Source: Acidovorax radicis (GTDB lineage Bacteria > Pseudomonadota > Gammaproteobacteria > Burkholderiales > Burkholderiaceae_C). Taken from it: 64,000 nucleotides of DNA. A program made the translations under genes and the position numbers. The notes beneath the pieces were generated by a model. The model made no database searches, was not told the DNA's origin, and saw only the letters and a program-made list of their open reading frames with translations. The stretch spans positions 3,782,001 to 3,846,000 of the forward strand of contig NZ_CP075184.1 in assembly GCF_020510705.1 (NCBI RefSeq), read 5' to 3'. Of the stretch, positions 1 to 64,000 are shown piece after piece (positions within the stretch are counted from its first letter, which is position 1; each line of letters opens with the position of its first letter).

Positions 1-1
1 C

Positions 2-886
2 CGGCTGATCGTGCCCTATGCCCCCGGCGGTCCCATCGACGTGACAGCCCGTGCGCTGGCGGAGCGCGTGCGTGACTCGCTGGGCACGGTCATCATCGAC
101 AACAAGGGCGGTGCAGGGGGCAACATCGGTGCCGACGCCATCGCCAAGGCCGCGCCCGACGGACTGACCATCGGCATCGCCGCCACGGCTACCCATGCTG
201 TCAACCCGTGGCTGTATACGCGCATGCCGTACGACGCCGCCAAGGACTTTGCCGGCATCACGCAGATGGTTCGCGTGCCCAACGTGCTGGTCATCAATGC
301 CGCCAAGGCCGAGCAGCTCAAGATCAACACCGTGGCCGACCTCATCGCGTACGCCAAGACCCACCCCGCCAAACTCAACTATGGCAGCGGTGGCAACGGC
401 AGCGCGGGCCATCTGGCGGGCGAGATGTTCAAGCAGCGCGCGGGCATCTTCGCATTGCACATCCCCTATCGTGGCGCCAACCCGGCCCAGCTCGCGCTGC
501 TGGCAGGCGAGGTGGACTTCAACATCGACAACCTGGCCGCCGCAGCGCCCAACATCCGCGCGGGCAAACTCAAGGCCCTGGCCGTGACGTCGCTGGACGC
601 CTCGCCCTCGCTGCCCGGCGTGCCCCCCCTGTCGGCCACATTCAAAGGGTTCTCGATCGACACCTGGTGGGGGCTGGTGGCGCCCGCCAACACACCTAAG
701 CCGATCATCGACAAGCTGAACAAGGCTTTTGTGGCGGCCCTCAACGCGCCAGAGACCAAGACCCGCTTCGGCCTGCTGCTGGCCGAGCCTGTGACCAGCA
801 CACCACAACAGTTCGACAGCTTCATGGCCAGCGAACGCGCCAAGTACCAGCAAGTGGTGAAGGCATCCGGCGCAAAGGTGGATTGA
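2..886 (+). CDS. Bug/TctC-family tripartite tricarboxylate transporter substrate-binding protein (5' end missing)
   Basis: The reading frame is open from the window edge and opens with RLIVPYAPGG, the family's usual start of the mature ligand-binding fold, so the signal peptide and about 40 residues lie outside the window. The motif GGPIDVTARALAERV and later YGSGGNGSAGHLAGEMF and IPYRGANPA are typical of Bug proteins, periplasmic receptors for small carboxylates or aromatics that are very numerous in Comamonadaceae and Burkholderiales. The ligand cannot be read from sequence. No TctA/TctB partner is visible, which is usual for orphan Bug genes. The frame ends in TGA at 884-886, convergent with folK. 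Confidence 0.9.
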   Translation, partial: RLIVPYAPGGPIDVTARALAERVRDSLGTVIIDNKGGAGGNIGADAIAKAAPDGLTIGIAATATHAVNPWLYTRMPYDAAKDFAGITQMVRVPNVLVINAAKAEQLKINTVADLIAYAKTHPAKLNYGSGGNGSAGHLAGEMFKQRAGIFALHIPYRGANPAQLALLAGEVDFNIDNLAAAAPNIRAGKLKALAVTSLDASPSLPGVPPLSATFKGFSIDTWWGLVAPANTPKPIIDKLNKAFVAALNAPETKTRFGLLLAEPVTSTPQQFDSFMASERAKYQQVVKASGAKVD

Positions 887-1020
887 TCGCCTGGGCCCAT
901 GGGCGCCACCTCTCGGGGCGCACGCCCTCAGCGGCCCGGCTAAGCCGCTGGCACTGGCCCGGATTGGGCCGGGCCGGACCGGTCCGTACCGGTCTGAGTC
1001 GCACTAATTTTAAAGAAAAT

Positions 1021-1070
1021 GGCTGCTAGCGCTTACTGCATAAGTGCTAGCAGCTATATTTTTTATAGCA
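1021..1070. repeat. dispersed AGCGCTT palindromic repeat, copy 1
   Basis: The sequence GCTAGCGCTTA, a 5-nt loop, then TAAGTGCTAGC forms an almost perfect hairpin, followed by an A/T-rich run ending TTTTTTATAG. It lies between the convergent Bug and folK genes and could act as a terminator for either. It belongs to the same repeat family as the copies near 11.9, 12.0, 14.5, 23.5, 28.1, 33.6, 41.8, 57.6 and 59.2 kb. Confidence 0.75.
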
Positions 1071-1083
1071 CACCTGCGCGCGA

Positions 1084-1623
1084 CTACACCCCTGTGCCGC
1101 GAGCCCAGTCGGCACTATCAAAGGGTTCGATGGCTTGCCCGGCCACCGCCTGCAACGCGTCGGCGCCTACCCGGGCCGGCTCCAGATCGGCCAGGGGCCG
1201 CAATACAAAGGCGCGTTCGGCCATGCGCGGGTGCGGCACCACGAGGTCTGCGGTATGGATCACCTGGTCGCCAAACCACAGGATGTCCAGGTCCAGCGTG
1301 CGCGGTGCATTGCGATAAGGGCGCTCGCGGCCCGCTGCGTGTTCAATGGCTTGCAGGGACTTGAGCAGCGCATGGGGCGCGAGGCTGGTAGACAGCTCGG
1401 CCACCGCGTTGAGGTAATCCGGCCCGCCGGCGTCTACTGGCGCACTGCGGTACAAGGGCGATACACGCACCAAGCGCGTGCTGGGCAACGCATTCAGCGC
1501 CAACACGGCGGTGCGCAGGGTGGACTGCCGGTCACCCAGGTTGGCGCCCAGCCCGATAAATACCGGTGACGGTGCAGCGCTGTCGGCGCCATGAACATCG
1601 GCCGGACGAATATCTCCAGGCAC
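1084..1623 (-). CDS. folK: 2-amino-4-hydroxy-6-hydroxymethyldihydropteridine diphosphokinase
   Basis: HPPK transfers pyrophosphate from ATP to the pterin alcohol in folate synthesis, in the cytoplasm. The 179-residue product has the expected fold signatures: FIGLGANLGDR near residue 22, SPLYRSAPV, YLNAVAEL, the R-x-x-R-APRTLDLDILWFGD metal- and ATP-binding segment and PHPRMAERAFVLRPLADL. Length is normal for FolK. The longest frame starts with GTG at 1623, five bases after the pcnB stop, so the two genes are probably co-transcribed, an arrangement common in beta- and gammaproteobacteria. Confidence 0.95.
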   Translation of the reverse strand: MPGDIRPADVHGADSAAPSPVFIGLGANLGDRQSTLRTAVLALNALPSTRLVRVSPLYRSAPVDAGGPDYLNAVAELSTSLAPHALLKSLQAIEHAAGRERPYRNAPRTLDLDILWFGDQVIHTADLVVPHPRMAERAFVLRPLADLEPARVGADALQAVAGQAIEPFDSADWARGTGV

Positions 1624-1628
1624 CAGGC

Positions 1629-3269
1629 TTACTCGCCAGCGGTTGCCGCCGGACCACCACCTTCGCCACCACCCGCATCAGCGCCGGGCTTGCGGCGACG
1701 GCGGCGGCGCTTCTTGGGCGCACCGCCCTCTGGCGCGAACCCAGCCGCATCGCCTGCATCTGCCTCGCCCTGCACAGCAGGGCCTGCCGCACGGGGAGGC
1801 TTCTGAGGTGCCGATGTTGCAGACGATGGCGCAGAGGGCGTTCCTGCTGCACCGCGCGCCACCCGCTTGACCACCGGTTGCGCCTTCTGGCGGGCCTTTT
1901 GTTCTTCACGGGCCTGGTCCATCAGGTCTTCGCGGCGCTCATCATCGGCCGACTGAAAATCCTGCCACCACTCGGCCAGTGCTTCTTCGACCTCACCCAC
2001 ATCGGCGCGCAGGCGCATGAAATCGAAACCCGCGCGAAAGCGCGGCTGCATCACCATCCCAAAGGGGGTGCTACCCACGCGCTTTTCAAAACGGGGCTGC
2101 ATGACCCAGATCTCGCGCATGTCGGCGGCGAGCTTGCCGCGGCCGGACACGTCACCAATGCGGCGTTCAAACACCTCGTCAATGGCATCCTGCAAGGCAG
2201 GCAAGGTGTGTTCGCGGCGTGCCAGGCGGTCTTCCCAGCCCTTGCGCACGTCTTCCCACAACACACACGCCAGCAGAAAACTCGGCGCCACGGGTTTGTT
2301 TTCCTGAACACGGCGGTCGGTGTCCACCAACGCAGCCTTCACGAAGGCGGAGTCGGCGCGCTCCACGGCCACGTCCAGCAGCGGGTAAATGCCTGTGGCC
2401 ATGCCCAGCTTGCGCAGCTGTTCGATGGTGGCAACGGCATGGCCTGTCTGCAGCAGCTTGAGCATCTCGTCGAACATGCGGCTCTGAGGCACTTCGGCCA
2501 GCAGGGCCTGCGACTGCACCAGCGGCGCGGCGGTCTTGGCGTCGATGCTGAAACCCAGGGGGCTGAGCTTGGCGGCGAAACGCACGGCGCGGATGATGCG
2601 CACCGGGTCTTCGCGGTAGCGCGTGGCCGGGTCGCCGATCATGCGCAGCGTCTTCTTCTTGGCGTCCTGCAAACCCTTGTGGTAATCCACCACGATCTGG
2701 CTGACCGGGTCGTAGTACATGGCGTTAACGGTGAAGTCGCGGCGCGTGGCGTCTTCGTCCTGCGGGCCCCAGACGTTGTCGCGCAGCACACGGCCACTGG
2801 CATCCACGGCATGCTGCATGCCAGACAGCTGGGCCTTGCTCGTTTTTTCGTTGCCCGCCACCTGCCCTGCGGCGGCGTTGTCCAGGTAGGCGCGGAAGGT
2901 GGAGACCTCGATCACCTCATGCTCGCGCCCGCGGCCATGCACCACGTGCACGATGCGAAAGCGCTTGCCGATGATGAAGGCGCGGCGAAAGAGCCCCTTG
3001 ACCTGCTCGGGCGTGGCGTTGGTGGCCACATCGAAGTCTTTGGGGCGCAGGCCCAGGAGCAGGTCGCGCACGGCGCCGCCTACGATGTAGGCCTCGAAAC
3101 CTGCCTGCTTGAGCGTGGCAACCACCTCGGCGGCGCGGCGGTCCACCAGCTCGGGGTTGATGCCGTGGACCGAGGCGGGCACCTCTTCGCGCTTGCCGAA
3201 GTGTGGTTTGCCGCCCGAGGTGCCGGGCGTCGATTTGCCCAGCAGTTTGTCGATGAACGTCTTGATCAT
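1629..3269 (-). CDS. pcnB: poly(A) polymerase I
   Basis: The product adds poly(A) tails to RNA 3' ends and so promotes decay. The class II nucleotidyltransferase head is clear: GGAVRDLLLG near residues 57-66 and the metal-binding DFDVAT just after. The central RNA-binding part follows (RREDFTVNAMYYD-like RRDFTVNAMYYDP, then EDPVRIIRAVRFAAKL). The last 80 residues are low-complexity and end in a strongly basic KKRRRRRRKPG tail, as in bacterial PcnB rather than CCA-adding enzymes. I start at the ATG at 3269 (MIKTFIDKLLG, 546 aa) because the longer open frame would run far into the neighbouring HAD gene. Confidence 0.95.
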   Translation of the reverse strand: MIKTFIDKLLGKSTPGTSGGKPHFGKREEVPASVHGINPELVDRRAAEVVATLKQAGFEAYIVGGAVRDLLLGLRPKDFDVATNATPEQVKGLFRRAFIIGKRFRIVHVVHGRGREHEVIEVSTFRAYLDNAAAGQVAGNEKTSKAQLSGMQHAVDASGRVLRDNVWGPQDEDATRRDFTVNAMYYDPVSQIVVDYHKGLQDAKKKTLRMIGDPATRYREDPVRIIRAVRFAAKLSPLGFSIDAKTAAPLVQSQALLAEVPQSRMFDEMLKLLQTGHAVATIEQLRKLGMATGIYPLLDVAVERADSAFVKAALVDTDRRVQENKPVAPSFLLACVLWEDVRKGWEDRLARREHTLPALQDAIDEVFERRIGDVSGRGKLAADMREIWVMQPRFEKRVGSTPFGMVMQPRFRAGFDFMRLRADVGEVEEALAEWWQDFQSADDERREDLMDQAREEQKARQKAQPVVKRVARGAAGTPSAPSSATSAPQKPPRAAGPAVQGEADAGDAAGFAPEGGAPKKRRRRRRKPGADAGGGEGGGPAATAGE

Positions 3270-3307
3270 GGGTAGAGAGTAATCAGGGGCGTGCCGGAGC
3301 ACAGATG

Positions 3308-4021
3308 TCAGGGGGCATCCTGGCTGGCGGGGGCCGTGAACAGGTCCAGTATGCGCCAGCCGCGCTCCTGGGCCAGGGCCCGCAAACGCGGGTCGGGGTT
3401 GGTGGCCACGGGGTGGTTGACCTTTTCCAGCAAGGGCACGTCGTTCATGGAATCGCTGTAGAACGTGCTCTCCACATCGGCCCAGCCGAGTTGCCGCTCG
3501 GCCAGCCATTGTTCCATGCGCTGCACCTTGCCTTCGCGCATGGTCGGCACACCGTCGATCTCGCCGGTGTACCAGCCACTGGCGTCGCGCGCCAGTTGCA
3601 CCGCCAGCAGTTGCTCTACGCCCAGCGCCTTGGCGATGGGCATGGTCACGAACTCGTTGGTGGCGGTGACGATCAGCACCTCGTCACCGGCAGACTGGTG
3701 TTGGCGGATAAGGTCCAGCGCCTGGGGCTGGATGGCCGGGCCGATCACCTCCCGCATGAATTGCAGGTGCGCTGCTGCAGCCGCCTCGGGACCGCGCAGG
3801 CGCATGGCCTCGGTGGCAAAACGCACGTAGTCGTGCACGTCGAGCGTGCCCGCCTGGTAGTGCGCATAAAACTCGTCGTTGCGACGCGAAAACTCCACAG
3901 GGTCGTTCCAGCCGATGCGAATCGTGAACTCACCCCATTCATAGTCCGAATCAAGCGGAAGCAGCGTGTGGTCGAGGTCAAAAAGTACCAGGCGAGGGCG
4001 ATTAGTTTGCATTTCCATCAT
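3308..4021 (-). CDS. HAD-IB family phosphatase (SerB-like)
   Basis: This 237-residue cytoplasmic hydrolase begins with the HAD motif I DLDHTLLPLDSDYEW, whose first Asp forms the phospho-enzyme. Motif II is in LIVTATNEF, and motif III/IV is FYSDSMNDVPLLEKV. Such proteins are usually annotated as HAD-IB or phosphoserine/histidinol phosphatase-like; the substrate is not certain. Three ATGs (4021, 4018, 4012) could start it and none has a strong ribosome site. It lies in the hda-HAD-pcnB-folK leftward block, with 38 bases between it and pcnB. Confidence 0.88.
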   Translation of the reverse strand: MMEMQTNRPRLVLFDLDHTLLPLDSDYEWGEFTIRIGWNDPVEFSRRNDEFYAHYQAGTLDVHDYVRFATEAMRLRGPEAAAAAHLQFMREVIGPAIQPQALDLIRQHQSAGDEVLIVTATNEFVTMPIAKALGVEQLLAVQLARDASGWYTGEIDGVPTMREGKVQRMEQWLAERQLGWADVESTFYSDSMNDVPLLEKVNHPVATNPDPRLRALAQERGWRILDLFTAPASQDAP

Positions 4022-4134
4022 TCATTGCATTGCGCTTCGCTGACGGGCGGCAACGGCATCCCCATTGGCATTCCCACATTGCACAGCAAGGCGAGAGAAG
4101 GGAGACGCAGCGCAGCCGCACAGGGGACTGCTCC

Positions 4135-4833
4135 TCATGCACTTTCCAGCATGGTTTTGAGCAAGGGGATCGTGATGGCGCGCTGGGTGCGCAACGCAAA
4201 AGCGTCCAGCTCATCGAGCAGTTGCATGAGGCTACCCAGGTCACGCGAGAAACGGTTGAGCATGTAGTCCATCACGTCGTCACCCAGAAACACACCACGG
4301 GCATCGGCCTCCTGGCGCAACACGGCGCGGCGCTCGATCTCGCCCAGCAATTGCAGTTGAAAAACATGGCCCCAACCCAGGCGGCTGCGCAAATCGTCGC
4401 GCAGCGGCAAATCCGCCGGGGGCAGGCTCCCAGCAGCCAGCACCCAGCGCTGCGAGCCACTGGCAGGGCTGACGGCGTTCACAAACCAGTTGAAGGCCGT
4501 GGCCTGTTGCGCGGTGCTGTACAGGTGCACGTCGTCCAGGACCACGGCGGCCCAGCGCTCGTCAAAATCTGGCGGCTCGGCCACCGCAGGGTCGAGCCAA
4601 CCCACGCTGGAGCCCTGGTCTCGCAATGCCTGCCGCACAGCATGAAGCAGGTGCGACTTTCCGCTGCCAGGCTCGCCCCACAAGTAAGTGGGCACTGGCG
4701 AACGGGTGGCCACGCTGCTGCCATCCCCTGCAGCCAGGCGCAGGTGTTGCAGCGCGGCCTCGTTCGGGCCCGCATAAAAGCGGGCGAGCGTGGGCCCAGT
4801 GGCCAGGCCAATGTCCAGCGCCAGCTGCTTCAT
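4135..4833 (-). CDS. hda: DnaA regulatory inactivator Hda family AAA+ protein
   Basis: Hda works with the DNA-loaded sliding clamp to hydrolyse DnaA-bound ATP and prevent re-initiation. The 232-residue product has the DnaA-like AAA+ domain only: Walker A WGEPGSGKSHLL near residue 51, Walker B AVVLDDVHLY, sensor region RWVLAAGSLPP and the arginine-finger region DDLRSRLGWGHVFQL. It lacks the DnaA DNA-binding domain. The N terminus MKQLALDIG resembles the clamp-binding QL-x-L peptide of Hda. I prefer the ATG at 4833 over the in-frame GTG at 4842. The gene heads the leftward block and diverges from the MFS gene across about 280 bases. Confidence 0.92.
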   Translation of the reverse strand: MKQLALDIGLATGPTLARFYAGPNEAALQHLRLAAGDGSSVATRSPVPTYLWGEPGSGKSHLLHAVRQALRDQGSSVGWLDPAVAEPPDFDERWAAVVLDDVHLYSTAQQATAFNWFVNAVSPASGSQRWVLAAGSLPPADLPLRDDLRSRLGWGHVFQLQLLGEIERRAVLRQEADARGVFLGDDVMDYMLNRFSRDLGSLMQLLDELDAFALRTQRAITIPLLKTMLESA

Positions 4834-5111
4834 GCGCAGCACCGGGACAGCAAGGGCAAGCCCAAGGGGATCAGTGCGGGAGCGGCGGGCAGGGGAAGGA
4901 TCAGCAGCATCACAGGTGAATTGGAAGGCACTTGGCCGTAGGTGACTGCGGCGGGGCGCGGCGAAAAAGGGCGAACAATGGCAAACGGCGCGTTGTCAGG
5001 GCCCGTATCCTGCCGGGGTGGCAAGGGGGCTGGGCGACAATCGATCCGATTTTAGTCTGCCCCAAGCCCCTTGCGACGGCCACCCGGCTCTGCCCTTGAG
5101 ATCACCACACC

Positions 5112-6329
5112 ATGGACTACTCCCTGCCGCCCTCCAGGCGCCTGCCGGCCAGCATCTGGGCCCTGGGTTTTGTGAGCCTGCTCATGGACATTTCGTCGGA
5201 AATGATCCACAGCCTGCTGCCCGTCTTCATGGTCACCACGCTGGGCGTGAGCATGCTCACCGTGGGCCTCATCGAGGGGGCGGCCGAGGCCACGGCGCTC
5301 ATGCTCAAGGTGTTCTCGGGGGTGCTGAGCGACTGGTGGGGGCGGCGCAAGCCGCTGGCGCTGCTCGGCTACGGGCTGGGCGCGTTGTCCAAGCCCCTGT
5401 TTGCCATTGCGCCCACCGTGGGCCTGGTGGTCACGGCACGCCTGATCGACCGCGTGGGCAAGGGCATCCGGGGGGCGCCGCGCGATGCACTGGTGGCCGA
5501 CCTGGCGCCGCCCGGCATGCGCGGCGCGGCGTTCGGGCTGCGGCAGTCGCTCGACACCGTGGGCGCCTTTCTGGGCCCGCTGCTGGCCATGGGCCTGATG
5601 CTGCTGTGGGCCAATGACTTTCGTGCGGTGTTCTGGGTGGCCGTCATCCCCGCGGCCCTGTGCGTGACCTTGCTCGTGGTGGGCGTGCGCGAGCCAGAGC
5701 CCACCCCAGGTGCTGTACGCACCAACCCCATCCACCGCGTGAATCTGCGCCGCCTCAGTTCTGGCTACTGGTGGGTGGTGGCCCTGGGCGCCGTCTTCAC
5801 ACTGGCGCGCTTCAGCGAGGCGTTTTTGGTGCTGCGCGTGCAGCAGGGCGGCCTGCCGCTGGCCTGGACGCCCCTGGTGCTGGTGCTCATGAACGTGGTG
5901 TTTGCGCTGGGCGCCTACCCGCTGGGCAAACTGGCAGACAGCACCCGCCACACCACGCTGCTGGCCTGGGGGCTGGTGGTGCTGATCGCCGCCGATGCGC
6001 TGCTGGCCTTCAGCGACCGGGGCACAGTCGCCTGGCTGGGCATTGCGCTGTGGGGCCTGCACATGGCCATGACGCAGGGGCTGCTGGCCACCATGGTGGC
6101 CGACACTGCGCCCGCCGACCTGCGTGGCACGGCGTTTGGCATGTTCAACCTGGTCAGCGGCGTGGCGCTGCTGGTGGCCAGCGGCCTGGCGGGCCTGCTG
6201 TGGGACCGGCTGGGCGCCAGCGCCACATTTGGCGCCGGAATGCTGTTTGCCGCGCTGGCGCTGGCTGGTGTGTTGGTGCAGTCCGCACGGCACGGCCGCA
6301 CCCCAAAGCCCACCGTACCGCAGGGCTGA
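5112..6329 (+). CDS. major facilitator superfamily transporter
   Basis: The 405-residue protein has about 12 hydrophobic spans and the MFS loop 2-3 signature, here [19 protein letters not shown]. The segment [20 protein letters not shown] between helices 4 and 5 is a hallmark of a subgroup annotated simply as MFS transporters, sometimes near purine or resistance genes. The substrate cannot be inferred. It is followed after 77 bases by purM on the same strand, and diverges from hda. Very high GC and CTG-rich codon use are normal for the neighbourhood. Confidence 0.9.
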
Positions 6330-6406
6330 AGTGGGGTGCCGAAGCCTGCCCCTTAAAATCCCTGGATTCCAGCCCGCCCGGCGGGCCTACCAGCACCACA
6401 CCATCC

Positions 6407-7456
6407 ATGAGCTCTTCTGCCCCCTCCACCCCCATCTCCTACAAAGACGCCGGCGTTGACATCGACGCGGGCGACGCCCTGGTCGAGCGCATCAAGCCGC
6501 TGGCCAAGAAGACCATGCGCGAAGGCGTGCTGGCGGGCATCGGCGGCTTCGGCGCACTGTTTGAAGTGCCCAAGCGCTACAAGGAGCCCGTGCTGGTCTC
6601 GGGCACCGATGGCGTGGGCACCAAGCTCAAGCTGGCGTTTGAATGGAACATGCACGACACCGTGGGCATCGACCTGGTGGCCATGAGCGTGAATGACGTG
6701 CTGGTGCAAGGCGCCGAGCCCCTGTTCTTCCTGGACTACTTCGCCTGCGGCAAGCTCGACGTGGACACGGCCGCGGCCGTGGTGGGCGGCATTGCCAAGG
6801 GCTGCGAGCTCTCGGGCTGCGCGCTGATCGGCGGCGAAACCGCCGAAATGCCCGGCATGTACCCTGCTGGCGAATACGACCTGGCCGGCTTTGCCGTGGG
6901 CGCGGTCGAAAAGAGCAAGATCCTGACCGGCAAGGACGTGGCCCCTGGTGACGTGGTGCTGGGCCTGGCCAGCCACGGCGTGCACTCCAACGGCTTCTCG
7001 CTGGTGCGCAAGTGCATTGACCGCGCTGAAAGCCAGGGCACCGTGCCCGCCACGCTGGACGGCAAGCCCTTCAAACACGCCATCATGGAACCCACCCGCC
7101 TGTACGTGAAGAACGTGCTGGCCGCGCTGGCTGCGCATCCCATCAAGGCCCTGGCCCACATCACCGGCGGCGGTTTGCTGGAGAACATTCCCCGCGTGCT
7201 GCCCGACGGCACCGCCGCCCACCTCAAGAAGGGCAGCTGGCCCCAGACCGAGCTGTTTGCCTGGCTGCAGAAGACGGCGGGTATCGACGACATCGAGATG
7301 AACCGCACCTTCAACAACGGCATCGGCATGGTGGTGGTGGTGGATGCCGCCAACGCTGAGGCTACAGCCGCCACGCTGCGCGCTGCGGGCGAGCAGGTGT
7401 ACGCCATCGGCACGATTGCCGCGCGTGGTGAAAACGCTGCGGTGGTGGTGGCCTGA
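6407..7456 (+). CDS. purM: phosphoribosylformylglycinamidine cyclo-ligase (AIR synthetase)
   Basis: PurM closes the imidazole ring in purine synthesis with ATP. The 349-residue product starts [20 protein letters not shown] and carries the family landmarks: [14 protein letters not shown], the nucleotide-binding segment [33 protein letters not shown] and [16 protein letters not shown]. The start at the ATG at 6407 gives the standard family length; the longer open frame upstream runs through the MFS gene and is not real. The AI-2E permease gene follows 60 bases downstream. Confidence 0.97.
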
Positions 7457-7516
7457 CCGGTCAGCGCTGTTCTCTCTTTGCCCCTCTCCAGCCACACACC
7501 CGCCACACCCTCGCGT

Positions 7517-8614
7517 ATGGCGCAGCGCCCTACCCCCCCCGCGCTCGTATCGCAGCCCGAGTCCAGCCCCCCGCCCCTGCGCCCCGTCAGCCGCGGCATC
7601 GTGCTGACCAGCTACGTGCTGGTGGCAGCCATGCTGATGCTGGTGATGTGGCGCGGCCTGTTGCCTGGCCTGCTGTGTGTGTGCCTGGGCTTTCTGCTGA
7701 CCCGCACGCTCGCTCGCTGGTTTGCGCTGGGGCTGGGGCACATGCAGCGCCAACCCACGGCTTCGCCCAAAGGCGTGCGGCTCGCCCAGATCGCCGCCGC
7801 CGCCCTGGTGATGCTGGGGCCTCTGGCGCTGCTGGCGGTAGGGCTTACCCACTCGCGCGGCTACCTCGTGAACGCACCACAGCAATACCTGGAGCTGCTC
7901 AACTACATGGCGCGCACGGTGCTGGAGCTGCGCCTGAAGCTGCCGGCCGACATGGCCGCCCACCTGCCGGAAGGCGTGGCGGATATCCAGCGCACCATTG
8001 CCGCCTATCTGGGCGCCAAGGCCGGGGCGCTGGCCATGGCGGGCCGGGCATGGCTGGCCGGTGTGTTGTTTGCCTATGTGGGCCTCTTGATCGGTGCCCT
8101 GGCCGCCGTGCGGCCGCCCCTCGTTGCAGTGGGGCCGCTGGCCCAGCAGCTCAGGCTGCGCATCCGTCTTTTTGGCGAGGCGTTTCGCCAGATCGTGGCG
8201 GCCCAGTTCTGGATTGCGGCCTTCAACACCTTGCTCACAGCCTTGTTTTTGCTGTTCTTGCTGCCGCTGTGGGATCTGCGCCTGCCCTACACTCCGGTGC
8301 TGATCACCTTCACGTTCGTGGCGGGGCTCGTGCCCATCGTTGGCAACCTGGTGTGCAACGTGGTCATGACCATCGTGGGGCTGTCGGTGTCACCGCTGGC
8401 GGCGGCTGCCTGCCTGGGGTTTCTGATCCTTATCCACAAGGCCGAATACGTGATCAACGCCAAGGTGGTCGGCAGCCGCACCCACATGGGCGTATGGGAA
8501 CTGCTGTCAGTGATGTTTGTGGCCGAAGCTGTGTTCGGGCCCGCCGGGCTGGTGGCTGCACCGCTGTTCTATGCCTACCTCAAGAAAGAGCTGATCGCGG
8601 CGCGGCTGGTATAG
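7517..8614 (+). CDS. AI-2E/PerM family membrane permease
   Basis: The 365-residue product is an integral inner-membrane protein with hydrophobic spans near both ends and a soluble middle segment, as in the AI-2E exporter (TqsA/PerM) superfamily. Recognisable parts are the first helix [13 protein letters not shown] and the C-terminal block [23 protein letters not shown] followed by [18 protein letters not shown], which matches the conserved end of the family. Transport of a signal molecule is shown only for some members; the substrate here is unknown. I chose the ATG at 7517 over the in-frame TTG at 7478. It trails purM and is probably co-transcribed with it. Confidence 0.85.
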
Positions 8615-8888
8615 CCGCAGGCCGCGGCTCCGCAGGCTGAGGACTGGAGGCTGCGGCCATACACCGCACCTGCAGAAGCCTCATCGGACCGAAACGCCAT
8701 GCGGCACCGCGGGTTCTTTGATGCCCAGCAGGTCTCCACCGAAGCCCGGTGTTCCTGCGGGTTTGTGCCGAGCAAAACGGCACAAGTGCAGCGGTACGCT
8801 GGCTGGGTCAGCAACCCAGCGCACACAACAACTTTTCGGCATCTGGTTTCTCCAGTCGCCGCCCATTCTTCGCATAAAAAAGTCTCCC

Positions 8889-10481
8889 ATGACCATCGCA
8901 AAAAAACTCGCTTTTCTGGTGCTTAGTGCCGTGCTGGGCATTGCCGTGATGACGGCGTGGTTCCTGGTGTCCGAGCGGCAATTGATCCTGCAAGAGCGCC
9001 AAACCGGGGTGCGCCAGGTCGTCGAGGCGGCGCACGGCATTGCCACCCATTTTCACGACCTCAGCACCCAGGGTGCCATGCCCGACGATGAGGCGCGCAA
9101 GCGCGCAGCGGCGGCCATTGGTGCGCTGCGCTACAGCGGCAACGAATACATCTGGATCAACGACATGCATCCGCGCATGGTGATGCACCCCATCCGCCCA
9201 GAGCTCAATGGGCAAGACCTCACGGCCAACAAGGATCCCAACGGCAAGCAGCTGTTTGTGGAATTCGTGCGCACCGTGCAGGCCAGCGGTGCGGGCTTTG
9301 TGCCGTATCTGTGGCCCAAGGCGGGCAGCGACACGCCAGTCGAAAAGACCTCGTATGTCACAGGCTTTACCCCCTGGGGCTGGGTGATTGGCTCGGGCGT
9401 GTACGTCGACACGGTCAACACCACCATCTGGCAGCGCGCGCTGGGCTTTGGCGCGGTGGCGGTGCTGCTGGGGGCTGCCCTGCTGGTGGTCGGCACGCTC
9501 ATCTCGCGCAACCTGATAAGCCAGCTCGGCGGCGAGCCGGCGTACGCGCGGGCCATTGCGCGCAGCATCTCCGAAGGGGACCTGGCAGTGCAAGTGATCA
9601 CCCGGCCTGGCGACAAGGCGAGCCTGCTGCTGGACATGCAAACCATGCAAACCAGCCTGCACCGCATCGTGCAGCGGGTGCGCGACGGCACCGAACACAT
9701 CGCCAGCGCTTCGCAGCAGATCGCTGCGGGCAATCACGACCTGTCAGCGCGCACCGAGTCCCAGGCCAGTGCGCTGGAGCAGACCGCCGCATCGATGGAA
9801 GAGATGACCTCCAATGTCAAGCAGAACGCCGACAACGCGCGCCAGGCCAGCGTGCTCGCCCACTCGGCCTCCGAGGTGGCCCGCCAGGGCGGCGCGGTGG
9901 TCGAAAAGGTGGTGTCGACCATGGGCTCCATCGACGCGTCGTCGCGCAAGGTGTCCGACATTACCGGCGTGATCGAAGGCATCGCTTTCCAGACCAACAT
10001 CCTCGCGCTCAATGCGGCCGTAGAGGCTGCACGTGCGGGCGAACAGGGCCGTGGGTTTGCGGTGGTGGCCAGCGAGGTGCGCAGCCTGGCCCAGCGCTCG
10101 TCCGAAGCCGCCAAGGAGATTAAGGCGCTGATCAGCCACTCGGCCCAGGAAGTCAAGCAAGGCGCCCAGCTCGCGCAGGAGGCCGGCACCACCATGCAGA
10201 ATGTGGTGAACAGCGTGGAGCGTGTCTCGTCGGTGATCGAGGAAATCAGCCAAGCCAGCCGCGAACAGACCGACGGCATCGAGCAGATCAACGAAGCGGT
10301 CTCGCAGATGGACCAGGGCACCCAACAAAACGCGGCCCTGGTTGAGCAGGCCACGGCGGCGGCCTCCGCACTGCAGCAGCAGGCGCACGAACTCAAACAG
10401 GTGGTGGAGGCCTTTCACCTGGAGGGCGAACAGGGCGGGAGCCACGGGGCACCGGTGACAGTGCAGCGGCGACTGGCCTGA
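8889..10481 (+). CDS. methyl-accepting chemotaxis protein with single Cache sensor domain
   Basis: The 530-residue chemoreceptor has an N-terminal membrane helix (about residues 8-27), a periplasmic single Cache_2 domain containing [13 protein letters not shown] and [14 protein letters not shown], a second helix (about 184-205), a HAMP-like linker and a long coiled-coil signalling domain. The kinase-control tip is intact ([20 protein letters not shown], near residue 365). The protein ends TVQRRLA with no CheR/CheB docking pentapeptide, so its methylation would depend on other receptors. The true start is the ATG at 8889; the longer frame upstream lacks receptor features. The ligand is unknown, though Cache_2 receptors often sense small organic acids. 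Confidence 0.93.
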
Positions 10482-10653
10482 CCGCAAACAGGGGATGCAA
10501 AAAGAGGCGGTGACTGCGGGGTGAAAGCGAAGGGACAGCGGATGCAGGTTGCCTATGTCGGCCTTGCGTCTTTTTTTGCTACGTATTTGCTACGTAATAT
10601 GTAGCTGCCACTCCATACCCATCAAGCGCAAGGGCCCGATTTGTCTTGCATCG

Positions 10654-11772
10654 TCATTTCTTGCCCAGAAACTGACGGGCCACAAAGGCCCACACCAATG
10701 CCGACGCATCGGGCCCCGCCGGGTCGCTGAAAGGCTGGCTGGCCGCACCGCCGCTCCAGGCATGTGCCAGGCCCTTGACCTCGCGCAGCGTCACCACGGT
10801 GCGGCCACCCGCCTTGAAATCCGTCACCTGCATGGCGTGGCGCTGGCCGCGTTGCAGCGTGCGCACCGGGCCCGCGCTGGCGCCCAGCGCATCGGCCCAC
10901 AGCGCCGCCGTGGCAGCGGCATTGCGCAGCGACACCACACCGTCCGCGTCGCCGTGCACCACCAAAAGTGGTGGCAAGGCGCGGGTCGCCGTGGCCTTGT
11001 GGGCGGCGCCCACCACCGCCGCCGCGTCCTGCGGTTGATCCGCCCCGCCGCGCTGGGCCGCAGAGAGCAAGGGCACCACTGGTTCGGGCAGGTGCGCTTC
11101 GCGCCGCCCCTGCATGGCCACCATGGCGGTGCCCGATGATTCCGCCGTGCCCGGGGCCACGCCCGAATGCATGGCCACGGCACAAAACCGTGCCGGATAG
11201 AGCGCCGCCATCCACACCGCCATGCTGGCACCTGCCGACAGGCCAGCCACCGCCACCCGGGCAAGGTCGATGGGCTGGCGGCGGGCCACCAGATCCACGG
11301 CGGCCAGCAGTGTGGCGGCCTCGGCGTCGGCTTTGCCGCTGCGCCGCTCAAACCAGCTCCAGCAGCCGTGTGCGTTGGCCACGCGCTCTTGTTCGGGGTA
11401 CAGCACAAAAAGGCGCTGGCGCGCCGCCAGCCGGTTCATGCTCGACAACACCGCCAGGTCGCGCCCGGTTTGCCCGCAGCCATGCAACATCACCAGCAGG
11501 GGCAACTTTTCTCCCGCTTGCAAAGCCAGGCCGGGTGGCACATACAGGTGATAGCGCCGCGCCCCCGCTGGCCCTGGCGCTACACCGGCCAGCCATTGAC
11601 CGCGCTCGGGCCCACCGGGTCGGCGGGCGGGACGCCGCACGGGCGCCAACACCTTCACGCGCGCAGGGCGCGCGGGCCGCACCGGCTGCGTCGCACGCAC
11701 CAGCGCTTTCAGGTTGCGCTGGTAGGCCCGCGTCAAGGCAGCCAGGGTGAACAAACGGGTGCGTGGGGCCAT
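10654..11772 (-). CDS. PHB-depolymerase-family esterase (LpqC-like)
   Basis: The 372-residue alpha/beta-hydrolase carries PLLVMLHGCGQTGRDLAVLS (oxyanion region), the nucleophile elbow GLSAGAS near residue 178, the acid region VVHGDADGVVS and a late His in GLAHAWSGG. This is the type 1 catalytic domain of short-chain polyhydroxyalkanoate depolymerases and feruloyl-esterase-like enzymes. The first 60 residues are rich in Arg, Pro and Ala (RPARPARVKVLAPVRRPARRPGG) and do not form a classical signal peptide, so location is uncertain. There is no linker or substrate-binding domain as in true extracellular depolymerases. It stands alone on the minus strand. Confidence 0.85.
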   Translation of the reverse strand: MAPRTRLFTLAALTRAYQRNLKALVRATQPVRPARPARVKVLAPVRRPARRPGGPERGQWLAGVAPGPAGARRYHLYVPPGLALQAGEKLPLLVMLHGCGQTGRDLAVLSSMNRLAARQRLFVLYPEQERVANAHGCWSWFERRSGKADAEAATLLAAVDLVARRQPIDLARVAVAGLSAGASMAVWMAALYPARFCAVAMHSGVAPGTAESSGTAMVAMQGRREAHLPEPVVPLLSAAQRGGADQPQDAAAVVGAAHKATATRALPPLLVVHGDADGVVSLRNAAATAALWADALGASAGPVRTLQRGQRHAMQVTDFKAGGRTVVTLREVKGLAHAWSGGAASQPFSDPAGPDASALVWAFVARQFLGKK

Positions 11773-11869
11773 GAATGAAAAGGGTCCGGGGCCGGAATGG
11801 CCAGATCAGGGAAAACCCCAATCACCTTAACAGTTTCTCGTGGCTGCTGCTGGTTGGCGCTGACCGCTA

Positions 11870-11920
11870 CTTTTTTCATAGCTGGTACCGCTTGATGCAC
11901 AAGCGCCAGCAGCACTTTTT
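11870..11920. repeat. dispersed AGCGCTT palindromic repeat, copy 2
   Basis: A degenerate copy: TTTTTTCATAGCTGGTACCG followed by CTTGATGCACAAGCGCCAGCAGC. It keeps the TAGCT and the inverted CGCTT...AAGCG core. It lies in the 306-base gap between the esterase and the isochorismatase-fold gene. Confidence 0.6.
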
Positions 11921-12024
11921 CTTTGTAAAAAATTAGCAGGCCACGGATCACCGCCTTTTGCAGCCCGATGGTTAATCATGGCTCAAAATGATCGACTATT
12001 GTCTGCACCGGGACGGACTCCAGC

Positions 12025-12053
12025 CTGTAGCGCTTTCAAAATAAGCGCTCTAC
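12025..12053. repeat. dispersed AGCGCTT palindromic repeat, copy 3
   Basis: A short copy: TGTAGCGCTT, then TCAAA, then ATAAGCGCTCTAC, forming an inverted repeat 26 bases before the start of the isochorismatase-fold gene. It shares the gap with copy 2, so the two form a pair about 150 bases apart. Apart from these two repeats I see nothing in the 11773-12078 gap. Confidence 0.65.
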
Positions 12054-12078
12054 CTCACAACCTCCCTAAGAACCCTCC

Positions 12079-12639
12079 ATGAAAATCTGTCTGATTGTGA
12101 TTGATGTCCAGGAATCATTCCGCCACCGCCCCTTCTTCACGGAGCACGACCTGCCCGCCTACCTTCAGGCCCAGAACGCGCTGATCAACGGGTGTGTCGC
12201 CCAGGGCATCCCGGTGGTGCGGGTGTTCCACAGCGACGGCCCCGAGGTGCCCGAGAACCCGTTCTCGCAGGCCTCAGGCCAGGTGCGTGCGCTCGACGGC
12301 CTCGCTCCTTTCGATGCAGCCGCCACCTTCACCAAGTCGCGCCACAGCGCCCTGGTGGGCACCGGGCTCGACGTCTGGCTGACAAGCCATGGCATCCAGC
12401 GCCTGATCGTGAGCGGTATCCGCACCGAACAGTGCTGCGAAACCACCACGCGCCACGCCTCGGACCTGGGCTGGGACGTGGACTACGTGACCGAAGCCAC
12501 CTTGACCTGGGACATGGTGCAGCCCGACGGCCAGGTGCTGGTGGCGGCCGACATCAAGACCCGCACGGCCACCGTGCTGCAGGGCCGCTTCGCCACCCTG
12601 TGCACCGTGCAGCAGGCGCTGGACCGGGCCACCGCATGA
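12079..12639 (+). CDS. isochorismatase-fold cysteine hydrolase
   Basis: The 186-residue protein has the catalytic triad expected for the cysteine-hydrolase branch: Asp9 in IVIDVQESF, Lys in FTKSRHSAL and Cys in IRTEQCCETTTRHASDLG. Members of this fold hydrolyse amides such as nicotinamide or carbamoyl compounds, or isochorismate; the substrate is not readable here. It overlaps the following DJ-1/PfpI gene by four bases (ATGA), which implies translational coupling and a shared pathway, with a GlxA-like regulator next in line. Confidence 0.88.
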   Translation: MKICLIVIDVQESFRHRPFFTEHDLPAYLQAQNALINGCVAQGIPVVRVFHSDGPEVPENPFSQASGQVRALDGLAPFDAAATFTKSRHSALVGTGLDVWLTSHGIQRLIVSGIRTEQCCETTTRHASDLGWDVDYVTEATLTWDMVQPDGQVLVAADIKTRTATVLQGRFATLCTVQQALDRATA

Positions 12640-13271
12640 GCAGCAACTCCCCCACCCACGGCGCACGCCCTTTGCAAGTGGCCATCCTCGTTTTCGACGA
12701 CGTAGAGGCCCTGGACCTGGGCGGACCCTACGAGGTGTTCACCACCGCCAGCCGCATGCACCAGCGCCTGCACCCTGGCGCGCCCGCCCCCTTTGAAGTG
12801 CGCTGTGTGGCCCGCAGCCTGGACCCGGTGCGCGCCCGCGCGGGCCTGCGCGTGTTGCCCGATGCGGACTTTGCCACCGCCGCCACGCCCGATGTGCTCA
12901 TCGTGCCGGGCGGCGTGGTCGATGCCGCCGCGGCTTGCCCCGCCACCCGCGCGTGGGTGGCCCAGGCGGCGGCCAGTGCAAAGATCACGGCCTCGGTGTG
13001 CACGGGCGCCTTCATTTTGGCGGCGGCGGGCGTACTCACCGAAGGGCCCGCCACCACACACTGGGAAGACATCACCGACCTGCGCGCGCAGTTTCCGGCG
13101 CTCGACGTGCGGGAGAATGTGCGCTGGGTGGACCGGGGTGCGCTGGTCACGTCCGCGGGCATCAGCGCTGGCATCGACATGAGCCTGCACCTCGTCACGC
13201 GCCTCGTCAGCGCCGCGCTGTCCGAGCGCACCGCCCGCCAGATGGATACCCCGTGGAACAAGAATCCCTGA
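12636..13271 (+). CDS. DJ-1/PfpI family protein
   Basis: The 211-residue product has the class I glutamine-amidotransferase-like fold of DJ-1/PfpI: VAILVFDDVEALDLGGPYEV at the start, VLIVPGG, and the nucleophile elbow SVCTGAFILAAAGVLTEGPATTHW. This elbow matches isonitrile-hydratase-like proteins and the N-terminal domain of GlxA regulators more closely than heat-shock proteases. Function is not proven; hydrolysis of an amide, isonitrile or related compound together with the overlapping cysteine hydrolase is an inference. The ATG at 12636 lies inside the stop of the preceding gene. Confidence 0.87.
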   Translation: MSSNSPTHGARPLQVAILVFDDVEALDLGGPYEVFTTASRMHQRLHPGAPAPFEVRCVARSLDPVRARAGLRVLPDADFATAATPDVLIVPGGVVDAAAACPATRAWVAQAAASAKITASVCTGAFILAAAGVLTEGPATTHWEDITDLRAQFPALDVRENVRWVDRGALVTSAGISAGIDMSLHLVTRLVSAALSERTARQMDTPWNKNP

Positions 13272-13367
13272 CCCCTCTTTTACCGCTGCGCCCGCCAAAG
13301 GCGGGGGCGCGCCACCCGTGGCCTGGAGGGCGCTAGTTTCTAAGATTGCGAACGGCACAAACAACCC

Positions 13368-14372
13368 ATGATGCAGGACATGCCACCTTCTTCTCCCATC
13401 CATGTGTACTTCGCCCTGCTGCCGGGCAGTCTGGTGCTGGACTGGGCAGGCCCGGCCGAAGCCCTGCGCATCGCCAACCAGGCCTTGGTGAACCAGGGCC
13501 AACCCGAGCGTTTTGTGCAGCACTTCGTGAGCCCCACACCCCAATCGGTGACATCGGTCGGCGCGGTGGTGACAGGGCTGGAGCCGCTGCCCACCACCCT
13601 GCCGACGCCCGCCTGGGTGGTGCTGGTGGGGTTGGCCGGCAAACACATCGACGTGGAGGGCGAAGAGGCCCGCGCGCTGCTGCACTGGCTGCGCGGGCTG
13701 CGGCCCGTGGCCGGGCAGCTGGATCTGATCACCGTGTGCGCGGGGTCGGTGCTGGCCGCCCATGCCGGGCTGCTGACCGGGCGCCGCGCCACCACCCACC
13801 ACCTGCACCTGGATGAGCTGGCGGCCGTAGACCCGCACTGCGACGTGGTGGCCAACCGTGTGTTTGTGGCCGATGGCGCCGTGTACAGCAGCGCGGGCGT
13901 GACGACCGGCATCGACCTGCTACTGCACCGCATCTCCGACACCTGCGGCCCCGCGCTGGCGGCCCAGGTGGCGCAATCCATGGTGGTGGCGCTGCGCCGG
14001 GGCCCCAACGACCCGGAGTTTTCGCCCTTTCTGCACCACCGCAACCACCTGCACGCCAGCCTGCACCGCGTGCAGGACGCCGTCGGCCAGCAGCCGCAGG
14101 CCGACTGGAGCGTGCCCCGCATGGCGGAAGTGGCGCACACGTCGCCCCGGCATCTCACGCGGTTGTTTCTGGAGCATGCGGGCATCGCCCCGCTGCAATA
14201 CCTGCGCCGCATCCGCCTGGCCACCGCCGAGGCGGCGCTGCAGGCGGGGCGCAACGTGACGCAGGCAGCGCTGATGGCGGGTTTCAGCTCGGACACCCAG
14301 TTGCGCCGCGCCTGGCACCAGTTCGGCCGCGAGGGAACCCCGTCACAGGGCAGCCCGGGCCGCGTGCATTGA
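13368..14372 (+). CDS. GlxA-type transcriptional regulator (DJ-1-like domain plus AraC HTH)
   Basis: Residues 10-190 form a DJ-1/PfpI-like sensing domain (VYFALLPGSLVLDWAGPAEAL, and VCAGSVLAAHAGLLTGRRATTHH). Residues 240-325 form the AraC pair of helix-turn-helices, with WSVPRMAEVAHTSPRHLTRLF and AGFSSDTQLRRAW. The sensing half is related in sequence to the DJ-1 protein encoded just upstream. The gap of 96 bases and shared strand suggest it controls the hydrolase pair, as AraC-type activators often sit next to their targets. The effector is unknown. Confidence 0.9.
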   Translation: MMQDMPPSSPIHVYFALLPGSLVLDWAGPAEALRIANQALVNQGQPERFVQHFVSPTPQSVTSVGAVVTGLEPLPTTLPTPAWVVLVGLAGKHIDVEGEEARALLHWLRGLRPVAGQLDLITVCAGSVLAAHAGLLTGRRATTHHLHLDELAAVDPHCDVVANRVFVADGAVYSSAGVTTGIDLLLHRISDTCGPALAAQVAQSMVVALRRGPNDPEFSPFLHHRNHLHASLHRVQDAVGQQPQADWSVPRMAEVAHTSPRHLTRLFLEHAGIAPLQYLRRIRLATAEAALQAGRNVTQAALMAGFSSDTQLRRAWHQFGREGTPSQGSPGRVH

Positions 14373-14447
14373 AAAAATAGCGCGCCGACGTCAGGCAGGA
14401 AGAGAGATCGCTGTTTTGGCCTGGCCTGGTTTGGCTTGGTCTTTTTT

Positions 14448-14490
14448 GGCCTCTAGCTCTTTACCAACAAGCGCCAGGTGCTATCAAAAA
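14448..14490. repeat. dispersed AGCGCTT palindromic repeat, copy 4
   Basis: The sequence GGCCTCTAGCTCTTTACC, then AACAAGCGCCAGGTGCTATCAAAA keeps the GGCCTCTAGC end and the GCTATCAAAA end of the family. It lies between the convergent glxA-type gene and ppk2, and the 14373-14588 gap holds nothing else recognisable. Confidence 0.7.
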
Positions 14491-14588
14491 CATATCAAAA
14501 TCAGCATACCCCGCGACGCGACCCCACAACGTTCACACCTGCCTGGCACCTGCGGGCGATCGTCGCGATGCTCTGGCTTTTAGTGCGC

Positions 14589-15503
14589 TCAATACACCTC
14601 GGGCACATACATCGACGCTGGCACGGGCTGGCGCAGATACTCCGGATTGCGCACGCGCTCGGGCAACACCACAGTGGGGTGGGGCACTTCCTGATAGGGC
14701 AGCTGTGAGAGCAGGTGCGCAATGCAGTTCAAACGCGCTTTTTTCTTGTCCACCGCCTGCACGATCCACCACGGCGCCTCGGGAATGTGGGTGCGCTCCA
14801 GCATGGTTTCCTTGGCCTTGGTGTAGGCCTCCCAGCGCACGCGGCTTTCCAGATCCATGGGGCTGAGCTTCCATTGTTTGAGGGGGTCATGAATGCGCCC
14901 CAAAAACCGCAGGTGCTGCTCGTCGTCCGTGATGGAGAACCAGTATTTGACCAGCGTGATGCCCGAGCGCACCAGCATCTTCTCGAACTCGGGCACGGTG
15001 CGGAAGAACTCTTCGTACTCGTCGTCCGAGCAAAAGCCCATCACCCGCTCGACGCCCGCGCGGTTGTACCAGCTGCGGTCAAACAGCACCATCTCGCCCG
15101 CCGCAGGCAGGTGCGCCACGTAGCGCTGAAAGTACCACTGCGTGCGCTCGCGGTCGTTCGGTGCGGGCAGCGCGGCCACGCGGGCCACGCGCGGGTTCAG
15201 GCGCTGGGTGATGCGTTTGATGGCGCCGCCCTTGCCTGCGGCATCGCGCCCCTCAAACAGGATCACCACCTTCTGGCGGTTGTGCTGCACCCAGTCCTGC
15301 AGCTTGACGAGCTCGCCCTGCAGTCGAAACAACTCGGTGAAATATTGCTGGCGCGCCAGCTTATCGGTGGGCAGCAAGTCGCCGCTGCCATCCACGTTAC
15401 GGTCTTCGATCTCGAGCTCCAGCTCTTCGTCATAGCTGTCGATCAGGTCGTTGGCGATGCGTTGCATCAGCTCCTGCGTATCGAGTTGGGTGTTGTGGAA
15501 CAT
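14589..15503 (-). CDS. ppk2: polyphosphate kinase 2 (class I PPK2)
   Basis: PPK2 moves phosphate between polyphosphate and nucleoside diphosphates. The 304-residue product has Walker A FEGRDAAGKGGAIKRI (about 77-92), Walker B VLFDRSWYNRAGVERVMG (about 138-155) and the lid region after it, and the usual length of a one-domain class I enzyme. Two starts are possible: 15539 and 15503. A Pho box upstream places the expected transcription start near 15531, downstream of the first ATG, so I choose 15503 (MFHNTQLDTQE). The gene diverges from the CorA/ZntB gene and is probably phosphate-regulated. Confidence 0.93.
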   Translation of the reverse strand: MFHNTQLDTQELMQRIANDLIDSYDEELELEIEDRNVDGSGDLLPTDKLARQQYFTELFRLQGELVKLQDWVQHNRQKVVILFEGRDAAGKGGAIKRITQRLNPRVARVAALPAPNDRERTQWYFQRYVAHLPAAGEMVLFDRSWYNRAGVERVMGFCSDDEYEEFFRTVPEFEKMLVRSGITLVKYWFSITDDEQHLRFLGRIHDPLKQWKLSPMDLESRVRWEAYTKAKETMLERTHIPEAPWWIVQAVDKKKARLNCIAHLLSQLPYQEVPHPTVVLPERVRNPEYLRQPVPASMYVPEVY

Positions 15504-15537
15504 GGGATGTCGTTGCGCACACAAAAATGGATACGCC

Positions 15538-15543
15538 ATAGTG
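15538..15543 (-). promoter_or_regulatory. candidate -10 box of the ppk2 promoter
   Basis: On the minus strand CACTAT lies ten bases after the last Pho-box repeat, the spacing expected when PhoB replaces the -35 element. It predicts transcription from about 15531 and a 5' leader of about 28 bases to the ATG at 15503. It is a weak hexamer by itself. Confidence 0.4.
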
Positions 15544-15553
15544 AACCTATTGC

Positions 15554-15582
15554 GTGACAAATCAATGACAGCACAGTGACGA
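15554..15582 (-). promoter_or_regulatory. Pho box with three direct repeats upstream of ppk2
   Basis: Reading the minus strand, the 7-mers TCGTCAC, CTGTCAT and TTGTCAC follow each other with exactly four bases between them (TGTG, TGAT), giving the 11-base period of PhoB sites. They match the known repeat CTGTCAT/C at 5, 7 and 6 or more of 7 positions. The direction points to ppk2, whose polyphosphate chemistry fits phosphate control. Confidence 0.7.
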
Positions 15583-15595
15583 GGCGATATTTGTC

Positions 15596-16708
15596 ATGAC
15601 ACCGTCACATCGACCCGCCACCCTCGCAGCCGTGCCGTCTTCCGCCCCGCCCCCTCTTGCCGCCACCAGCCTGGCCCACTCCAACGTCCACAACCCCCAC
15701 TATGGGGGCGACGCCGCAGGGCTCATTTGCGGCTATGTGCTGCGCGCCGATGCCCCACCACGAGAGGTCGATTCGGTGCAGGCGGCACAGTGGCTGGCAG
15801 CGTGGCCCCGTGGCGCCACCGCACCGGGTGGAGAGTTTCTGTGGCTCCATTTCAACCTGAGCCAGACCCAATCCGTGCGCTGGATGGAGCGATACGCCGA
15901 GCTGCCCGAGGCCTTCTTTGATGCCATCAAGGACCGATCCGTGTCCACCCGCATCGAGCGCGACGACGACACCCTGATTGCCGTGCTCAATGACGCGCAT
16001 TTCGACTTTGCCTTCGAGCCCTCGGACATCGCCACCTTGTGGACCAGCGTGGCGCCGCACCTCATGGTGACGGGCCGCACGCGCCCCCTGCGGTCCGTGG
16101 ACGCGTTGCGCACGGCAGTGCGCAACGGAAACGCGCCAAGCTCCAGCGTGGCACTGCTGGCCGAACTGATGCGCACCCAGGCCTCGGGGCTGGTGGACAT
16201 CGTGCGGGGGGTGACCCAGCGCATCGACGATGTGGAAGACGAGCTGCTGGCTGGCCGGCTGGACCACAAGCGAGCCCGCCTTGGTGTGTTGCGGCGCCTG
16301 CTGGTGCGTCTGCAGCGCCTGCTGGCGCCCGAACCCGCCGCGCTGTTTCGCCTGCTGCAACACCCCCCCGCATGGATGGGCAACGACGACGCACAAGAAC
16401 TGCGCGATTCGACCGAGGAGTTTTCGGTGGTGCTGCGCGATATGCAAGGCCTGCAAGAGCGCATCAAGCTGCTGCAGGAGGAGATCGCCGCCAACGTGCA
16501 GGAGGTCAACGGCCGCAGCCTTTTTGTATTGACGGTGGTGACGGTACTGGCCCTGCCCATCAACATCCTGGCGGGGCTTTTTGGCATGAACGTGGGTGGC
16601 GTGCCGCTGGCCGACAACGGTCACGGCTTCTGGATCATCGTGGCGGTGGTGGCCGCCTTCACGCTGGTGGCGGCCTGGCTCACCCTGCGGGGCAACCGCG
16701 AGCCATAG
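15596..16708 (+). CDS. zntB: CorA-superfamily transporter, ZntB-like
   Basis: The 370-residue product has the CorA layout: a large cytoplasmic N-terminal domain (about 1-300) ending in a long helix rich in Glu, Gln and Leu, then two membrane helices at the C terminus. The pore-mouth signature is GMNVGGVPLADNGHGFW; GMN is common to the superfamily, and the extended GMNVGG-I/V-P form is typical of ZntB, which carries zinc. Metal choice is inferred from that motif only. It diverges from ppk2 across 92 bases. A weaker Pho-like pair (TTGTCAT, GACA, CCGTCAC) overlaps its start codon. Confidence 0.85.
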   Translation: MTPSHRPATLAAVPSSAPPPLAATSLAHSNVHNPHYGGDAAGLICGYVLRADAPPREVDSVQAAQWLAAWPRGATAPGGEFLWLHFNLSQTQSVRWMERYAELPEAFFDAIKDRSVSTRIERDDDTLIAVLNDAHFDFAFEPSDIATLWTSVAPHLMVTGRTRPLRSVDALRTAVRNGNAPSSSVALLAELMRTQASGLVDIVRGVTQRIDDVEDELLAGRLDHKRARLGVLRRLLVRLQRLLAPEPAALFRLLQHPPAWMGNDDAQELRDSTEEFSVVLRDMQGLQERIKLLQEEIAANVQEVNGRSLFVLTVVTVLALPINILAGLFGMNVGGVPLADNGHGFWIIVAVVAAFTLVAAWLTLRGNREP

Positions 16709-16827
16709 CACTTCATCACGCACCGAAGGTAATTGGTCGCGATGGGTAGCAGCCACCGAGTTGCCGGGCACCGGGCCCTCTACAATCCCGCCCCTTGCCT
16801 TGCTTGTCGGACTGCCCCCGCCCCACC

Positions 16828-17700
16828 ATGAATATCGTCGTCAACGAAGAACTCAAAGCCTATATCGACCCGCTGACCCCCGACGAACACGAGGCCCTGG
16901 AGCGCAGCATCCTGGCCGATGGCTGCCGTGATGCGCTGGTGCTGTGGGGTGATGTGCTGGTAGATGGCCACAACCGCTACGGCATCTGCCAAAAGCATGG
17001 GCTGCCGTTTCAGACCGTGCAAAACCCGCGCTTCCAGTCGATGGAAGACGTGCACCTGTGGATGATCGATCAGCACCTGGGCCGCCGCAGCGTGTCGGAC
17101 TTTCAGCGCGGCGTGCTGGCCTTGCGCAAACGCGAAATCGAGACAGACCGGCACAGCCGCAAGGCCACAGCCGCAGCCACCGATGGGCCCGGCGATACCG
17201 CCAGCCCCGGCGTGGCTGACAGTGCCCCCGGCAACGAAGCCGCCAGCGCGCTGCCCGCACCCACGCCACTGACCAGCCGCGAGGCCATTGCCAAGGCCGC
17301 GCGGCTGAGCAGCAGCCAGGTGGTGATGATCGAAAAAATCCAGAAGCAAGCGGCGCCCGAGCTGGTGGCCGCCGTCAAGTCCGGCACCATCTCAATCAAC
17401 GCTGCGGCCGCCGTGTCCACGTTGCCCGCTCAAGAGCAGGTAGCGGCCGTCGCTGCGGGCAAGAACGAGCTCAAGCAGGCCGCCAAGCGCGTGCGCGAAC
17501 TCAACAAACGCAAACCGCGCGATGAGGCGTCTTCAGAAGAAAAGCCTGCAGCGGAAACAGGGTTCAGCGCCGAGGAAGCCGCCGACGAACTGCACACACT
17601 GCGCCGCCGCGTGGCAGAACTCACGGTCGAAAACACCGAACTGCACCGGCAACTGGCGCAATTGCAGGCCGACCTGCCCGCAGGCACCCCGCCGTTCTGA
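16828..17700 (+). CDS. ParB-like nuclease-fold protein with C-terminal coiled coil
   Basis: The 290-residue product begins with a ParB/Srx-type domain: PLTPDEHEALERSILADGCRDALVLW, then VDGHNRYGICQKHGLPF. A linker rich in Ala, Gly and Pro (about 115-150) leads to an HTH-like segment (SREAIAKAARLSSSQVVMIEKI) and a charged heptad-like C terminus (RRRVAELTVENTELHRQLAQLQ). Relatives are labelled plasmid replication/partition-related proteins, but no ParA gene, parS array or plasmid feature is visible here. Function is unknown; a DNA-binding role is plausible. Start chosen at the ATG at 16828, after a CCACC context, instead of 16795. Confidence 0.75.
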   Translation: MNIVVNEELKAYIDPLTPDEHEALERSILADGCRDALVLWGDVLVDGHNRYGICQKHGLPFQTVQNPRFQSMEDVHLWMIDQHLGRRSVSDFQRGVLALRKREIETDRHSRKATAAATDGPGDTASPGVADSAPGNEAASALPAPTPLTSREAIAKAARLSSSQVVMIEKIQKQAAPELVAAVKSGTISINAAAAVSTLPAQEQVAAVAAGKNELKQAAKRVRELNKRKPRDEASSEEKPAAETGFSAEEAADELHTLRRRVAELTVENTELHRQLAQLQADLPAGTPPF

Positions 17701-17821
17701 ACGCCTGTGTTGCGGTAGGGCCGCCGCGCTGTGGCTTCGCATTCCATGGAGTCGAGAGTGGGCAGCCGCGCGGCAAGGTGATCCAGCCATCATTCACGAT
17801 GGGCGGTGAACGCAAAACCGA

Positions 17822-18673
17822 TCAGCCGTTGGCGTTGCGCAGCACGCTGAGCCGATCGGCAATCAGGTCGGTATCCAGGCCGTCTTCGGCATGGGAGAGA
17901 TAGGTTTCCAGGTCGGCCACGGCTTCTTCGGTGCTGCCGCGCTCGGCATGCACCAGCCCCCGGTCGCGCCGCTCGCCCCACGCCTCAGGCAACAACACCA
18001 CGAGGCGATCAAGCACCGCAATCAGGCGCTGCCCGTCGTGCTGGGTGCGGTGCACCTCCTTGAGGTTGCGCAACATGCGCGCAATGATGTCGCGCGGCGT
18101 GGCCGCCTGCAGGTACAGGCCCAGCGGCACGTCATAGTCGTCCACCAGACCGTTGCGGCGCTTGTAGGGCTCCAGCCGCTCGGCCAGTTCTTCATGGCTC
18201 AGCGATTGCCCCGATAGCGGGTCAATCACCACCTGCCCTTTGGGCAACAGCACCTTGACCATGAAGTGCCCCGGGAACGCAATGCCGCGTGCATGCAGGC
18301 CCAGCCCCTGGGCGAGCTCCATCCACAATACAGCCAGCGAGATCGGAATGCCCCGCCGGGTACGCAGCACAGCGTTGAGATAGCTGTTTTCGGGGTCGTA
18401 ATAGTTGTTGATGTTGCTGCCAAAGCCCAGGTCTGCAAAGAAGAACTGGTTGAGTGTGCGCAAGCGCTGCAAGGCCTGCGCATCGGCCGGCAGGCGGCGC
18501 TGGATGCGGGCCAGCATCTGGTCTACATCGCCCAGCAACTGCTGCACATCGAATTCGGGGTATTCGTCCTGGGCCAGGCTGGCGGCCGCCTCCAACAGCG
18601 GGAAGTGGTCGTCACTTTGCACCAGAGAGGCGAAGTACTCCAGCGAGGTAGGGATGGAAAGGCTCAGGGGCAT
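17822..18673 (-). CDS. SirB1-family transglutaminase-like/TPR protein
   Basis: The 283-residue protein has the SirB1 N-terminal transglutaminase-like domain with YYDPENSYLNAVLRTRRGIPISLAVLWMELA and ARGIAFPGHFMVKV, and a C-terminal helical TPR-like part (LDRLVVLLPEAWGERRDRGLVHAERGSTEEAVADLETYL). In related proteins the catalytic Cys is missing and the role is unclear. It is a cytoplasmic protein with no signal. It lies downstream of murJ on the same strand with a 171-base gap in which I see no feature. Confidence 0.87.
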   Translation of the reverse strand: MPLSLSIPTSLEYFASLVQSDDHFPLLEAAASLAQDEYPEFDVQQLLGDVDQMLARIQRRLPADAQALQRLRTLNQFFFADLGFGSNINNYYDPENSYLNAVLRTRRGIPISLAVLWMELAQGLGLHARGIAFPGHFMVKVLLPKGQVVIDPLSGQSLSHEELAERLEPYKRRNGLVDDYDVPLGLYLQAATPRDIIARMLRNLKEVHRTQHDGQRLIAVLDRLVVLLPEAWGERRDRGLVHAERGSTEEAVADLETYLSHAEDGLDTDLIADRLSVLRNANG

Positions 18674-18844
18674 ATCACAGTTGTAGTGGGCCGACTACTT
18701 GCCGTCAAGCCACAAAAAGCCGGTTTACGGGGGATATTTCGGGGCGCTTTTGCGGGTGGATTGCGTCGTTTCCTGGCGTTTTCCGGCATTCGTTGCCGTT
18801 GGCCGCAGTGGCCCGCGCCGGCGATGCCAAGCGGCAGGCAACCT

Positions 18845-20413
18845 TCAGCGCCGTACCAGCTGGCGCAGCTTGAGGCCCGACACCCACAGAGCCCCAAAAT
18901 ACACGGCCGCAGCCGCGCCAATCAGCACCGCCATCAGCCCCACGCGCTGCAGCCTGTGGCCTTCTTTCATGGCCACCCAGTCGAAATGCTGCGATCCCCA
19001 CAGCAGCAGCACCGCCATCAACGCGCTGGCAGCGATCACCTGCAGCGCAAACTTGCCCCAGCCCGGCAAGGGCCGGTAGCTGCCGCGCCGCAGCAGACCG
19101 ATCAACAACCAGGCGGCATTGATGAGCGCGCCGATGCCAATGGTCAATGTCAGGGCCGCATGCTGCAGATAGGGCACCAGGACCAGGTTCATCAACTGGG
19201 TCAGCACCAGCACCGCCACCGCAATGAGCATGGGGGTGCGCATGTCGTGTTTGGCATAGAAGCCAGGCGCCAGCACCTTGATGGCCACAATGCCCACCAG
19301 GCCCACGCCATAGCCCGTGAGTGCCAGTGTGGTCTGCTGCACGTCGCGGTCGCCAAACGCGCCATAGTGGTATAGCACCGCCACCAGCGGCCGCGAGAAA
19401 ACCAGCAGGGCTACCATGCACGGCACGGACAGCAGCACCACCAGGCGCAGCCCCCAGTCGAGCATGGCCGAGTACCGGTCATCGTCCTGCTTGGCGCGGG
19501 CGCTGGCCAGCTGCGGCATCAGCACGACCCCCAGCGCCACGCCCAGCAGCGCGGTGGGCAGCTCCATCAGACGGTCTGCGTAGGTGATCCAGCTCACGCT
19601 GCCGGTGGCCAGATGCGAGGCAATCTGGGTGTTGATCAGCAGCGAGACCTGCGCCACGCTCACCCCCAGCAGGGCTGGCAGCATCAGCCGCGCGACCTTG
19701 CGCGTGGTGGGATCGGCCCAGGCCGCACGGATGGCCGCCCAACGCACGCCGATGCGCGGCAACAGTCCCAGACGCACCAGCGCAGGCACCTGGATGGCCA
19801 GTTGCAGCGCGCCACCCAGCATGACCCCAGCCGCCTGGGCGTAGATAGGCTCAATGCCATGGCGGGAAAACCAGGGTGCGCCCACCATGATGGACAGGAT
19901 CAGCGCCATGTTGAGCAACACTGGCGACGCCGCAGGCACGGCAAACTTCTTCCAGGTGTTGAGAATGCCCCCTGCCAGCGCCACCAGCGACATGAAGCCG
20001 ATGTAGGGAAACATCCAGCGTGTCATGGTGACAGCGGCGTCAAAACCCTGGGGCGATTGCTGGAGCCCGCTGGCCATGGCCCACACCATCCACGGCGCAC
20101 CCAGCACGCCAGCGATGCACAAGAGCACGAGTGTCCAGGCCAGCAAGGTACCGACATGGTCGATCAGCGTCCGGGCGCCGTCGTCGCCCTCCTGGGCGCG
20201 GGTGGCAGCGAGCACCGGCACAAATGCCTGGCTGAATGCCCCTTCGCCCAGCACCCTGCGGAACAGATTGGGAATGCGGAACGCCACATTGAAGGCGTCC
20301 GTCATGGCGCTGACCCCGAAGACCGAGGCCATGAGCAACTCGCGCACCAACCCGGTGATGCGGGAGACGAGGGTCAGGAGGGAGACGGTAGAGGCGGCTT
20401 TGAAAAGTGACAC
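18845..20413 (-). CDS. murJ: lipid II flippase MurJ
   Basis: MurJ flips the peptidoglycan precursor lipid II across the inner membrane. The 522-residue product has about 14 hydrophobic helices and the family start SLFKAASTVSLLTLVSRITGLVRE, with further landmarks FNVAFRIPNLFRRVLGEGAFSQAFVPV, WMFPYIGFMSLVALAGGILN and LGVALGVVLMPQLA. These include the charged residues of the central cavity. The reading frame starts with GTG at 20413 and there is no clear ribosome site. It is transcribed away from the divergent rpsT gene, as in many betaproteobacteria. Confidence 0.95.
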   Translation of the reverse strand: MSLFKAASTVSLLTLVSRITGLVRELLMASVFGVSAMTDAFNVAFRIPNLFRRVLGEGAFSQAFVPVLAATRAQEGDDGARTLIDHVGTLLAWTLVLLCIAGVLGAPWMVWAMASGLQQSPQGFDAAVTMTRWMFPYIGFMSLVALAGGILNTWKKFAVPAASPVLLNMALILSIMVGAPWFSRHGIEPIYAQAAGVMLGGALQLAIQVPALVRLGLLPRIGVRWAAIRAAWADPTTRKVARLMLPALLGVSVAQVSLLINTQIASHLATGSVSWITYADRLMELPTALLGVALGVVLMPQLASARAKQDDDRYSAMLDWGLRLVVLLSVPCMVALLVFSRPLVAVLYHYGAFGDRDVQQTTLALTGYGVGLVGIVAIKVLAPGFYAKHDMRTPMLIAVAVLVLTQLMNLVLVPYLQHAALTLTIGIGALINAAWLLIGLLRRGSYRPLPGWGKFALQVIAASALMAVLLLWGSQHFDWVAMKEGHRLQRVGLMAVLIGAAAAVYFGALWVSGLKLRQLVRR

Positions 20414-20608
20414 CGCAAGGAGTGTATTCCCCCTGAGCCGGGCCGCGCCTCAGGGCCGTCCAAGCCCGCGCGGGCAGGCTCGGAGCCCCCACTCCTCAGC
20501 CCCAGAGGAGGAACGCAGCCGCTGGTCTGGCAACGCCAGTGCCACTGCGTGCACTGGCGACAGCGCCGCGCAGAACCACCGCCACAGCCGCTGAAAGCCG
20601 GGCTAGGC

Positions 20609-20614
20609 TATAAT
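20609..20614 (+). promoter_or_regulatory. -10 box (TATAAT) of rpsT
   Basis: A perfect TATAAT follows AGGC and stands 44 bases before the rpsT start codon. No convincing -35 hexamer is found at 16-18 bases upstream. The strong -10 fits a ribosomal protein gene. Confidence 0.6.
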
Positions 20615-20658
20615 CGCGGGCTTTGCTGGCATCATCCTCAGACTCAAGGAACTAAAAC

Positions 20659-20958
20659 ATGGCATCCGCTAAACCCAAGAAGAAGAACCCGCGCCTGGCG
20701 TCGGGCCGCAAGCGCGTCCGTCAGGACGTCAAGATCAACGCTGCGAACACCTCGCTGCGCTCCAAATACCGTACCGCTGTCAAGAACGTCGAAAAGGCTG
20801 TTCTGGCTGGCGACAAGACCAAGGCGACCGAACTGTTCGCCAAGATGCAAGCCGTGGTGGACACCGTGGCCGACAAGGGCATCTTCCACAAGAACAAGGC
20901 TGCTCGCGATAAGAGCCGTCTGTCTGCCAAGGTGAAAGCCCTGGCACTGGCCGCCTGA
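20659..20958 (+). CDS. rpsT: 30S ribosomal protein S20
   Basis: S20 binds 16S rRNA directly in early 30S assembly. The 99-residue product begins [23 protein letters not shown] and has the family's Lys/Arg/Ala-rich helical pattern, including [13 protein letters not shown] and [20 protein letters not shown]. It is slightly longer than the 87-residue E. coli protein, as usual for this family of bacteria. It has its own promoter and a strong terminator, so it is a single-gene unit, divergent from murJ. Confidence 0.98.
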
Positions 20959-21020
20959 CCCACTTCAGGCAAACAGCCCGAACGGCACCAGCCGTTCGCC
21001 GTTTGTAACGGGTGCGCTGT

Positions 21021-21062
21021 CAGCAACGAAAAAACCGCCTTCGGGCGGTTTTTTCGTTGCTG
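21021..21062. terminator. bidirectional terminator after rpsT
   Basis: A perfect inverted repeat with 19-base arms around a TTCG loop; the inner stem ACCGCC/GGCGGT is flanked by A6 on one side and T6 on the other, so it can end transcription from rpsT and, in the other direction, from the leftward DUF3579 gene. Confidence 0.93.
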
Positions 21063-21128
21063 AAAAGAAAATAGATCAACCGACCAACCGATCAAAACAG
21101 CAGCCCCCTCATGTGCCAGGGAGGCCGG

Positions 21129-21455
21129 TCAAGTCAGCTTGGAAGGGACGGCGTCAGGCAGCAGGCAAGCCTCAGCCACCTGCAGGTTGTTATCGCGGGC
21201 AAAGTTGATGACGAAGTCCCACGCCATGGGTTCGTAGTCGCGCAGATCGCGGTGCACCACCACACACTTCACGCCATTGAGCGTGGTGGGAATACACCAC
21301 GGCGAATAGCTCAGGTGGCTACCCGGGCGGGCGCCACCGGGGCGGAAACTGCTCATCACCCCTGCCAGCCGCTCGGCCCAATCGCTGGGGCGAAAGGTTT
21401 TCCCGTCATGGGTGATGCCCTGAATGAAGACTTCTTTGGAGGTGGGGGAAACCAT
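21129..21455 (-). CDS. DUF3579 family protein
   Basis: The 108-residue cytoplasmic protein matches the DUF3579 family by its pattern KEVFIQGITHDGKTFRPSDWAERLAG, VMSSFRPGG, YSPWCIPTTLNGVKCVVV and DFVINFARDNNLQVAEACLLP. The function is unknown. In many betaproteobacteria the gene sits beside argD, as here, but in the divergent direction, so a shared promoter region of about 260 bases lies between them. I start at the ATG at 21455; the longer frame lacks family similarity at its N terminus. It converges on the rpsT terminator. Confidence 0.85.
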   Translation of the reverse strand: MVSPTSKEVFIQGITHDGKTFRPSDWAERLAGVMSSFRPGGARPGSHLSYSPWCIPTTLNGVKCVVVHRDLRDYEPMAWDFVINFARDNNLQVAEACLLPDAVPSKLT

Positions 21456-21718
21456 CGGGGATTGGAGTGGTAAAAGGCGCGCCAGACGCAGGATCACTGC
21501 ATGCTGCACTGCAGCGTGACATTCTAACTCTTATATAAGAGCTGCCCCACATCCCTGCGCCAGCGCTGACATGGAACCCGAAAGCGCGGCCACGCGCTGC
21601 ATTGCAGTGATGCGCAATCGTCAACAGACGATCATCAACCACCCCCTAGAATCGTGTCTCGCTTTTCGGGCTCATGGCCACAGGCCAGGTCCTCACCGTA
21701 TCGTCTGGAGATTTCTGC

Positions 21719-22915
21719 ATGACCGCTTTCATTGAGGCCGCTTCGCCCCACGTGATGAACACCTATGGCCGCGTGCCCATTGCACTGGCCCGCGGTCAAG
21801 GCTGCCGAGTCTGGGACGTCAATGGCAAGGAATACCTGGACGGCCTGGGCGGCATCGCGGTCAACACGTTGGGCCACAACCATGCCAAGCTCGTGCCCGC
21901 CTTGCAGGAGCAGATCACCAAGCTGATCCACACCTCCAACTACTACCATTCGCCGCTGCAGGAGCAACTGGCGACCAAACTGGTGGAGCTGTCGGGCATG
22001 ACCAACGTGTTCTTCTGCAACTCGGGCCTGGAGGCCAACGAGGCTGCCCTGAAGATCGCACGCAAGTTCGGCGTGGACAAGGGCATCGCCAAGCCCGAGA
22101 TCGTGGTCTATGAGAAGGCCTTCCACGGCCGCTCGATTGCCACCATGTCGGCCACCGGCAACCCCAAGATCAACAGCGGCTTCGGCCCGCTGGTGGAGGG
22201 CTTCATCCGCGTGCCACTGAACGACATCGAAGCCATCAAGAAGGCCACCGAAGGCAATCCCAACGTGGTGGCCGTGTTCTTCGAGACCATCCAGGGCGAA
22301 GGCGGCATCAACTCCATGCGCGTGGAATACCTGCAGCAGCTGCGCAAGCTGTGCGACGAACGCGGCTGGCTCATGATGATCGACGAGGTGCAGTGCGGCA
22401 TGGGCCGCACCGGCAAGTGGTTTGCCCACCAGTGGGCGGGCATCGTGCCCGACGTGATGCCCCTGGCCAAGGGCCTGGGCTCTGGTGTGCCGATCGGCGC
22501 CGTGGTGGCAGGCCCCAAGGCCGCCAACGTGCTGCAGCCCGGCAACCATGGCACCACCTTTGGCGGCAACCCGCTGGCCATGCGCGCCGGGGTTGAAACC
22601 ATTCGCATCATGGAAGAAGACGGCCTGCTGCAAAATGCCGCCACCGTGGGTGGCCATCTCAAGGCCGCCCTGCAACGCGAACTGGGCACACTGCCTGGCG
22701 TCAAAGACATCCGGGGCCAGGGCCTGATGCTGGGCATTGAGCTGAACAAGCCCTGCGGCGCACTCGTGGGCCGCGCGGCTGAAGCGGGCCTGCTGCTCTC
22801 AGTGACAGCCGACTCCGTGATTCGCCTGGTGCCCTCGCTGATCCTTACCACTGCCGAAGCCGACGAAATCGTCGCCAAACTGACCCCGCTGGTCAAAGCC
22901 ATTCTGGCTGAGTAG
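21719..22915 (+). CDS. argD: acetylornithine aminotransferase
   Basis: ArgD is a PLP enzyme of arginine synthesis (and often succinyldiaminopimelate transamination). The 398-residue product has the class III aminotransferase landmarks: FFCNSGLEANEAALKIARKF, EKAFHGRSIATMSATGN, the Asp of LMMIDEVQCGMGRTGKWFA and the Schiff-base Lys in VMPLAKGLGSGVPIGA. The ATG at 21719 is preceded by GGAG at a proper distance; the longer frame upstream is rejected. argF follows after 26 bases, so the two form an arginine operon. Confidence 0.95.
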   Translation: MTAFIEAASPHVMNTYGRVPIALARGQGCRVWDVNGKEYLDGLGGIAVNTLGHNHAKLVPALQEQITKLIHTSNYYHSPLQEQLATKLVELSGMTNVFFCNSGLEANEAALKIARKFGVDKGIAKPEIVVYEKAFHGRSIATMSATGNPKINSGFGPLVEGFIRVPLNDIEAIKKATEGNPNVVAVFFETIQGEGGINSMRVEYLQQLRKLCDERGWLMMIDEVQCGMGRTGKWFAHQWAGIVPDVMPLAKGLGSGVPIGAVVAGPKAANVLQPGNHGTTFGGNPLAMRAGVETIRIMEEDGLLQNAATVGGHLKAALQRELGTLPGVKDIRGQGLMLGIELNKPCGALVGRAAEAGLLLSVTADSVIRLVPSLILTTAEADEIVAKLTPLVKAILAE

Positions 22916-22941
22916 TTAGCCAGCCGCGAGACATTGCATTC

Positions 22942-23862
22942 ATGAAACATTACCTGCAGTTCAACGACCTCACCGCCGACGAATACACCTACCTGTTCGA
23001 GCGCGCCGCGCTCATCAAGAAGAAGTTCAAGGCCTACGAAAAGCACCACCCGCTGGTGGACCGCACGCTGGCCATGATCTTCGAGAAGGCCAGCACGCGC
23101 ACGCGCGTGAGTTTCGAGGCGGGCATGTACCAGCTCGGCGGCAGCGTGGTGCACCTGACCACGGGCGACAGCCAGCTGGGCCGCGCCGAGCCGATCGAAG
23201 ACAGTGCCAAGGTCATCAGCCGCATGGTGGACCTGGTGATGATCCGCACCTACGAACAGACCAAGATCGAGGACTTTGCCGCCAACTCGCGCGTGCCCGT
23301 CATCAACGGTCTGACCAACGAATACCACCCCTGCCAGATCCTCGCCGACATCTTCACCTTCATCGAGCACCGAGGCTCCATCCAGGGCAAGACGGTGGCG
23401 TGGGTGGGCGATGGCAACAACATGGCCAACACCTGGCTGCAGGCCGCATCGCTGCTGGGCTTCAAGGTGCATGTGAGCACCCCCAGTGGCTACGAAGTTG
23501 ATGAGAAATTGGCCGCAGGCGCTGGTGGAATAAGCGCTGATAGCTATCAATTTTTTAGCAACCCACTCGCAGCCTGCCAGGGTGCCGACCTGGTCACCAC
23601 CGACGTGTGGACCAGCATGGGCTACGAAGCCGAGAACGAAGAACGCAAAAAAGCGTTTGCCGACTGGTGCGTGGACACCGAAATGATGGCCGCCGCCAAG
23701 CCCGACGCCCTGTTCATGCACTGCCTGCCCGCCCACCGCGGTGAAGAGGTGGAGGCCGACGTGATCGACGGGCCGCAGTCGGTTGTCTGGGATGAGGCAG
23801 AAAACAGGATGCATGTGCAAAAGGCACTGATGGAGTACCTTTTGCTGGGCCGGGTGAACTGA
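22942..23862 (+). CDS. argF: ornithine carbamoyltransferase
   Basis: ArgF joins carbamoyl phosphate and ornithine to make citrulline. The 306-residue product has the carbamoyl-phosphate loop EKASTRTRVSF, the HPCQ-equivalent NEYHPCQILADIFT, the ornithine-side DVWTSMGYE and the catalytic HCLPAHRGEEV. Between about residues 190 and 205 (AGAGGISADSYQFFSN) the DNA is a copy of the dispersed AGCGCTT repeat, with codons such as ATA, TTT, TTT that are unlike the surrounding gene. This segment falls in a loop between the conserved blocks VSTPSGYEV and GADLVTTDVW, so activity should be kept. Confidence 0.96.
   Translation: MKHYLQFNDLTADEYTYLFERAALIKKKFKAYEKHHPLVDRTLAMIFEKASTRTRVSFEAGMYQLGGSVVHLTTGDSQLGRAEPIEDSAKVISRMVDLVMIRTYEQTKIEDFAANSRVPVINGLTNEYHPCQILADIFTFIEHRGSIQGKTVAWVGDGNNMANTWLQAASLLGFKVHVSTPSGYEVDEKLAAGAGGISADSYQFFSNPLAACQGADLVTTDVWTSMGYEAENEERKKAFADWCVDTEMMAAAKPDALFMHCLPAHRGEEVEADVIDGPQSVVWDEAENRMHVQKALMEYLLLGRVN
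23511..23556. repeat. dispersed AGCGCTT palindromic repeat, copy 5, inside argF
   Basis: Read on the minus strand this is AATTGATAGCTATCAGCGC, TTATTCC, then ACCAGCGCCTGCGGCC. It shares TTGATAGCTATCA-R-CGCTTA with the copy at 59.2 kb and the GGCC end with the copies at 14.4 and 28.1 kb. It is translated in frame within argF. Confidence 0.75.
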
Positions 23863-23969
23863 AGAACCATTCACCCATCGCGCCTCGGCGCCACAGCCCG
23901 CCCTTGCTGGACTGGTGGCCCTGGCGCCGCGCGGGGGGCGCGCGAGAAATCGCCGCCCAAGGCCCCCCT

Positions 23970-24239
23970 TCAAGTGCGCGAGCGCCCCCGCTTGGGCATC
24001 ATCATGGTCTGGGTGCCATCCGATGTTCCGGCGGCTCTGTGTGGCACGGGTGCGGCTGCCGTCTTGCCACCCGCCGAGCCACACCCGTCGCAACTGCTGC
24101 AGCCCCCACAACCGGCGGCCTTTTCCATGGCGGGATGCACCCGCCCCAGCCGTCGGCGCAAGCCCGCGGGCAACCAGCGCCACAGCACATACACGGCCGC
24201 CATGGCCACGATGACACCCACGGCCCATTCTTGTGTCAT
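23970..24239 (-). CDS. small Cys-rich membrane protein associated with FeoB
   Basis: The 89-residue product has one N-terminal membrane helix (EWAVGVIVAMAAVYVLWRWL), then a short basic stretch and a cysteine cluster GCGGCSSCDGCGSAGG, and a hydrophilic tail with MMMP. This layout matches the FeoB-associated Cys-rich membrane proteins found after feoB. A role in metal handling at the transporter is inferred; none is shown. Its ATG overlaps the feoB stop by four bases (ATGA), so it is translationally coupled and is the third gene of the feo operon. Confidence 0.82.
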   Translation of the reverse strand: MTQEWAVGVIVAMAAVYVLWRWLPAGLRRRLGRVHPAMEKAAGCGGCSSCDGCGSAGGKTAAAPVPHRAAGTSDGTQTMMMPKRGRSRT

Positions 24240-26167
24240 GCCCCACCTCCCATGGCCACGGCAACGCGGTAGGTGATGTAACTGGCCCCATACGACAGCG
24301 CAAACAAGTACACCACCATCAACACCGGGTAGCGCCAGCCATTGGTTTCGCGGCGCACCGCAGCGATGGTGGAGATGCACTGCGGCGCAAAGATGTACCA
24401 CACCATCAACGACAAGGCGGTGGCCAAAGACCATGACCCCGCGATCAGAGCGCCCAGCTGATTGGCCACTTCGTCGCCAGTGGCAGACAGCGAATACACC
24501 GTGCCCAGCGCGCTCACTGCCACCTCGCGCGCAGCCATGCCAGGCACCAGGGCGATCGCGATCTGCCAGTTAAAGCCGATGGGCGCCACAATCACTTCCA
24601 GCCAGCGGCCCAGCTGACCGGCGTAGCTGTAGGTGATGGCGGCCTGGTCGGCCCCGGCTGGCGCCCCTGGGTAGGTGGACAAAAACCACAGCAACACGGT
24701 CACGGCCAGGATGATGCCGCCCACCCGCTTGATGAAAATCATCGCGCGCTCAGACAGCCCGAACGCCAGGCCACGCACGCTAGGCCAGCGGTAGGCCGGC
24801 AGCTCCATCAACAGAGGCGTCGCCCGCCGGTCACGGCGGGCCAGCTTGGCGACCGCAGCCACCGCCATCGCACTCACGATACCCGCCACATACAGGCCGA
24901 ACAGCACCACGCCCTGCAGGTTGAAAACCCCAGCCACCGTGCGCTCGGGGATGAAGGCTGCAATCAACAGCGCATACACCGGCAGGCGCGCCGAACAGGT
25001 CATGAGCGGCGCGATCATGATGGTCACCAGCCGGTCGCGCCAGTCGGTGATCGACCGCGTGGCCATCACCCCTGGCACGGCGCAGGCAAAACTGGACAGC
25101 AACGGAATAAAAGACCGCCCCGACAAGCCCACCGTGCCCATCACCCGGTCGAGCAAAAACGCGGCACGGGGCAAATAGCCCGAATCTTCCAGCGCCAGGA
25201 TGAACAGGAACAGGAACAGAATCTGCGGCAAAAAAACCAGCACCCCCCCGGCCCCGGCGATCACACCGTCGATCAGCAGGCTGCGCAAGGGGCCGTCGGC
25301 CATATGCTCATTGATAAGGCCCGCCAGCATGGCCATGCCCGATTCGATCCAGGACTTGGGCAACTCGGCCCAGCTGAACACAGCCTGGAACATCAGGAAC
25401 AGCGTGGCCCCAAGAATCAGCATGCCCCAAACGGGGTGCAGCACCAGGGCATCAATGCGGTCGTCGGCCCGCAAACTCACCGCAGGCACGCGCACCGCCA
25501 GATCCATGATGCGGCGCACCGCTTGGTGGGTGCGAATCACATCGGCCTGCGCCTGAAGCTCCTGAGCGTCCAGCGCGGCATCGGCACCGGGTAACACCTG
25601 CGGCCGCTGTAGCTTGTCGGGGGACACGGTGTCGAGCCATTGCACCAGCTCCTGGGCCCCGTCGCCGCGCACGCCCACCGTGGCCAGCACCGGCATGCCA
25701 AGTTCGCGCGCCAGCGCCTCGCGATCGATCTCTATTCCCTGGCGCCGGGCCACGTCCATCATGTTGAGCACCAGCACCATGGGCAAACCCAAAGCGCGGG
25801 CCTCCAGCACGAGGCGCAGGTTCAGGCGCAGGTGGGTGGCGTCGGTCACACACACCAACAGATCCGGCAGCGGCTCACCGGCACGGCGGCCGCGCACGAT
25901 GTCGCGCGTGATGACCTCGTCCAGGCTGTGTGCATGCAGGCTGTAGGCACCCGGCAAATCCAGCACGCGCACGCGGCGGCCAGTGGCGGTTTGCAGCAGG
26001 CCTTCCTTGCGCTCCACCGTCACGCCCGCATAGTTGGCCACCTTCTGGCGCGCGCCGGTCAGCAGGTTGAACAACGCTGTCTTGCCGCAGTTGGGGTTGC
26101 CCAGCAGCGCAATACGCAGCGGGGCGTCGGCCTGGGGCGTTGTGATCGTCGACGCGGCGGCACTCAC
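24236..26167 (-). CDS. feoB: ferrous iron transport protein B
   Basis: FeoB imports Fe(II) across the inner membrane. The 643-residue product starts with a GTPase domain: G1 GNPNCGKTALFN, G3 DLPGAYSLHAH and G4 VLNMMD. A helical spacer follows, and then a membrane part from about residue 270 with two gate-like regions, including RSFIPLLSSFACAVPGVMATR and a second repeat near GMAAREVAVSALGTVYS. It is shorter than the 773-residue E. coli protein, lacking part of the C terminus, as in many betaproteobacteria. feoA overlaps it upstream by four bases. Confidence 0.95.
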   Translation of the reverse strand: MSAAASTITTPQADAPLRIALLGNPNCGKTALFNLLTGARQKVANYAGVTVERKEGLLQTATGRRVRVLDLPGAYSLHAHSLDEVITRDIVRGRRAGEPLPDLLVCVTDATHLRLNLRLVLEARALGLPMVLVLNMMDVARRQGIEIDREALARELGMPVLATVGVRGDGAQELVQWLDTVSPDKLQRPQVLPGADAALDAQELQAQADVIRTHQAVRRIMDLAVRVPAVSLRADDRIDALVLHPVWGMLILGATLFLMFQAVFSWAELPKSWIESGMAMLAGLINEHMADGPLRSLLIDGVIAGAGGVLVFLPQILFLFLFILALEDSGYLPRAAFLLDRVMGTVGLSGRSFIPLLSSFACAVPGVMATRSITDWRDRLVTIMIAPLMTCSARLPVYALLIAAFIPERTVAGVFNLQGVVLFGLYVAGIVSAMAVAAVAKLARRDRRATPLLMELPAYRWPSVRGLAFGLSERAMIFIKRVGGIILAVTVLLWFLSTYPGAPAGADQAAITYSYAGQLGRWLEVIVAPIGFNWQIAIALVPGMAAREVAVSALGTVYSLSATGDEVANQLGALIAGSWSLATALSLMVWYIFAPQCISTIAAVRRETNGWRYPVLMVVYLFALSYGASYITYRVAVAMGGGA

Positions 26168-26499
26168 TGCACACCCCCTGCTGCGGGCACCGGCAACTCG
26201 CGTTGCACCTGCACCATGGAGGCTTCTTGGTGGCGCAGCGCAAACGTGGCCTGCCCCACGCGCACCGCAATAGGATCCCCCCCAAAGCCGCCGCGCGCCA
26301 CGACACGCACGGTTTCGCCGGGCATGAAGCCGATTTCCAACAGCCGCAACAGCACGCCGTGCTCCTGCGGATCACGGGCAGGCAACAAGCCTGACACCAC
26401 GGCCTGGACCTTCAGTGGCAACTCATCCAGGCCAATGGAGGGAGGATGCCCCTCGCGGGAATGCAGTCTTGCCGCAGCACCGTCGTCCATGGTTTTCAT
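26164..26499 (-). CDS. feoA: ferrous iron transport protein A
   Basis: The 111-residue protein has the SH3-like FeoA domain in its C-terminal two thirds, with LLRLLEIGFMPGETVRVVARGGFGGDPIAVRVG and FALRHQEASMVQV. FeoA is a small cytoplasmic partner of FeoB. The first 30 residues are not conserved in the family, and the start may be the ATG at 26490 rather than 26499. Its stop overlaps the feoB start. A Fur-box-like sequence lies just upstream. Confidence 0.9.
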   Translation of the reverse strand: MKTMDDGAAARLHSREGHPPSIGLDELPLKVQAVVSGLLPARDPQEHGVLLRLLEIGFMPGETVRVVARGGFGGDPIAVRVGQATFALRHQEASMVQVQRELPVPAAGGVQ

Positions 26500-26516
26500 G
26501 CCATTTCATCCATTAC

Positions 26517-26537
26517 AAATAATAGTGATTCGCATTT
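26517..26537 (-). promoter_or_regulatory. candidate Fur box upstream of feoA
   Basis: On the minus strand AATGCGAATCACTATTATTT resembles Fur operators, which are built from repeated NATWAT units (here GCGAAT, ACTATT, ATTTGT). It is the only AT-rich island in the otherwise GC-rich 370-base gap and lies about 20 bases before the feoA start, a position where a repressor would block transcription. The rest of the 26500-26869 gap shows nothing I can name. Confidence 0.5.
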
Positions 26538-26869
26538 TACTCCTGCCGCAGCGCGATTGCGTGGCTTACCGAGGGCACGAAAACATTCCCTGACCACGGT
26601 CAAGAAAACGGAGCAGAGGACACAACAAGCAAGGCGGGAGGCGGAAGGCTGGCGACGGAGGTGGACCCAGCGGCGCCACGCAGGCCTTCATTGAAAAGAC
26701 AGTGACCAAGGGGAACCCACATGGAATCCACAGACCGTCACCTTCGCAAGACCCAAGCCCGCGGCGCCAGCGATGCATTGCTTTAGCATTCCGCAGGCTC
26801 GCGCAGAACAAACATCGCCCCACCCCGCCAGACCCACTTTTGGCAAACCCACCATCCCATTTCATCGCC

Positions 26870-27202
26870 ATGCCCGATTCCGCCCACCCCTGCCTCAGTT
26901 GCGGCGCCTGCTGCGCCAGTTTTCGCGTGGACTTTGCCGTGGAGGAAACCCAGGCCATGGGCGGCACCGTGCCTGATGGGCTGGCCGTGGAAGTCACCGC
27001 CACCACCTGCCGCATGCGCGGCACCGACCACGTGCCCGCACGCTGCGCCGCGTTGACGGGCAAGGTGGGGGGCCAAGTGGGCTGTGGCATCTACGAATGG
27101 CGCCCTTCGCCCTGCCGTGAATTCGAAGCGGGCGACCCAGCTTGCCAACGGGCGCGCATGCGGCACGGGCTGCCACCACTGGCTGCGGAGTGGGCGCTTT
27201 GA
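26870..27202 (+). CDS. YkgJ-family cysteine cluster protein
   Basis: The 110-residue product has the metal-binding cysteine pattern of the YkgJ (zinc/iron-chelating) family: CLSCGACCASFRV at the N terminus, CRMRG, CAAL and CGIYEWRPSPCREFEAGDPAC towards the C terminus. The proteins are thought to hold an Fe-S cluster or zinc; the function is unknown. The ATG at 26870 places the first cluster at the N terminus as in relatives; the longer frame adds an unrelated leader. It precedes kynB on the same strand by 123 bases, with no clear functional link. Confidence 0.85.
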   Translation: MPDSAHPCLSCGACCASFRVDFAVEETQAMGGTVPDGLAVEVTATTCRMRGTDHVPARCAALTGKVGGQVGCGIYEWRPSPCREFEAGDPACQRARMRHGLPPLAAEWAL

Positions 27203-27325
27203 CCTGAGCGCAGGGGGCGACACCGGTATCGCGGCCTCTCGGTATCGTTGAAGCCTCCACAAAACCACCCTGGTGTTGGAAATAACCGACACCACGGCTT
27301 TTTCGGGACATGCAAACTTTGTCCC

Positions 27326-27979
27326 ATGTCAACGCCTTCCACCTCCACCGCCCGTCGGCTCTGGGACATCTCGCCGCCCGTGCACGCGGGCAGCCCCGTA
27401 TTTCCGGGCGATACGGCCTACAGCCAGCAGTGGTGCGCCACTATCGGCCCAGGCTGCCCGGTCAACGTGAGCGCCATCACGCTGTCGCCCCACGTGGGCG
27501 CCCATGCCGATGCACCGCTGCATTACGACGCAAGCGGCGCCACCATTGGTGACCTGTCGCTCGACGCCTTCCTTGGGCCCTGCCGCGTGATCCACGCCAT
27601 CGGCTGCGGCCCGCTCGTCACCTGGGACCACATCGCCCATGCGGTGGACAGCGCCCTGCCCCCGCGCGTGCTGGTGCGCACCTACGCCCAGGCCCCTGCG
27701 CGATGGGACGGCCAGCTCACCGCCTACGCCCCCGACACCATCGAGCGCCTGGCGGACAGGGGCGTGTTGCTGGTGGGCATCGACACCGCCAGCATCGACC
27801 CGGCCGACAGCAAGACGCTCGACAGCCACCAGGTCATCCGCCGCCGAGGCCTGCGTGTGCTGGAGAACCTGGTGCTCGACGAAGTGCCTGAAGGCGACTA
27901 CGAGCTGATCGCCCTGCCGCTGAAGCTGACCACCGCCGACGCATCGCCCGTGCGCGCCGTGCTGCGCGAGTTGATGTGA
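27326..27979 (+). CDS. kynB: kynurenine formamidase
   Basis: KynB hydrolyses N-formylkynurenine to kynurenine, the second step from tryptophan to anthranilate. The 217-residue product is a cyclase-family metal hydrolase: [20 protein letters not shown], the metal-site segment [29 protein letters not shown] and the late [23 protein letters not shown]. Length fits the family. It opens the kynB-kynU-kynA set, separated from kynU by 205 bases that contain a dispersed repeat. Confidence 0.95.
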
Positions 27980-28118
27980 CCCCCCTGTGCCGCTTCGCGT
28001 CACCCCCCCAAAGGGGACGCCACCCGAGACCCGGCAAAGCCGGTTCCACGGTGGCACTGGTATCAGCAGCATCGCTGTATTGCAGGGATGCCGCCCGATA
28101 AAAATTTCAAACCTTTTT

Positions 28119-28161
28119 GGCCTCTAGCGCTTATCCCATAAGCGCTACCAGCTATCAAAAC
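28119..28161. repeat. dispersed AGCGCTT palindromic repeat, copy 6
   Basis: The clearest copy: GGCCTCTAGCGCTTAT, CCC, ATAAGCGCTACCAGC, TATCAAAAC. The AGCGCTTAT and ATAAGCGCT arms pair perfectly around three bases. It lies between kynB and kynU, 24 bases before the kynU start. Confidence 0.85.
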
Positions 28162-28184
28162 AGAAGTAACTGACCTTGACCGCC

Positions 28185-29495
28185 ATGACCACTACCCTCC
28201 AAGACTGCCGCGCCCTGGATGCGCAAGACCCGCTCGCGCCGCTGCGCGGCCACTTCAGCCTGCCCGCAGGCGTGATCTACCTCGACGGCAATTCGCTGGG
28301 CGTGTTGCCCAAGGCCGCCGCCGCACGCGTGGCCGATGTGGTGGCGCGCGAATGGGGCACGGACCTCATCCAATCGTGGAACACCAACCGCTGGTTTGAC
28401 CTGCCCCAGCGCCTGGGCAACCAGCTCGCCCCGCTGATCGGCGCGGGCAAGGACGAAGTGGTGTGCACCGACAGCACCTCCATCAACCTCTACAAAGTGC
28501 TCAGCGCCGCGCTGAACATCGCCCGCGAAGACGGCCCCACGCGCAAGCGCATCGTGAGCGAGCGCAGCAACTTCCCCACCGACCTCTACATCGCCGAGGG
28601 CCTGTGCAAGGAGCGTGGTTTGGAGCTGGTGCTGGTGGAGCCCGAAGAGATCACCGCCGCGCTGACCAGCGACGTGGCCGTGTTGATGCTCACGCATGTG
28701 AACTACCGCACCGGCGCCATGCACGACATGGCCGCCATCACCGCTGCCGCACACGCCCAGGGCATTTTGTGCGTGTGGGACCTGGCGCACAGCGCGGGCG
28801 CGGTGCCGGTCGACCTGAACGGCGCAGGCGCGGATTTCTCGATTGGCTGCGGCTACAAATATTTGAACGGCGGCCCTGGCGCACCGGCCTTTGTGTGGGT
28901 GAATCCACGCCACGCCAATCGCTTCTGGCAACCGCTGTCGGGCTGGTGGGGCCATGCCGCGCCCTTCCAGTTCACCCCCGACTACCAACCCGCCCTAGGC
29001 ATCACGCGTTACCTGTGTGGCACGCAGCCCATCATCAGCCTGTCGGCCCTGCAGTGCGGGCTGGATGTATTCACGGCCGCCGAAAGCCTGGGCGGCATGG
29101 CCGCGCTGCGCACCAAGTCGCTGGCGCTCACCGACCTGTTCATCCAGCTGGTGGAAGAGCGCTGCACAGGCCACGGCCTGGGCCTGGCCACGCCGCGCGA
29201 CCATGCCCAGCGCGGCTCGCAGGTGTGCCTGACGCGCGACGAAGGCGCAGGCGTGGGCGGCCAGGGCAGCGGTGCCTATGCCATCGTGCAGGCGCTGATT
29301 GCACGCGGCGTGATTGGCGACTTCCGCAAGGGGGATGGCGGCAAAGGCCCGCACAAGGACATCCTGCGCTTTGGCTTCACCCCGCTGTACATCGGCTTTG
29401 AAGACGTGTGGAACGCGGTGGAGCACCTGCGCCAGGTGCTGGAAAGCGGCGATTGGCAGCAGCCTCAGTTCAACCAGACCCACGCAGTCACCTGA
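28185..29495 (+). CDS. kynU: kynureninase
   Basis: KynU is a PLP enzyme that cuts kynurenine to anthranilate and alanine. The 436-residue product shows [30 protein letters not shown], the cofactor-binding Asp region [15 protein letters not shown], and the Schiff-base Lys in [17 protein letters not shown], then [13 protein letters not shown] and the C-terminal [18 protein letters not shown] use the ATG at 28185 instead of the TTG at 28176. kynA follows after 18 bases, so the two are co-transcribed. Confidence 0.96.
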
Positions 29496-29513
29496 TCGGC
29501 AAGGAGATTGACC

Positions 29514-30407
29514 ATGTGCCCCTACTCGCAAACCCCATCGCAAGCCCCTGACAGCAAAGCGCCAGCCGCCGCCCTGCCCGAATCCATCGTGCACGAAGAA
29601 CGTGCCCAGCTCGACTTCAGCCAGAGCATGAGCTATGGCGACTATTTGCAACTGGACGCCATCCTCAGTGCCCAAAAGCCGCTGTCGCCTGCGCACGATG
29701 AGATGCTGTTCATCGTGCAGCACCAAACCAGCGAGCTGTGGATGAAGCTCATGCTGCACGAGCTGCGCGCCGCCATGGGCCACATTGCCGGCGACGAACT
29801 GCAGATGGCCTTCAAGATGCTGGCGCGTGTCTCCAAGATCATGGAACAACTGGTGCACGCCTGGGATGTGCTGGCCACCATGACGCCACCCGAGTACACC
29901 GCCATGCGCCCTTACCTGGGCCAGTCCAGCGGCTTTCAAAGCTATCAATACCGCAGCATTGAATTCGCCCTAGGCAATAAAAACCGGGCCATGCTCCAGC
30001 CCCATGCGCACCGCCCCGACCTGCTGGGGCAAGTGCAGGCCGCTTACGAAGCGCCCTCGCTGTATGACGAGGCCCTGCGCCTGCTGGCGCGGCGGGGCCT
30101 TCCCGTGCCCGCCAGCCACCTGGAACGCGACTGGACCCAGCCCTATGCAGAAAGCGACGCGGTGGAACAGGCGTGGCTCGTGGTGTATCGCAATCCGCAG
30201 CAGTATTGGGACCTGTACCAGCTTGGCGAAGAACTCACCGATCTGGAAGACGCCTTTCGCCTTTGGCGCTTTCGCCATGTGACCACCGTCGAACGCATCA
30301 TCGGATTCAAGCGCGGCACGGGTGGCACCGGCGGGGTGAGCTATTTGCGCAAGATGCTGGACGTGGTGCTGTTCCCCGAGATCTGGAAGCTACGCACGGA
30401 CCTATGA
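29514..30407 (+). CDS. kynA: tryptophan 2,3-dioxygenase
   Basis: KynA is the haem dioxygenase that opens the indole ring of tryptophan. The 297-residue product has the family blocks [56 protein letters not shown] and the substrate loop [34 protein letters not shown] stands seven bases before the ATG at 29514, which is therefore preferred to the TTG at 29508. It ends the kynB-U-A group; a strong terminator follows about 75 bases downstream. Confidence 0.97.
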
Positions 30408-30480
30408 GTAGCGAACCTTGAGCCGGCCTGGTCTCGCCCTGGTCTCACTCGTGTCCCTCAGACTCCGATCTAGCCGCTGC

Positions 30481-30517
30481 AAAAAAGGCCTGTCCGCGTG
30501 AGCGGACAGGCCTTTTT
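30481..30517. terminator. bidirectional terminator between kynA and the DUF3395-like gene
   Basis: The hairpin AAAAAGGCCTGTCCGC, GTGA, GCGGACAGGCCTTTTT has perfect 16-base arms with A and T runs on either side. It lies between the convergent kynA and the leftward repeat-protein gene and serves both. Confidence 0.92.
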
Positions 30518-30629
30518 ATAAACAACCACAGCGCTTGATGGCCGCACTCTCCAGGTCCTGGTACAGGCCCAGGCCCCGGTAGCAGATCCTCTGAGGACAT
30601 GCTGCTTGAGGCGCTGAAGCCTTCAGCCT

Positions 30630-31628
30630 TCACGGCAGGATCAAATTGTCGCCCTCACGCACATTGGCCCGCTGCTCGCGACCGCCCACAGAATAGGTCA
30701 CCCACAGCATCTTGGTGACCCGGGGCGCGGGGTCACACCCGCCACACAACTCATTGGTGACCCGCACCGCCAAGCTGTTGTCCTGGATGATGGAACGCAG
30801 GCGCCCGGTCACATCGACCATGCGGCCATCAGCCCCATAAGACCCGTTCAAAATAACCAGCTGGTAGCGTTGCTGCTCACGGTAATCGCCCTGCGGGTTC
30901 CCCCCCTGGTTACCGGCACCATTCCAGCCGCCGTTCCAGCCATCACGCCCCCAGTTGCCACCACCCCAGCCGCTGAAGCGGGCACCATCGATGGTCTTGC
31001 CTTCGGCGTATTCGAGCATCTGGGTCTGGCCATCGCGGGTGCGCACATAAATACGCAGGGTCTTCGTCTTGCGGGGATGGGGGTCCACGCCAAAGGTGTC
31101 GTTGGTCAGGGGAATGGCGCGGTCATTGCGTGCCAATTCGCGCAGGCGCTGGGTCACGTCTACATGGCGCTCCGGGGTGCCGTAGATGGCTTGCAGGATC
31201 CGCAGCTCGCCGTCATCGCGGCCGTTGTTGTTTCCGCCTTCATTGCCTTGCCAGCCACCGTTATGCCCACCCTGGCCCCAGTTGCCACCACGCCAGCCGA
31301 CGAACTGGGCCCCGTCTACCGTAGAGTCCTCGCGGTACTCAAACGTGCGCGTCGCGCCGTCGGGGCCACGGGCGTAGATGCGCAGTGCCTTGGTACGGCC
31401 ACGGTCGGGGTCGGTGCCAAACACCTCGTTGCTCACCCGGAAGGCCTGGTCGCTGCGGGCCAGTTGCTTGAGCCGGTCCGTCACATCCACACTGCGCTCC
31501 GCCGTGCCGTAGCTTGCACTCAAGATTTGATAGGCGCCCTCATCCCGCTGGGCAGCGGCAGGGGCGATCAGTCCGAAAAATAACAGCAGGACAGCCCAAA
31601 GGCCGTGAAGGGGGTTGCGAAACAACAT
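30630..31628 (-). CDS. secreted protein with three DUF3395-like repeats
   Basis: The 332-residue product has a signal peptide (LWAVLLLFFGLIAPAAAQ) and three repeats of about 110 residues starting near residues 31, 141 and 256. Each begins like SASYGTAERSVDVTDRLKQL and continues with a V/L-T/S-N-E/D block, DP-x-x-x-x-TK-x-L-x-I-x-V and a tail. The pattern resembles the DUF3395 domain. Two Gly/Trp/Asn-rich linkers (GGNWGQGGHNGGWQG and a similar one) separate the repeats. The ATG at 31628 has a textbook AAGGAG site. Function is unknown; an extracytoplasmic binding role is a guess. Confidence 0.7.
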   Translation of the reverse strand: MLFRNPLHGLWAVLLLFFGLIAPAAAQRDEGAYQILSASYGTAERSVDVTDRLKQLARSDQAFRVSNEVFGTDPDRGRTKALRIYARGPDGATRTFEYREDSTVDGAQFVGWRGGNWGQGGHNGGWQGNEGGNNNGRDDGELRILQAIYGTPERHVDVTQRLRELARNDRAIPLTNDTFGVDPHPRKTKTLRIYVRTRDGQTQMLEYAEGKTIDGARFSGWGGGNWGRDGWNGGWNGAGNQGGNPQGDYREQQRYQLVILNGSYGADGRMVDVTGRLRSIIQDNSLAVRVTNELCGGCDPAPRVTKMLWVTYSVGGREQRANVREGDNLILP

Positions 31629-32274
31629 AGAAATCTCCTTGAATATCGGACTCATCGCGGGTGCGATGCTGAACTGGAATGGAACAGGAACGGGGCGCTT
31701 GCCTTTAACGGTCGCCAGCACTGCGGGTTGACGCCGCAAGCGACTGCCCACGCCCCGTGTGCCGAGCAGGCCCTCCCAAAGTCCTGCTCCCCTACAGATG
31801 CTGCGCGCCCTGCGCGCGTGTCAGCAACGCCCCTTTACCAGCGGTGTTGACACCTTTCCACGCCGGCAAAGGCAAGTCAATAGGCCGATGCCTTCGGCGA
31901 ACGCCAGGCAACAGCGCGCTTGCATTGAAGCCACCGCTGGGCTAGCCCTCGGCCAGGTTGGTCGCGTGTGCCGTAAAACGGCCCAACACACCGTGTCCGA
32001 GGGCAGGCAGTCTGCTCATCCAGGGGCTGATCCACATGCGCCCGGAGGCGCTGCGGGCCGGTGCTCGGTCCCAGTACCCGGCACCGCACACCCCACCCGA
32101 CGGTGAAAGGTCAACGTTCGCACGACGCCAAGGGCCGTGAATTCGGCACGCCTATCGCCTATCACTTTTCGCGCGCCCCCCGGCGACAGCGAACCATCCG
32201 CAGGGCTGGTAGCCTCTGCGGGGTACAAAGCCGCAGCGGCTTTTTCTTCTGCCCCCCTTCCTGGAGCCCCCACC
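31629..32274. other. 646-base gap without a supported gene
   Basis: Several short frames occur on both strands but none shows a family pattern or a good ribosome site, except the 138-base extension of the downstream MFS frame (from 32137). No repeat, hairpin with T-run or tRNA-like fold was found. It must hold the divergent promoters of the secreted repeat protein and the MFS gene. Confidence 0.5.
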
Positions 32275-33528
32275 GTGCAGGTGCACCTTTCCCCCACGCC
32301 AGCCCCGCTGCTTTCTTCGCGCGCTGCCTGGGCCATGCTGCTGGCGCTGGTGTCGGGGTTTGCGCTGAGCCAGGCGTTTCGCACCATCACGGCCATCATG
32401 GCCACCGGATTGCGGGCCGAGTTCGGCTTGTCGGCCCAGGCGCTGGGGGTGTTTGCAGGTGCGTTTGCCTTCGCCTTTGGCACCATGCAGCTGTTCATGG
32501 GCATCGGCATCGACCTCTATGGCGTGCGCCGCACGCTGCTGGTGGCTTTTCCGCTGTGCATCGCGGGTTCCGTGCTCTCGGCCATGGCACCGGGCTATGG
32601 CACGGTGCTGGTCGGGCAGGTGCTGATTGGTGTGGGCTGCGCCCCTGCTTTTCTGGTGTGCACGGTCTTCATCGCGCGCTACTTTCCTGCGTCACGGTTT
32701 GCCATGGTGTCGGGGGTCGCCATGGGCGTGGGCGGGCTGGGCATGCTGTTCACGGGCACGCCGCTGGCCTGGCTGGACCAGCAGTCATCATGGCGCATGG
32801 GTTTTGCCGTGTTGGCAGGGCTGGCCATGCTGGCGTGGTTGCTGATTTTCTGGAAGGTGCACGAACCCGCTCTCCCCGCGCACCCCGCCCACAGCGCCCC
32901 GCACCGCGAGTCTGTGGCGGGCGCGGTGCGCAGTTTTGGCGCGCTGTTTTTGGTGCCCCATACAGCCGGCATCCTGCTGCTGGCGCTCACCACCTACGCG
33001 TCGTTTCTCACACTGCGGGGGCTGTGGCTGGGCCCCCTGTTGATCGAGCGCCACGGCTATTCACTGGTGGCCAGCGGCAACGTGGCGATGCTGTCGTCTC
33101 TGGTGTCGCTGTTCACGCCCGCCTATTTTGGCCGCATGGACCCAGGCCCCGCACGGCGCAGACGATGGCTGGTGGCGTTCACGGTGTTGATGGCCGCCGT
33201 TTTCGCCACCCTCGGCCTGGCTCGGTCAGAGTGGCTGGACGTGGGCGGCTCCATCGCCGTGGGCCTGCTGGCGGGCTACATGGTGCTGCAGTATTCCGAC
33301 GTGCGCTCGGCCTACCCCGCCGCGATGACGGGGCGCGCCATGGCGGTGTTCACCATGGCCATGTTTTTGGGCGTGGCGTTGATGCAGTGGGTGACCGGGC
33401 TGGCTGCATCGCTGGCATCCGAGCGCGGGGCCGACCCCTATGTGGCCGTGATGCTGACCATTGCCGCCATGCTGGCGGCCAGCGCACTGGCCTTCAGGCT
33501 GCTGCCCGCTCCCGTCCGCGCCGATTGA
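32275..33528 (+). CDS. major facilitator superfamily transporter
   Basis: The 417-residue protein has about 12 membrane helices with MFS features: FALSQAFRTITAIMATGLRAEFGLS in helix 1 and its loop, GIGIDLYGVRRTLL in loop 2-3, and LIGVGCAPAFLVCTVFIARYFP in helix 4. The overall pattern is like organic anion or sugar-phosphate type MFS carriers, but the substrate is unknown. I start at the GTG at 32275, which has GGAG nine bases upstream; an ATG at 32137 would add 46 residues with no membrane character. It converges with the FAD monooxygenase gene. Confidence 0.82.
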   Translation: MQVHLSPTPAPLLSSRAAWAMLLALVSGFALSQAFRTITAIMATGLRAEFGLSAQALGVFAGAFAFAFGTMQLFMGIGIDLYGVRRTLLVAFPLCIAGSVLSAMAPGYGTVLVGQVLIGVGCAPAFLVCTVFIARYFPASRFAMVSGVAMGVGGLGMLFTGTPLAWLDQQSSWRMGFAVLAGLAMLAWLLIFWKVHEPALPAHPAHSAPHRESVAGAVRSFGALFLVPHTAGILLLALTTYASFLTLRGLWLGPLLIERHGYSLVASGNVAMLSSLVSLFTPAYFGRMDPGPARRRRWLVAFTVLMAAVFATLGLARSEWLDVGGSIAVGLLAGYMVLQYSDVRSAYPAAMTGRAMAVFTMAMFLGVALMQWVTGLAASLASERGADPYVAVMLTIAAMLAASALAFRLLPAPVRAD

Positions 33529-33614
33529 TCCGCGAAGACTGGGTGCTGGCGCCGCCCTGGCGCCACATTGGTCCCCATCAGCCCCGCACGCCATTTCTGC
33601 TAAAAATTAGAAGA

Positions 33615-33667
33615 AAACAGGCTGTAGCGCTTATGAATAAAGCGCAAGCAGCTACACATTCAATAGC
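33615..33667. repeat. dispersed AGCGCTT palindromic repeat, copy 7
   Basis: The sequence GCTGTAGCGCTTATGAATAA, then AGCGCAAGCAGCTAC, with A/T-rich flanks ending CAATAGCAAA. It sits in the short gap between the convergent MFS and monooxygenase genes, where it may help end transcription. Confidence 0.75.
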
Positions 33668-33670
33668 AAA

Positions 33671-34894
33671 CTACAGCGAACTCGCCCCCGCGCCATCGCC
33701 CCGGTACAACCACGGCACGTCCAGCAGGCGGGCGCCCAGCAGGCGCAGCGACAGATCGCGGCCCCAGCGCACGGGGCCCGTGGCGTGGAAGATGCGCCCG
33801 TTGCGGGTGGAGCGGGCCTGCACCCGCGCGTTGCGCTGCCAGCGGTTGAGTGCATAACGCGTAAGGCGCAGCGGCATATCCAGGTCGTGCATGGCCAGCG
33901 CGCGCTGCAGCTCGGCCGCGTCTTCAATGGCCATGCCGGCCCCTTGCGCAAGGTAAGGGCGCATAGGGTGGGCCGCATCGCCGAGCAGCGCCACCACGCC
34001 ACGTGCCATCTCGCTGGCGCCGCGCACCGGTGGCCGGTCGCACAAGGGCCACAGGCGCCAGCCCGGGTTGCCCACGGGGCCGCCATGGTCGGTCACGCTG
34101 CGCACCAGGTCTTGCAATGCGGTACAGGTGCCTTGCAGGGCATGTTCGAGGTCCGCCGCATTGGCACTGTGGTCCCAGCTCTCCAGGTTTTGGGGTGCCG
34201 GGCCTTGCACGATGACTACCAGGTTTTGCAGTTCGCCCCGGCGCACAGGGTATTGCACCGCATGCAGCCGGGGGCCCAACCACGCAGTGACCTGGGCCGT
34301 GCGCAGCGCCTCGGGCAGCGCGTGCTGGGGCACCATGGCGCGGTAGGCCAGGTGGCCCGTCACCCGGGGCGCCGTGGAGCCGAGCAGTTGTGCGCGCGTG
34401 CGGCTCCAGAGGCCGTCGGCGCCGATGAGCGCATCCCCCTCCACCTCTTTGCCCCGGCTGGTGCGCACCGTGACGACGTCGTCGGCATCGACGAAACGCT
34501 CGATCGCCTGGTCAAGATGCAGTTGTGTCTGGGTGCCGTCCGTCACCGCGGCCAGCAACAGGCCATGCAGATCAGCGCGGTGGATGGTGGCATAGGCGGC
34601 GCCATACCGATCGACCGCCGTGGTCCCCAGCGGCATGGCGCCCAGCTCTTTGCCGCTGACGGCATTGCGCACCTGCAAGCGCGTGGGAAACGCCGCCACG
34701 GATTGCAGCGCCTGCTGCAACCCCCAGGCCTGCAGCCGCCGCACCACGTTGGGCCCGATCTGCACGCCCGCACCCACTTCGCTGAAAGCGGTGGCCCGTT
34801 CGTACAACCGCACATCCAATCCCGCACGCGACGCACCCAGGGCCGCCGCCAGGCCGCCAATGCCACCGCCAGCGATCAGCACCTGTTTCTTCAT
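33671..34894 (-). CDS. FAD-dependent aromatic-ring monooxygenase
   Basis: The 407-residue flavoprotein has the Rossmann fingerprint VLIAGGGIGGLAAALGASRAG, ending in the acidic residue of RLYERA, the DG motif LIGADGLWSRTRAQL and the GD motif VALLGDAAHPMRPYLAQGAGMAIEDAAEL. This is the class A hydroxylase family that includes salicylate and 3-hydroxybenzoate 6-hydroxylases. The exact substrate is open; the nearby kynurenine genes supply anthranilate but are 3 kb away on the other strand. The start at 34894 (MKKQVLIAGGG) is clear because the fingerprint follows at once. Confidence 0.88.
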   Translation of the reverse strand: MKKQVLIAGGGIGGLAAALGASRAGLDVRLYERATAFSEVGAGVQIGPNVVRRLQAWGLQQALQSVAAFPTRLQVRNAVSGKELGAMPLGTTAVDRYGAAYATIHRADLHGLLLAAVTDGTQTQLHLDQAIERFVDADDVVTVRTSRGKEVEGDALIGADGLWSRTRAQLLGSTAPRVTGHLAYRAMVPQHALPEALRTAQVTAWLGPRLHAVQYPVRRGELQNLVVIVQGPAPQNLESWDHSANAADLEHALQGTCTALQDLVRSVTDHGGPVGNPGWRLWPLCDRPPVRGASEMARGVVALLGDAAHPMRPYLAQGAGMAIEDAAELQRALAMHDLDMPLRLTRYALNRWQRNARVQARSTRNGRIFHATGPVRWGRDLSLRLLGARLLDVPWLYRGDGAGASSL

Positions 34895-35019
34895 CACCGG
34901 GTCGTCTCCAGATGAAGCGCGCCCCCTTTGGGAGGCTGCGACCACACGGAACTCAAGGCGTGGGAGGAGTTTGTCATGCCTGCATTGTGAACGCAGCGAC
35001 AGGGGTTGCCAGCACAACG

Positions 35020-37533
35020 CTACAACGCGGGGCGCAGCGCCCGCTCAAGCATTTCAGCGGGCATGGGGCGGCCAAAGAGGTAGCCCTGAAACGCATTGCA
35101 ACCGTGGCGCTGTAAGAAATCAAGCTGGCCCGTGGTCTCGACGCCCTCGGCCACTACGTCCAGGTCCAGGCTATCTGCCAACGCCAAAATAGTGCGCACG
35201 ATGGCTGCATCGTTGGGGTCGGTTTGCAGGTCGCGCACAAAACCCTGGTCGATCTTGAGCTGGTCCAGGGGCAGGCGCTTGAGATAGCTGAGCGACGAAT
35301 AGCCCGTGCCGAAGTCGTCCAGCGAAAAGCCCACCCCGTAGCGGCGCAGGTGCTCCATGCGCGCGATGATGTCCTCGACATCAGCCATCAGCAGGCTCTC
35401 GGTGAGTTCGAGTTTGAGGCGCTCGGGGTTGGCACCGGTGGCATCCAGCGCACCCAGCACGCACGCGACAAAATCAGGCTGGCGAAACTGGCGCACGCTC
35501 ACGTTCACCGACAAGAAGAAATCGCGGGTGAGCGCGCTGCGCGACCAGGCCACCAATTGCGCGCAAGCGGCCTCCAGCACCCACTGCCCCAGCGGCAGGA
35601 TCAGCCCGGTCTGCTCGGCCAGCGGTATGAACTCGGCCGGCGACACCATGCTCCGGCGCGGATGCCGCCAGCGCACCAGCGCTTCCGCGCCCTGCAGGCG
35701 GCCCTTGCCGTCCACGATGGGCTGGTAGAACAACACCAGTTCCTTGTCGTGCAAGCCCCGGCGCAGGTCTGCCTCCAGCGCCGCGCGGTGGCTCGCCGCG
35801 ATCTGCATGTCGGGGTCGAAAAATCGCTGCGTGTTACGGCCCGCCGCTTTGGCCTGGTACATGGCCAGGTCAGCCTGTTTGAGCAGTTCGTCCACGGTGC
35901 AAGCCTGTTGGCCAAACAGGGCGATGCCAATGCTGGGCGTGCTGTGGTGGCTCAGGTCCCCCAGGGCATAGGGCTTGCCCAGCGTCGTGGCGATATGGCT
36001 CGCCACCAGCGCCGCTTCAGCGCTGGCTTGGGGCGTATCGGCGCTCAGCCCTTCCACCAGCACCACGAACTCGTCGCCGCCAAAGCGCGCTACCGTGTCG
36101 GACTCCCGCACGCACGCCTTCAGACGCCTGGCCACCTGCAGCAGTAGCTGGTCGCCCGTGTCGTGGCCCAGGGTGTCATTGAGATCCTTGAAGTTGTCAA
36201 GATCGATAAAAAGCAATGCGCCTTGGTTGCGTGCACGCGCCACTGCCAGCGTGGCGTGCTGCAGCCGGTCCACCAGCAACCGGCGATTGGGCAGGCCGGT
36301 CAAAGCGTCATAAAACGCCAGCCGTTCGATCTGTATTTCTACCTGCTTGCGCTCGGTAATGTCGCGCCCCACGCCGCGGTAGCCGCGCAGCGCGCCGCTA
36401 TCGTCAAACACCGGCACACCGCTCACAGAAATCCAGTGCAGGCTACCGTCGGGCCGCTCGCGCTGCAGTTCGAGATCGCGAAAGGGCTGGTGCGAAGCGA
36501 GAACCGCACGGTGCACCGCCCAATCGGCGTCGGTCATGTTGAGCGCCCCCAATTCCCAGCGCGTGTGCCCGAGCACGTCCGACAAGGGGATGCCGTTCAC
36601 GCTCAAATCGCCAGCGAGCTGCACAAACCGGCCTTCAGCGTCGTGCTCCCAATACCAGTCGGACGACAGATCGCTGAGCGAGCGAAACCGTGCTTCGCTC
36701 TCGCGCAGCTCTTTTTCCACCCGCACGTAGTCACTCACATCGGCAAAGGTGCGCACCATGCCGCCATTCGGCAGCATGCTGGTGCGCACTTCGAGCGTGC
36801 GCCCGTCGCGGGTGGTGCGCCAATACAGCGCTGGCGACACCGCCACCGCCCCCTGTGCGATATAGTCGTGCCCACGCTCGTCCACCAGACCGTAGTTTTC
36901 ACCAAAATCGCCGCGCTCGGCCTGGCTTCGTGTCAGCTCAGCGAGCGTGGGACGCGTGGCCATCAGCGACTCGGACAGGTGGAGCAGCTCCAGCACACGC
37001 TGGTTGTAGACCGTGATGCGGCCATCGGGACCGGTCTTGAAGATGCCCTGGCTCATGCTGGCCAGCGTGGCCTGCAAGTTGGTGCGCTGTTGCTGCAGCA
37101 TGGTCAGCGCTTCATGCCAGACGCGGGCATCCACCACCCGCACCGGATGCTCGCGCGCCTGCGCTTTTTGCATCAGGGACGCCAGCCGGTTCAGCAACTC
37201 GTCCAAGTGCAAGACACCATCGGCCTCACGCAACACATAGTCACCCAGTCCACAGCGAAAAGCACGTGCGGCCAGCGCCTCCTGGGTGGCATCAATGCAC
37301 ATCAGCACCGGGCGGCCGGCGCATAACTCCAGCACCTCGGGCAATTCACGGTCTGACGGTTTGAGACACAGCACCACAGCGTCCCAGGCCTGCGAGGCCA
37401 GCGGTGTCATGGCGGTTTCGGGGGTGGGGCTGTTGACCACGCGCCAAGCCGGAAAGCGGGTGGCGACCAATCGCCGCGCTGCCGCTGCGTGCTGGGTATC
37501 GACATCAACCCATAAAACGCTCGCGTGGGTCAT
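35020..37533 (-). CDS. receiver-like/PAS/GGDEF/EAL cyclic-di-GMP protein
   Basis: The 837-residue cytoplasmic protein has four parts. An N-terminal domain (1-125) looks like a response-regulator receiver but has VVLCLKPSD where the phospho-Asp should be. Two PAS domains follow (about 150-275 and 285-395). A GGDEF domain is intact (FGGDEFVV near 483) with an inhibitory RxxD site (RESD) five residues before it. The EAL domain is intact as well (AEALVRWRHP near 617, LTESLL, DDFGTGYSSLSYLKRLPLD near 739). Both synthesis and breakdown of c-di-GMP are possible. Its start overlaps the stop of the longer gene upstream by four bases. Confidence 0.92.
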   Translation of the reverse strand: MTHASVLWVDVDTQHAAAARRLVATRFPAWRVVNSPTPETAMTPLASQAWDAVVLCLKPSDRELPEVLELCAGRPVLMCIDATQEALAARAFRCGLGDYVLREADGVLHLDELLNRLASLMQKAQAREHPVRVVDARVWHEALTMLQQQRTNLQATLASMSQGIFKTGPDGRITVYNQRVLELLHLSESLMATRPTLAELTRSQAERGDFGENYGLVDERGHDYIAQGAVAVSPALYWRTTRDGRTLEVRTSMLPNGGMVRTFADVSDYVRVEKELRESEARFRSLSDLSSDWYWEHDAEGRFVQLAGDLSVNGIPLSDVLGHTRWELGALNMTDADWAVHRAVLASHQPFRDLELQRERPDGSLHWISVSGVPVFDDSGALRGYRGVGRDITERKQVEIQIERLAFYDALTGLPNRRLLVDRLQHATLAVARARNQGALLFIDLDNFKDLNDTLGHDTGDQLLLQVARRLKACVRESDTVARFGGDEFVVLVEGLSADTPQASAEAALVASHIATTLGKPYALGDLSHHSTPSIGIALFGQQACTVDELLKQADLAMYQAKAAGRNTQRFFDPDMQIAASHRAALEADLRRGLHDKELVLFYQPIVDGKGRLQGAEALVRWRHPRRSMVSPAEFIPLAEQTGLILPLGQWVLEAACAQLVAWSRSALTRDFFLSVNVSVRQFRQPDFVACVLGALDATGANPERLKLELTESLLMADVEDIIARMEHLRRYGVGFSLDDFGTGYSSLSYLKRLPLDQLKIDQGFVRDLQTDPNDAAIVRTILALADSLDLDVVAEGVETTGQLDFLQRHGCNAFQGYLFGRPMPAEMLERALRPAL

Positions 37534-40500
37534 GGCGCACGCAGCTCAGGCATGGCGGTCAAGGGCGGTGCTGCGCCGCCAGCAAGATGCTCACGCGCAA
37601 ACAGGTCCACAGGCCCCGGGCGGCCAAAAAGAAACCCCTGAAACGCCTCACAGCCATGCAGCCGCAGGAACGTCAGCTGCCCCACCGTCTCCACCCCCTC
37701 GGCCACCACCTGCAGGTCCAGGCTCTTGGCCAACGCAAGAATGGTCCGCACTATCGCCGCGTCGTTCGGGTCCGTCAGCACGTCCCGCACGAAGCTCTGG
37801 TCGATCTTGACCTGGTCGAGCGGCAGGCGCTTGAGGTAGCTTAGGGACGAGTACCCGGTGCCAAAGTCATCCAGCGCAAACCCCACGCCTTCGCTCTTGA
37901 GCTGCACCATGCGTGCGATGGTGTCTTCGATGTCTCCGAGCAGCAGGCTTTCGGTCAGTTCGAGTTTGAGTTTGCGTGGGTCGGCGTTGTGGTTTTGCAG
38001 GGTCTGCAGCACTTGGGCCACGAAGTCCGGTTGCCGAAATTGCCGGGCGCTGACGTTGACGGCGACCGTAAGGTGGGCGGTGCTCGGGTGTCGGCCCCAG
38101 TGCTGCAGCTGTTCGCACGCGGTTTGCAGGACGTATTGGCCCAGGGGCAGGATGAGGCCGGTCTGTTCGGCCAGGGGGATGAAGTCGCCGGGGCTGATCA
38201 TGCCGCGCTCTGGGTGGCGCCAGCGTACGAGGGCTTCTGCCCCCAGCAGTTGGCTTTGGTGGTCCACCACGGGTTGGTAGTGCACGAGCAGTTCACCCCG
38301 CGCCAGGCCTTGGCGCAGGTCTGCTTCCAGGTTGGAGCGGGCGTTGACGGCCGCTTGCATGTCGGGGTCGAAGAAGCGCTGGGTGTTGCGCCCTGCGGCT
38401 TTGGCCTGGTACATGGCCAGGTCTGCGCGTTTGAGCAGTTCGTCCACCGTGAGGCGTTCGTCGCCAAACAGGGTGATGCCGATGCTGGGGGTGCTGTAGT
38501 GCTGGCCGCCATCGAGCGCGAAGGGCTGGTTCAGGCTGGCCAGGAGTTTTTCTGCGATGGTTTCTGTCTGGTTGGCTGCGCTTTGTACGTCGGGGGCCAG
38601 GGCTTCGAGCATGACGACGAATTCGTCGCCCCCGAAGCGGGCGACGGTGTCGGCTTCGCGCACGCTGCCCACCAGCCGGGTGGCCACTTGTGCCAAGAGC
38701 TGGTCGCCCATGTCGTGGCCCAGGGTGTCGTTGAGGTCTTTGAAGTTGTCGAGGTCGATGAACAGCAAGGCCCCGAGGTTCTTGGTGCGCTGGCATGCTG
38801 CGATGGAGCGTTGCAGGCGATCCAGAAGCAGCCTGCGGTTGGGCAGCCCTGTCAGCGCGTCGTAGAACGCCAGGCGCTCGATCTCTTGCTCTGAACGCTT
38901 GCGGTCTGTGATGTCGCGACACACGCTCAGCACGCCCGTCACACGGCCGTGTAGATCGCGGATGGGGGTCTTGATGGTCTCGAAATGGCCCTGGTAGCCA
39001 TCTTCGACAAAAGTGAGCGTTTCTTCATACACCAGTGGCTGCCAGGCCTGCATGGCGCGTTGGTCGTACTTGCGAAAGCGTTCGGCCTCGGCCGGGGCCA
39101 CCAGGTCGAAGTCGTTGCAGCCCACGATCTGCCGCTCGGGCCGGCCTGCAAACCGCTCGAACACCGGGTTGACCGACAGGTACACCCCGTTGGCGTCCTT
39201 CAAAAACACCATGTCCGGCATGGCGTTGACCACGCTGGCCAGGTTCGCCTTCTGCTGGGCCAGTTCTTGCTCAATGCGCTTGAGTGCGGTCAGGTCGTAG
39301 GCAAACAGCACCACGGCAGGCACACCTTGCGCCGCGACGGTTTCTGGCGCGATGGTGGTGTGGCGAAACTGCATGCCGTCGGGGCCGTCGATGCGGTTTT
39401 CAAACACCGCCGTTTCGCCCGCAAAGGCCTTTTCAAGTTGCGGCCGGATGCGCGTAAACACTTCGGGGGGAATCACGTCCTGCAGTCGCTGCCCTTCCAG
39501 ATATTGCGGTGTGGTGTACAACCAGCGCGCCTGCTGTTCGTTGACGTACAGGACGCGCAAATTCCGATCGATCCGCGACACCCCGCCCGGCACATGGCGC
39601 AGCGTGTTGGCCATGAGCGCCTGATGGGCGTTTGCCGCCTCTGCAGCCTGGTGGTGCGCAGTGATATCGGTCTGCACGCCGTCCCACAACACGCGGCCAT
39701 CCTGAAGGAGGCGCGGCGATGAATTCAGGTGCATCCAGCGCACCTGCCCGTCCGTCCTGCGCAGGCGAAATACCGCCTCCAGGCTGGTCATGGACACAAA
39801 GGACTGCCTCTCTGCTTTCCGCAAGCCGTCGATGTCTTCGTCCAGGATTTGCCGGTACAGCACACCCGGGTCTTTCAGCACCTCTTCGACACGGACCCCG
39901 TTGAGCCGCTCGATGGCATCGCCCATGTGCACAAAATGCACACGGCCATCAAGCTCGCGCACCACCTGGAACAAGACACTGTGGGGCAAGTTGCGCCCCA
40001 GCAAAGACAGGCGGTCTTCGCTTTCGCGCAGGCGGCTCTCGGCCTCTTGGACTCGTGCAAAAGGCCGGCGAATACCGGCATCAAACACGGCCTGATAAAG
40101 CAGCGCATAGCCGATCACCCGGAACCCATGGGCCAGTGAGCCGCCAAGGGGCGAATGCCCGCCCAGTGCCCCCACGGTGAGCTCTCCACAGAGAAATGCC
40201 CCGGCCGCCCACGCCAGGAAACGATCGCGCGGCAGGTGGTCGTGGCGGTGGGCACGCCGGAACAACCACAGGGCGATCCCCGCCAGGGCCACCACCAGCG
40301 CCAAGGCCACCCTCTGGCGCAGCGCACCATCGGCCGCCTGGGCAAACCACCCTGGCAGGGGGCCCATGGCAGAGCCGACGATCACCAGCGTAAGCCCCCC
40401 GGCAACCGCCAACCACACCCTGCCCGTGCCCGGCGCCGACAAACGCGTGGCCGTCAGCCCCAGGGTGAGCATTTCAGCCACCCGCGCCCAAGTGCTCAGC

Positions 40501-40859
40501 CACAGCGAGACATCGGCACTGCCCGATGGCATGTGCACGGGGCCGGAGTGCACCAGCACACCATGCAGAAAATTACAGGCCGCCGCCACGCCGAACCCCA
40601 CCACAAGCACGTTGGCCCGCGCCTGCTCAGGGGCTTCGAGGGTGTGCAGCGACACAGACACCACCAACAGCCCCAGCAAAACCGCCACCAGCTCCAGAAA
40701 CGGCTCCATCCCAAACGGCATGCCCGCTCTCTCACCCAGTATCCGCGCCAGCGGCAGGATCACCAGCGCCAGCGCGGCCACCAACAGCACCATCGTGACG
40801 GCTGGCGCATCCGGCAAAAGCGGGCGCGCGGGCTGAAGGTTGTTGGGGGGCATACGCAA
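37530..40859 (-). CDS. membrane-anchored multi-PAS/GGDEF/EAL cyclic-di-GMP protein
   Basis: The 1109-residue protein begins with about eight hydrophobic helices (residues 20-265), resembling a MASE-type integral sensor (ACNFLHGVLVH is like MASE3). Three PAS domains follow (about 285-410, 415-530, 545-665), then GGDEF near residue 743 with an RxxD site (READ) and EAL near 876, including DDFGTGYSSLSYLKRLPLD near 995. All catalytic motifs are kept. The last two domains are close paralogues of those in the next gene, pointing to an old tandem duplication. ATGA overlap with that gene implies coupled translation. Confidence 0.92.
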   Translation of the reverse strand: MRMPPNNLQPARPLLPDAPAVTMVLLVAALALVILPLARILGERAGMPFGMEPFLELVAVLLGLLVVSVSLHTLEAPEQARANVLVVGFGVAAACNFLHGVLVHSGPVHMPSGSADVSLWLSTWARVAEMLTLGLTATRLSAPGTGRVWLAVAGGLTLVIVGSAMGPLPGWFAQAADGALRQRVALALVVALAGIALWLFRRAHRHDHLPRDRFLAWAAGAFLCGELTVGALGGHSPLGGSLAHGFRVIGYALLYQAVFDAGIRRPFARVQEAESRLRESEDRLSLLGRNLPHSVLFQVVRELDGRVHFVHMGDAIERLNGVRVEEVLKDPGVLYRQILDEDIDGLRKAERQSFVSMTSLEAVFRLRRTDGQVRWMHLNSSPRLLQDGRVLWDGVQTDITAHHQAAEAANAHQALMANTLRHVPGGVSRIDRNLRVLYVNEQQARWLYTTPQYLEGQRLQDVIPPEVFTRIRPQLEKAFAGETAVFENRIDGPDGMQFRHTTIAPETVAAQGVPAVVLFAYDLTALKRIEQELAQQKANLASVVNAMPDMVFLKDANGVYLSVNPVFERFAGRPERQIVGCNDFDLVAPAEAERFRKYDQRAMQAWQPLVYEETLTFVEDGYQGHFETIKTPIRDLHGRVTGVLSVCRDITDRKRSEQEIERLAFYDALTGLPNRRLLLDRLQRSIAACQRTKNLGALLFIDLDNFKDLNDTLGHDMGDQLLAQVATRLVGSVREADTVARFGGDEFVVMLEALAPDVQSAANQTETIAEKLLASLNQPFALDGGQHYSTPSIGITLFGDERLTVDELLKRADLAMYQAKAAGRNTQRFFDPDMQAAVNARSNLEADLRQGLARGELLVHYQPVVDHQSQLLGAEALVRWRHPERGMISPGDFIPLAEQTGLILPLGQYVLQTACEQLQHWGRHPSTAHLTVAVNVSARQFRQPDFVAQVLQTLQNHNADPRKLKLELTESLLLGDIEDTIARMVQLKSEGVGFALDDFGTGYSSLSYLKRLPLDQVKIDQSFVRDVLTDPNDAAIVRTILALAKSLDLQVVAEGVETVGQLTFLRLHGCEAFQGFLFGRPGPVDLFAREHLAGGAAPPLTAMPELRAP

Positions 40860-40967
40860 AAAGGGGCGGCGGGATGAATCGTTATTTCGTCAGTACGGCA
40901 TAAGTGTATCTACGCGTAAGGAAATAACCAGGGCACCAACCCAGAGGGAGAACAAGGCAAGGCCGCC

Positions 40968-40994
40968 ACAAAAAAACGGGGCCGAAGCCCCGTT
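40968..40994 (-). terminator. terminator of acnA
   Basis: On the minus strand the hairpin AACGGGGC, TTCG, GCCCCGTT is followed by a T-run (seven As on the plus strand). It is placed just after the acnA stop at 41020. Confidence 0.85.
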
Positions 40995-41019
40995 GCGATG
41001 GCGTGCAGCAGCCTGACGC

Positions 41020-43971
41020 TCACGCTTGCAGCAACTGGCGCAGGACAAACGGCAGGATGCCCCCTGCCTGGAAGTAGTCCACCTCAATCGGTGTGTCGAT
41101 GCGCAGCGTCACCGTGACCTCCTGGCGCGTGCCGTCGCCGCGGTGGATCACCAGCTGCGCATCGCTTCGTGGCGTGAGCGCGGCATCGGGCACCACGTCA
41201 ATGACTTCGTTGCCCGACAGGCCCAGGGATTCCCACGAATCACCCGCCTTGAACTGCAGGGGCAACACACCCATGCCCACCAGATTGGAGCGGTGGATAC
41301 GTTCAAAGCTCCTGGCCACCACGGCCTTGATGCCCAGCAACTGCGTGCCCTTGGCGGCCCAGTCGCGGCTCGAACCCGTGCCGTACTCTTCGCCCGCAAA
41401 AATCACCGTGGGCGTTCCCTGTGCCATGTATTGCATGGCCGCATCGAAGATGAACATCTTCTCGCCCTGCAGCGCGCCCTCGTTCTGGAACACCGTCACG
41501 CCGCCCTCCTCGCGCGAGCCATCGGCCGTGGCCGGAATCATGAGGTTCTTGATGCGCACGTTGGCAAAGGTGCCGCGCATCATCACGTCGTGGTTGCCAC
41601 GGCGCGCGCCATAGCTGTTGAAATCGGCCTTCGCCACCCCGTGCTGCACCAGCCACTGGCCTGCCGGCGAGCTTTCCTTGATGGAGCCTGCGGGCGAGAT
41701 GTGGTCGGTAGTGATGGAGTCGCCAAACAACGCCATGATGCGCGCGCCATTCACAGACGGAAGTTTGACGTCATTTTGGCCTCCAGCGCTTTTATCATCT
41801 GCGCCAGCAGCTACGTTTTTAATAGCGAACTGTGCAAAAAACGGTGGCTCGGCGATATAGGTGCTGCCAGGCCAGGTGTAGGCGTTACCGCTCACACCCT
41901 TGATCTTTTCCCACAGCTTGCCGGGCTCGGTGGTGACCTTGGCATAGTTTTCGCGGAAAGCCTTGCCCTTCATGGCGTACTTCATCAATGACTGGATCTC
42001 GTCGCTGGTCGGCCAGATGTCGCCCAGGTAGATGTCCTTGCCACCTTTGCCTTTGCCCACGGGCTCGGTCATCAGGTCCTTGAGCACCGTGCCCGCGATG
42101 GCATAGGCCACCACCAGCGGCGGGCTGGCCAGGAAGTTGGCCTTGATGTTGGGGTGGATCCGGGCTTCGAAATTGCGATTGCCAGAGAGCACCGCAGCAC
42201 ATACCAGGTCGTTGCCGGTAATGACTTCATTGAGCTCAGGCGTCAGGTCGCCCGCATTGCCGATGCAGGTGGTGCACCCGTAGCCGGCCAGGGCAAAGCC
42301 CAGCTTCTCCAGGTAAGGCATCAAACCGGTTTCGGTGAGGTACTCGGTCACGATGCGCGAGCCCGGCGCCAGCGAGGTCTTGATGTGCGGCTGCACCTTG
42401 AGACCTGCCTCCACCGCCTTTTTGGCCAGCAGGCCCGCGGCCAACAACACGCTGGGGTTGCTGGTGTTGGTGCAGCTGGTGATGGCGGCAATCAGCACAT
42501 CGCCATTGCCGACGGTGGGGTCGGCACCTTTGGCGGGCATAACGGCTGCGGCATCGGCGTGGGCCGTGGCCAGCGCGGGTTTGTTGCTTTCCATCTCGGC
42601 CACAAAACGCGGTGCGCCTGCAGGAGCTGGCTTGTCCGTGGGAGCGGCCGCCTGCACCACGTCCTGGCCCCGGTGGATATGGTGGCGGGTATGCAGCAGC
42701 TCGGCCGGGCGGTTAAAGCCGTTTTGTGCATTCGGCTGGCTGAACAGGTCGGCAAACTGGCTGCTGACCTTGCCCAGTTCGATGCGGTCTTGTGGACGCT
42801 TGGGGCCGGCCAGACTGGGAGTGACACTGCCGAGGTCAAGTTTCACGACCTGCGAATAGTCCACCTCACCCGCCAGCGGCACACCAAACAGCCCCTGGGC
42901 CTTGAAGTAAGCCTCAAAGGTCTCGATCTCGCCCTTGGTGCGGCCCGTGCCCTGAAAGTAGTCGATGGTCTTTTCATCGACCGGGAAGAAACCCATCGTG
43001 GCGCCATATTCGGGCGCCATGTTGCCAATGGTGGCGCGGTCGGGCAGAGAGAGGGTGCGCGTGCCTGGACCAAAGAACTCGACGAACTTGCCCACCACCT
43101 TGTGCTGGCGAAGCAGTTCGGTCACGGTCAGCACGAGGTCCGTGGCCGTGACACCTTCGCGCAGTTGCCCGGTCATCTCGAAGCCCACCACATCGGGCGT
43201 CAGGAAATACACGGGCTGGCCCAGCATGGCGGCCTCGGCCTCGATACCGCCCACGCCCCAGCCCACCACGCCGATGCCATTGATCATGGTGGTGTGGCTA
43301 TCGGTGCCAACCAGCGTATCCGGGTAGTAAATGCTGTCCTTGCCCTTGTGCACGCCACGCGCCAGGTATTCGAGATTGACCTGGTGCACGATGCCAAAGC
43401 CCGGCGGCACCACGCGAAAGGTGTCAAACGCCTGCATCCCCCATTTCATGAACTCATAGCGTTCGCGGTTACGCTGGAACTCAAGCTTCATGTTCAGGTC
43501 GAGCGAATTCTTCTTGCCGTAGTAGTCCACCATGATGGAGTGATCGACCACCAGATCCACCGGCACCAGCGGTTCGATCTTTTTAGGGTTTTTGCCCAGG
43601 CGCGCGGCCACACTGCGCATGGCGGCCAGGTCCGCCAGCAGCGGCACCCCGGTGAAATCCTGCAGCACCACACGCGAGACAACAAAGGGGATCTCGTCCT
43701 TGCGTCCGGCATTCGGTGCCCAGTGCGCCAGTTGCTGCACATGCTCGGCAGTGACCTTGTGGCCATCACAGTTGCGCAACACCGATTCGAGCACGATGCG
43801 AATGGACACCGGCAGTCGGTTGATTTGCGGGAACTGCCGGGCCAGCGTGGGCAGTGAATAGAAGCGCCCCTCCTTGCCAGACGCCGTCTTGAATTTTTTG
43901 AGCGTATTACCGAACGCGTGGCGTATGGGTTTGGCAGGCGATGAGACTACCGGCTTGGACGACGAGGCCAT
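41020..43971 (-). CDS. acnA: aconitate hydratase A
   Basis: Aconitase interconverts citrate and isocitrate with a [4Fe-4S] cluster. The 983-residue product has its cluster cysteines at 500 (ITSCTNTSN), 566 and 569 ([10 protein letters not shown]), and the substrate-site blocks [12 protein letters not shown] and [32 protein letters not shown]. It is about 90 residues longer than E. coli AcnA; most of the excess is an Ala/Pro-rich stretch at about 412-487, before the first Cys. Residues about 717-731 ([15 protein letters not shown]) come from a dispersed repeat. AAGGAG stands before the ATG at 43971, and a terminator follows the stop. Confidence 0.96.
41778..41820. repeat. dispersed AGCGCTT palindromic repeat, copy 8, inside acnA
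   Basis: The sequence GGCCTCCAGCGCTTTTATC, then ATCTGCGCCAGCAGCTACG, TTTTT aligns along its whole length with the intergenic copy at 28.1 kb. It is read in frame on the minus strand as part of acnA, in a variable segment between FFAQFA and [13 protein letters not shown]. Confidence 0.78.
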
Positions 43972-44088
43972 GGCGAACTCCTTTGAAGCACAACAGCTTC
44001 TATTCTGGCACCTCCACACAATGGCGCCATTTAGGGTTGAACATGGGGGGCTCGCCCAAGACCAACCCCAAGGCGCTGGCATCCTGAG

Positions 44089-44354
44089 AACCTGTTCAAA
44101 ATCTTTTCGGAGATCGCATTGGAGTGCAATCGGGATGAGTGGATGCTTCGGATGCGCAGCATGGGCTCATGCCCATGCAAGCAGCCGGGGCGTCCAATCG
44201 CCCGATTTCACTCCAACCCTTCGGGCAAGTGCCTTGACGGGCGGTCTGTGGCGTTGCGGCGCTTGTGGATAGCCGGGCTATCCACTGCGCACCGCGCCTA
44301 GCATCCCATCCCGGCAAGGTACTTGTGCGACCCTGAAAAGATCTTGAACAGGTT
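44089..44354. mobile_element. 266-bp MITE-like element with 20-bp terminal inverted repeats
   Basis: The left end AACCTGTTCAAAATCTTTTC and the right end, read on the other strand, AACCTGTTCAAGATCTTTTC differ at one base. The element is flanked on both sides by CTGAG (44084-44088 and 44355-44359), a probable five-base target duplication. Inside are two hairpins, GCATGGGC/GCCCATGC and GTGGATAGCC/GGGCTATCCAC. It carries no transposase frame, so it would need an enzyme supplied in trans. It lies upstream of acnA. Confidence 0.8.
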
Positions 44355-44359
44355 CTGAG

Positions 44360-44744
44360 AGAAAGCCGCGCGAAACGACGGACCTGGCTCGGTTTCTTTG
44401 CCACGTGTCCTGCAGCGCCAACACATTCAGACAGCGCCGATATCGCGCGGTTGTCGAATACGACGCTCAGGATTTGGACTGCGGAGTCTGTCGTGGCCCC
44501 AATACGTTCTTTTTGGAGAGCGTGGAAGAAAGGGCTATGCAAATACCAATTGCCGCAAGCGACTAGACAGGAGTATCTTGTGCGGCCTTGAGGTGCGTGG
44601 CGTGAAGCCACAAATGCAAGCGGCGTATGACAGCCTCCTATGCATATCCTGTAAAAACACCTTTCGCTGCGTTGCAGCCTTAAGCCCCATACCACTGTGG
44701 CGAGCCACTGGGGCATAGTTATTCCCCAGTCTTTCATACTTCGC
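44360..44744. other. gap downstream of the MITE without a supported gene
   Basis: An open frame of 213 codons crosses this region and the MITE on the minus strand, but it has no family pattern, no ribosome site and lower GC than real genes nearby. The sequence may be remains of a decayed gene or element; I cannot identify it. Confidence 0.4.
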
Positions 44745-44745
44745 C

Positions 44746-44779
44746 CATAAAAAAACCCGCATCAGCGGGTTTTTTTATG
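44746..44779. terminator. bidirectional terminator after the H-NS-like gene
   Basis: A perfect 15-base hairpin (CATAAAAAAACCCGC, ATCA, GCGGGTTTTTTTATG) with A7 and T7 runs, 20 bases after the H-NS-like stop codon. Confidence 0.92.
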
Positions 44780-44798
44780 GAGAGTGAACCTCAATCGC

Positions 44799-45101
44799 TC
44801 AAATAGCGAACTTGGTGCGGTCTTCATTTTGAATCCACTTGGGGGCTTTGCCTCGCCCCGTCCACGTCTGGCCTGTCGCAGGATCACGGTACTTCGGGGC
44901 CACCTTGGAACCCGCCGTAGAACTGCGGCCGACTTTACCAGAACCCTTGCCCGATGGGAACACGTCTTGCGCGGTCAACCCATATTCGGCCACCAGCTTT
45001 TGAACCTGCGACACTGCGTCTGACAACTCGCGGTGCCGGGCTTCGCTGATTTGTTGCTCAAGAGCTTCGCGCTGCTTCAAAAGTTCTTTATAGCTGGTCA
45101 T
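44799..45101 (-). CDS. H-NS histone-family DNA-binding protein
   Basis: The 100-residue nucleoid protein has an N-terminal coiled-coil oligomerisation part (LKQREALEQQISEARHREL) and the C-terminal H-NS DNA-binding motif YRDPATGQTWTGRGKAPKWI. H-NS-like proteins coat AT-rich DNA and silence it. Such small copies (often called hvrA/bph3-like) are numerous in Comamonadaceae. I start at the ATG at 45101 (MTSYKELLKQ). It has its own AT-rich promoter region and terminator, so it is a single-gene unit. Confidence 0.92.
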   Translation of the reverse strand: MTSYKELLKQREALEQQISEARHRELSDAVSQVQKLVAEYGLTAQDVFPSGKGSGKVGRSSTAGSKVAPKYRDPATGQTWTGRGKAPKWIQNEDRTKFAI

Positions 45102-45141
45102 GGGTATGGAAAATAAGGGTGGTTCGGCTTGGACGGTACTG

Positions 45142-45147
45142 ATTATA
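45142..45147 (-). promoter_or_regulatory. -10 box (TATAAT) of the H-NS-like gene
   Basis: A perfect TATAAT on the minus strand, giving a predicted start near 45135 and a 34-base leader. The surrounding 45102-45490 gap is unusually AT-rich for this window, which suits both a strong promoter and binding by H-NS itself; no other gene is visible in it. Confidence 0.55.
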
Positions 45148-45441
45148 TAAATAATCAACCGTTGGGAACGTCCATGTAAAATTTTTTATTAACGAAGGCT
45201 GCTGCAAGCGCCCTCCATTGCCGGATTTTTGAATGCGATGGTTTGTCTCTATCTTTTTTCTTGGTGCTGGCCCTATCAAAAGACTAGTACTTTGACAATC
45301 CTTTGGCGCCAAGACCAAGTAACCTGAATAGCAAGCCTCGCTTCAAACCCACCTCCATCGAGAATTCAGAAGGGCATGATGCGACGGTGGCCAGCCGGCC
45401 CCCTCCACAAAATCTCTCCTTCATTCCCTTCGAATGTGACG

Positions 45442-45467
45442 GATCGTGCAGATGTTTCTGCACGATC
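45442..45467. other. perfect 11-bp hairpin before apaH
   Basis: The arms GATCGTGCAGA and TCTGCACGATC enclose a TGTT loop and end 23 bases before the apaH start codon. No T-run follows, so it is not a standard terminator; it could be an operator or a leader hairpin in the apaH mRNA. Confidence 0.6.
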
Positions 45468-45490
45468 GGTCCCACGTTCCAAAAAACACC

Positions 45491-46333
45491 ATGGCAATCT
45501 ACTGTATTGGCGACATTCAGGGCTGCGACGCGGCGCTGGGGCGCCTGCTTGACGTGATCGGTTTTTCAGCCAGCCGCGATACCGTGTATTTGTTGGGCGA
45601 TCTGGTCAACCGTGGCCCCGCATCTGCGGCCGTTCTGCGTCGCTGCATGGGGCATGGCGACGCCATCCGCTGCCTGCTGGGCAATCATGATTTGCACCTG
45701 CTGGCAACCGCCCACGGGGCTCGCAAACCATCGCGCCGCGACACCCTCGGGTCTATCCTCCACGCGCCAGACCGAACAGCCATGCTCGATTGGGTACGCC
45801 AACAGCCGCTGGTTCGCATCCATGAGCACGCAGGAGAGCACTTGCTGATGGTGCACGCGGGCGTGCTGCCCAGCTGGACCATCGCAGACACGCTGGACAG
45901 AGCCCGGGAGATCGAGACCGTTTTGCGCAGCAACAATCTGCCCGAATTTATGCACGCCATGTATGGCAATACGCCCGACCACTGGCGTGACGACCTGCAA
46001 GGCGTGGAACGCCTGCGGGTGATCGTGAACACATTGACACGGCTGCGGTTTTGTACGCCCGCAGGTGTCATGGATTTTGAAAGCGCCGAAAGTGCCAACG
46101 ATGCCCCCGCCGGGTTACTGCCTTGGTTCGACGTGCCGGGCAGGCAGACGGCTGGGTCGCTGATCGCCTTTGGTCACTGGTCCACACTGGGCTTGCTCAA
46201 CCGCTCAGATCTGATGGGGCTCGACACCGGTTGCGTGTGGGGCGGTTGCCTGAGCGCGGTGCGCTTCGGCGCCACACTCGCCGACCGCGAACTGCTGCAG
46301 GTGCACTGCGAACAGTCGCAAGCGCCCGGCTGA
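45491..46333 (+). CDS. apaH: symmetrical bis(5'-nucleosyl)-tetraphosphatase
   Basis: ApaH splits Ap4A into two ADP and can also decap Np4-capped RNA. The 280-residue product has the metallophosphatase blocks GDIQGC, LLGDLVNRGPASAAVLRR, LLGNHDLHLLA, the HAGVLPSW site and the C-terminal AFGHWSTLGL and LDTGCVWGGCLSAVR. Length is normal. The ATG at 45491 fits the conserved start MAIYCIGDIQG. It converges on the nosX gene with only nine bases between stops. Confidence 0.96.
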   Translation: MAIYCIGDIQGCDAALGRLLDVIGFSASRDTVYLLGDLVNRGPASAAVLRRCMGHGDAIRCLLGNHDLHLLATAHGARKPSRRDTLGSILHAPDRTAMLDWVRQQPLVRIHEHAGEHLLMVHAGVLPSWTIADTLDRAREIETVLRSNNLPEFMHAMYGNTPDHWRDDLQGVERLRVIVNTLTRLRFCTPAGVMDFESAESANDAPAGLLPWFDVPGRQTAGSLIAFGHWSTLGLLNRSDLMGLDTGCVWGGCLSAVRFGATLADRELLQVHCEQSQAPG

Positions 46334-46342
46334 CGACAAGGG

Positions 46343-47389
46343 TCAGGCAGAAGTCGGCTGCAACACGGCAAGCATCGCTGGCGACTGCCAGACACTACCG
46401 TCCTGCCCAGCCATCAAAACAGCCAGCCCCGCCATGCGCTCAGACATAGACCGGCCAGCCTGCATGCCTTGCACCATCAGCGCTGAGCCCAGTCCGTTGA
46501 CAGTGCCCACGTCCCGCGCCACGAAAGTCACGCCATGCACCCCCGAGGTAGGCCGCCCGGTGCGTGGATTGAGCACGTGGTGCAACCGCTGGCCTTGGTA
46601 GAAGAAGCAGCGCTCGTAGTCACCCGAAGAAGCCACCACACCACCGTCGGCCAGCGACACAACCCCCAGCAGCTGCTGGGGCGAACGTGGATCGCGCACC
46701 CCCACGCGCCAGGCGCGGCCTTGCCACAGCCCTTGCGTCAAGACATCGCCACCGCCATTGATCATGGCGTTTTGGATGCCATGGGCTCGCAAGACCTGCA
46801 TCCCCGCCTCCAGAATCGGGAGCTTGGCGATGCCCCCCAGATCCAGCGCCATTCCCTGGCGAGCAAGAAACGCGGTGCCCGCGTGGGTATCCAGTACCAA
46901 GCCCCGCGCATCTACCAAGGGCAGCTGACGTGCGATCTCTGTAGCGCCAGGCACAGTTTTCTCGCCAGCGCCGAAGTTCCACGACTTAAACGCCCCCACG
47001 GTCACGTCAAACGCGCCGCGAGTGGCCTGAGCGACACGCTGCGCACTTTGCAGCACCACCATGACCTCGTCCGGAACCACCACGGGCACGATGCCGGCAG
47101 CCGCATTGATGCGGCTGACCACACTGCCCGGCTGGTAGCGGCTCATCAGCGACTCCAGCCGCAGCATCTCCAGATAGGCCTGGTCCATGCCGTGGCGCAG
47201 CGACACACCGTCGGCGCCTTGCACGGACATGTCGACCTGCGTCCCCATCAGGGGCCGGGAGTCACGCAACGATGCCGAGCTTTGGTGGGCCGGTGCGCCC
47301 CCGGCCCAGAAACCGCCACCCAACAACGGCAGCGCCATGGCGAAGCGTCGGCGTGACAGATTTCGAGGAGAAAAGAGGGCTTGCTGCAT
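46343..47389 (-). CDS. nosX: NosX-type FAD:protein FMN transferase (ApbE family)
   Basis: The 348-residue product has a twin-arginine signal (SRRRFAMALPLLGGG), then the ApbE domain: RPLMGTQVDM, YQPGSVVSRIN, GAFDVTVG, LDLGGIAKLPILEAGMQVL, NAMINGGGDVLTQG and HHVLNPRTGRPTSG. ApbE enzymes move FMN from FAD onto a Thr of target proteins. Because it lies beside nosZ/nosR, and NosR here carries a flavinylation motif, NosX is the best name; the family and Tat signal agree with that. GGAGG precedes the ATG. It follows the c5-type cytochrome gene by 11 bases in the same unit. Confidence 0.85.
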   Translation of the reverse strand: MQQALFSPRNLSRRRFAMALPLLGGGFWAGGAPAHQSSASLRDSRPLMGTQVDMSVQGADGVSLRHGMDQAYLEMLRLESLMSRYQPGSVVSRINAAAGIVPVVVPDEVMVVLQSAQRVAQATRGAFDVTVGAFKSWNFGAGEKTVPGATEIARQLPLVDARGLVLDTHAGTAFLARQGMALDLGGIAKLPILEAGMQVLRAHGIQNAMINGGGDVLTQGLWQGRAWRVGVRDPRSPQQLLGVVSLADGGVVASSGDYERCFFYQGQRLHHVLNPRTGRPTSGVHGVTFVARDVGTVNGLGSALMVQGMQAGRSMSERMAGLAVLMAGQDGSVWQSPAMLAVLQPTSA

Positions 47390-47400
47390 GACGCCTCCGG

Positions 47401-47805
47401 TTAGATCGACTTGTCAGCCATGTAATCCACGGCGGCCTTCATCTCGTCGTCGGTCAGAGCAGGAGCGCCACCACGGGCCGGCATCATGCCTTTTGCGCCG
47501 GTAAAGCCTTCCATCGCATGTTTGTAGAGCGTCTCCTTGCCTTGGGCAATACGGGGGCCCCAATCGGCCTTATCGCCGGGCTTGGGAGCGCCGCCCACAC
47601 CAGCGGCGTGGCACAGGGCGCAGGTTTTATTAAAAACGCTCTTGCCCAGTTCATTCTCGGCGGCAGGGGCTGCGGCAGCCACGGGCGCAGCAGCTAGCGC
47701 CTCGGCAGCAGGCGCGGCGGCGGTGGGTTCCGATTTTTTGTCTCCACAACCGCTCAGCAGTGCAGCCAAGATCGCCGCAGCGACCATCACAGTTTTCTTT
47801 TGCAT
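47401..47805 (-). CDS. cytochrome c5-family lipoprotein
   Basis: The 134-residue product has a lipoprotein signal (AAAILAALLSGCG, Cys20), an Ala/Pro-rich linker, and one haem site CALCH (NKTCALCHAAGVGGAPK) with a probable Met ligand in TGAKGMMPARGG. This is the cytochrome c5/class I fold. Anchored to the membrane facing the periplasm, it could pass electrons to NosZ, an inference from location. It is the first gene of the leftward pair with nosX, divergent from the nos operon. Confidence 0.88.
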   Translation of the reverse strand: MQKKTVMVAAAILAALLSGCGDKKSEPTAAAPAAEALAAAPVAAAAPAAENELGKSVFNKTCALCHAAGVGGAPKPGDKADWGPRIAQGKETLYKHAMEGFTGAKGMMPARGGAPALTDDEMKAAVDYMADKSI

Positions 47806-48011
47806 CGTAAATATCCTGTTCTTAGTCCGTTAAACAACTGTCGATTCGCGCATCAGCGGTATGTAACTGCATCTTCATGCGTACAACCGTGAACCGGGTT
47901 CGGCCAGAGAGCCCGCCCTAGCACGACAACCCGCGCATCAACGCGCGCCAATCAGGTAAGTAACTGTATTGCGCGACGGCTCTCCTGGACAGGGGGAGGC
48001 GCCGCGAAAAC

Positions 48012-48025
48012 ATGATCCAGATCAA
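48012..48025 (+). promoter_or_regulatory. FNR/Dnr-type site of the nos promoter
   Basis: ATGAT-CCAG-ATCAA matches the FNR/Dnr palindrome TTGAT-N4-ATCAA at nine of ten positions. Its centre (48018.5) is 41.5 bases from position 48060, the start predicted from the -10 hexamer at 48048-48053, which is the class II activator position. It fits control of denitrification by low oxygen or NO. Confidence 0.75.
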
Positions 48026-48047
48026 ATTGATTCACGTTAGGCGAATC

Positions 48048-48053
48048 TATTAT
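48048..48053 (+). promoter_or_regulatory. candidate -10 box of the nos operon
   Basis: TATTAT in the expected place relative to the FNR-type site. It puts the first transcribed base at about 48060, directly before the ATG at 48061. Confidence 0.5.
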
Positions 48054-48060
48054 CACCGCC

Positions 48061-48417
48061 ATGCAAACACCCATCGCCACACGAACACTTCGCCTGTGGG
48101 TGCTGGCGTGGTTTGTCATGGCGCTGTTCGCCGCGGTGGTCTCGCCGCTGCTGCAACCCAAGGCCATGGAAATCGTCTGCTCCGGCTCGGGTGCCATTCG
48201 CCTGGTGGTCAAGACGACCGACGGCATCGTCGCAGCGGACGCCGCAGGCATGCATTGCCCTTTGTGTCTGGCTGCCGACGCCCCGCCCGATGCCTATTCA
48301 GTGGCACTCGCCGCAGCCCCGCTGCCACCATTCCATCACCGCTATTACCAGCAAGTTTCCGCACTGGGCGGTTGGGCCTTGCGCCCGCCGGCACGTGCAC
48401 CTCCCCGTTTTTCCTGA
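48061..48417 (+). CDS. DUF2946-type small membrane protein
   Basis: The 118-residue product has one N-terminal hydrophobic helix (LWVLAWFVMALFAAVVSPLL), an EIVCSGSGAIRLVV segment and a HCPLCLAAD cysteine pair, as in DUF2946 proteins, which are often found near copper transport genes. A C-terminal tail follows. A role in copper handling for NosZ is inferred from the family and place. It opens the rightward nos set, 25 bases before nosZ. The predicted transcription start falls at its start codon, so it may be translated from a leaderless mRNA. Confidence 0.7.
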   Translation: MQTPIATRTLRLWVLAWFVMALFAAVVSPLLQPKAMEIVCSGSGAIRLVVKTTDGIVAADAAGMHCPLCLAADAPPDAYSVALAAAPLPPFHHRYYQQVSALGGWALRPPARAPPRFS

Positions 48418-48442
48418 GCCATCCTAAAGAGGTAATTTCACC

Positions 48443-50377
48443 ATGACCAAGCAAAAAGAAGATCTGAGCAAAGCAACCGTGGGCCTTGGGCGCCGCCGGT
48501 TCATCAACACCGCGGCATTGGCTGGGCTGACCGTGGGGGTCGCCGCCTGCAACGACAAACCTGCTGCTGGCGCCGCGCCCGCAGCGTCTGCTCCCACACC
48601 GGTGGCTCATGCAGCCTCCGAAGCGAGCAAATACGAAGTGCCACCAGGCCAACTCGACGACTACTACTCGTTCTCGTCCGGCGGACACTCCGGTGAATGC
48701 CGCATCTATGGCTTGCCTTCTGGCCGCTTGTTCAAGCGCATTCCGGTTTTCAACATGGATTGCCTCGTGGGCTGGGGCATCACCAACGAATCGAAAAAGA
48801 TCCTGGGCACCAAGCCCGATGGCAGCCTCAAGTACCACACGGGCGACACGCACCACATCCACCCCTCGTACAAGGACGGCACGTACGACGGCAAGTACAT
48901 GTTCGTGAACGACAAGATCCACGGCCGCCTGGCGCGCATCCGCATGGATACGATGGAGACCGACAAGATCACCGAAATCCCGCTGGTGCAGGGTTTCCAC
49001 GGCACCTTCCCTGACAAACGTGACCCGGTGGACCCCGCCATCAACCACACCACACGTGTGTTCTGCGGCGCCGAATTCGCTATTCCGCTGGACAACAATG
49101 GCAAGAACATGGATGCCACGGCGGACTACCGCTCGGTCTTTACCTGCGTCGACGCAGAGAGCATGGAGGTGCGCTGGCAAGTGCTGATCGACGGCAATTG
49201 CGATCTGGTGGCCACGTCGTATGACGGCAAGCTCGCCGCCACGAACCAGTACAACACCGAGAACGGCGTGCACTATGAGGACATGATGTCTGCCGAGCGC
49301 GATGCCTGCCTGTTCTTCAACATTGCGCGCATCGAAGAAGCCGTCAAGGTCGGTAAGTTCAAGACCTACGGCGGCTCCAAGGTGCCGGTGGTCGATGGCA
49401 CCAAGGCTGGCAACCCCGATCCCAAGACTTCGCTGGTGTGCTATGTGCCCGTGTCCAAGAACCCACACGGCGTGAACGCCAGCCCCGACGGCAAGTACTA
49501 CGCATGCTCGGGCAAGCTCTCGCCCACCGCCACGCTGATCGAACACGCGCTTGTGCTCAAGTGGTTCGACGGCGAACTCAAGGACGCGCGCGAAGCCGTG
49601 GTGGCCGAGCCCGAAATTGGCCTGGGCCCACTGCACACCGGCTTTGACGGCCGTGGCAACGCCTACACCACGCTGTTCCTTGACAGCCAGATCGTCAAGT
49701 GGAACGTGGAAGCCGCCATCAAGTCCTTCAAGGGCGACAAGACGGCCAAGCCTGTCGTGGACCGTCTCGATGTGCAGTACCAGCCTGGCCATGGCTTCAC
49801 CTCGATGGGTGAAACCAAGGACGCCGATGGCAAATACTTCCTGTCGGACAACAAGTTCTCGAAGGACCGCTTCCTGCCCGTCGGCCCGCTGCACCCTGAA
49901 ACCGCGCAGCTCATCGACATCAGCGGCGACAAGATGAAACTGGTGGCAGACCATGCGGTGTACTCCGAGCCACACGACTCCATCATCATCCCGCGCAATC
50001 TCGTTCGCACGCGCCAGGTGTATGACATCAACGAGTTCCCGAACGCTGTGAAGGACCCCAAGGAATGCCGCGTGGAGCGCAAGGGAAAGAAGGTCACCGT
50101 GTACCTCACGTCCCAAGCGCCCACGTTCGGCTTGCGCGAATGGACCGTCAAACGTGGCGACGAGGTGACAATCATTCTCACGAACCTCGACAAAGTGGAA
50201 GATCTGACGCACGGCTTTGCGATTCCGAAGTACGACATCAACTTCATCGTCAACCCCCAGGAGACCAAGTCGGTCACCTTCATTGCGGACAAACCGGGGG
50301 TGTACTGGGCGTATTGCACCAACTTCTGCCACGCACTGCACCTTGAAATGCGCTCGCGCATGCTGGTCGAGGCTTAA
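48443..50377 (+). CDS. nosZ: nitrous-oxide reductase, clade I (Tat-exported)
   Basis: NosZ reduces N2O to N2 in the periplasm. The 644-residue product has a Tat signal (GLGRRRFINTAALAGLTVG), a seven-bladed propeller with the CuZ histidine regions (DTHHIHPSYKDG, NPHGVNASPDG, GPLHTGFDG, YSEPHDS), and a C-terminal cupredoxin domain with the CuA ligands Cys625, Cys629, His633 and Met636 in CTNFCHALHLEM. The position usually Trp between the cysteines is Asn here. A GAGG site precedes the ATG. It is followed by a hairpin and then nosR. Confidence 0.98.
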   Translation: MTKQKEDLSKATVGLGRRRFINTAALAGLTVGVAACNDKPAAGAAPAASAPTPVAHAASEASKYEVPPGQLDDYYSFSSGGHSGECRIYGLPSGRLFKRIPVFNMDCLVGWGITNESKKILGTKPDGSLKYHTGDTHHIHPSYKDGTYDGKYMFVNDKIHGRLARIRMDTMETDKITEIPLVQGFHGTFPDKRDPVDPAINHTTRVFCGAEFAIPLDNNGKNMDATADYRSVFTCVDAESMEVRWQVLIDGNCDLVATSYDGKLAATNQYNTENGVHYEDMMSAERDACLFFNIARIEEAVKVGKFKTYGGSKVPVVDGTKAGNPDPKTSLVCYVPVSKNPHGVNASPDGKYYACSGKLSPTATLIEHALVLKWFDGELKDAREAVVAEPEIGLGPLHTGFDGRGNAYTTLFLDSQIVKWNVEAAIKSFKGDKTAKPVVDRLDVQYQPGHGFTSMGETKDADGKYFLSDNKFSKDRFLPVGPLHPETAQLIDISGDKMKLVADHAVYSEPHDSIIIPRNLVRTRQVYDINEFPNAVKDPKECRVERKGKKVTVYLTSQAPTFGLREWTVKRGDEVTIILTNLDKVEDLTHGFAIPKYDINFIVNPQETKSVTFIADKPGVYWAYCTNFCHALHLEMRSRMLVEA

Positions 50378-50390
50378 GAAGCCTCACTCA

Positions 50391-50429
50391 GGGCAGCGCG
50401 GTCACCGGGCTGTGCTGCCCTTTTCTTTT
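50391..50429 (+). terminator. possible attenuating terminator between nosZ and nosR
   Basis: The arms GGGCAGC and GCTGCCC, with a 16-base partly paired loop, are followed by TTTTCTTTT. It is weaker than the other terminators in the window and lies within a co-directional operon, so partial termination is more likely than a full stop. Confidence 0.55.
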
Positions 50430-50440
50430 CAGGACATCCG

Positions 50441-53080
50441 ATGCTTTTGCCGAAATTCCGCCTCCTGTCGATTCTGTGGGTCGCACTCATTTTTGCGCTG
50501 ACGACACTCCCTCCAGGAGTACAGGCGGCGGCGGGCAAAGGTGCTTACGAAGCCGAACTTCCGGCTGACCTGGCCACCGCCAAGGACATGTGCGCGCTGC
50601 TGCCGTGCCAGGACGTGTTCCCGGGGGCCACCCATTTTTCAGAACGCAAGGGCCAGCCGCCCTACGTTGAAGCCTATGACAAGGCTGGCGACGGCCGCCA
50701 GTTGCTGGGCTATGTGATGCTCTCGACCGACATCACCGACACGCCCGCCTACTCGGGCAAGCCCGTGGTCACGCTGATCGGCATGGACAAGACCGGCCAT
50801 TTTGTCGGCGTGAAGGTGCTCAAGCACTCCGAGCCTATCTTGCTGCTGGGTATCCCAGAATCTGCGCTGCTGAAATTCAACGACCAGTACCTCGGAAAAT
50901 CAGTCTCCGACAAATTGGAGATTGGCCAGTCGCGCCCCGACGACGAGGTCATCGGGCTGGACGCCATCTCTGGCGCCACCGTCACGGTGATTGCGCAAAA
51001 CCAGGTCATGATGGCCTCGGGCTCGGCCGTGGCACGGCAAGTCGGCATCTTGGCGCCCACCGTGCGCGAGCCAGCACGCTACAAGGTGACGGGCGCCTCC
51101 CTCACCTGGGACGAGCTGGTGGGACGCGGTGCCGTGCAGCACCTGCGCGTCATGCCCGAGCAGTTGGGCCAGGACCGCAGCGCCGACCCGTTCATCGAGC
51201 TGTGGTTCGGTGACCTGAGCCACCCCGACATTGGCAAAAGTGTGCTCGGCGCCACGGGCTGGGACAACCTGCGGCAACAGATCAAGGAAGGTGAACACGC
51301 GGTCTTTGTCATCCGGACCGCAGGGCATGAGTCTTTCAAAGGCTCGGGTTTTGTGCGTGGCGGCCTGTATGACCGGGTGCAGGTCAAGCAAGGTGCCGAT
51401 TCGTTCACCTTCCGCGATCTCGATTATTTGAACCTCTACGGCGTGCAAGCCGCAGGTGCCCCCCGCTACAACGAGTCGGCGATCTTCATCATCCGTTCCC
51501 AGGCCTTTTCAGATGCTTACCCCTGGAAGCTGAGCCTGTTGGGCAATCGTATTGACCGGGCCACGGGTGCCAAAAGCTTCACCAGCTTCGACACGGCCTA
51601 TTGGTTGCCAGCCTCCATGCTCGAAGGCGGCCGCCCCAAGGTGGTCGAGCCCGATGCCCCTTGGGTGCGCATATGGAAGTCGCGCGCAGTGGCGATTGGC
51701 CTGTTCATCGTGTTGCTGGTGGCAGTGGGCGTGGTCTACGCCTACCGCGAACGGCTTACCCGCCTGTCCACGCACAAAAACAAGTGGCCGGTCAACGCCT
51801 TCAAGTACACCGCCTGGGGCCTTTCCATCGTTTTTGTCGGCTTTGGCGTGATGGCGCAGCCCTCCATCACGCAGGTTCTCACGTGGTTCCACGCCTTGTT
51901 GTTCCAGTGGACTTGGTCGCTCTTCCTTTCCGATCCATTCATCTTCCTGTTCTGGATCTTCATCATCGTCACCGTGTTCCTGTTCGGACGCGGCCTGTTC
52001 TGCGGCTGGATGTGTCCGTTTGGCTCGCTGCAGGAATCCATCTACAAGATCGCCCGTTTTGTGGGCCTGGGGCGCTTTCAGACCAAGCTGCCACAAAAAT
52101 GGCACGACCGCCTGAAGTGGCTCAAGTACGCCATCTTCTTCTTCCTGCTCACGGTGTCCATGTTCTCCATGGGCCTGGCAGAGAAACTATCCGAGGTCGA
52201 GCCTTTCAAGACCACTTTTCTGGTCGGAGTGATGAACCGGGCCTGGCCTTATGGGTTGTTCGTCGCCGCAATCCTTGGCGTGTCCATCTTCATCGAGCGC
52301 CCGTATTGCAAATACATCTGCCCACTGGGCGCATCGCTGGCCATGCCCAGCACGTTCCGGTGGTTTGGCCTCAAGCGCAAGCAAGATTGCAATAGCTGCA
52401 AAGCCTGCGCCGTGGGCTGCGGCGCGCAGGCGATTGATGCCGACGGCCGTATCGACCACCGCGAGTGCCTGCACTGCCTCGACTGCATGATTCTCTACAC
52501 CGACACCAAGGGCTGCCCGCCCCTGGCCAAAGAGCGCAAGCGCCGCGAAAAGGACGGCCTGGAAATGACGCCCATCGGCAAGAACGGCTATTTCATCCCG
52601 ATCCACCCGGCGACCAGCTACACCGAGCAGATCAGCGCCAAGGCGGTGGGCGGGCCCGATCCACGCATGCCCACGCCGCCCATGCTGCCAGCGCACAAGA
52701 ACGGCGCGCGCGGCTTGCAGTGGCTGTGGCTGGAAGTGCGCGACCACCTGTGGCCCTGGAGCAGCGAAGGCTGGCACTCGCAGCGGGCGCTGCAAATCGC
52801 CGGTCTCTCGCTCGCCGTGGCCGCCACGGTGGCCTGGGTTATGACGGCGATGGGCACGCTCTCCTCGGGTGCCATCATTGGCTGGTGGTTTGGCTGGAGC
52901 GTGTACGAGGTGCTGATCCGCCTGTCTGGCAAGCGCTATGTGAAGGACGGGCCGTGGTGGCGCGACCAGTACCGCGTCGCCGGCGTGGTGGACATGGTGA
53001 GCTATGTGGGCTTCAAGAATCTGATGATTGGTGCTGCGCTTTTCCTGGCGCTCAAGTCCATGGGCTGGTTGGTGATATGA
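50441..53080 (+). CDS. nosR: NosR membrane flavo-iron-sulfur protein
   Basis: NosR is needed for nosZ expression and N2O reduction and probably passes electrons to NosZ. The 879-residue product has a signal sequence (to AQAAA about 31), a periplasmic FMN-binding domain with flavinylation motif DAISGAT (Thr180), about six membrane helices, two CxxxCP sites (FCGWMCPFGS, YCKYICPLGA) and a cytoplasmic 2[4Fe-4S] part (CNSCKACAVGC, CLHCLDC). All expected NosR parts are present. Its stop overlaps the nosD start by four bases (ATGA). Confidence 0.96.
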   Translation: MLLPKFRLLSILWVALIFALTTLPPGVQAAAGKGAYEAELPADLATAKDMCALLPCQDVFPGATHFSERKGQPPYVEAYDKAGDGRQLLGYVMLSTDITDTPAYSGKPVVTLIGMDKTGHFVGVKVLKHSEPILLLGIPESALLKFNDQYLGKSVSDKLEIGQSRPDDEVIGLDAISGATVTVIAQNQVMMASGSAVARQVGILAPTVREPARYKVTGASLTWDELVGRGAVQHLRVMPEQLGQDRSADPFIELWFGDLSHPDIGKSVLGATGWDNLRQQIKEGEHAVFVIRTAGHESFKGSGFVRGGLYDRVQVKQGADSFTFRDLDYLNLYGVQAAGAPRYNESAIFIIRSQAFSDAYPWKLSLLGNRIDRATGAKSFTSFDTAYWLPASMLEGGRPKVVEPDAPWVRIWKSRAVAIGLFIVLLVAVGVVYAYRERLTRLSTHKNKWPVNAFKYTAWGLSIVFVGFGVMAQPSITQVLTWFHALLFQWTWSLFLSDPFIFLFWIFIIVTVFLFGRGLFCGWMCPFGSLQESIYKIARFVGLGRFQTKLPQKWHDRLKWLKYAIFFFLLTVSMFSMGLAEKLSEVEPFKTTFLVGVMNRAWPYGLFVAAILGVSIFIERPYCKYICPLGASLAMPSTFRWFGLKRKQDCNSCKACAVGCGAQAIDADGRIDHRECLHCLDCMILYTDTKGCPPLAKERKRREKDGLEMTPIGKNGYFIPIHPATSYTEQISAKAVGGPDPRMPTPPMLPAHKNGARGLQWLWLEVRDHLWPWSSEGWHSQRALQIAGLSLAVAATVAWVMTAMGTLSSGAIIGWWFGWSVYEVLIRLSGKRYVKDGPWWRDQYRVAGVVDMVSYVGFKNLMIGAALFLALKSMGWLVI

Positions 53081-54360
53081 AGGATGCCCTAGTCCGCCTG
53101 GCATGCGCGGCGCTCCTGTGTCTTGCGGCTACGCAGTCAGCGCGCGCCGCTACCGTGGTGGTGCAGCCTGGGCAAGACCTGCAAGCCGCCGTGCGGGCTG
53201 CAGCGCCCGGCGACGTGCTGGAGGTGCAACGCGGCTTTTACCGCACCAACCTGCTGATCGACAAGCCGCTCACGCTGCGCGGCGTGGACCGTCCCACGGT
53301 CAGTGGCGGCCTGGTCGGCGACACCATCCGTGTGACGGCGCCCGATGTCACGATCGAGGGGCTGATCGTGCGCGACTCGGGCAGCAGCCTGCAGGACCAG
53401 AACGCTGGCATCTACCTCTACCCTGGCGCACACCGCACCGTGGTGCAGCACTGCGACCTCACATACAACCTGTTTGGTCTGTGGATCGAGAAGGTGACGG
53501 ATGTGCGCATCGAAGGCAACACCATTACCGGCAAGCGCGACTTTGATTCGGCGCGGCGCGGCAATGGCATCCAGCTCTTCAACACGCAGGGCGCGAAAAT
53601 CATCGGCAACAACATCAGCTTCGTGCGCGACGCGCTCTATGTGGACGTGTCGCACCATGCAGTGTTCCGGGGCAACAAGCTGCACCACAGCCGCTACGGC
53701 ACGCACTACATGACGTCGTACTACAACCTGTGGGAGGACAACGACACGTACCTGAACCGCGGCGGCCTGGCACTGATGGAGGTGCGCGAACAGGTAGTGC
53801 GCAACAACCGCGCCTGGGGCAACTCCGACCACGGCATCATGCTGCGCTCGGTGCAGGATTCGGTGATCGAGAACAACGTGGTCGCTGAAAACCAGCGCGG
53901 CTTCTTCATCTACGATGTGGAATACGTCACCCTGCGCGGCAACCTCGTGGTTCGCAACACCGTGGGGGTACACCTGTCAGCTGGCTCCACGCGCAACGTG
54001 GTGGAGGGCAACGACTTCATCGGCAACCGCGAGCAGGTACGGTATGTGGGTGCCCGCGACGAACGCTGGGGAGCCAAAAGCGGCAACTACTGGAGCAACT
54101 ATCTGGGTTGGGACCGTGACGGTGACGGTGTAGGCGACGTACCCTACGAAGCCAACGATATGGTGGACCGCCTGACCTGGCGCCACCCCACCATCAAGCT
54201 GCTGCTGGCCAGCCCGGCAGTGCAGGCGCTGCGCTTGGTGGGTCAACAATTTCCCGTGCTGCGCGTGCCCACCGTGGTGGACCCGCACCCCCGCATGCAG
54301 CCGAGCCATTTCAACCTTGAACGGAGCCACTGGCGTGACCCGCAATCCTCCTCCCATTGA
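53077..54360 (+). CDS. nosD: NosD copper-site assembly protein
   Basis: The 427-residue periplasmic protein has a signal peptide (LACAALLCLAATQSARA) and a right-handed beta-helix made of repeats such as NRAWGNSDHGIMLRSVQDSVIENN and NVVAENQRGFFIYD. The C terminus has the family's GNYWSNYLGWDRDGDGVGDVPY. NosD works with the ABC transporter NosFY in maturing the CuZ site, from known studies. It overlaps nosR by four bases and nosF by 26. Confidence 0.95.
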   Translation: MKDALVRLACAALLCLAATQSARAATVVVQPGQDLQAAVRAAAPGDVLEVQRGFYRTNLLIDKPLTLRGVDRPTVSGGLVGDTIRVTAPDVTIEGLIVRDSGSSLQDQNAGIYLYPGAHRTVVQHCDLTYNLFGLWIEKVTDVRIEGNTITGKRDFDSARRGNGIQLFNTQGAKIIGNNISFVRDALYVDVSHHAVFRGNKLHHSRYGTHYMTSYYNLWEDNDTYLNRGGLALMEVREQVVRNNRAWGNSDHGIMLRSVQDSVIENNVVAENQRGFFIYDVEYVTLRGNLVVRNTVGVHLSAGSTRNVVEGNDFIGNREQVRYVGARDERWGAKSGNYWSNYLGWDRDGDGVGDVPYEANDMVDRLTWRHPTIKLLLASPAVQALRLVGQQFPVLRVPTVVDPHPRMQPSHFNLERSHWRDPQSSSH

Positions 54361-55279
54361 CCTTCGCGAGCCCGCTGCCATCGAGGTACAGGGTGCGCAC
54401 AAGCACTACGGTGCAATACACGCTGTCGATGGCATTGACCTGCGCATTGAGCGCGGCGAGATTTTTGGACTCATCGGCCACAACGGCGCAGGCAAAAGTA
54501 CCCTGTTCAAGATGATTCTCGGCCTGGTAGCGGCCACCTCGGGTGATATCCGCGTGGGCGGCACCAGCGTGCAGGGGCGCGACTTTCGGGCCGCCCGTCG
54601 CCACGTGGGCTATCTGCCCGAAAACGTAGTGCTTTACGACAACCTCAATGGTCTGGAGACCCTGCGCTTTTTCGCCCGGCTCAAAGGTGCTCCGCTAGAA
54701 CAGTGCCCCGCGCTGCTGGAACGCGTGGGCCTGGCCCATGCAGGCAACCGTGCCGTGCGCGAATACTCCAAGGGCATGCGCCAACGTCTCGGTTTTGCGC
54801 AGGCCCTGCTGGGCTCGCCACAGGTGCTGCTGCTCGACGAGCCTACCAACGGCCTGGACCCGCAAGCCATCCGCGACTTCTATGCCGCACTGCGCAACCT
54901 GCAGGGCGAAGGTGTCACCATCGTCATCACCTCGCACATCCTGGCCGAGCTGCAAGAACGCGTGGACCGCCTGGCCATCCTTGCCGCAGGCAAGCTGCAG
55001 GCCCTGGGCAGTGTGCAGGCACTGCGCGAACAGGCACAGATGCCACTCTCGATCCAACTGACGCTGGCCGAAGCCGATGTAGCCGCAGCACAGAACGCAC
55101 TCAGTGCACTGCCCGACCTCACCTGCAGTGCAGCACCTCACGGCCTGCGGGTGGACTGCCCCCACAACACCAAGATGATGGTGCTCGCAGCCCTTGCCCC
55201 CCTGGGCGCTCGCGTGCTGGACGTGAACATCCACGAACCGTCGCTGGAAGACGTTTTCTTTGGCTTGCGCGACGCGTAA
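54335..55279 (+). CDS. nosF: NosF ABC transporter ATPase
   Basis: The 314-residue ATPase has Walker A GHNGAGKST (48-56), the ABC signature REYSKGMRQRLGFAQALLG, Walker B LLLDEPTNGLDP and the switch His in ITSHILAELQERVDRL. The C-terminal 80 residues are the extra domain of NosF-like proteins. It powers NosFY(D) in copper-site maturation. I use the GTG at 54335, with GGAG eight bases upstream, inside the end of nosD. Confidence 0.93.
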   Translation: MTRNPPPIDLREPAAIEVQGAHKHYGAIHAVDGIDLRIERGEIFGLIGHNGAGKSTLFKMILGLVAATSGDIRVGGTSVQGRDFRAARRHVGYLPENVVLYDNLNGLETLRFFARLKGAPLEQCPALLERVGLAHAGNRAVREYSKGMRQRLGFAQALLGSPQVLLLDEPTNGLDPQAIRDFYAALRNLQGEGVTIVITSHILAELQERVDRLAILAAGKLQALGSVQALREQAQMPLSIQLTLAEADVAAAQNALSALPDLTCSAAPHGLRVDCPHNTKMMVLAALAPLGARVLDVNIHEPSLEDVFFGLRDA

Positions 55280-55307
55280 TGGTCCGCCCATAAAAAGACA
55301 ACACACC

Positions 55308-56123
55308 ATGGAATTCACACAGATATTCACCATCGCGGCCAAGGAATTTCGCGACCGCATCCGCAACCGGTGGGTGCTGGCGGTAGCGCTCGTGTTCACC
55401 GTTTTTTCGCTGGCCATTGCCTACTTTGGCGGCGCGCAGCAAGGTACCGTGGGGTTTCGCTCCATCGAATTCACGATTGCCAGCCTGGTCAGCCTGGTCA
55501 TCTACCTCATTCCGCTGATCGCGCTGCTGCTGGGGTTTGACGCCATCGTGGGCGAACGCGAACGCGGATCGCTTGATCTGTTGCTGTCGCTGCCCATCAC
55601 GCGGCTGGAGTTGATGCTGGGCAAATACCTGGGGCTGGCCGCCGCGCTCACGCTGTCCACCCTGGCGGGATTCGGTCTGGTGGCTGTGCTGCTGTACCGG
55701 CAGTTCAGTTGGGCGGGCCTCTTTCACTACGGTGGCTTCATGATCAGCTCGGTATTGCTGGGCCTGGCATTCCTGAGCATGGCCGTGCTGCTGTCCGTCA
55801 TCACCCACGAACGCACCCGCGCCTCAGGCCTGGCCATTGCCGCCTGGTTCTTTTTTGTGCTGGTGTTTGACCTGTTGCTGCTCGGCGCACTGGTGACCAC
55901 GGGGGGCCGCTATGGCGGCGAGGCCATGGCCTATCTGCTGCTGCTCAACCCGGCCGACGTTTTCCGCATCCTCAACGTTTTCTCGCTCGATGACGTGCGC
56001 ACCATGTACGGCTTGACCAGCATCGTCCCCCCTGCCCTGGCCAAGCCATGGTTGATGGGTGCGGTGATGGCGGGCTGGATCGTGGTGCCGCTGGGTCTGG
56101 CGAGCTGGAGATTCAAACCATGA
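55308..56123 (+). CDS. nosY: NosY ABC transporter permease
   Basis: The 271-residue protein has six hydrophobic helices and the typical start FTQIFTIAAKEFRDRIRNRWVL, then GFDAIVGERERGSLDLLLSLPITRLEL, the coupling segment of ABC-2 type permeases. It is the membrane partner of NosF. The ATG at 55308 is 28 bases after nosF; its stop overlaps the nosL start by four bases. Confidence 0.94.
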   Translation: MEFTQIFTIAAKEFRDRIRNRWVLAVALVFTVFSLAIAYFGGAQQGTVGFRSIEFTIASLVSLVIYLIPLIALLLGFDAIVGERERGSLDLLLSLPITRLELMLGKYLGLAAALTLSTLAGFGLVAVLLYRQFSWAGLFHYGGFMISSVLLGLAFLSMAVLLSVITHERTRASGLAIAAWFFFVLVFDLLLLGALVTTGGRYGGEAMAYLLLLNPADVFRILNVFSLDDVRTMYGLTSIVPPALAKPWLMGAVMAGWIVVPLGLASWRFKP

Positions 56124-56698
56124 CAACGCAATACCAATCCGAATGCAGCTGCCGCGGGCGGCGCCAACTGCTGGGCTGGGCCATGCTCGCATCGCTGGGC
56201 ACGCTTACGGGCCTTTCCGGTCTGGCGGGATGCACCCAGACCGATGGCAGCAGCGCCCAGGCCCTGGCGCCCGTGGAGATTGACCGCAGCACCAGTTGCG
56301 AGCTCGACGGCATGCTGCTGGCCGACTATCCCGGACCCAAGGCGCAGGTGCACTTTGCGGGGCAAGACAAGCCCTCGTTCTTTTGCGACACCGTCGAGCT
56401 GTTCAACACGCTGCTGGCTGGCGAGCAGGTCCGCGCGGTCAAGGCGGTGTACGTGCAAGACATGGGAAAAGCCGACTGGAATGCCCCGCAAGGTCACTGG
56501 ATCGACGGCAAAGCCGCCGTGTACGTGGTGGGCGGCAAACGCACGGGTTCCATGGGGCCTACCATCGGCAGTTTTGCGCAAGAGACCGACGCAAAAAAGT
56601 TTGCGGCTGAATACGGCGGCAAGGTGTTGCGGTTTTCAGAAATCACGCCCGCCATGGTGGACTTGAGCGGCGGCGCCGGGCACGACACGCGCATGTAA
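56120..56698 (+). CDS. nosL: NosL copper chaperone lipoprotein
   Basis: The 192-residue product has an N-terminal signal with a lipobox (LSGLAGC, Cys about 38) and a NosL domain: STSCELDGMLLADYPGPKAQVHFAG, FFCDTVELFNTLL and GSMGPTIGSFAQETDAKKFAAEYGG. The Cys and Met of SCELDGM are the known copper-binding residues of NosL. Some bases before the lipobox code RGRRQLLG, which resembles a Tat motif. It delivers Cu(I) for NosZ, outside the inner membrane. Its ATG overlaps nosY. Confidence 0.93.
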   Translation: MTTQYQSECSCRGRRQLLGWAMLASLGTLTGLSGLAGCTQTDGSSAQALAPVEIDRSTSCELDGMLLADYPGPKAQVHFAGQDKPSFFCDTVELFNTLLAGEQVRAVKAVYVQDMGKADWNAPQGHWIDGKAAVYVVGGKRTGSMGPTIGSFAQETDAKKFAAEYGGKVLRFSEITPAMVDLSGGAGHDTRM

Positions 56699-56718
56699 TC
56701 GGCCGGGGTCACACCTAT

Positions 56719-57402
56719 ATGTCAACGCCCACACGCCCACAGCGCGCCAGCACACGCACGACCACCCGTCGGCGCGTCGCGCTGGCGGCCTTGCTGCTGG
56801 GCACCACGGGTCTTGTGGCATGGCGCTGGTCGCCACAACCCCAAGCAGTCAAGCCACGCACGATGGAGGCGGGGGACGACGTGTGCATCGTTGCGCCCCC
56901 CACGCCATACGACCCCACCTTGGGCCAACCCCTGACAGCGCCGCGCGCGGTGCCCACCGACGCTCGGTGCCCAGTGTGTGGCATGTACCCGGCCCGTGCA
57001 CTCGCGTGGGCAGCCCAGGTCATTTTTGCGGATGGTGACGCCTATTTTTTCGACTCCCCGCTGAGTCTGATGATGTACCTGGGCAATGTGGACCACTACA
57101 CGCGTGGCCGCCGCCCCGATGACATCGTCGCCCGGTACGTGAGCGATACGACCACCGGCAGGTGGTTGGACGCGCTGCAGGCGGTGTATGTAGCAGGATC
57201 TTCATTCATGGGCCCCATGCGGGCGGGCAACCTGCCGGCCTTTGCGGATGGTGTGGCCGCGTTGCACTTCACGCAGCAACACGGTGGCACACCACGGGTA
57301 TTCAACGAAATCGACGCGGCACTGCTGCGGTCGATGGCCCCTACCTTGCGGCCCGACCACGGCACACACACCAGCAAGACTGGCGTGATCAGCGTGGCTT
57401 GA
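56719..57402 (+). CDS. second NosL-like membrane-anchored protein
   Basis: The 227-residue product has one N-terminal membrane helix (VALAALLLGTTGLVAW) after a basic region, and a NosL-type domain with CPVCGMYPARALAWAAQVIFADGDAYFFDSPLSLMMYL (Cys84, Cys87, Met89), YVAGSSFMGPM, then AFADGVAALHFTQQHGG. The CxxCGM form differs from the single-Cys motif of nosL, so its metal site may differ. It is 20 bases after nosL and ends the operon. A copper role is inferred from the domain and context. Confidence 0.82.
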   Translation: MSTPTRPQRASTRTTTRRRVALAALLLGTTGLVAWRWSPQPQAVKPRTMEAGDDVCIVAPPTPYDPTLGQPLTAPRAVPTDARCPVCGMYPARALAWAAQVIFADGDAYFFDSPLSLMMYLGNVDHYTRGRRPDDIVARYVSDTTTGRWLDALQAVYVAGSSFMGPMRAGNLPAFADGVAALHFTQQHGGTPRVFNEIDAALLRSMAPTLRPDHGTHTSKTGVISVA

Positions 57403-57550
57403 GCGGAACCCCCAACAAGTCTTCTGGCCACGACGCGCCGCTTGGGTAGGGCAGCGCAGAACGGTCTCAAGCACGGCGCCTGTCCGAAACCGCTGCGTCG
57501 AGATGGACTGAGCGCGCTCCCTGCGTTGCGCCCGCCCCATCCAACGCCTC

Positions 57551-57599
57551 AAAAAGCATAGCTACCAAGCCTTACCAGCAAGGCGCAACAGGCTATTTG
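57551..57599. repeat. dispersed AGCGCTT palindromic repeat, copy 9
   Basis: A diverged copy: AAAAAGCATAGCTACCAAGC, CTTACCAGC, AAGGCGCAACAGGCTATTTG. It sits between the convergent last nos gene and rhlE and is the only structure seen in the 57403-57612 gap. Confidence 0.6.
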
Positions 57600-57612
57600 A
57601 ACGCCCAACCGA

Positions 57613-59100
57613 TCACTGCGTCGAGGTTTCAGGCTCGATGGCTTTGAACAACGCGGCCACCTTGCGTTTGGGCTTGATGTTGGCCGAAACCCCGCTGCGA
57701 GCTGGCGCTTTGGCGGCTTCCCAAGCAGGCGCAGCGTCGGGGCTGCTGCTGGCCTCATAGGGTTTTTCGAAAAAAGGATCGCGTGAGGCCACTGCGGGGC
57801 GAAACCCACGGTAGTTCTCGCGGGGTTCACGGCGCTCGCTGCGATCACGGGGGCTGGCTGATGGCAGGGCATCGCGCGGGTCGCCCGTTTCACCCGCTTC
57901 GCGCCATGCACGGCGGCCGTCGTTGATGCGGCCCTGGTTGCGAATGTTCGGGCGATCCTCGTCGTATTCGAGGGCTTCGATGTCGATTTTTTTCTTCAGC
58001 AGCTTCTCGATGTCGGCCACCAGGCGCGCATCACTGCCCGACACCAGCGTGACCGCCAAGCCAGAGGCGCCCGCACGGCCAGTGCGGCCAATGCGGTGCA
58101 CGTAATCCTCGGCGTTGAAGGGCACGTCGAAGTTGAAGACCGCGGGCACATCTTTGATGTCCAGGCCGCGTGCGGCCACATCGGTGCAGACCAACAGGTC
58201 CACTTCGCCACTCTTGAAGGCTTCCAGGGCTTTGAGTCGCTCGTCCTGGCTCTTGTCACCGTGCAGCGCGGTGGTCTTCAGACCTTCACGCTCCAGGCTG
58301 CGGGCCAGGCGCGCACAACCGAGTTTGCTGTTCACAAAGATGAACGCCTGCTTGATGCCCCGGCTCTTGAGCACCTGGTGAATGGCACGGCGTTTGTCGT
58401 CGTCACCAGCACTGTAAAAGTGCTGTTCGACAGTGGAGGCTGTCTCGTTGGGCCGAGCCACCTCGATGGTGATCGGGTTTTGCAGGTAGCTGCCCGCCAG
58501 ACGCTTGATCTCCGGCGAGAACGTGGCGCTGAACAGCAGCGTGGTGCGCTGCTTGGGCAGATACGACAGGATGCGCTGCAAGTCAGGCAGGAACCCGATG
58601 TCGAGCATGCGGTCGGCCTCATCGAGCACCACATATTCAACCTGGTTGAGCACCGCGTTCTTGGCCTCGATGTGGTCCAGCAAGCGGCCTGGCGTAGCCA
58701 CCAGCACCTCAACGCCTTTTTTAAGCTCGATGGTCTGGGGCTTCATGTCCATGCCACCAAACACCACAGTGCTGCGTAGCTTGGTGTACTTGGCGTACAA
58801 GGCAATCTGCTGAGCGACCTGATCGGCCAGCTCACGGGTGGGCAACAGCACCAGCGCACGCACAGGGTGGCGGGCAGGCGATGTGGAACTACTCTCATGC
58901 TTGAGCAGGCGCTGCAAAAGGGGCAGCGAAAAAGCCGCCGTCTTGCCGGTGCCCGTCTGGGCCGCGCCCATCACATCCTGCCCGGTGAGCACCACCGGAA
59001 TGGCCTGCTCCTGGATGGGTGTCATGGATTCGTAGCCCATTTCGGCTACGGCGCGCGCTAGCGGCTCTGCCAGCGATAAATTGGAAAAGGAACTTGTCAT
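57613..59100 (-). CDS. rhlE: DEAD-box RNA helicase RhlE
   Basis: The 495-residue helicase has all core motifs: the Q motif region PIQEQAIPVVLTGQD, I AQTGTGKT, Ia PTRELADQV, II VLDEADRM, III SAT in LLFSATFS, V/VI ARGLDIKDVPAVFNFDVP and HRIGRTGRAG. The C-terminal 110 residues are basic and low-complexity (RDRSERREPRENYRGF), as in RhlE. It acts in RNA unwinding, for example in ribosome assembly or decay. It stands alone; the 504-base gap upstream contains a dispersed repeat. Confidence 0.95.
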   Translation of the reverse strand: MTSSFSNLSLAEPLARAVAEMGYESMTPIQEQAIPVVLTGQDVMGAAQTGTGKTAAFSLPLLQRLLKHESSSTSPARHPVRALVLLPTRELADQVAQQIALYAKYTKLRSTVVFGGMDMKPQTIELKKGVEVLVATPGRLLDHIEAKNAVLNQVEYVVLDEADRMLDIGFLPDLQRILSYLPKQRTTLLFSATFSPEIKRLAGSYLQNPITIEVARPNETASTVEQHFYSAGDDDKRRAIHQVLKSRGIKQAFIFVNSKLGCARLARSLEREGLKTTALHGDKSQDERLKALEAFKSGEVDLLVCTDVAARGLDIKDVPAVFNFDVPFNAEDYVHRIGRTGRAGASGLAVTLVSGSDARLVADIEKLLKKKIDIEALEYDEDRPNIRNQGRINDGRRAWREAGETGDPRDALPSASPRDRSERREPRENYRGFRPAVASRDPFFEKPYEASSSPDAAPAWEAAKAPARSGVSANIKPKRKVAALFKAIEPETSTQ

Positions 59101-59604
59101 TTAGCCCTCTATTGTCGCACCGCTGGCCCAAAACGCATTTTTTTGGTTTGCTGGCCTCGGCAACTGCACCGCGCGTTTGCCCTCCATCCAGAGAAATGCT
59201 ATTTTTTTGATAGCTATCAACGCTTACAAATAAAGCGCTTTCTGCACTTTTCTTGGAAATCCTTCAGCATGACCCGTCACTGCCGGGTTGTGGTAACCAA
59301 GCGTCTCGCCCCGATCTGGGCGAAGTTATTCATCGCCTTCAGGGCTGCTGCGGGGTGCGGGTGGGCCCGCGCGCCAAAACGCGCTCACGATAGCCCCGCC
59401 AGGTGCGCAGATCCTCGTTCAGCGCCCGCGCTGAACAACACCAAACGACACCATGCATGGAGCCCCAACACGGCCACCTGGCTCACGCGTGGCGCCAGCC
59501 AGGCGCCACCGCCGGTGCACATGGGACGGCCGGTGGCGCAAAGGGGCGCATAGGTGCGCATGGCCCATGGCTTCAAGAGCCTGTGCCGGCACTGGCCGAA
59601 CAGG
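59101..59604. other. 504-base gap with one repeat and no supported gene
   Basis: The first 150 bases hold the rhlE promoter region and copy 10 of the repeat. The rest (59251-59604) has frames on both strands, with none that I can link to a family. No RNA gene or terminator with a T-run was seen. Confidence 0.5.
59197..59250. repeat. dispersed AGCGCTT palindromic repeat, copy 10
   Basis: ATGCTATTTTTTTGATAGC, TATCAACGCTTACAAAT, AAAGCGCTTTCTGCAC. It shares the core TTGATAGCTATCA-R-CGCTTA with the copy inside argF. It lies about 100 bases before the rhlE start. Confidence 0.8.
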
Positions 59605-60483
59605 CTACAGGCTGCGGGCGGCAAACGTGTCGCAAGCCTTCACGTCGCCGTTCTGCAGCCCATTGTTGAACCACCGCTGCCGCTGGGCACTGGTGCCGTG
59701 GGTAAAACTCTCTGGCACCACCGCACCGCCGCTGGAACGTTGCAGAGCGTCGTCACCGATCTTGGCGGCTGCGTTCATGGCCTCCTCCACGTCACCCTGC
59801 TCCAGAATCTGGCGCGCAGACTGCGCATGGTGAGCCCACACACCGGCAAAGCAGTCGGCCTGCAGTTCCAGGCGCACCGACAAGGCGTTGTATTCGGTCT
59901 TGCTCACCCGCCCGCGCATCTGGTCGACCTTGGCGCTGATGCCCAATTGATTTTGCACATGGTGGCCGACTTCATGGGCAATCACATAGGCCTGCGCGAA
60001 GTCACCAGGTGCACCCAGCCGGTTTTTGAGGGTTTCGTAAAACCCCAGATCGATGTAAACCTTTTGGTCGCCCGGGCAATAAAACGGCCCCATGGCCGCC
60101 TGCCCCGTGCCACACGCGGTAGGCGTTGCCCCCCGAAACAGCACCAGGCGCGGGTCTTGGTACTGACCACCGCCCTCGCGGAAAACCCCTTGCCAGACGT
60201 CCTCGGTGTCGGCCAGAACGGTGGAGACGAACCGGGCCATCTTGTCGTCTGCGGGCGGGCGATGTGCAGGCGCCTGGGGCTGCACCTGTGCAGGCGAGCC
60301 CCCGCCACTGAGCAGGCCAAGAATCGTCAACGGATTGATGCCCAGCACCCAGCCACCCACCAAGGCCACCACGATGGTGCCAATGCCAATGCTTCGTCCG
60401 CCAAAAATTGGCGATCCCCCGCCGCCGCCGCCATCGCGGCGGTCTTCCACGTTGTCGGATTCGCGATTGCCTTCCCATTTCAT
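59605..60483 (-). CDS. ypfJ: YpfJ-family neutral zinc metallopeptidase
   Basis: The 292-residue protein has a hydrophilic Gly-rich start ([22 protein letters not shown]), one membrane helix ([16 protein letters not shown]) and a metallopeptidase domain with [20 protein letters not shown], the zinc site [13 protein letters not shown] and the third ligand region [16 protein letters not shown]. Family members are membrane-anchored; their substrates are not known. GGAG lies seven bases before the ATG at 60483, which sets the start. Confidence 0.92.
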
Positions 60484-60912
60484 TGCATGTCTCCAAAGCC
60501 CGCCCAACAGGGGCGATCCCATTAGCATATTACGCGCCAGCAAGGCGCTGCGAAGAAGGAAGGGTGTGTGTCGGGCAGACCGCCATCTGCGCCCCACTCT
60601 GAGCCACTGCGGCGCTCCCACGGTCGCCCATCGCCTGCAGCAAAACCCGTTGCAATGGCACGTGATTGGGCTTGTTAGCGCTTTCAAAGATGGGATCGCT
60701 GTGTACAGTGCGCCCATGTCTTTTGCGCACCGCCTTCAGCCGCAGGCCCAGGCCACGATCGATGCTGCCACCCCCACTGCCGCAGCCACTACGACGGCCA
60801 CCATTGCCCGGCACGCATTGCGCCGCCACATCCCAACACAGCCCAGATCGCACGGTGGACGGACTTCGCCCGGGTTGGCCCGCCCACTTGCGCACGGCAC
60901 CTGGGGCATGCC
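60484..60912. other. 429-base gap without a supported gene
   Basis: Between ypfJ and the divergent diguanylate cyclase I see no gene, hairpin terminator or repeat beyond a half-match to the dispersed repeat (TTAGCGCTTTCAAAGAT, 60673-60689). It must contain both promoters. Confidence 0.5.
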
Positions 60913-62622
60913 ATGAAGCCAGTCAACCGCATCAACCGCTTCGCAGACCACGGGCTGCGCACGCAGATCGCGTTGGTGTTTGGCGCACTGGTCGTCTCCT
61001 TGGCCGTATTGCTGTCGCTGGGTTTTGGCGAGCTGCTCAAGCAGCGCACCGAGCGCGATGCGGGCGCCGCCCTTCAATTGGTGGCTGAAAACGCCAGCAC
61101 GCTGCTCGCCAACGGTTTGCATCAACGCATCCGCGAGGCCACGGTGCTCGCCAGCGCCGAAATCATCTGGGCCAAAGGGCTTCATTCGCCCGAAGCCTTG
61201 CACATGCTGGAGCGCAGCAAGGCCATGGAACCCTACAACGCATGGATTGGCGTGGCCGACGCCCAAGGGGTGGTGCAAAACGCTACCGGGGGGATGCTGG
61301 TAGGTCAGACCGTGGCCCAGCGGCCCTGGTTCCAGCACGGTCTCAAGGGCGCCCATGTTGGTGACGTGCATCCGGCCAAACTGCTCGATGCCCTGTTGCC
61401 GCCCACGGCCTACGGAGAACCCAACCGGTTTGTCGACTTTGCTGCGCCGATCAACATCGGCCACACCATCGTAGGCGTGGTGGGCATTCATGGCAGCTGG
61501 GAATGGACGCGCGAAGTGCTGCAAAGCCTCACTCCGACATCGGCGCAGGAAAGCGCATTGGAGCTGTACATCTTCAACCGCGACGGTGAGCTGATTCTTG
61601 CGCCCGCCGCTCGCGGCAAGACCTTGGAAAACGCTGACATGCGACTACCCGAGGGAATCAACGTCAACAACGGCCGCGACGGCCGCAGCCTGCACACCGC
61701 CGTGGTGCGCTGGCAAGACGGCAAAAAGTACCTCACAGCGGCCACCCAACTGCAGGCACGCAGCGCTGAAAGCGACCTGGGCTGGCGCATCGTGGCACGG
61801 CAACCCATAGAGCTGGCGTTTGCCGAGGCGAACCACACCGTGCGAATGGCCCTCGCTATCGGGTTGGCGGCGGCGTTGCTGGCATCGTTGCTGGCCTGGC
61901 TGGCCGCACGGCGATTGAGCGTTGATCTGTATGCGCTCGCCGACGCCGCATCAGCCGTGGAGGCTGGCACACCAGGGTCCAACATCCCGGCCGTTCACAG
62001 CAACCGGGAAGTGACGCAACTGTCGCAGGCGCTGGGCCGCATGACGCACCGCCTGCTGTCCGCACACGAAGCCATGGAAGACACCGTGCGCCAGCGCACG
62101 CAAGAACTGCAAGAGGCCAACCACGCGCTCGACCGCCAGGCCCGCACCGACGTGCTCACCGGGTTGCTGAACCGCAGGGGTTTTGAAACCCAGATGGCCT
62201 TTGCACTGGCGCTGGCACACCGCAGCGGCAGGCCACTGAGTCTGATCACCGTTGATGTGGACCATTTCAAGCGCGTGAACGACACCTATGGGCACGAAAC
62301 AGGCGATGACGTTTTGCAACGGCTCGCCTTCACCTTGAAGGAGCGGCTTCGCAGCTCTGACGTGGTGGCGCGACTGGGCGGCGAGGAGTTCGTCGTTTTG
62401 CTGCCCGACACCGACCTGGCGGGCGCACAAGCCATTGCCCACACCCTGGTGGCTGCGATGGATGAGCAGCGGGACCCGGTGGTGGGCCGCATCACCATCA
62501 GCGCGGGGGTCGCCACGCTCAAGGGGGCGGAGGAAGAAGGTGCAGACATCCTGCGCCGAGCAGACGCAGCCCTTTATGAGGCCAAGGGCCAGGGACGCAA
62601 CCGGGTCTGTGTAGAAGATTGA
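60913..62622 (+). CDS. diguanylate cyclase with periplasmic Cache domain
   Basis: The 569-residue protein has a membrane helix (about 17-40), a large periplasmic double-Cache-like sensor (about 45-305) with RPWFQHGLKG, a second helix (about 312-334), a HAMP-like linker, a short coiled coil and a GGDEF domain. The active site is GGEEF near residue 489, with an RxxD inhibitory site (RSSD) before it. It should make c-di-GMP from GTP in response to a periplasmic signal. There is no EAL domain. It is a single gene. Confidence 0.92.
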   Translation: MKPVNRINRFADHGLRTQIALVFGALVVSLAVLLSLGFGELLKQRTERDAGAALQLVAENASTLLANGLHQRIREATVLASAEIIWAKGLHSPEALHMLERSKAMEPYNAWIGVADAQGVVQNATGGMLVGQTVAQRPWFQHGLKGAHVGDVHPAKLLDALLPPTAYGEPNRFVDFAAPINIGHTIVGVVGIHGSWEWTREVLQSLTPTSAQESALELYIFNRDGELILAPAARGKTLENADMRLPEGINVNNGRDGRSLHTAVVRWQDGKKYLTAATQLQARSAESDLGWRIVARQPIELAFAEANHTVRMALAIGLAAALLASLLAWLAARRLSVDLYALADAASAVEAGTPGSNIPAVHSNREVTQLSQALGRMTHRLLSAHEAMEDTVRQRTQELQEANHALDRQARTDVLTGLLNRRGFETQMAFALALAHRSGRPLSLITVDVDHFKRVNDTYGHETGDDVLQRLAFTLKERLRSSDVVARLGGEEFVVLLPDTDLAGAQAIAHTLVAAMDEQRDPVVGRITISAGVATLKGAEEEGADILRRADAALYEAKGQGRNRVCVED

Positions 62623-62829
62623 GGCCGCGTTTGAGGGCGCGTACTGGCGCCGTACTACGCACCAATGCGCACCCATGCGCACGGATTCGCATGGGCGCGC
62701 ACGGGGAGATCCGGGGCCTGAGCGAGGTCCCGCTGGGGCATGGCCACCCACCGGCACCGAGCCCCCGCCCAGCATGCATGAGATCGTGGGCGCCGCAGGG
62801 GCGTGTGCGGCGCAGCACGGCCAGCGCCC

Positions 62830-63249
62830 TCACACCGCCAGCAGCCGCACATCTTGCGCCAGAGAAAGAGCGGCCGCCACGGTGCACCCATCGGCCGCCG
62901 CCGTGTCGAAATACACCTGCAGGCGCGCCGACAGCGATACCAGCTCATCATCCTGGGACATCGTTGCGGCGGCCAGTTGCGCCTTGGCGTACTGGCAGTC
63001 TCCCAGCATCATGGCGGTGTTGACACACCGGCCATTCGCCGCCATCTTGAGGATGAAGGTGTTCAGCAAGTCACAAGGCCAATACCTTGTGAGCACAGGA
63101 TGGGTGGAGGAATGGGTGGAGGAATGGGTGGCGGGCAGTGACGCGCCAAGGCCCTTCACAAAGCTGGAGGCATCGCTCTGGGGCCTGTCATCGGAAAGAG
63201 CACGACCCCGGGTCTGTGCGGGGTCCGAGGGTGCAGCAAAGGTCAGCAT
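62830..63249 (-). CDS. hypothetical protein with short THSS repeats
   Basis: I do not recognise this gene. The start at 63249 (MLTFAAPSD) has AGGAG seven bases upstream, better than the longer frame from 63324. The 139-residue product has no signal or membrane helix. An N-terminal part rich in Ser/Asp is followed by THSSTHSSTHP (about residues 37-47), encoded by 12-base tandem repeats, and a helical C-terminal domain with WPCDLLNTFILKMAANGRCVN, MMLGDCQYAKAQLA and three cysteines. It is unlinked to the neighbours. Confidence 0.55.
   Translation of the reverse strand: MLTFAAPSDPAQTRGRALSDDRPQSDASSFVKGLGASLPATHSSTHSSTHPVLTRYWPCDLLNTFILKMAANGRCVNTAMMLGDCQYAKAQLAAATMSQDDELVSLSARLQVYFDTAAADGCTVAAALSLAQDVRLLAV
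63104..63133. repeat. 12-bp tandem repeat inside the hypothetical gene
   Basis: The unit GTGGAGGAATGG occurs twice in full and a third time in part (GTGGCGGGC). It is in frame, so copy-number change would add or remove four residues (THSS) at a time. Confidence 0.8.
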
Positions 63250-63417
63250 GGTGAACTCCTGGTTCGCGCCCCAGAACAACCCGGTGGCATCGTCCATGCT
63301 AAAAAATCCCCCCGCCACACCCATTCAGCCAACAGGTGCTGCGCATGTAGGACACGGGCCGACGCACCCGACAGACGGTGGCTCCCCCCCCGCGTTGAAC
63401 AGCCCTTTCGCAGGGTA

Positions 63418-63990
63418 TCAAGCCCTGGGCAAGGTCACCCCCACCTGCCCCTGGTATTTGCCGCCCCGGTCTCGGTAGCTGACCTCGCACACGTCGTCTT
63501 TGTCGCTCTCGAAAAACAGCACCTGCGCGCAGCCTTCACCCGCGTAGATGCGCGCAGGCAGTGGCGTGGTGTTGGAAAACTCCAGCGTCACGTAACCCTC
63601 CCACTCGGGCTCGAACGGGGTCACGTTGACGATGATGCCGCAGCGGGCATAGGTGCTTTTGCCCAGGCAGATGGTGAGCACGTTGCGCGGGATGCGAAAG
63701 TACTCCATGGTGCGGGCCAGCGCAAAGCTGTTGGGCGGGATGATGCAGCTGTCACCCTCGAAATCGACAAAACTCTTTTCGTCAAAGTTCTTGGGGTCCA
63801 CCACCGTGCTGTGGATGTTGGTGAAGACCTTGAATTCAGGCGCACAACGGATGTCGTAGCCATAGCTGCTGGTGCCGTAGCTGATGATTTTTTTGCCATC
63901 GACCTCGCGCACCTGGCCGGGCTCGAAAGGTTCGATCATGCCGTGCTCGGCAGCCATGCGGCGGATCCACTTGTCGCTCTTGATACTCAT
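63418..63990 (-). CDS. dcd: dCTP deaminase
   Basis: Dcd converts dCTP to dUTP, the main source of dTTP precursors in many proteobacteria. The 190-residue product has the family blocks [76 protein letters not shown] and [13 protein letters not shown], including the catalytic Glu region in PFEPEWEG. Length matches the family. The gene is complete, its ATG being ten bases from the window end. Confidence 0.97.
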
Positions 63991-64000
63991 CGGAGAACTC

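Follow-up and report, generated by a model that had tools for sequence, protein, structure and literature searches.

A 61-bp imperfectly palindromic repeat of Comamonadaceae read in frame within argF and other genes of Acidovorax radicis

The argF gene of Acidovorax radicis lies in the window (the whole stretch of 64,000 nucleotides analysed here, positions 3,782,001 to 3,846,000 of contig NZ_CP075184.1), together with members of a dispersed, AT-rich, imperfectly palindromic element of 61 bp that has many copies between genes (Table 1). One full-length copy lies inside argF itself. An earlier note on this DNA had proposed that an intergenic-type repeat is translated within ArgF, and this is borne out. 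With the argF copy held out, a profile made from a 61-column gapless alignment of 29 other copies matches it over all 61 positions (60.5 bits, E 8.1e-11). The bounds first proposed, 23511..23556 and residues of about 190-205, were too narrow: the copy spans 23504-23564 and residues 188-208, and the full-length match rules out a half-repeat. The intergenic copy with which the segment had been compared (28119-28161) does carry the element, at 28112-28172, but the exact string TTGATAGCTATCA is absent there.

The match belongs to one place in the gene, since nhmmer scores the argF loop at 49.6 bits, and nowhere else in argF above 3.5 bits. The 11-mer GATAGCTATCA occurs at two sites of the window (23538-23549 and 59208-59219), which give four matches with up to 1 mismatch because the sequence is nearly self-complementary; 0.11 would be expected. 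Synonymous recoding by local codon use reached the argF score in 0/500 trials, as did permutation of synonymous codons inside the segment with composition kept (0/500). The AT-rich codons singled out before (ATA, TTT, TTT) are present, and a chance likeness of such codons was weighed as an explanation. Given the recodings, the 11-mer expectation and the lack of a similar score elsewhere in argF, it is vanishingly improbable and we reject it. Nor do related ArgF proteins all share the residues on DNA that lacks the repeat, which the earlier note had named as the sign of chance. No Rfam family matches positions 23300-23800 of the window at E<=1. At the level of sequence, these comparisons establish that the argF segment is homologous to the repeat and is read in the frame of the gene.

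Table 1. The argF gene and copies of the 61-bp element, with positions in the window unless another contig is named
Feature	Position	Strand	Remarks
argF, ornithine carbamoyltransferase, 306 aa	22942..23862	+	PF02729, PF00185; best Foldseek match 4f2g, 63% identity
Full-length 61-bp element copy in argF	23504..23564	+	60.5 bits; ArgF residues 188-208, about EKLAAGAGGISADSYQFFSNP
Right arm of element (conserved)	23530..23549	+	ATAAGCGCTGATAGCTATCA
Intergenic copy, intact hairpin	28112..28172	+	49.7 bits; RNA fold z -3.86
Intergenic copy	59193..59253	-	41.2 bits
Intergenic copy	1014..1073	+	35.1 bits; gene bounds from codon-usage gene caller
Intergenic copy	11861..11921	-	32.9 bits; gene bounds from codon-usage gene caller
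Intergenic copy between convergent genes	33612..33672	+	25.0 bits; gene bounds from codon-usage gene caller
Diverged intergenic copy	14442..14501	+	20.7 bits; gene bounds from codon-usage gene caller
In-gene copy in cca	L027:1475-1535; own genome C1:685832-685892		
In-frame copies, batch 3/48			argF, FA_hydroxylase/YhhN protein, cca
In-frame copies, batch 5/61			purL, thiL, formate-dehydrogenase-like molybdopterin enzyme, dnaE2 (error-prone polymerase), patatin-like protein
In-frame copies, batch 4/41			uvrD, moeA, hrpA, biotin-carboxylase-type protein

When at most 3 mismatches are allowed, the 20-mer ATAAGCGCTGATAGCTATCA matches the 5.0-Mb genome at 66 places and its reversed control at none; a shorter core pattern has 225 matches. 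Comparison of 30 copies with their flanks shows that the family extends beyond the palindrome, and conservation fades at both ends of the 61 modelled columns. We examined 150 copies, a part of the family drawn from the 20-mer matches and a profile search, and this count is a lower bound because the profile search assigned scores to just 150 of the 2306 initial candidates. Their mean GC is 0.415, against 0.641 for the window. By a looser rule 14 of them are inside genes, and the 136 others stand between tandem (78), convergent (44) or divergent (8) genes or in an undecided context (6). The scarcity of copies between divergent genes hints at a role at gene 3' ends. A weak element-like stretch of 16.6 bits was also seen at 41771-41831 of the window, within a minus-strand gene (41023-44166).

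The earlier note dealt with argF, but argF is not the only such gene. Of the 150 copies, 12 are in frame in genes with coding signal on both sides, as judged with a simple gene caller based on codon usage, for which the window was the training set; copies L193 and L270, inside genes by the looser rule only, are excluded from the 12. Among the hosts, cca, purL, thiL and moeA passed a curated NCBIfam cut-off, and uvrD, hrpA, dnaE2, the formate-dehydrogenase-like gene and the FA_hydroxylase/YhhN gene passed Pfam cut-offs, mostly with gene pieces scanned. The match of the patatin-like protein is below its cut-off, and the biotin-carboxylase-type protein passed none in the NCBIfam scan. The element is stop-free in frame R2 in 79 of the 150 copies, in F2 in 53 and in F0 in 21 (15, 5 and 2 for the other three frames), and the in-gene copies use frames in the same order (8 R2, 3 F2, 1 F0). 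Because two element frames are often stop-free, a copy entering a gene in either of them adds about 20 translatable residues, typically read as LIAxSAYPSSAxGQF in reverse-frame copies and KLASSAYPxSASSYQ in forward ones. Synonymous recoding reached the observed score in 0/500 trials for each of the 12. Codon permutation tied or beat it in five of the eleven copies other than argF, namely the formate-dehydrogenase-like (43/500), patatin-like (2) and cca, dnaE2 and hrpA (1 each) copies. As read from predicted frames, repeat DNA supplies part of the protein sequence in argF and at least eleven other genes, and the in-frame argF copy supports the earlier suggestion that the repeat contributes protein sequence to a biosynthetic enzyme.

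ArgF was found in 47 of 47 genomes of the genus, and its loop carries the element in 41 (13.5 to 52.7 bits). An insertion present only in some strains, for which the earlier note had proposed to check, is therefore ruled out. The genomes whose argF lacks the element (G001, G008, G013, G016, G020 and G044) are exactly those with 0-2 core matches genome-wide; the other 41 have 12-352. The reversed-pattern control matches in 3 of the 47 genomes (G004 1, G013 2, G023 1), so that the single core match of G013 is at chance level. Several of the matches listed for G017 read ATATGCGCT, not ATAAGCGCT, suggesting that the element has species-specific variants. On an unrooted genus tree all six element-poor genomes fall on one side (support 62). 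In a weak ArgF tree of 112 rows, made after removal of L077, L143 and L144, four of the six are nested inside the genus, with at least 10 changes of state. Similar residues are found in ArgF of some of these genomes, with EKLA..GSYQFFS in G016 and G044 and nearly so in G020 and G013. The nhmmer ArgF set comprised 116 loci, with L078 lost. That locus (G004:C58) is a further, more divergent piece of argF whose loop lacks the element; it lies on a small contig and may be a contaminant.

Across the family, the 20-base pattern occurs in 59 of 299 genomes and in 32 of 141 genera, own genus included, and the reversed control gives 1 match in 1 of the 299 genomes. For ArgF of other genera, 7 of 68 rows reach 10 bits, these rows being a selection from 138 genomes of other genera that had a match. 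Carriage by plasmids was rejected, as 1 of 72,556 plasmid records matches; the lone match, from Diaphorobacter, takes in the 3'-terminal 21 bases of cobN and the intergenic space that follows. Mobilisation by RAYT was likewise rejected, as presence and absence show no association. A Y1_Tnp match is found in 44 of the 47 genus genomes and in all six element-poor ones, which gives no link between the element and the Y1 transposase gene, and the three genomes that lack a Y1_Tnp match are rich in the element. Of six Y1 loci tested, one has element copies, that of the own genome. G046 has 37 Y1_Tnp matches, most with an identical score, as of an IS200/IS605-like element expanded in one species.

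Folded as RNA, the argF copy is no more stable than its shuffles (z -0.07), in contrast to the intergenic copy at 28112-28172 (Table 1). Another intergenic copy does not clearly beat shuffles on either strand (z -1.2 and -1.8), so loss of the hairpin is not special to argF; the three folds besides those of argF and 28112-28172 range from z -1.2 to -1.8. RNAalifold on 29 copies finds only 3 pairs.

In other genera, the plain form of ArgF seen most often is 3 residues shorter and uses GC-rich codons, EVDQSVAGIRSADSYKVFKDP against EVDEKLAAGAGGISADSYQFFSNP, and 4f2g lacks 3 residues at the segment by sequence alignment. A further form, VDEKLAFGGRQPRAGCYKVF, is as long as the element-bearing ArgF although its DNA lacks the repeat, and may be a fossil of the element. 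The length change in argF is 0 or +3 residues relative to element-free forms. In the ArgF model, which was built from 53 sequences and is of moderate quality (mean pLDDT 72; 78, 60 and 90 for residues 181-190, 191-200 and 201-210), the segment comprises a helix (188-192), a loop (193-198), one helical turn and a strand (202-205). The claim that a repeat landed in a surface loop thus needs amending: a loop is included and the frame is intact, but the modelled segment is more than a surface loop, taking in helix and strand, and with +3 residues at most there is no clean insertion. Therefore, the argF copy looks like a replacement, and by its sequence so does that in cca, where the length change is 0 to +4 residues relative to element-free genera. 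There, the element end covers the codons for LTINAIA, which are AT-rich synonyms of the GC-rich codons used in element-free genera; in this frame the element consensus encodes ITINLIA. Either the element entered cca where its ends already matched, or the codons were rewritten later. By the same kind of comparison, the moeA copy looks like an insertion. The distance between anchors in moeA is 8-14 residues in 6 of 15 parsed other-genus genomes and 30-47 in the other nine; in the genus it is 37-42 in 27 parsed loci (of 30) and 15-16 in four genomes. Two element-poor genomes nevertheless have long moeA loops (38 residues in G008, 28 in G001), encoded by GC-rich DNA with no element. In a third element-poor genome the linker of the biotin-carboxylase-type gene (L443, G020:C10) contains consecutive EP and AP repeats.

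Among element-rich genomes, the more copies a genome has in all, the better its in-gene copy at each orthologous site matches the element, with rho of 0.55 for argF (n 41), 0.72 for cca (n 30), 0.63 for moeA (n 29) and 0.51 for acc, the biotin-carboxylase-type gene (n 28). Partial on GC3, these become 0.47, 0.73, 0.58 and 0.41. Since the G000 consensus underlies the profile as well as the copy count, closeness to G000 may inflate the correlation. Independent contrasts on a 43-genome tree, which rests on the same genes and has partly weak supports, give 0.39 for argF, 0.54 for cca and 0.48 for moeA, the genes they cover. The sample comprised 47/47 argF, 33/36 cca, 35/38 moeA and 32/33 acc loci, the last three from part of the genomes, and three of the six element-poor genomes are in the cca row. 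The element is recognisable (at least 10 bits) in 41/41 argF, 28/29 moeA, 21/30 cca and 16/28 acc loci parsed from element-rich genomes. The trend is compatible with shared decay, gene conversion and drive alike.

The origin of the argF segment is probably an in-frame insertion of the element followed by local trimming. The segment would be an old copy of a 61-bp Comamonadaceae element that mostly sits between genes, mainly at their 3' ends. We infer that it entered argF before most of the genus radiated. It would have displaced most of an older helix-loop-strand stretch, with a net gain of 3 residues over the commonest plain form, and may since have persisted as protein sequence, with its palindrome lost to decay. 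A simple insertion does not predict the small or nil length change in argF and cca, nor the partial agreement of the residues that the element encodes with those of element-free relatives (SADSY in argF, LTINAIA in cca). The similar ArgF residues of element-poor genomes and the long moeA loops of G008 and G001 also speak against it. The small length change and the shared residues would be expected if gene conversion or another molecular drive had written element sequence onto codons that were already similar and were still pulling in-gene copies toward the consensus, and the synonymous AT-rich codons overlapping LTINAIA in cca fit such writing in place, as does the rise of in-gene match quality with copy number (rho 0.51-0.72; contrasts 0.39-0.54). 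We regard this account as doubtful, however, as moeA has a block of 21-29 residues that is present or absent, the shared G000 consensus may inflate the correlation, and the contrasts in element-rich genomes are only modestly one-sided (25/36, 17/29 and 18/28).

Alternatively, in-gene copies may be kept as a functional DNA or RNA signal, for instance one used in DNA uptake, bound by a protein or acting as a regulatory hairpin. Conserved copies are many, few lie between divergent genes (8, against 44 convergent and 78 tandem), and one of four distinct copies folded clearly beats shuffles. However, the argF copy is not that one. Uptake sequences are common in genes, where only 12-14 of the 150 copies are found here, and the genus includes genomes almost without the element, in which ArgF reads through. 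According to one study, some Acidovorax are naturally competent and none of those tested was transformed by DNA of other Acidovorax species (PMC4212676), which would suit an uptake signal. On balance, we judge a retained signal to be quite improbable, and insertion with trimming stays our preferred account of argF.

Palindromic repeats translated within genes are a known kind of system, and the closest precedents are the Rickettsia palindromic elements (RPE), which reportedly have a Wolbachia counterpart, and intragenic REPs. As described in the cited papers, RPE are palindromic, lie between genes and in frame inside unrelated conserved genes, and one insert-bearing product is active (PMC10969869, PMC2229807). 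The present element shares this double placement (12 of 150 copies in frame), but it measures 61 bp, not about 105-150 bp, belongs to a betaproteobacterial genus and not to obligate intracellular alphaproteobacteria, uses three frames, and in argF mostly replaces sequence and hardly lengthens it. GTAG/CGTC REPs are also short palindromes within coding regions, in several species, but are only 20-40 bp (PMC3733652), and our element shows no transposase link; the main text of that paper has no mention of Acidovorax, Comamona-, Delftia, Polaromonas or Rhodoferax. BRE, like our element, are dispersed in Comamonadaceae, and in Bordetella, with some copies in coding sequences (PMC3110155). Full-length Bordetella copies have 75-91 bp and average 69% GC (63.7-78.9%), and listed Acidovorax genomes have 1-4 copies. 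By this description, length and GC (61 bp, 41.5% GC) speak against the element being BRE, and its copies are far more numerous. ERIC of Enterobacterial genomes and Correia repeats of Neisseria are small repeats whose open frames are fused in frame to genes (PMC2229807), as here; by description they are longer (107-155 bp) and have other hosts. In the literature searched, with subscription papers mostly outside it, we found no description of the element family, of this host group, of the replacement of a core stretch or of the copy-number trend.

Palindromic repeats that code for protein are known chiefly from the intracellular Rickettsia, and here a distinct family occurs in conserved enzymes of a betaproteobacterial genus. 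It is possible, though unlikely, that a genome-wide process keeps the copies near one consensus and still rewrites those in genes, and that core-enzyme sequence follows repeat activity and not enzyme selection alone. If so, the loop and strand of ArgF, the LTINAIA codons of cca and the linkers of MoeA and the biotin-carboxylase protein would follow the activity of a repeat family. The many sister species and the element-poor relatives provide a natural comparison. Therefore, the route by which small repeats turn into protein sequence can be tested in this genus, as can the question whether copies in genes are free to drift or are kept alike across the genome.
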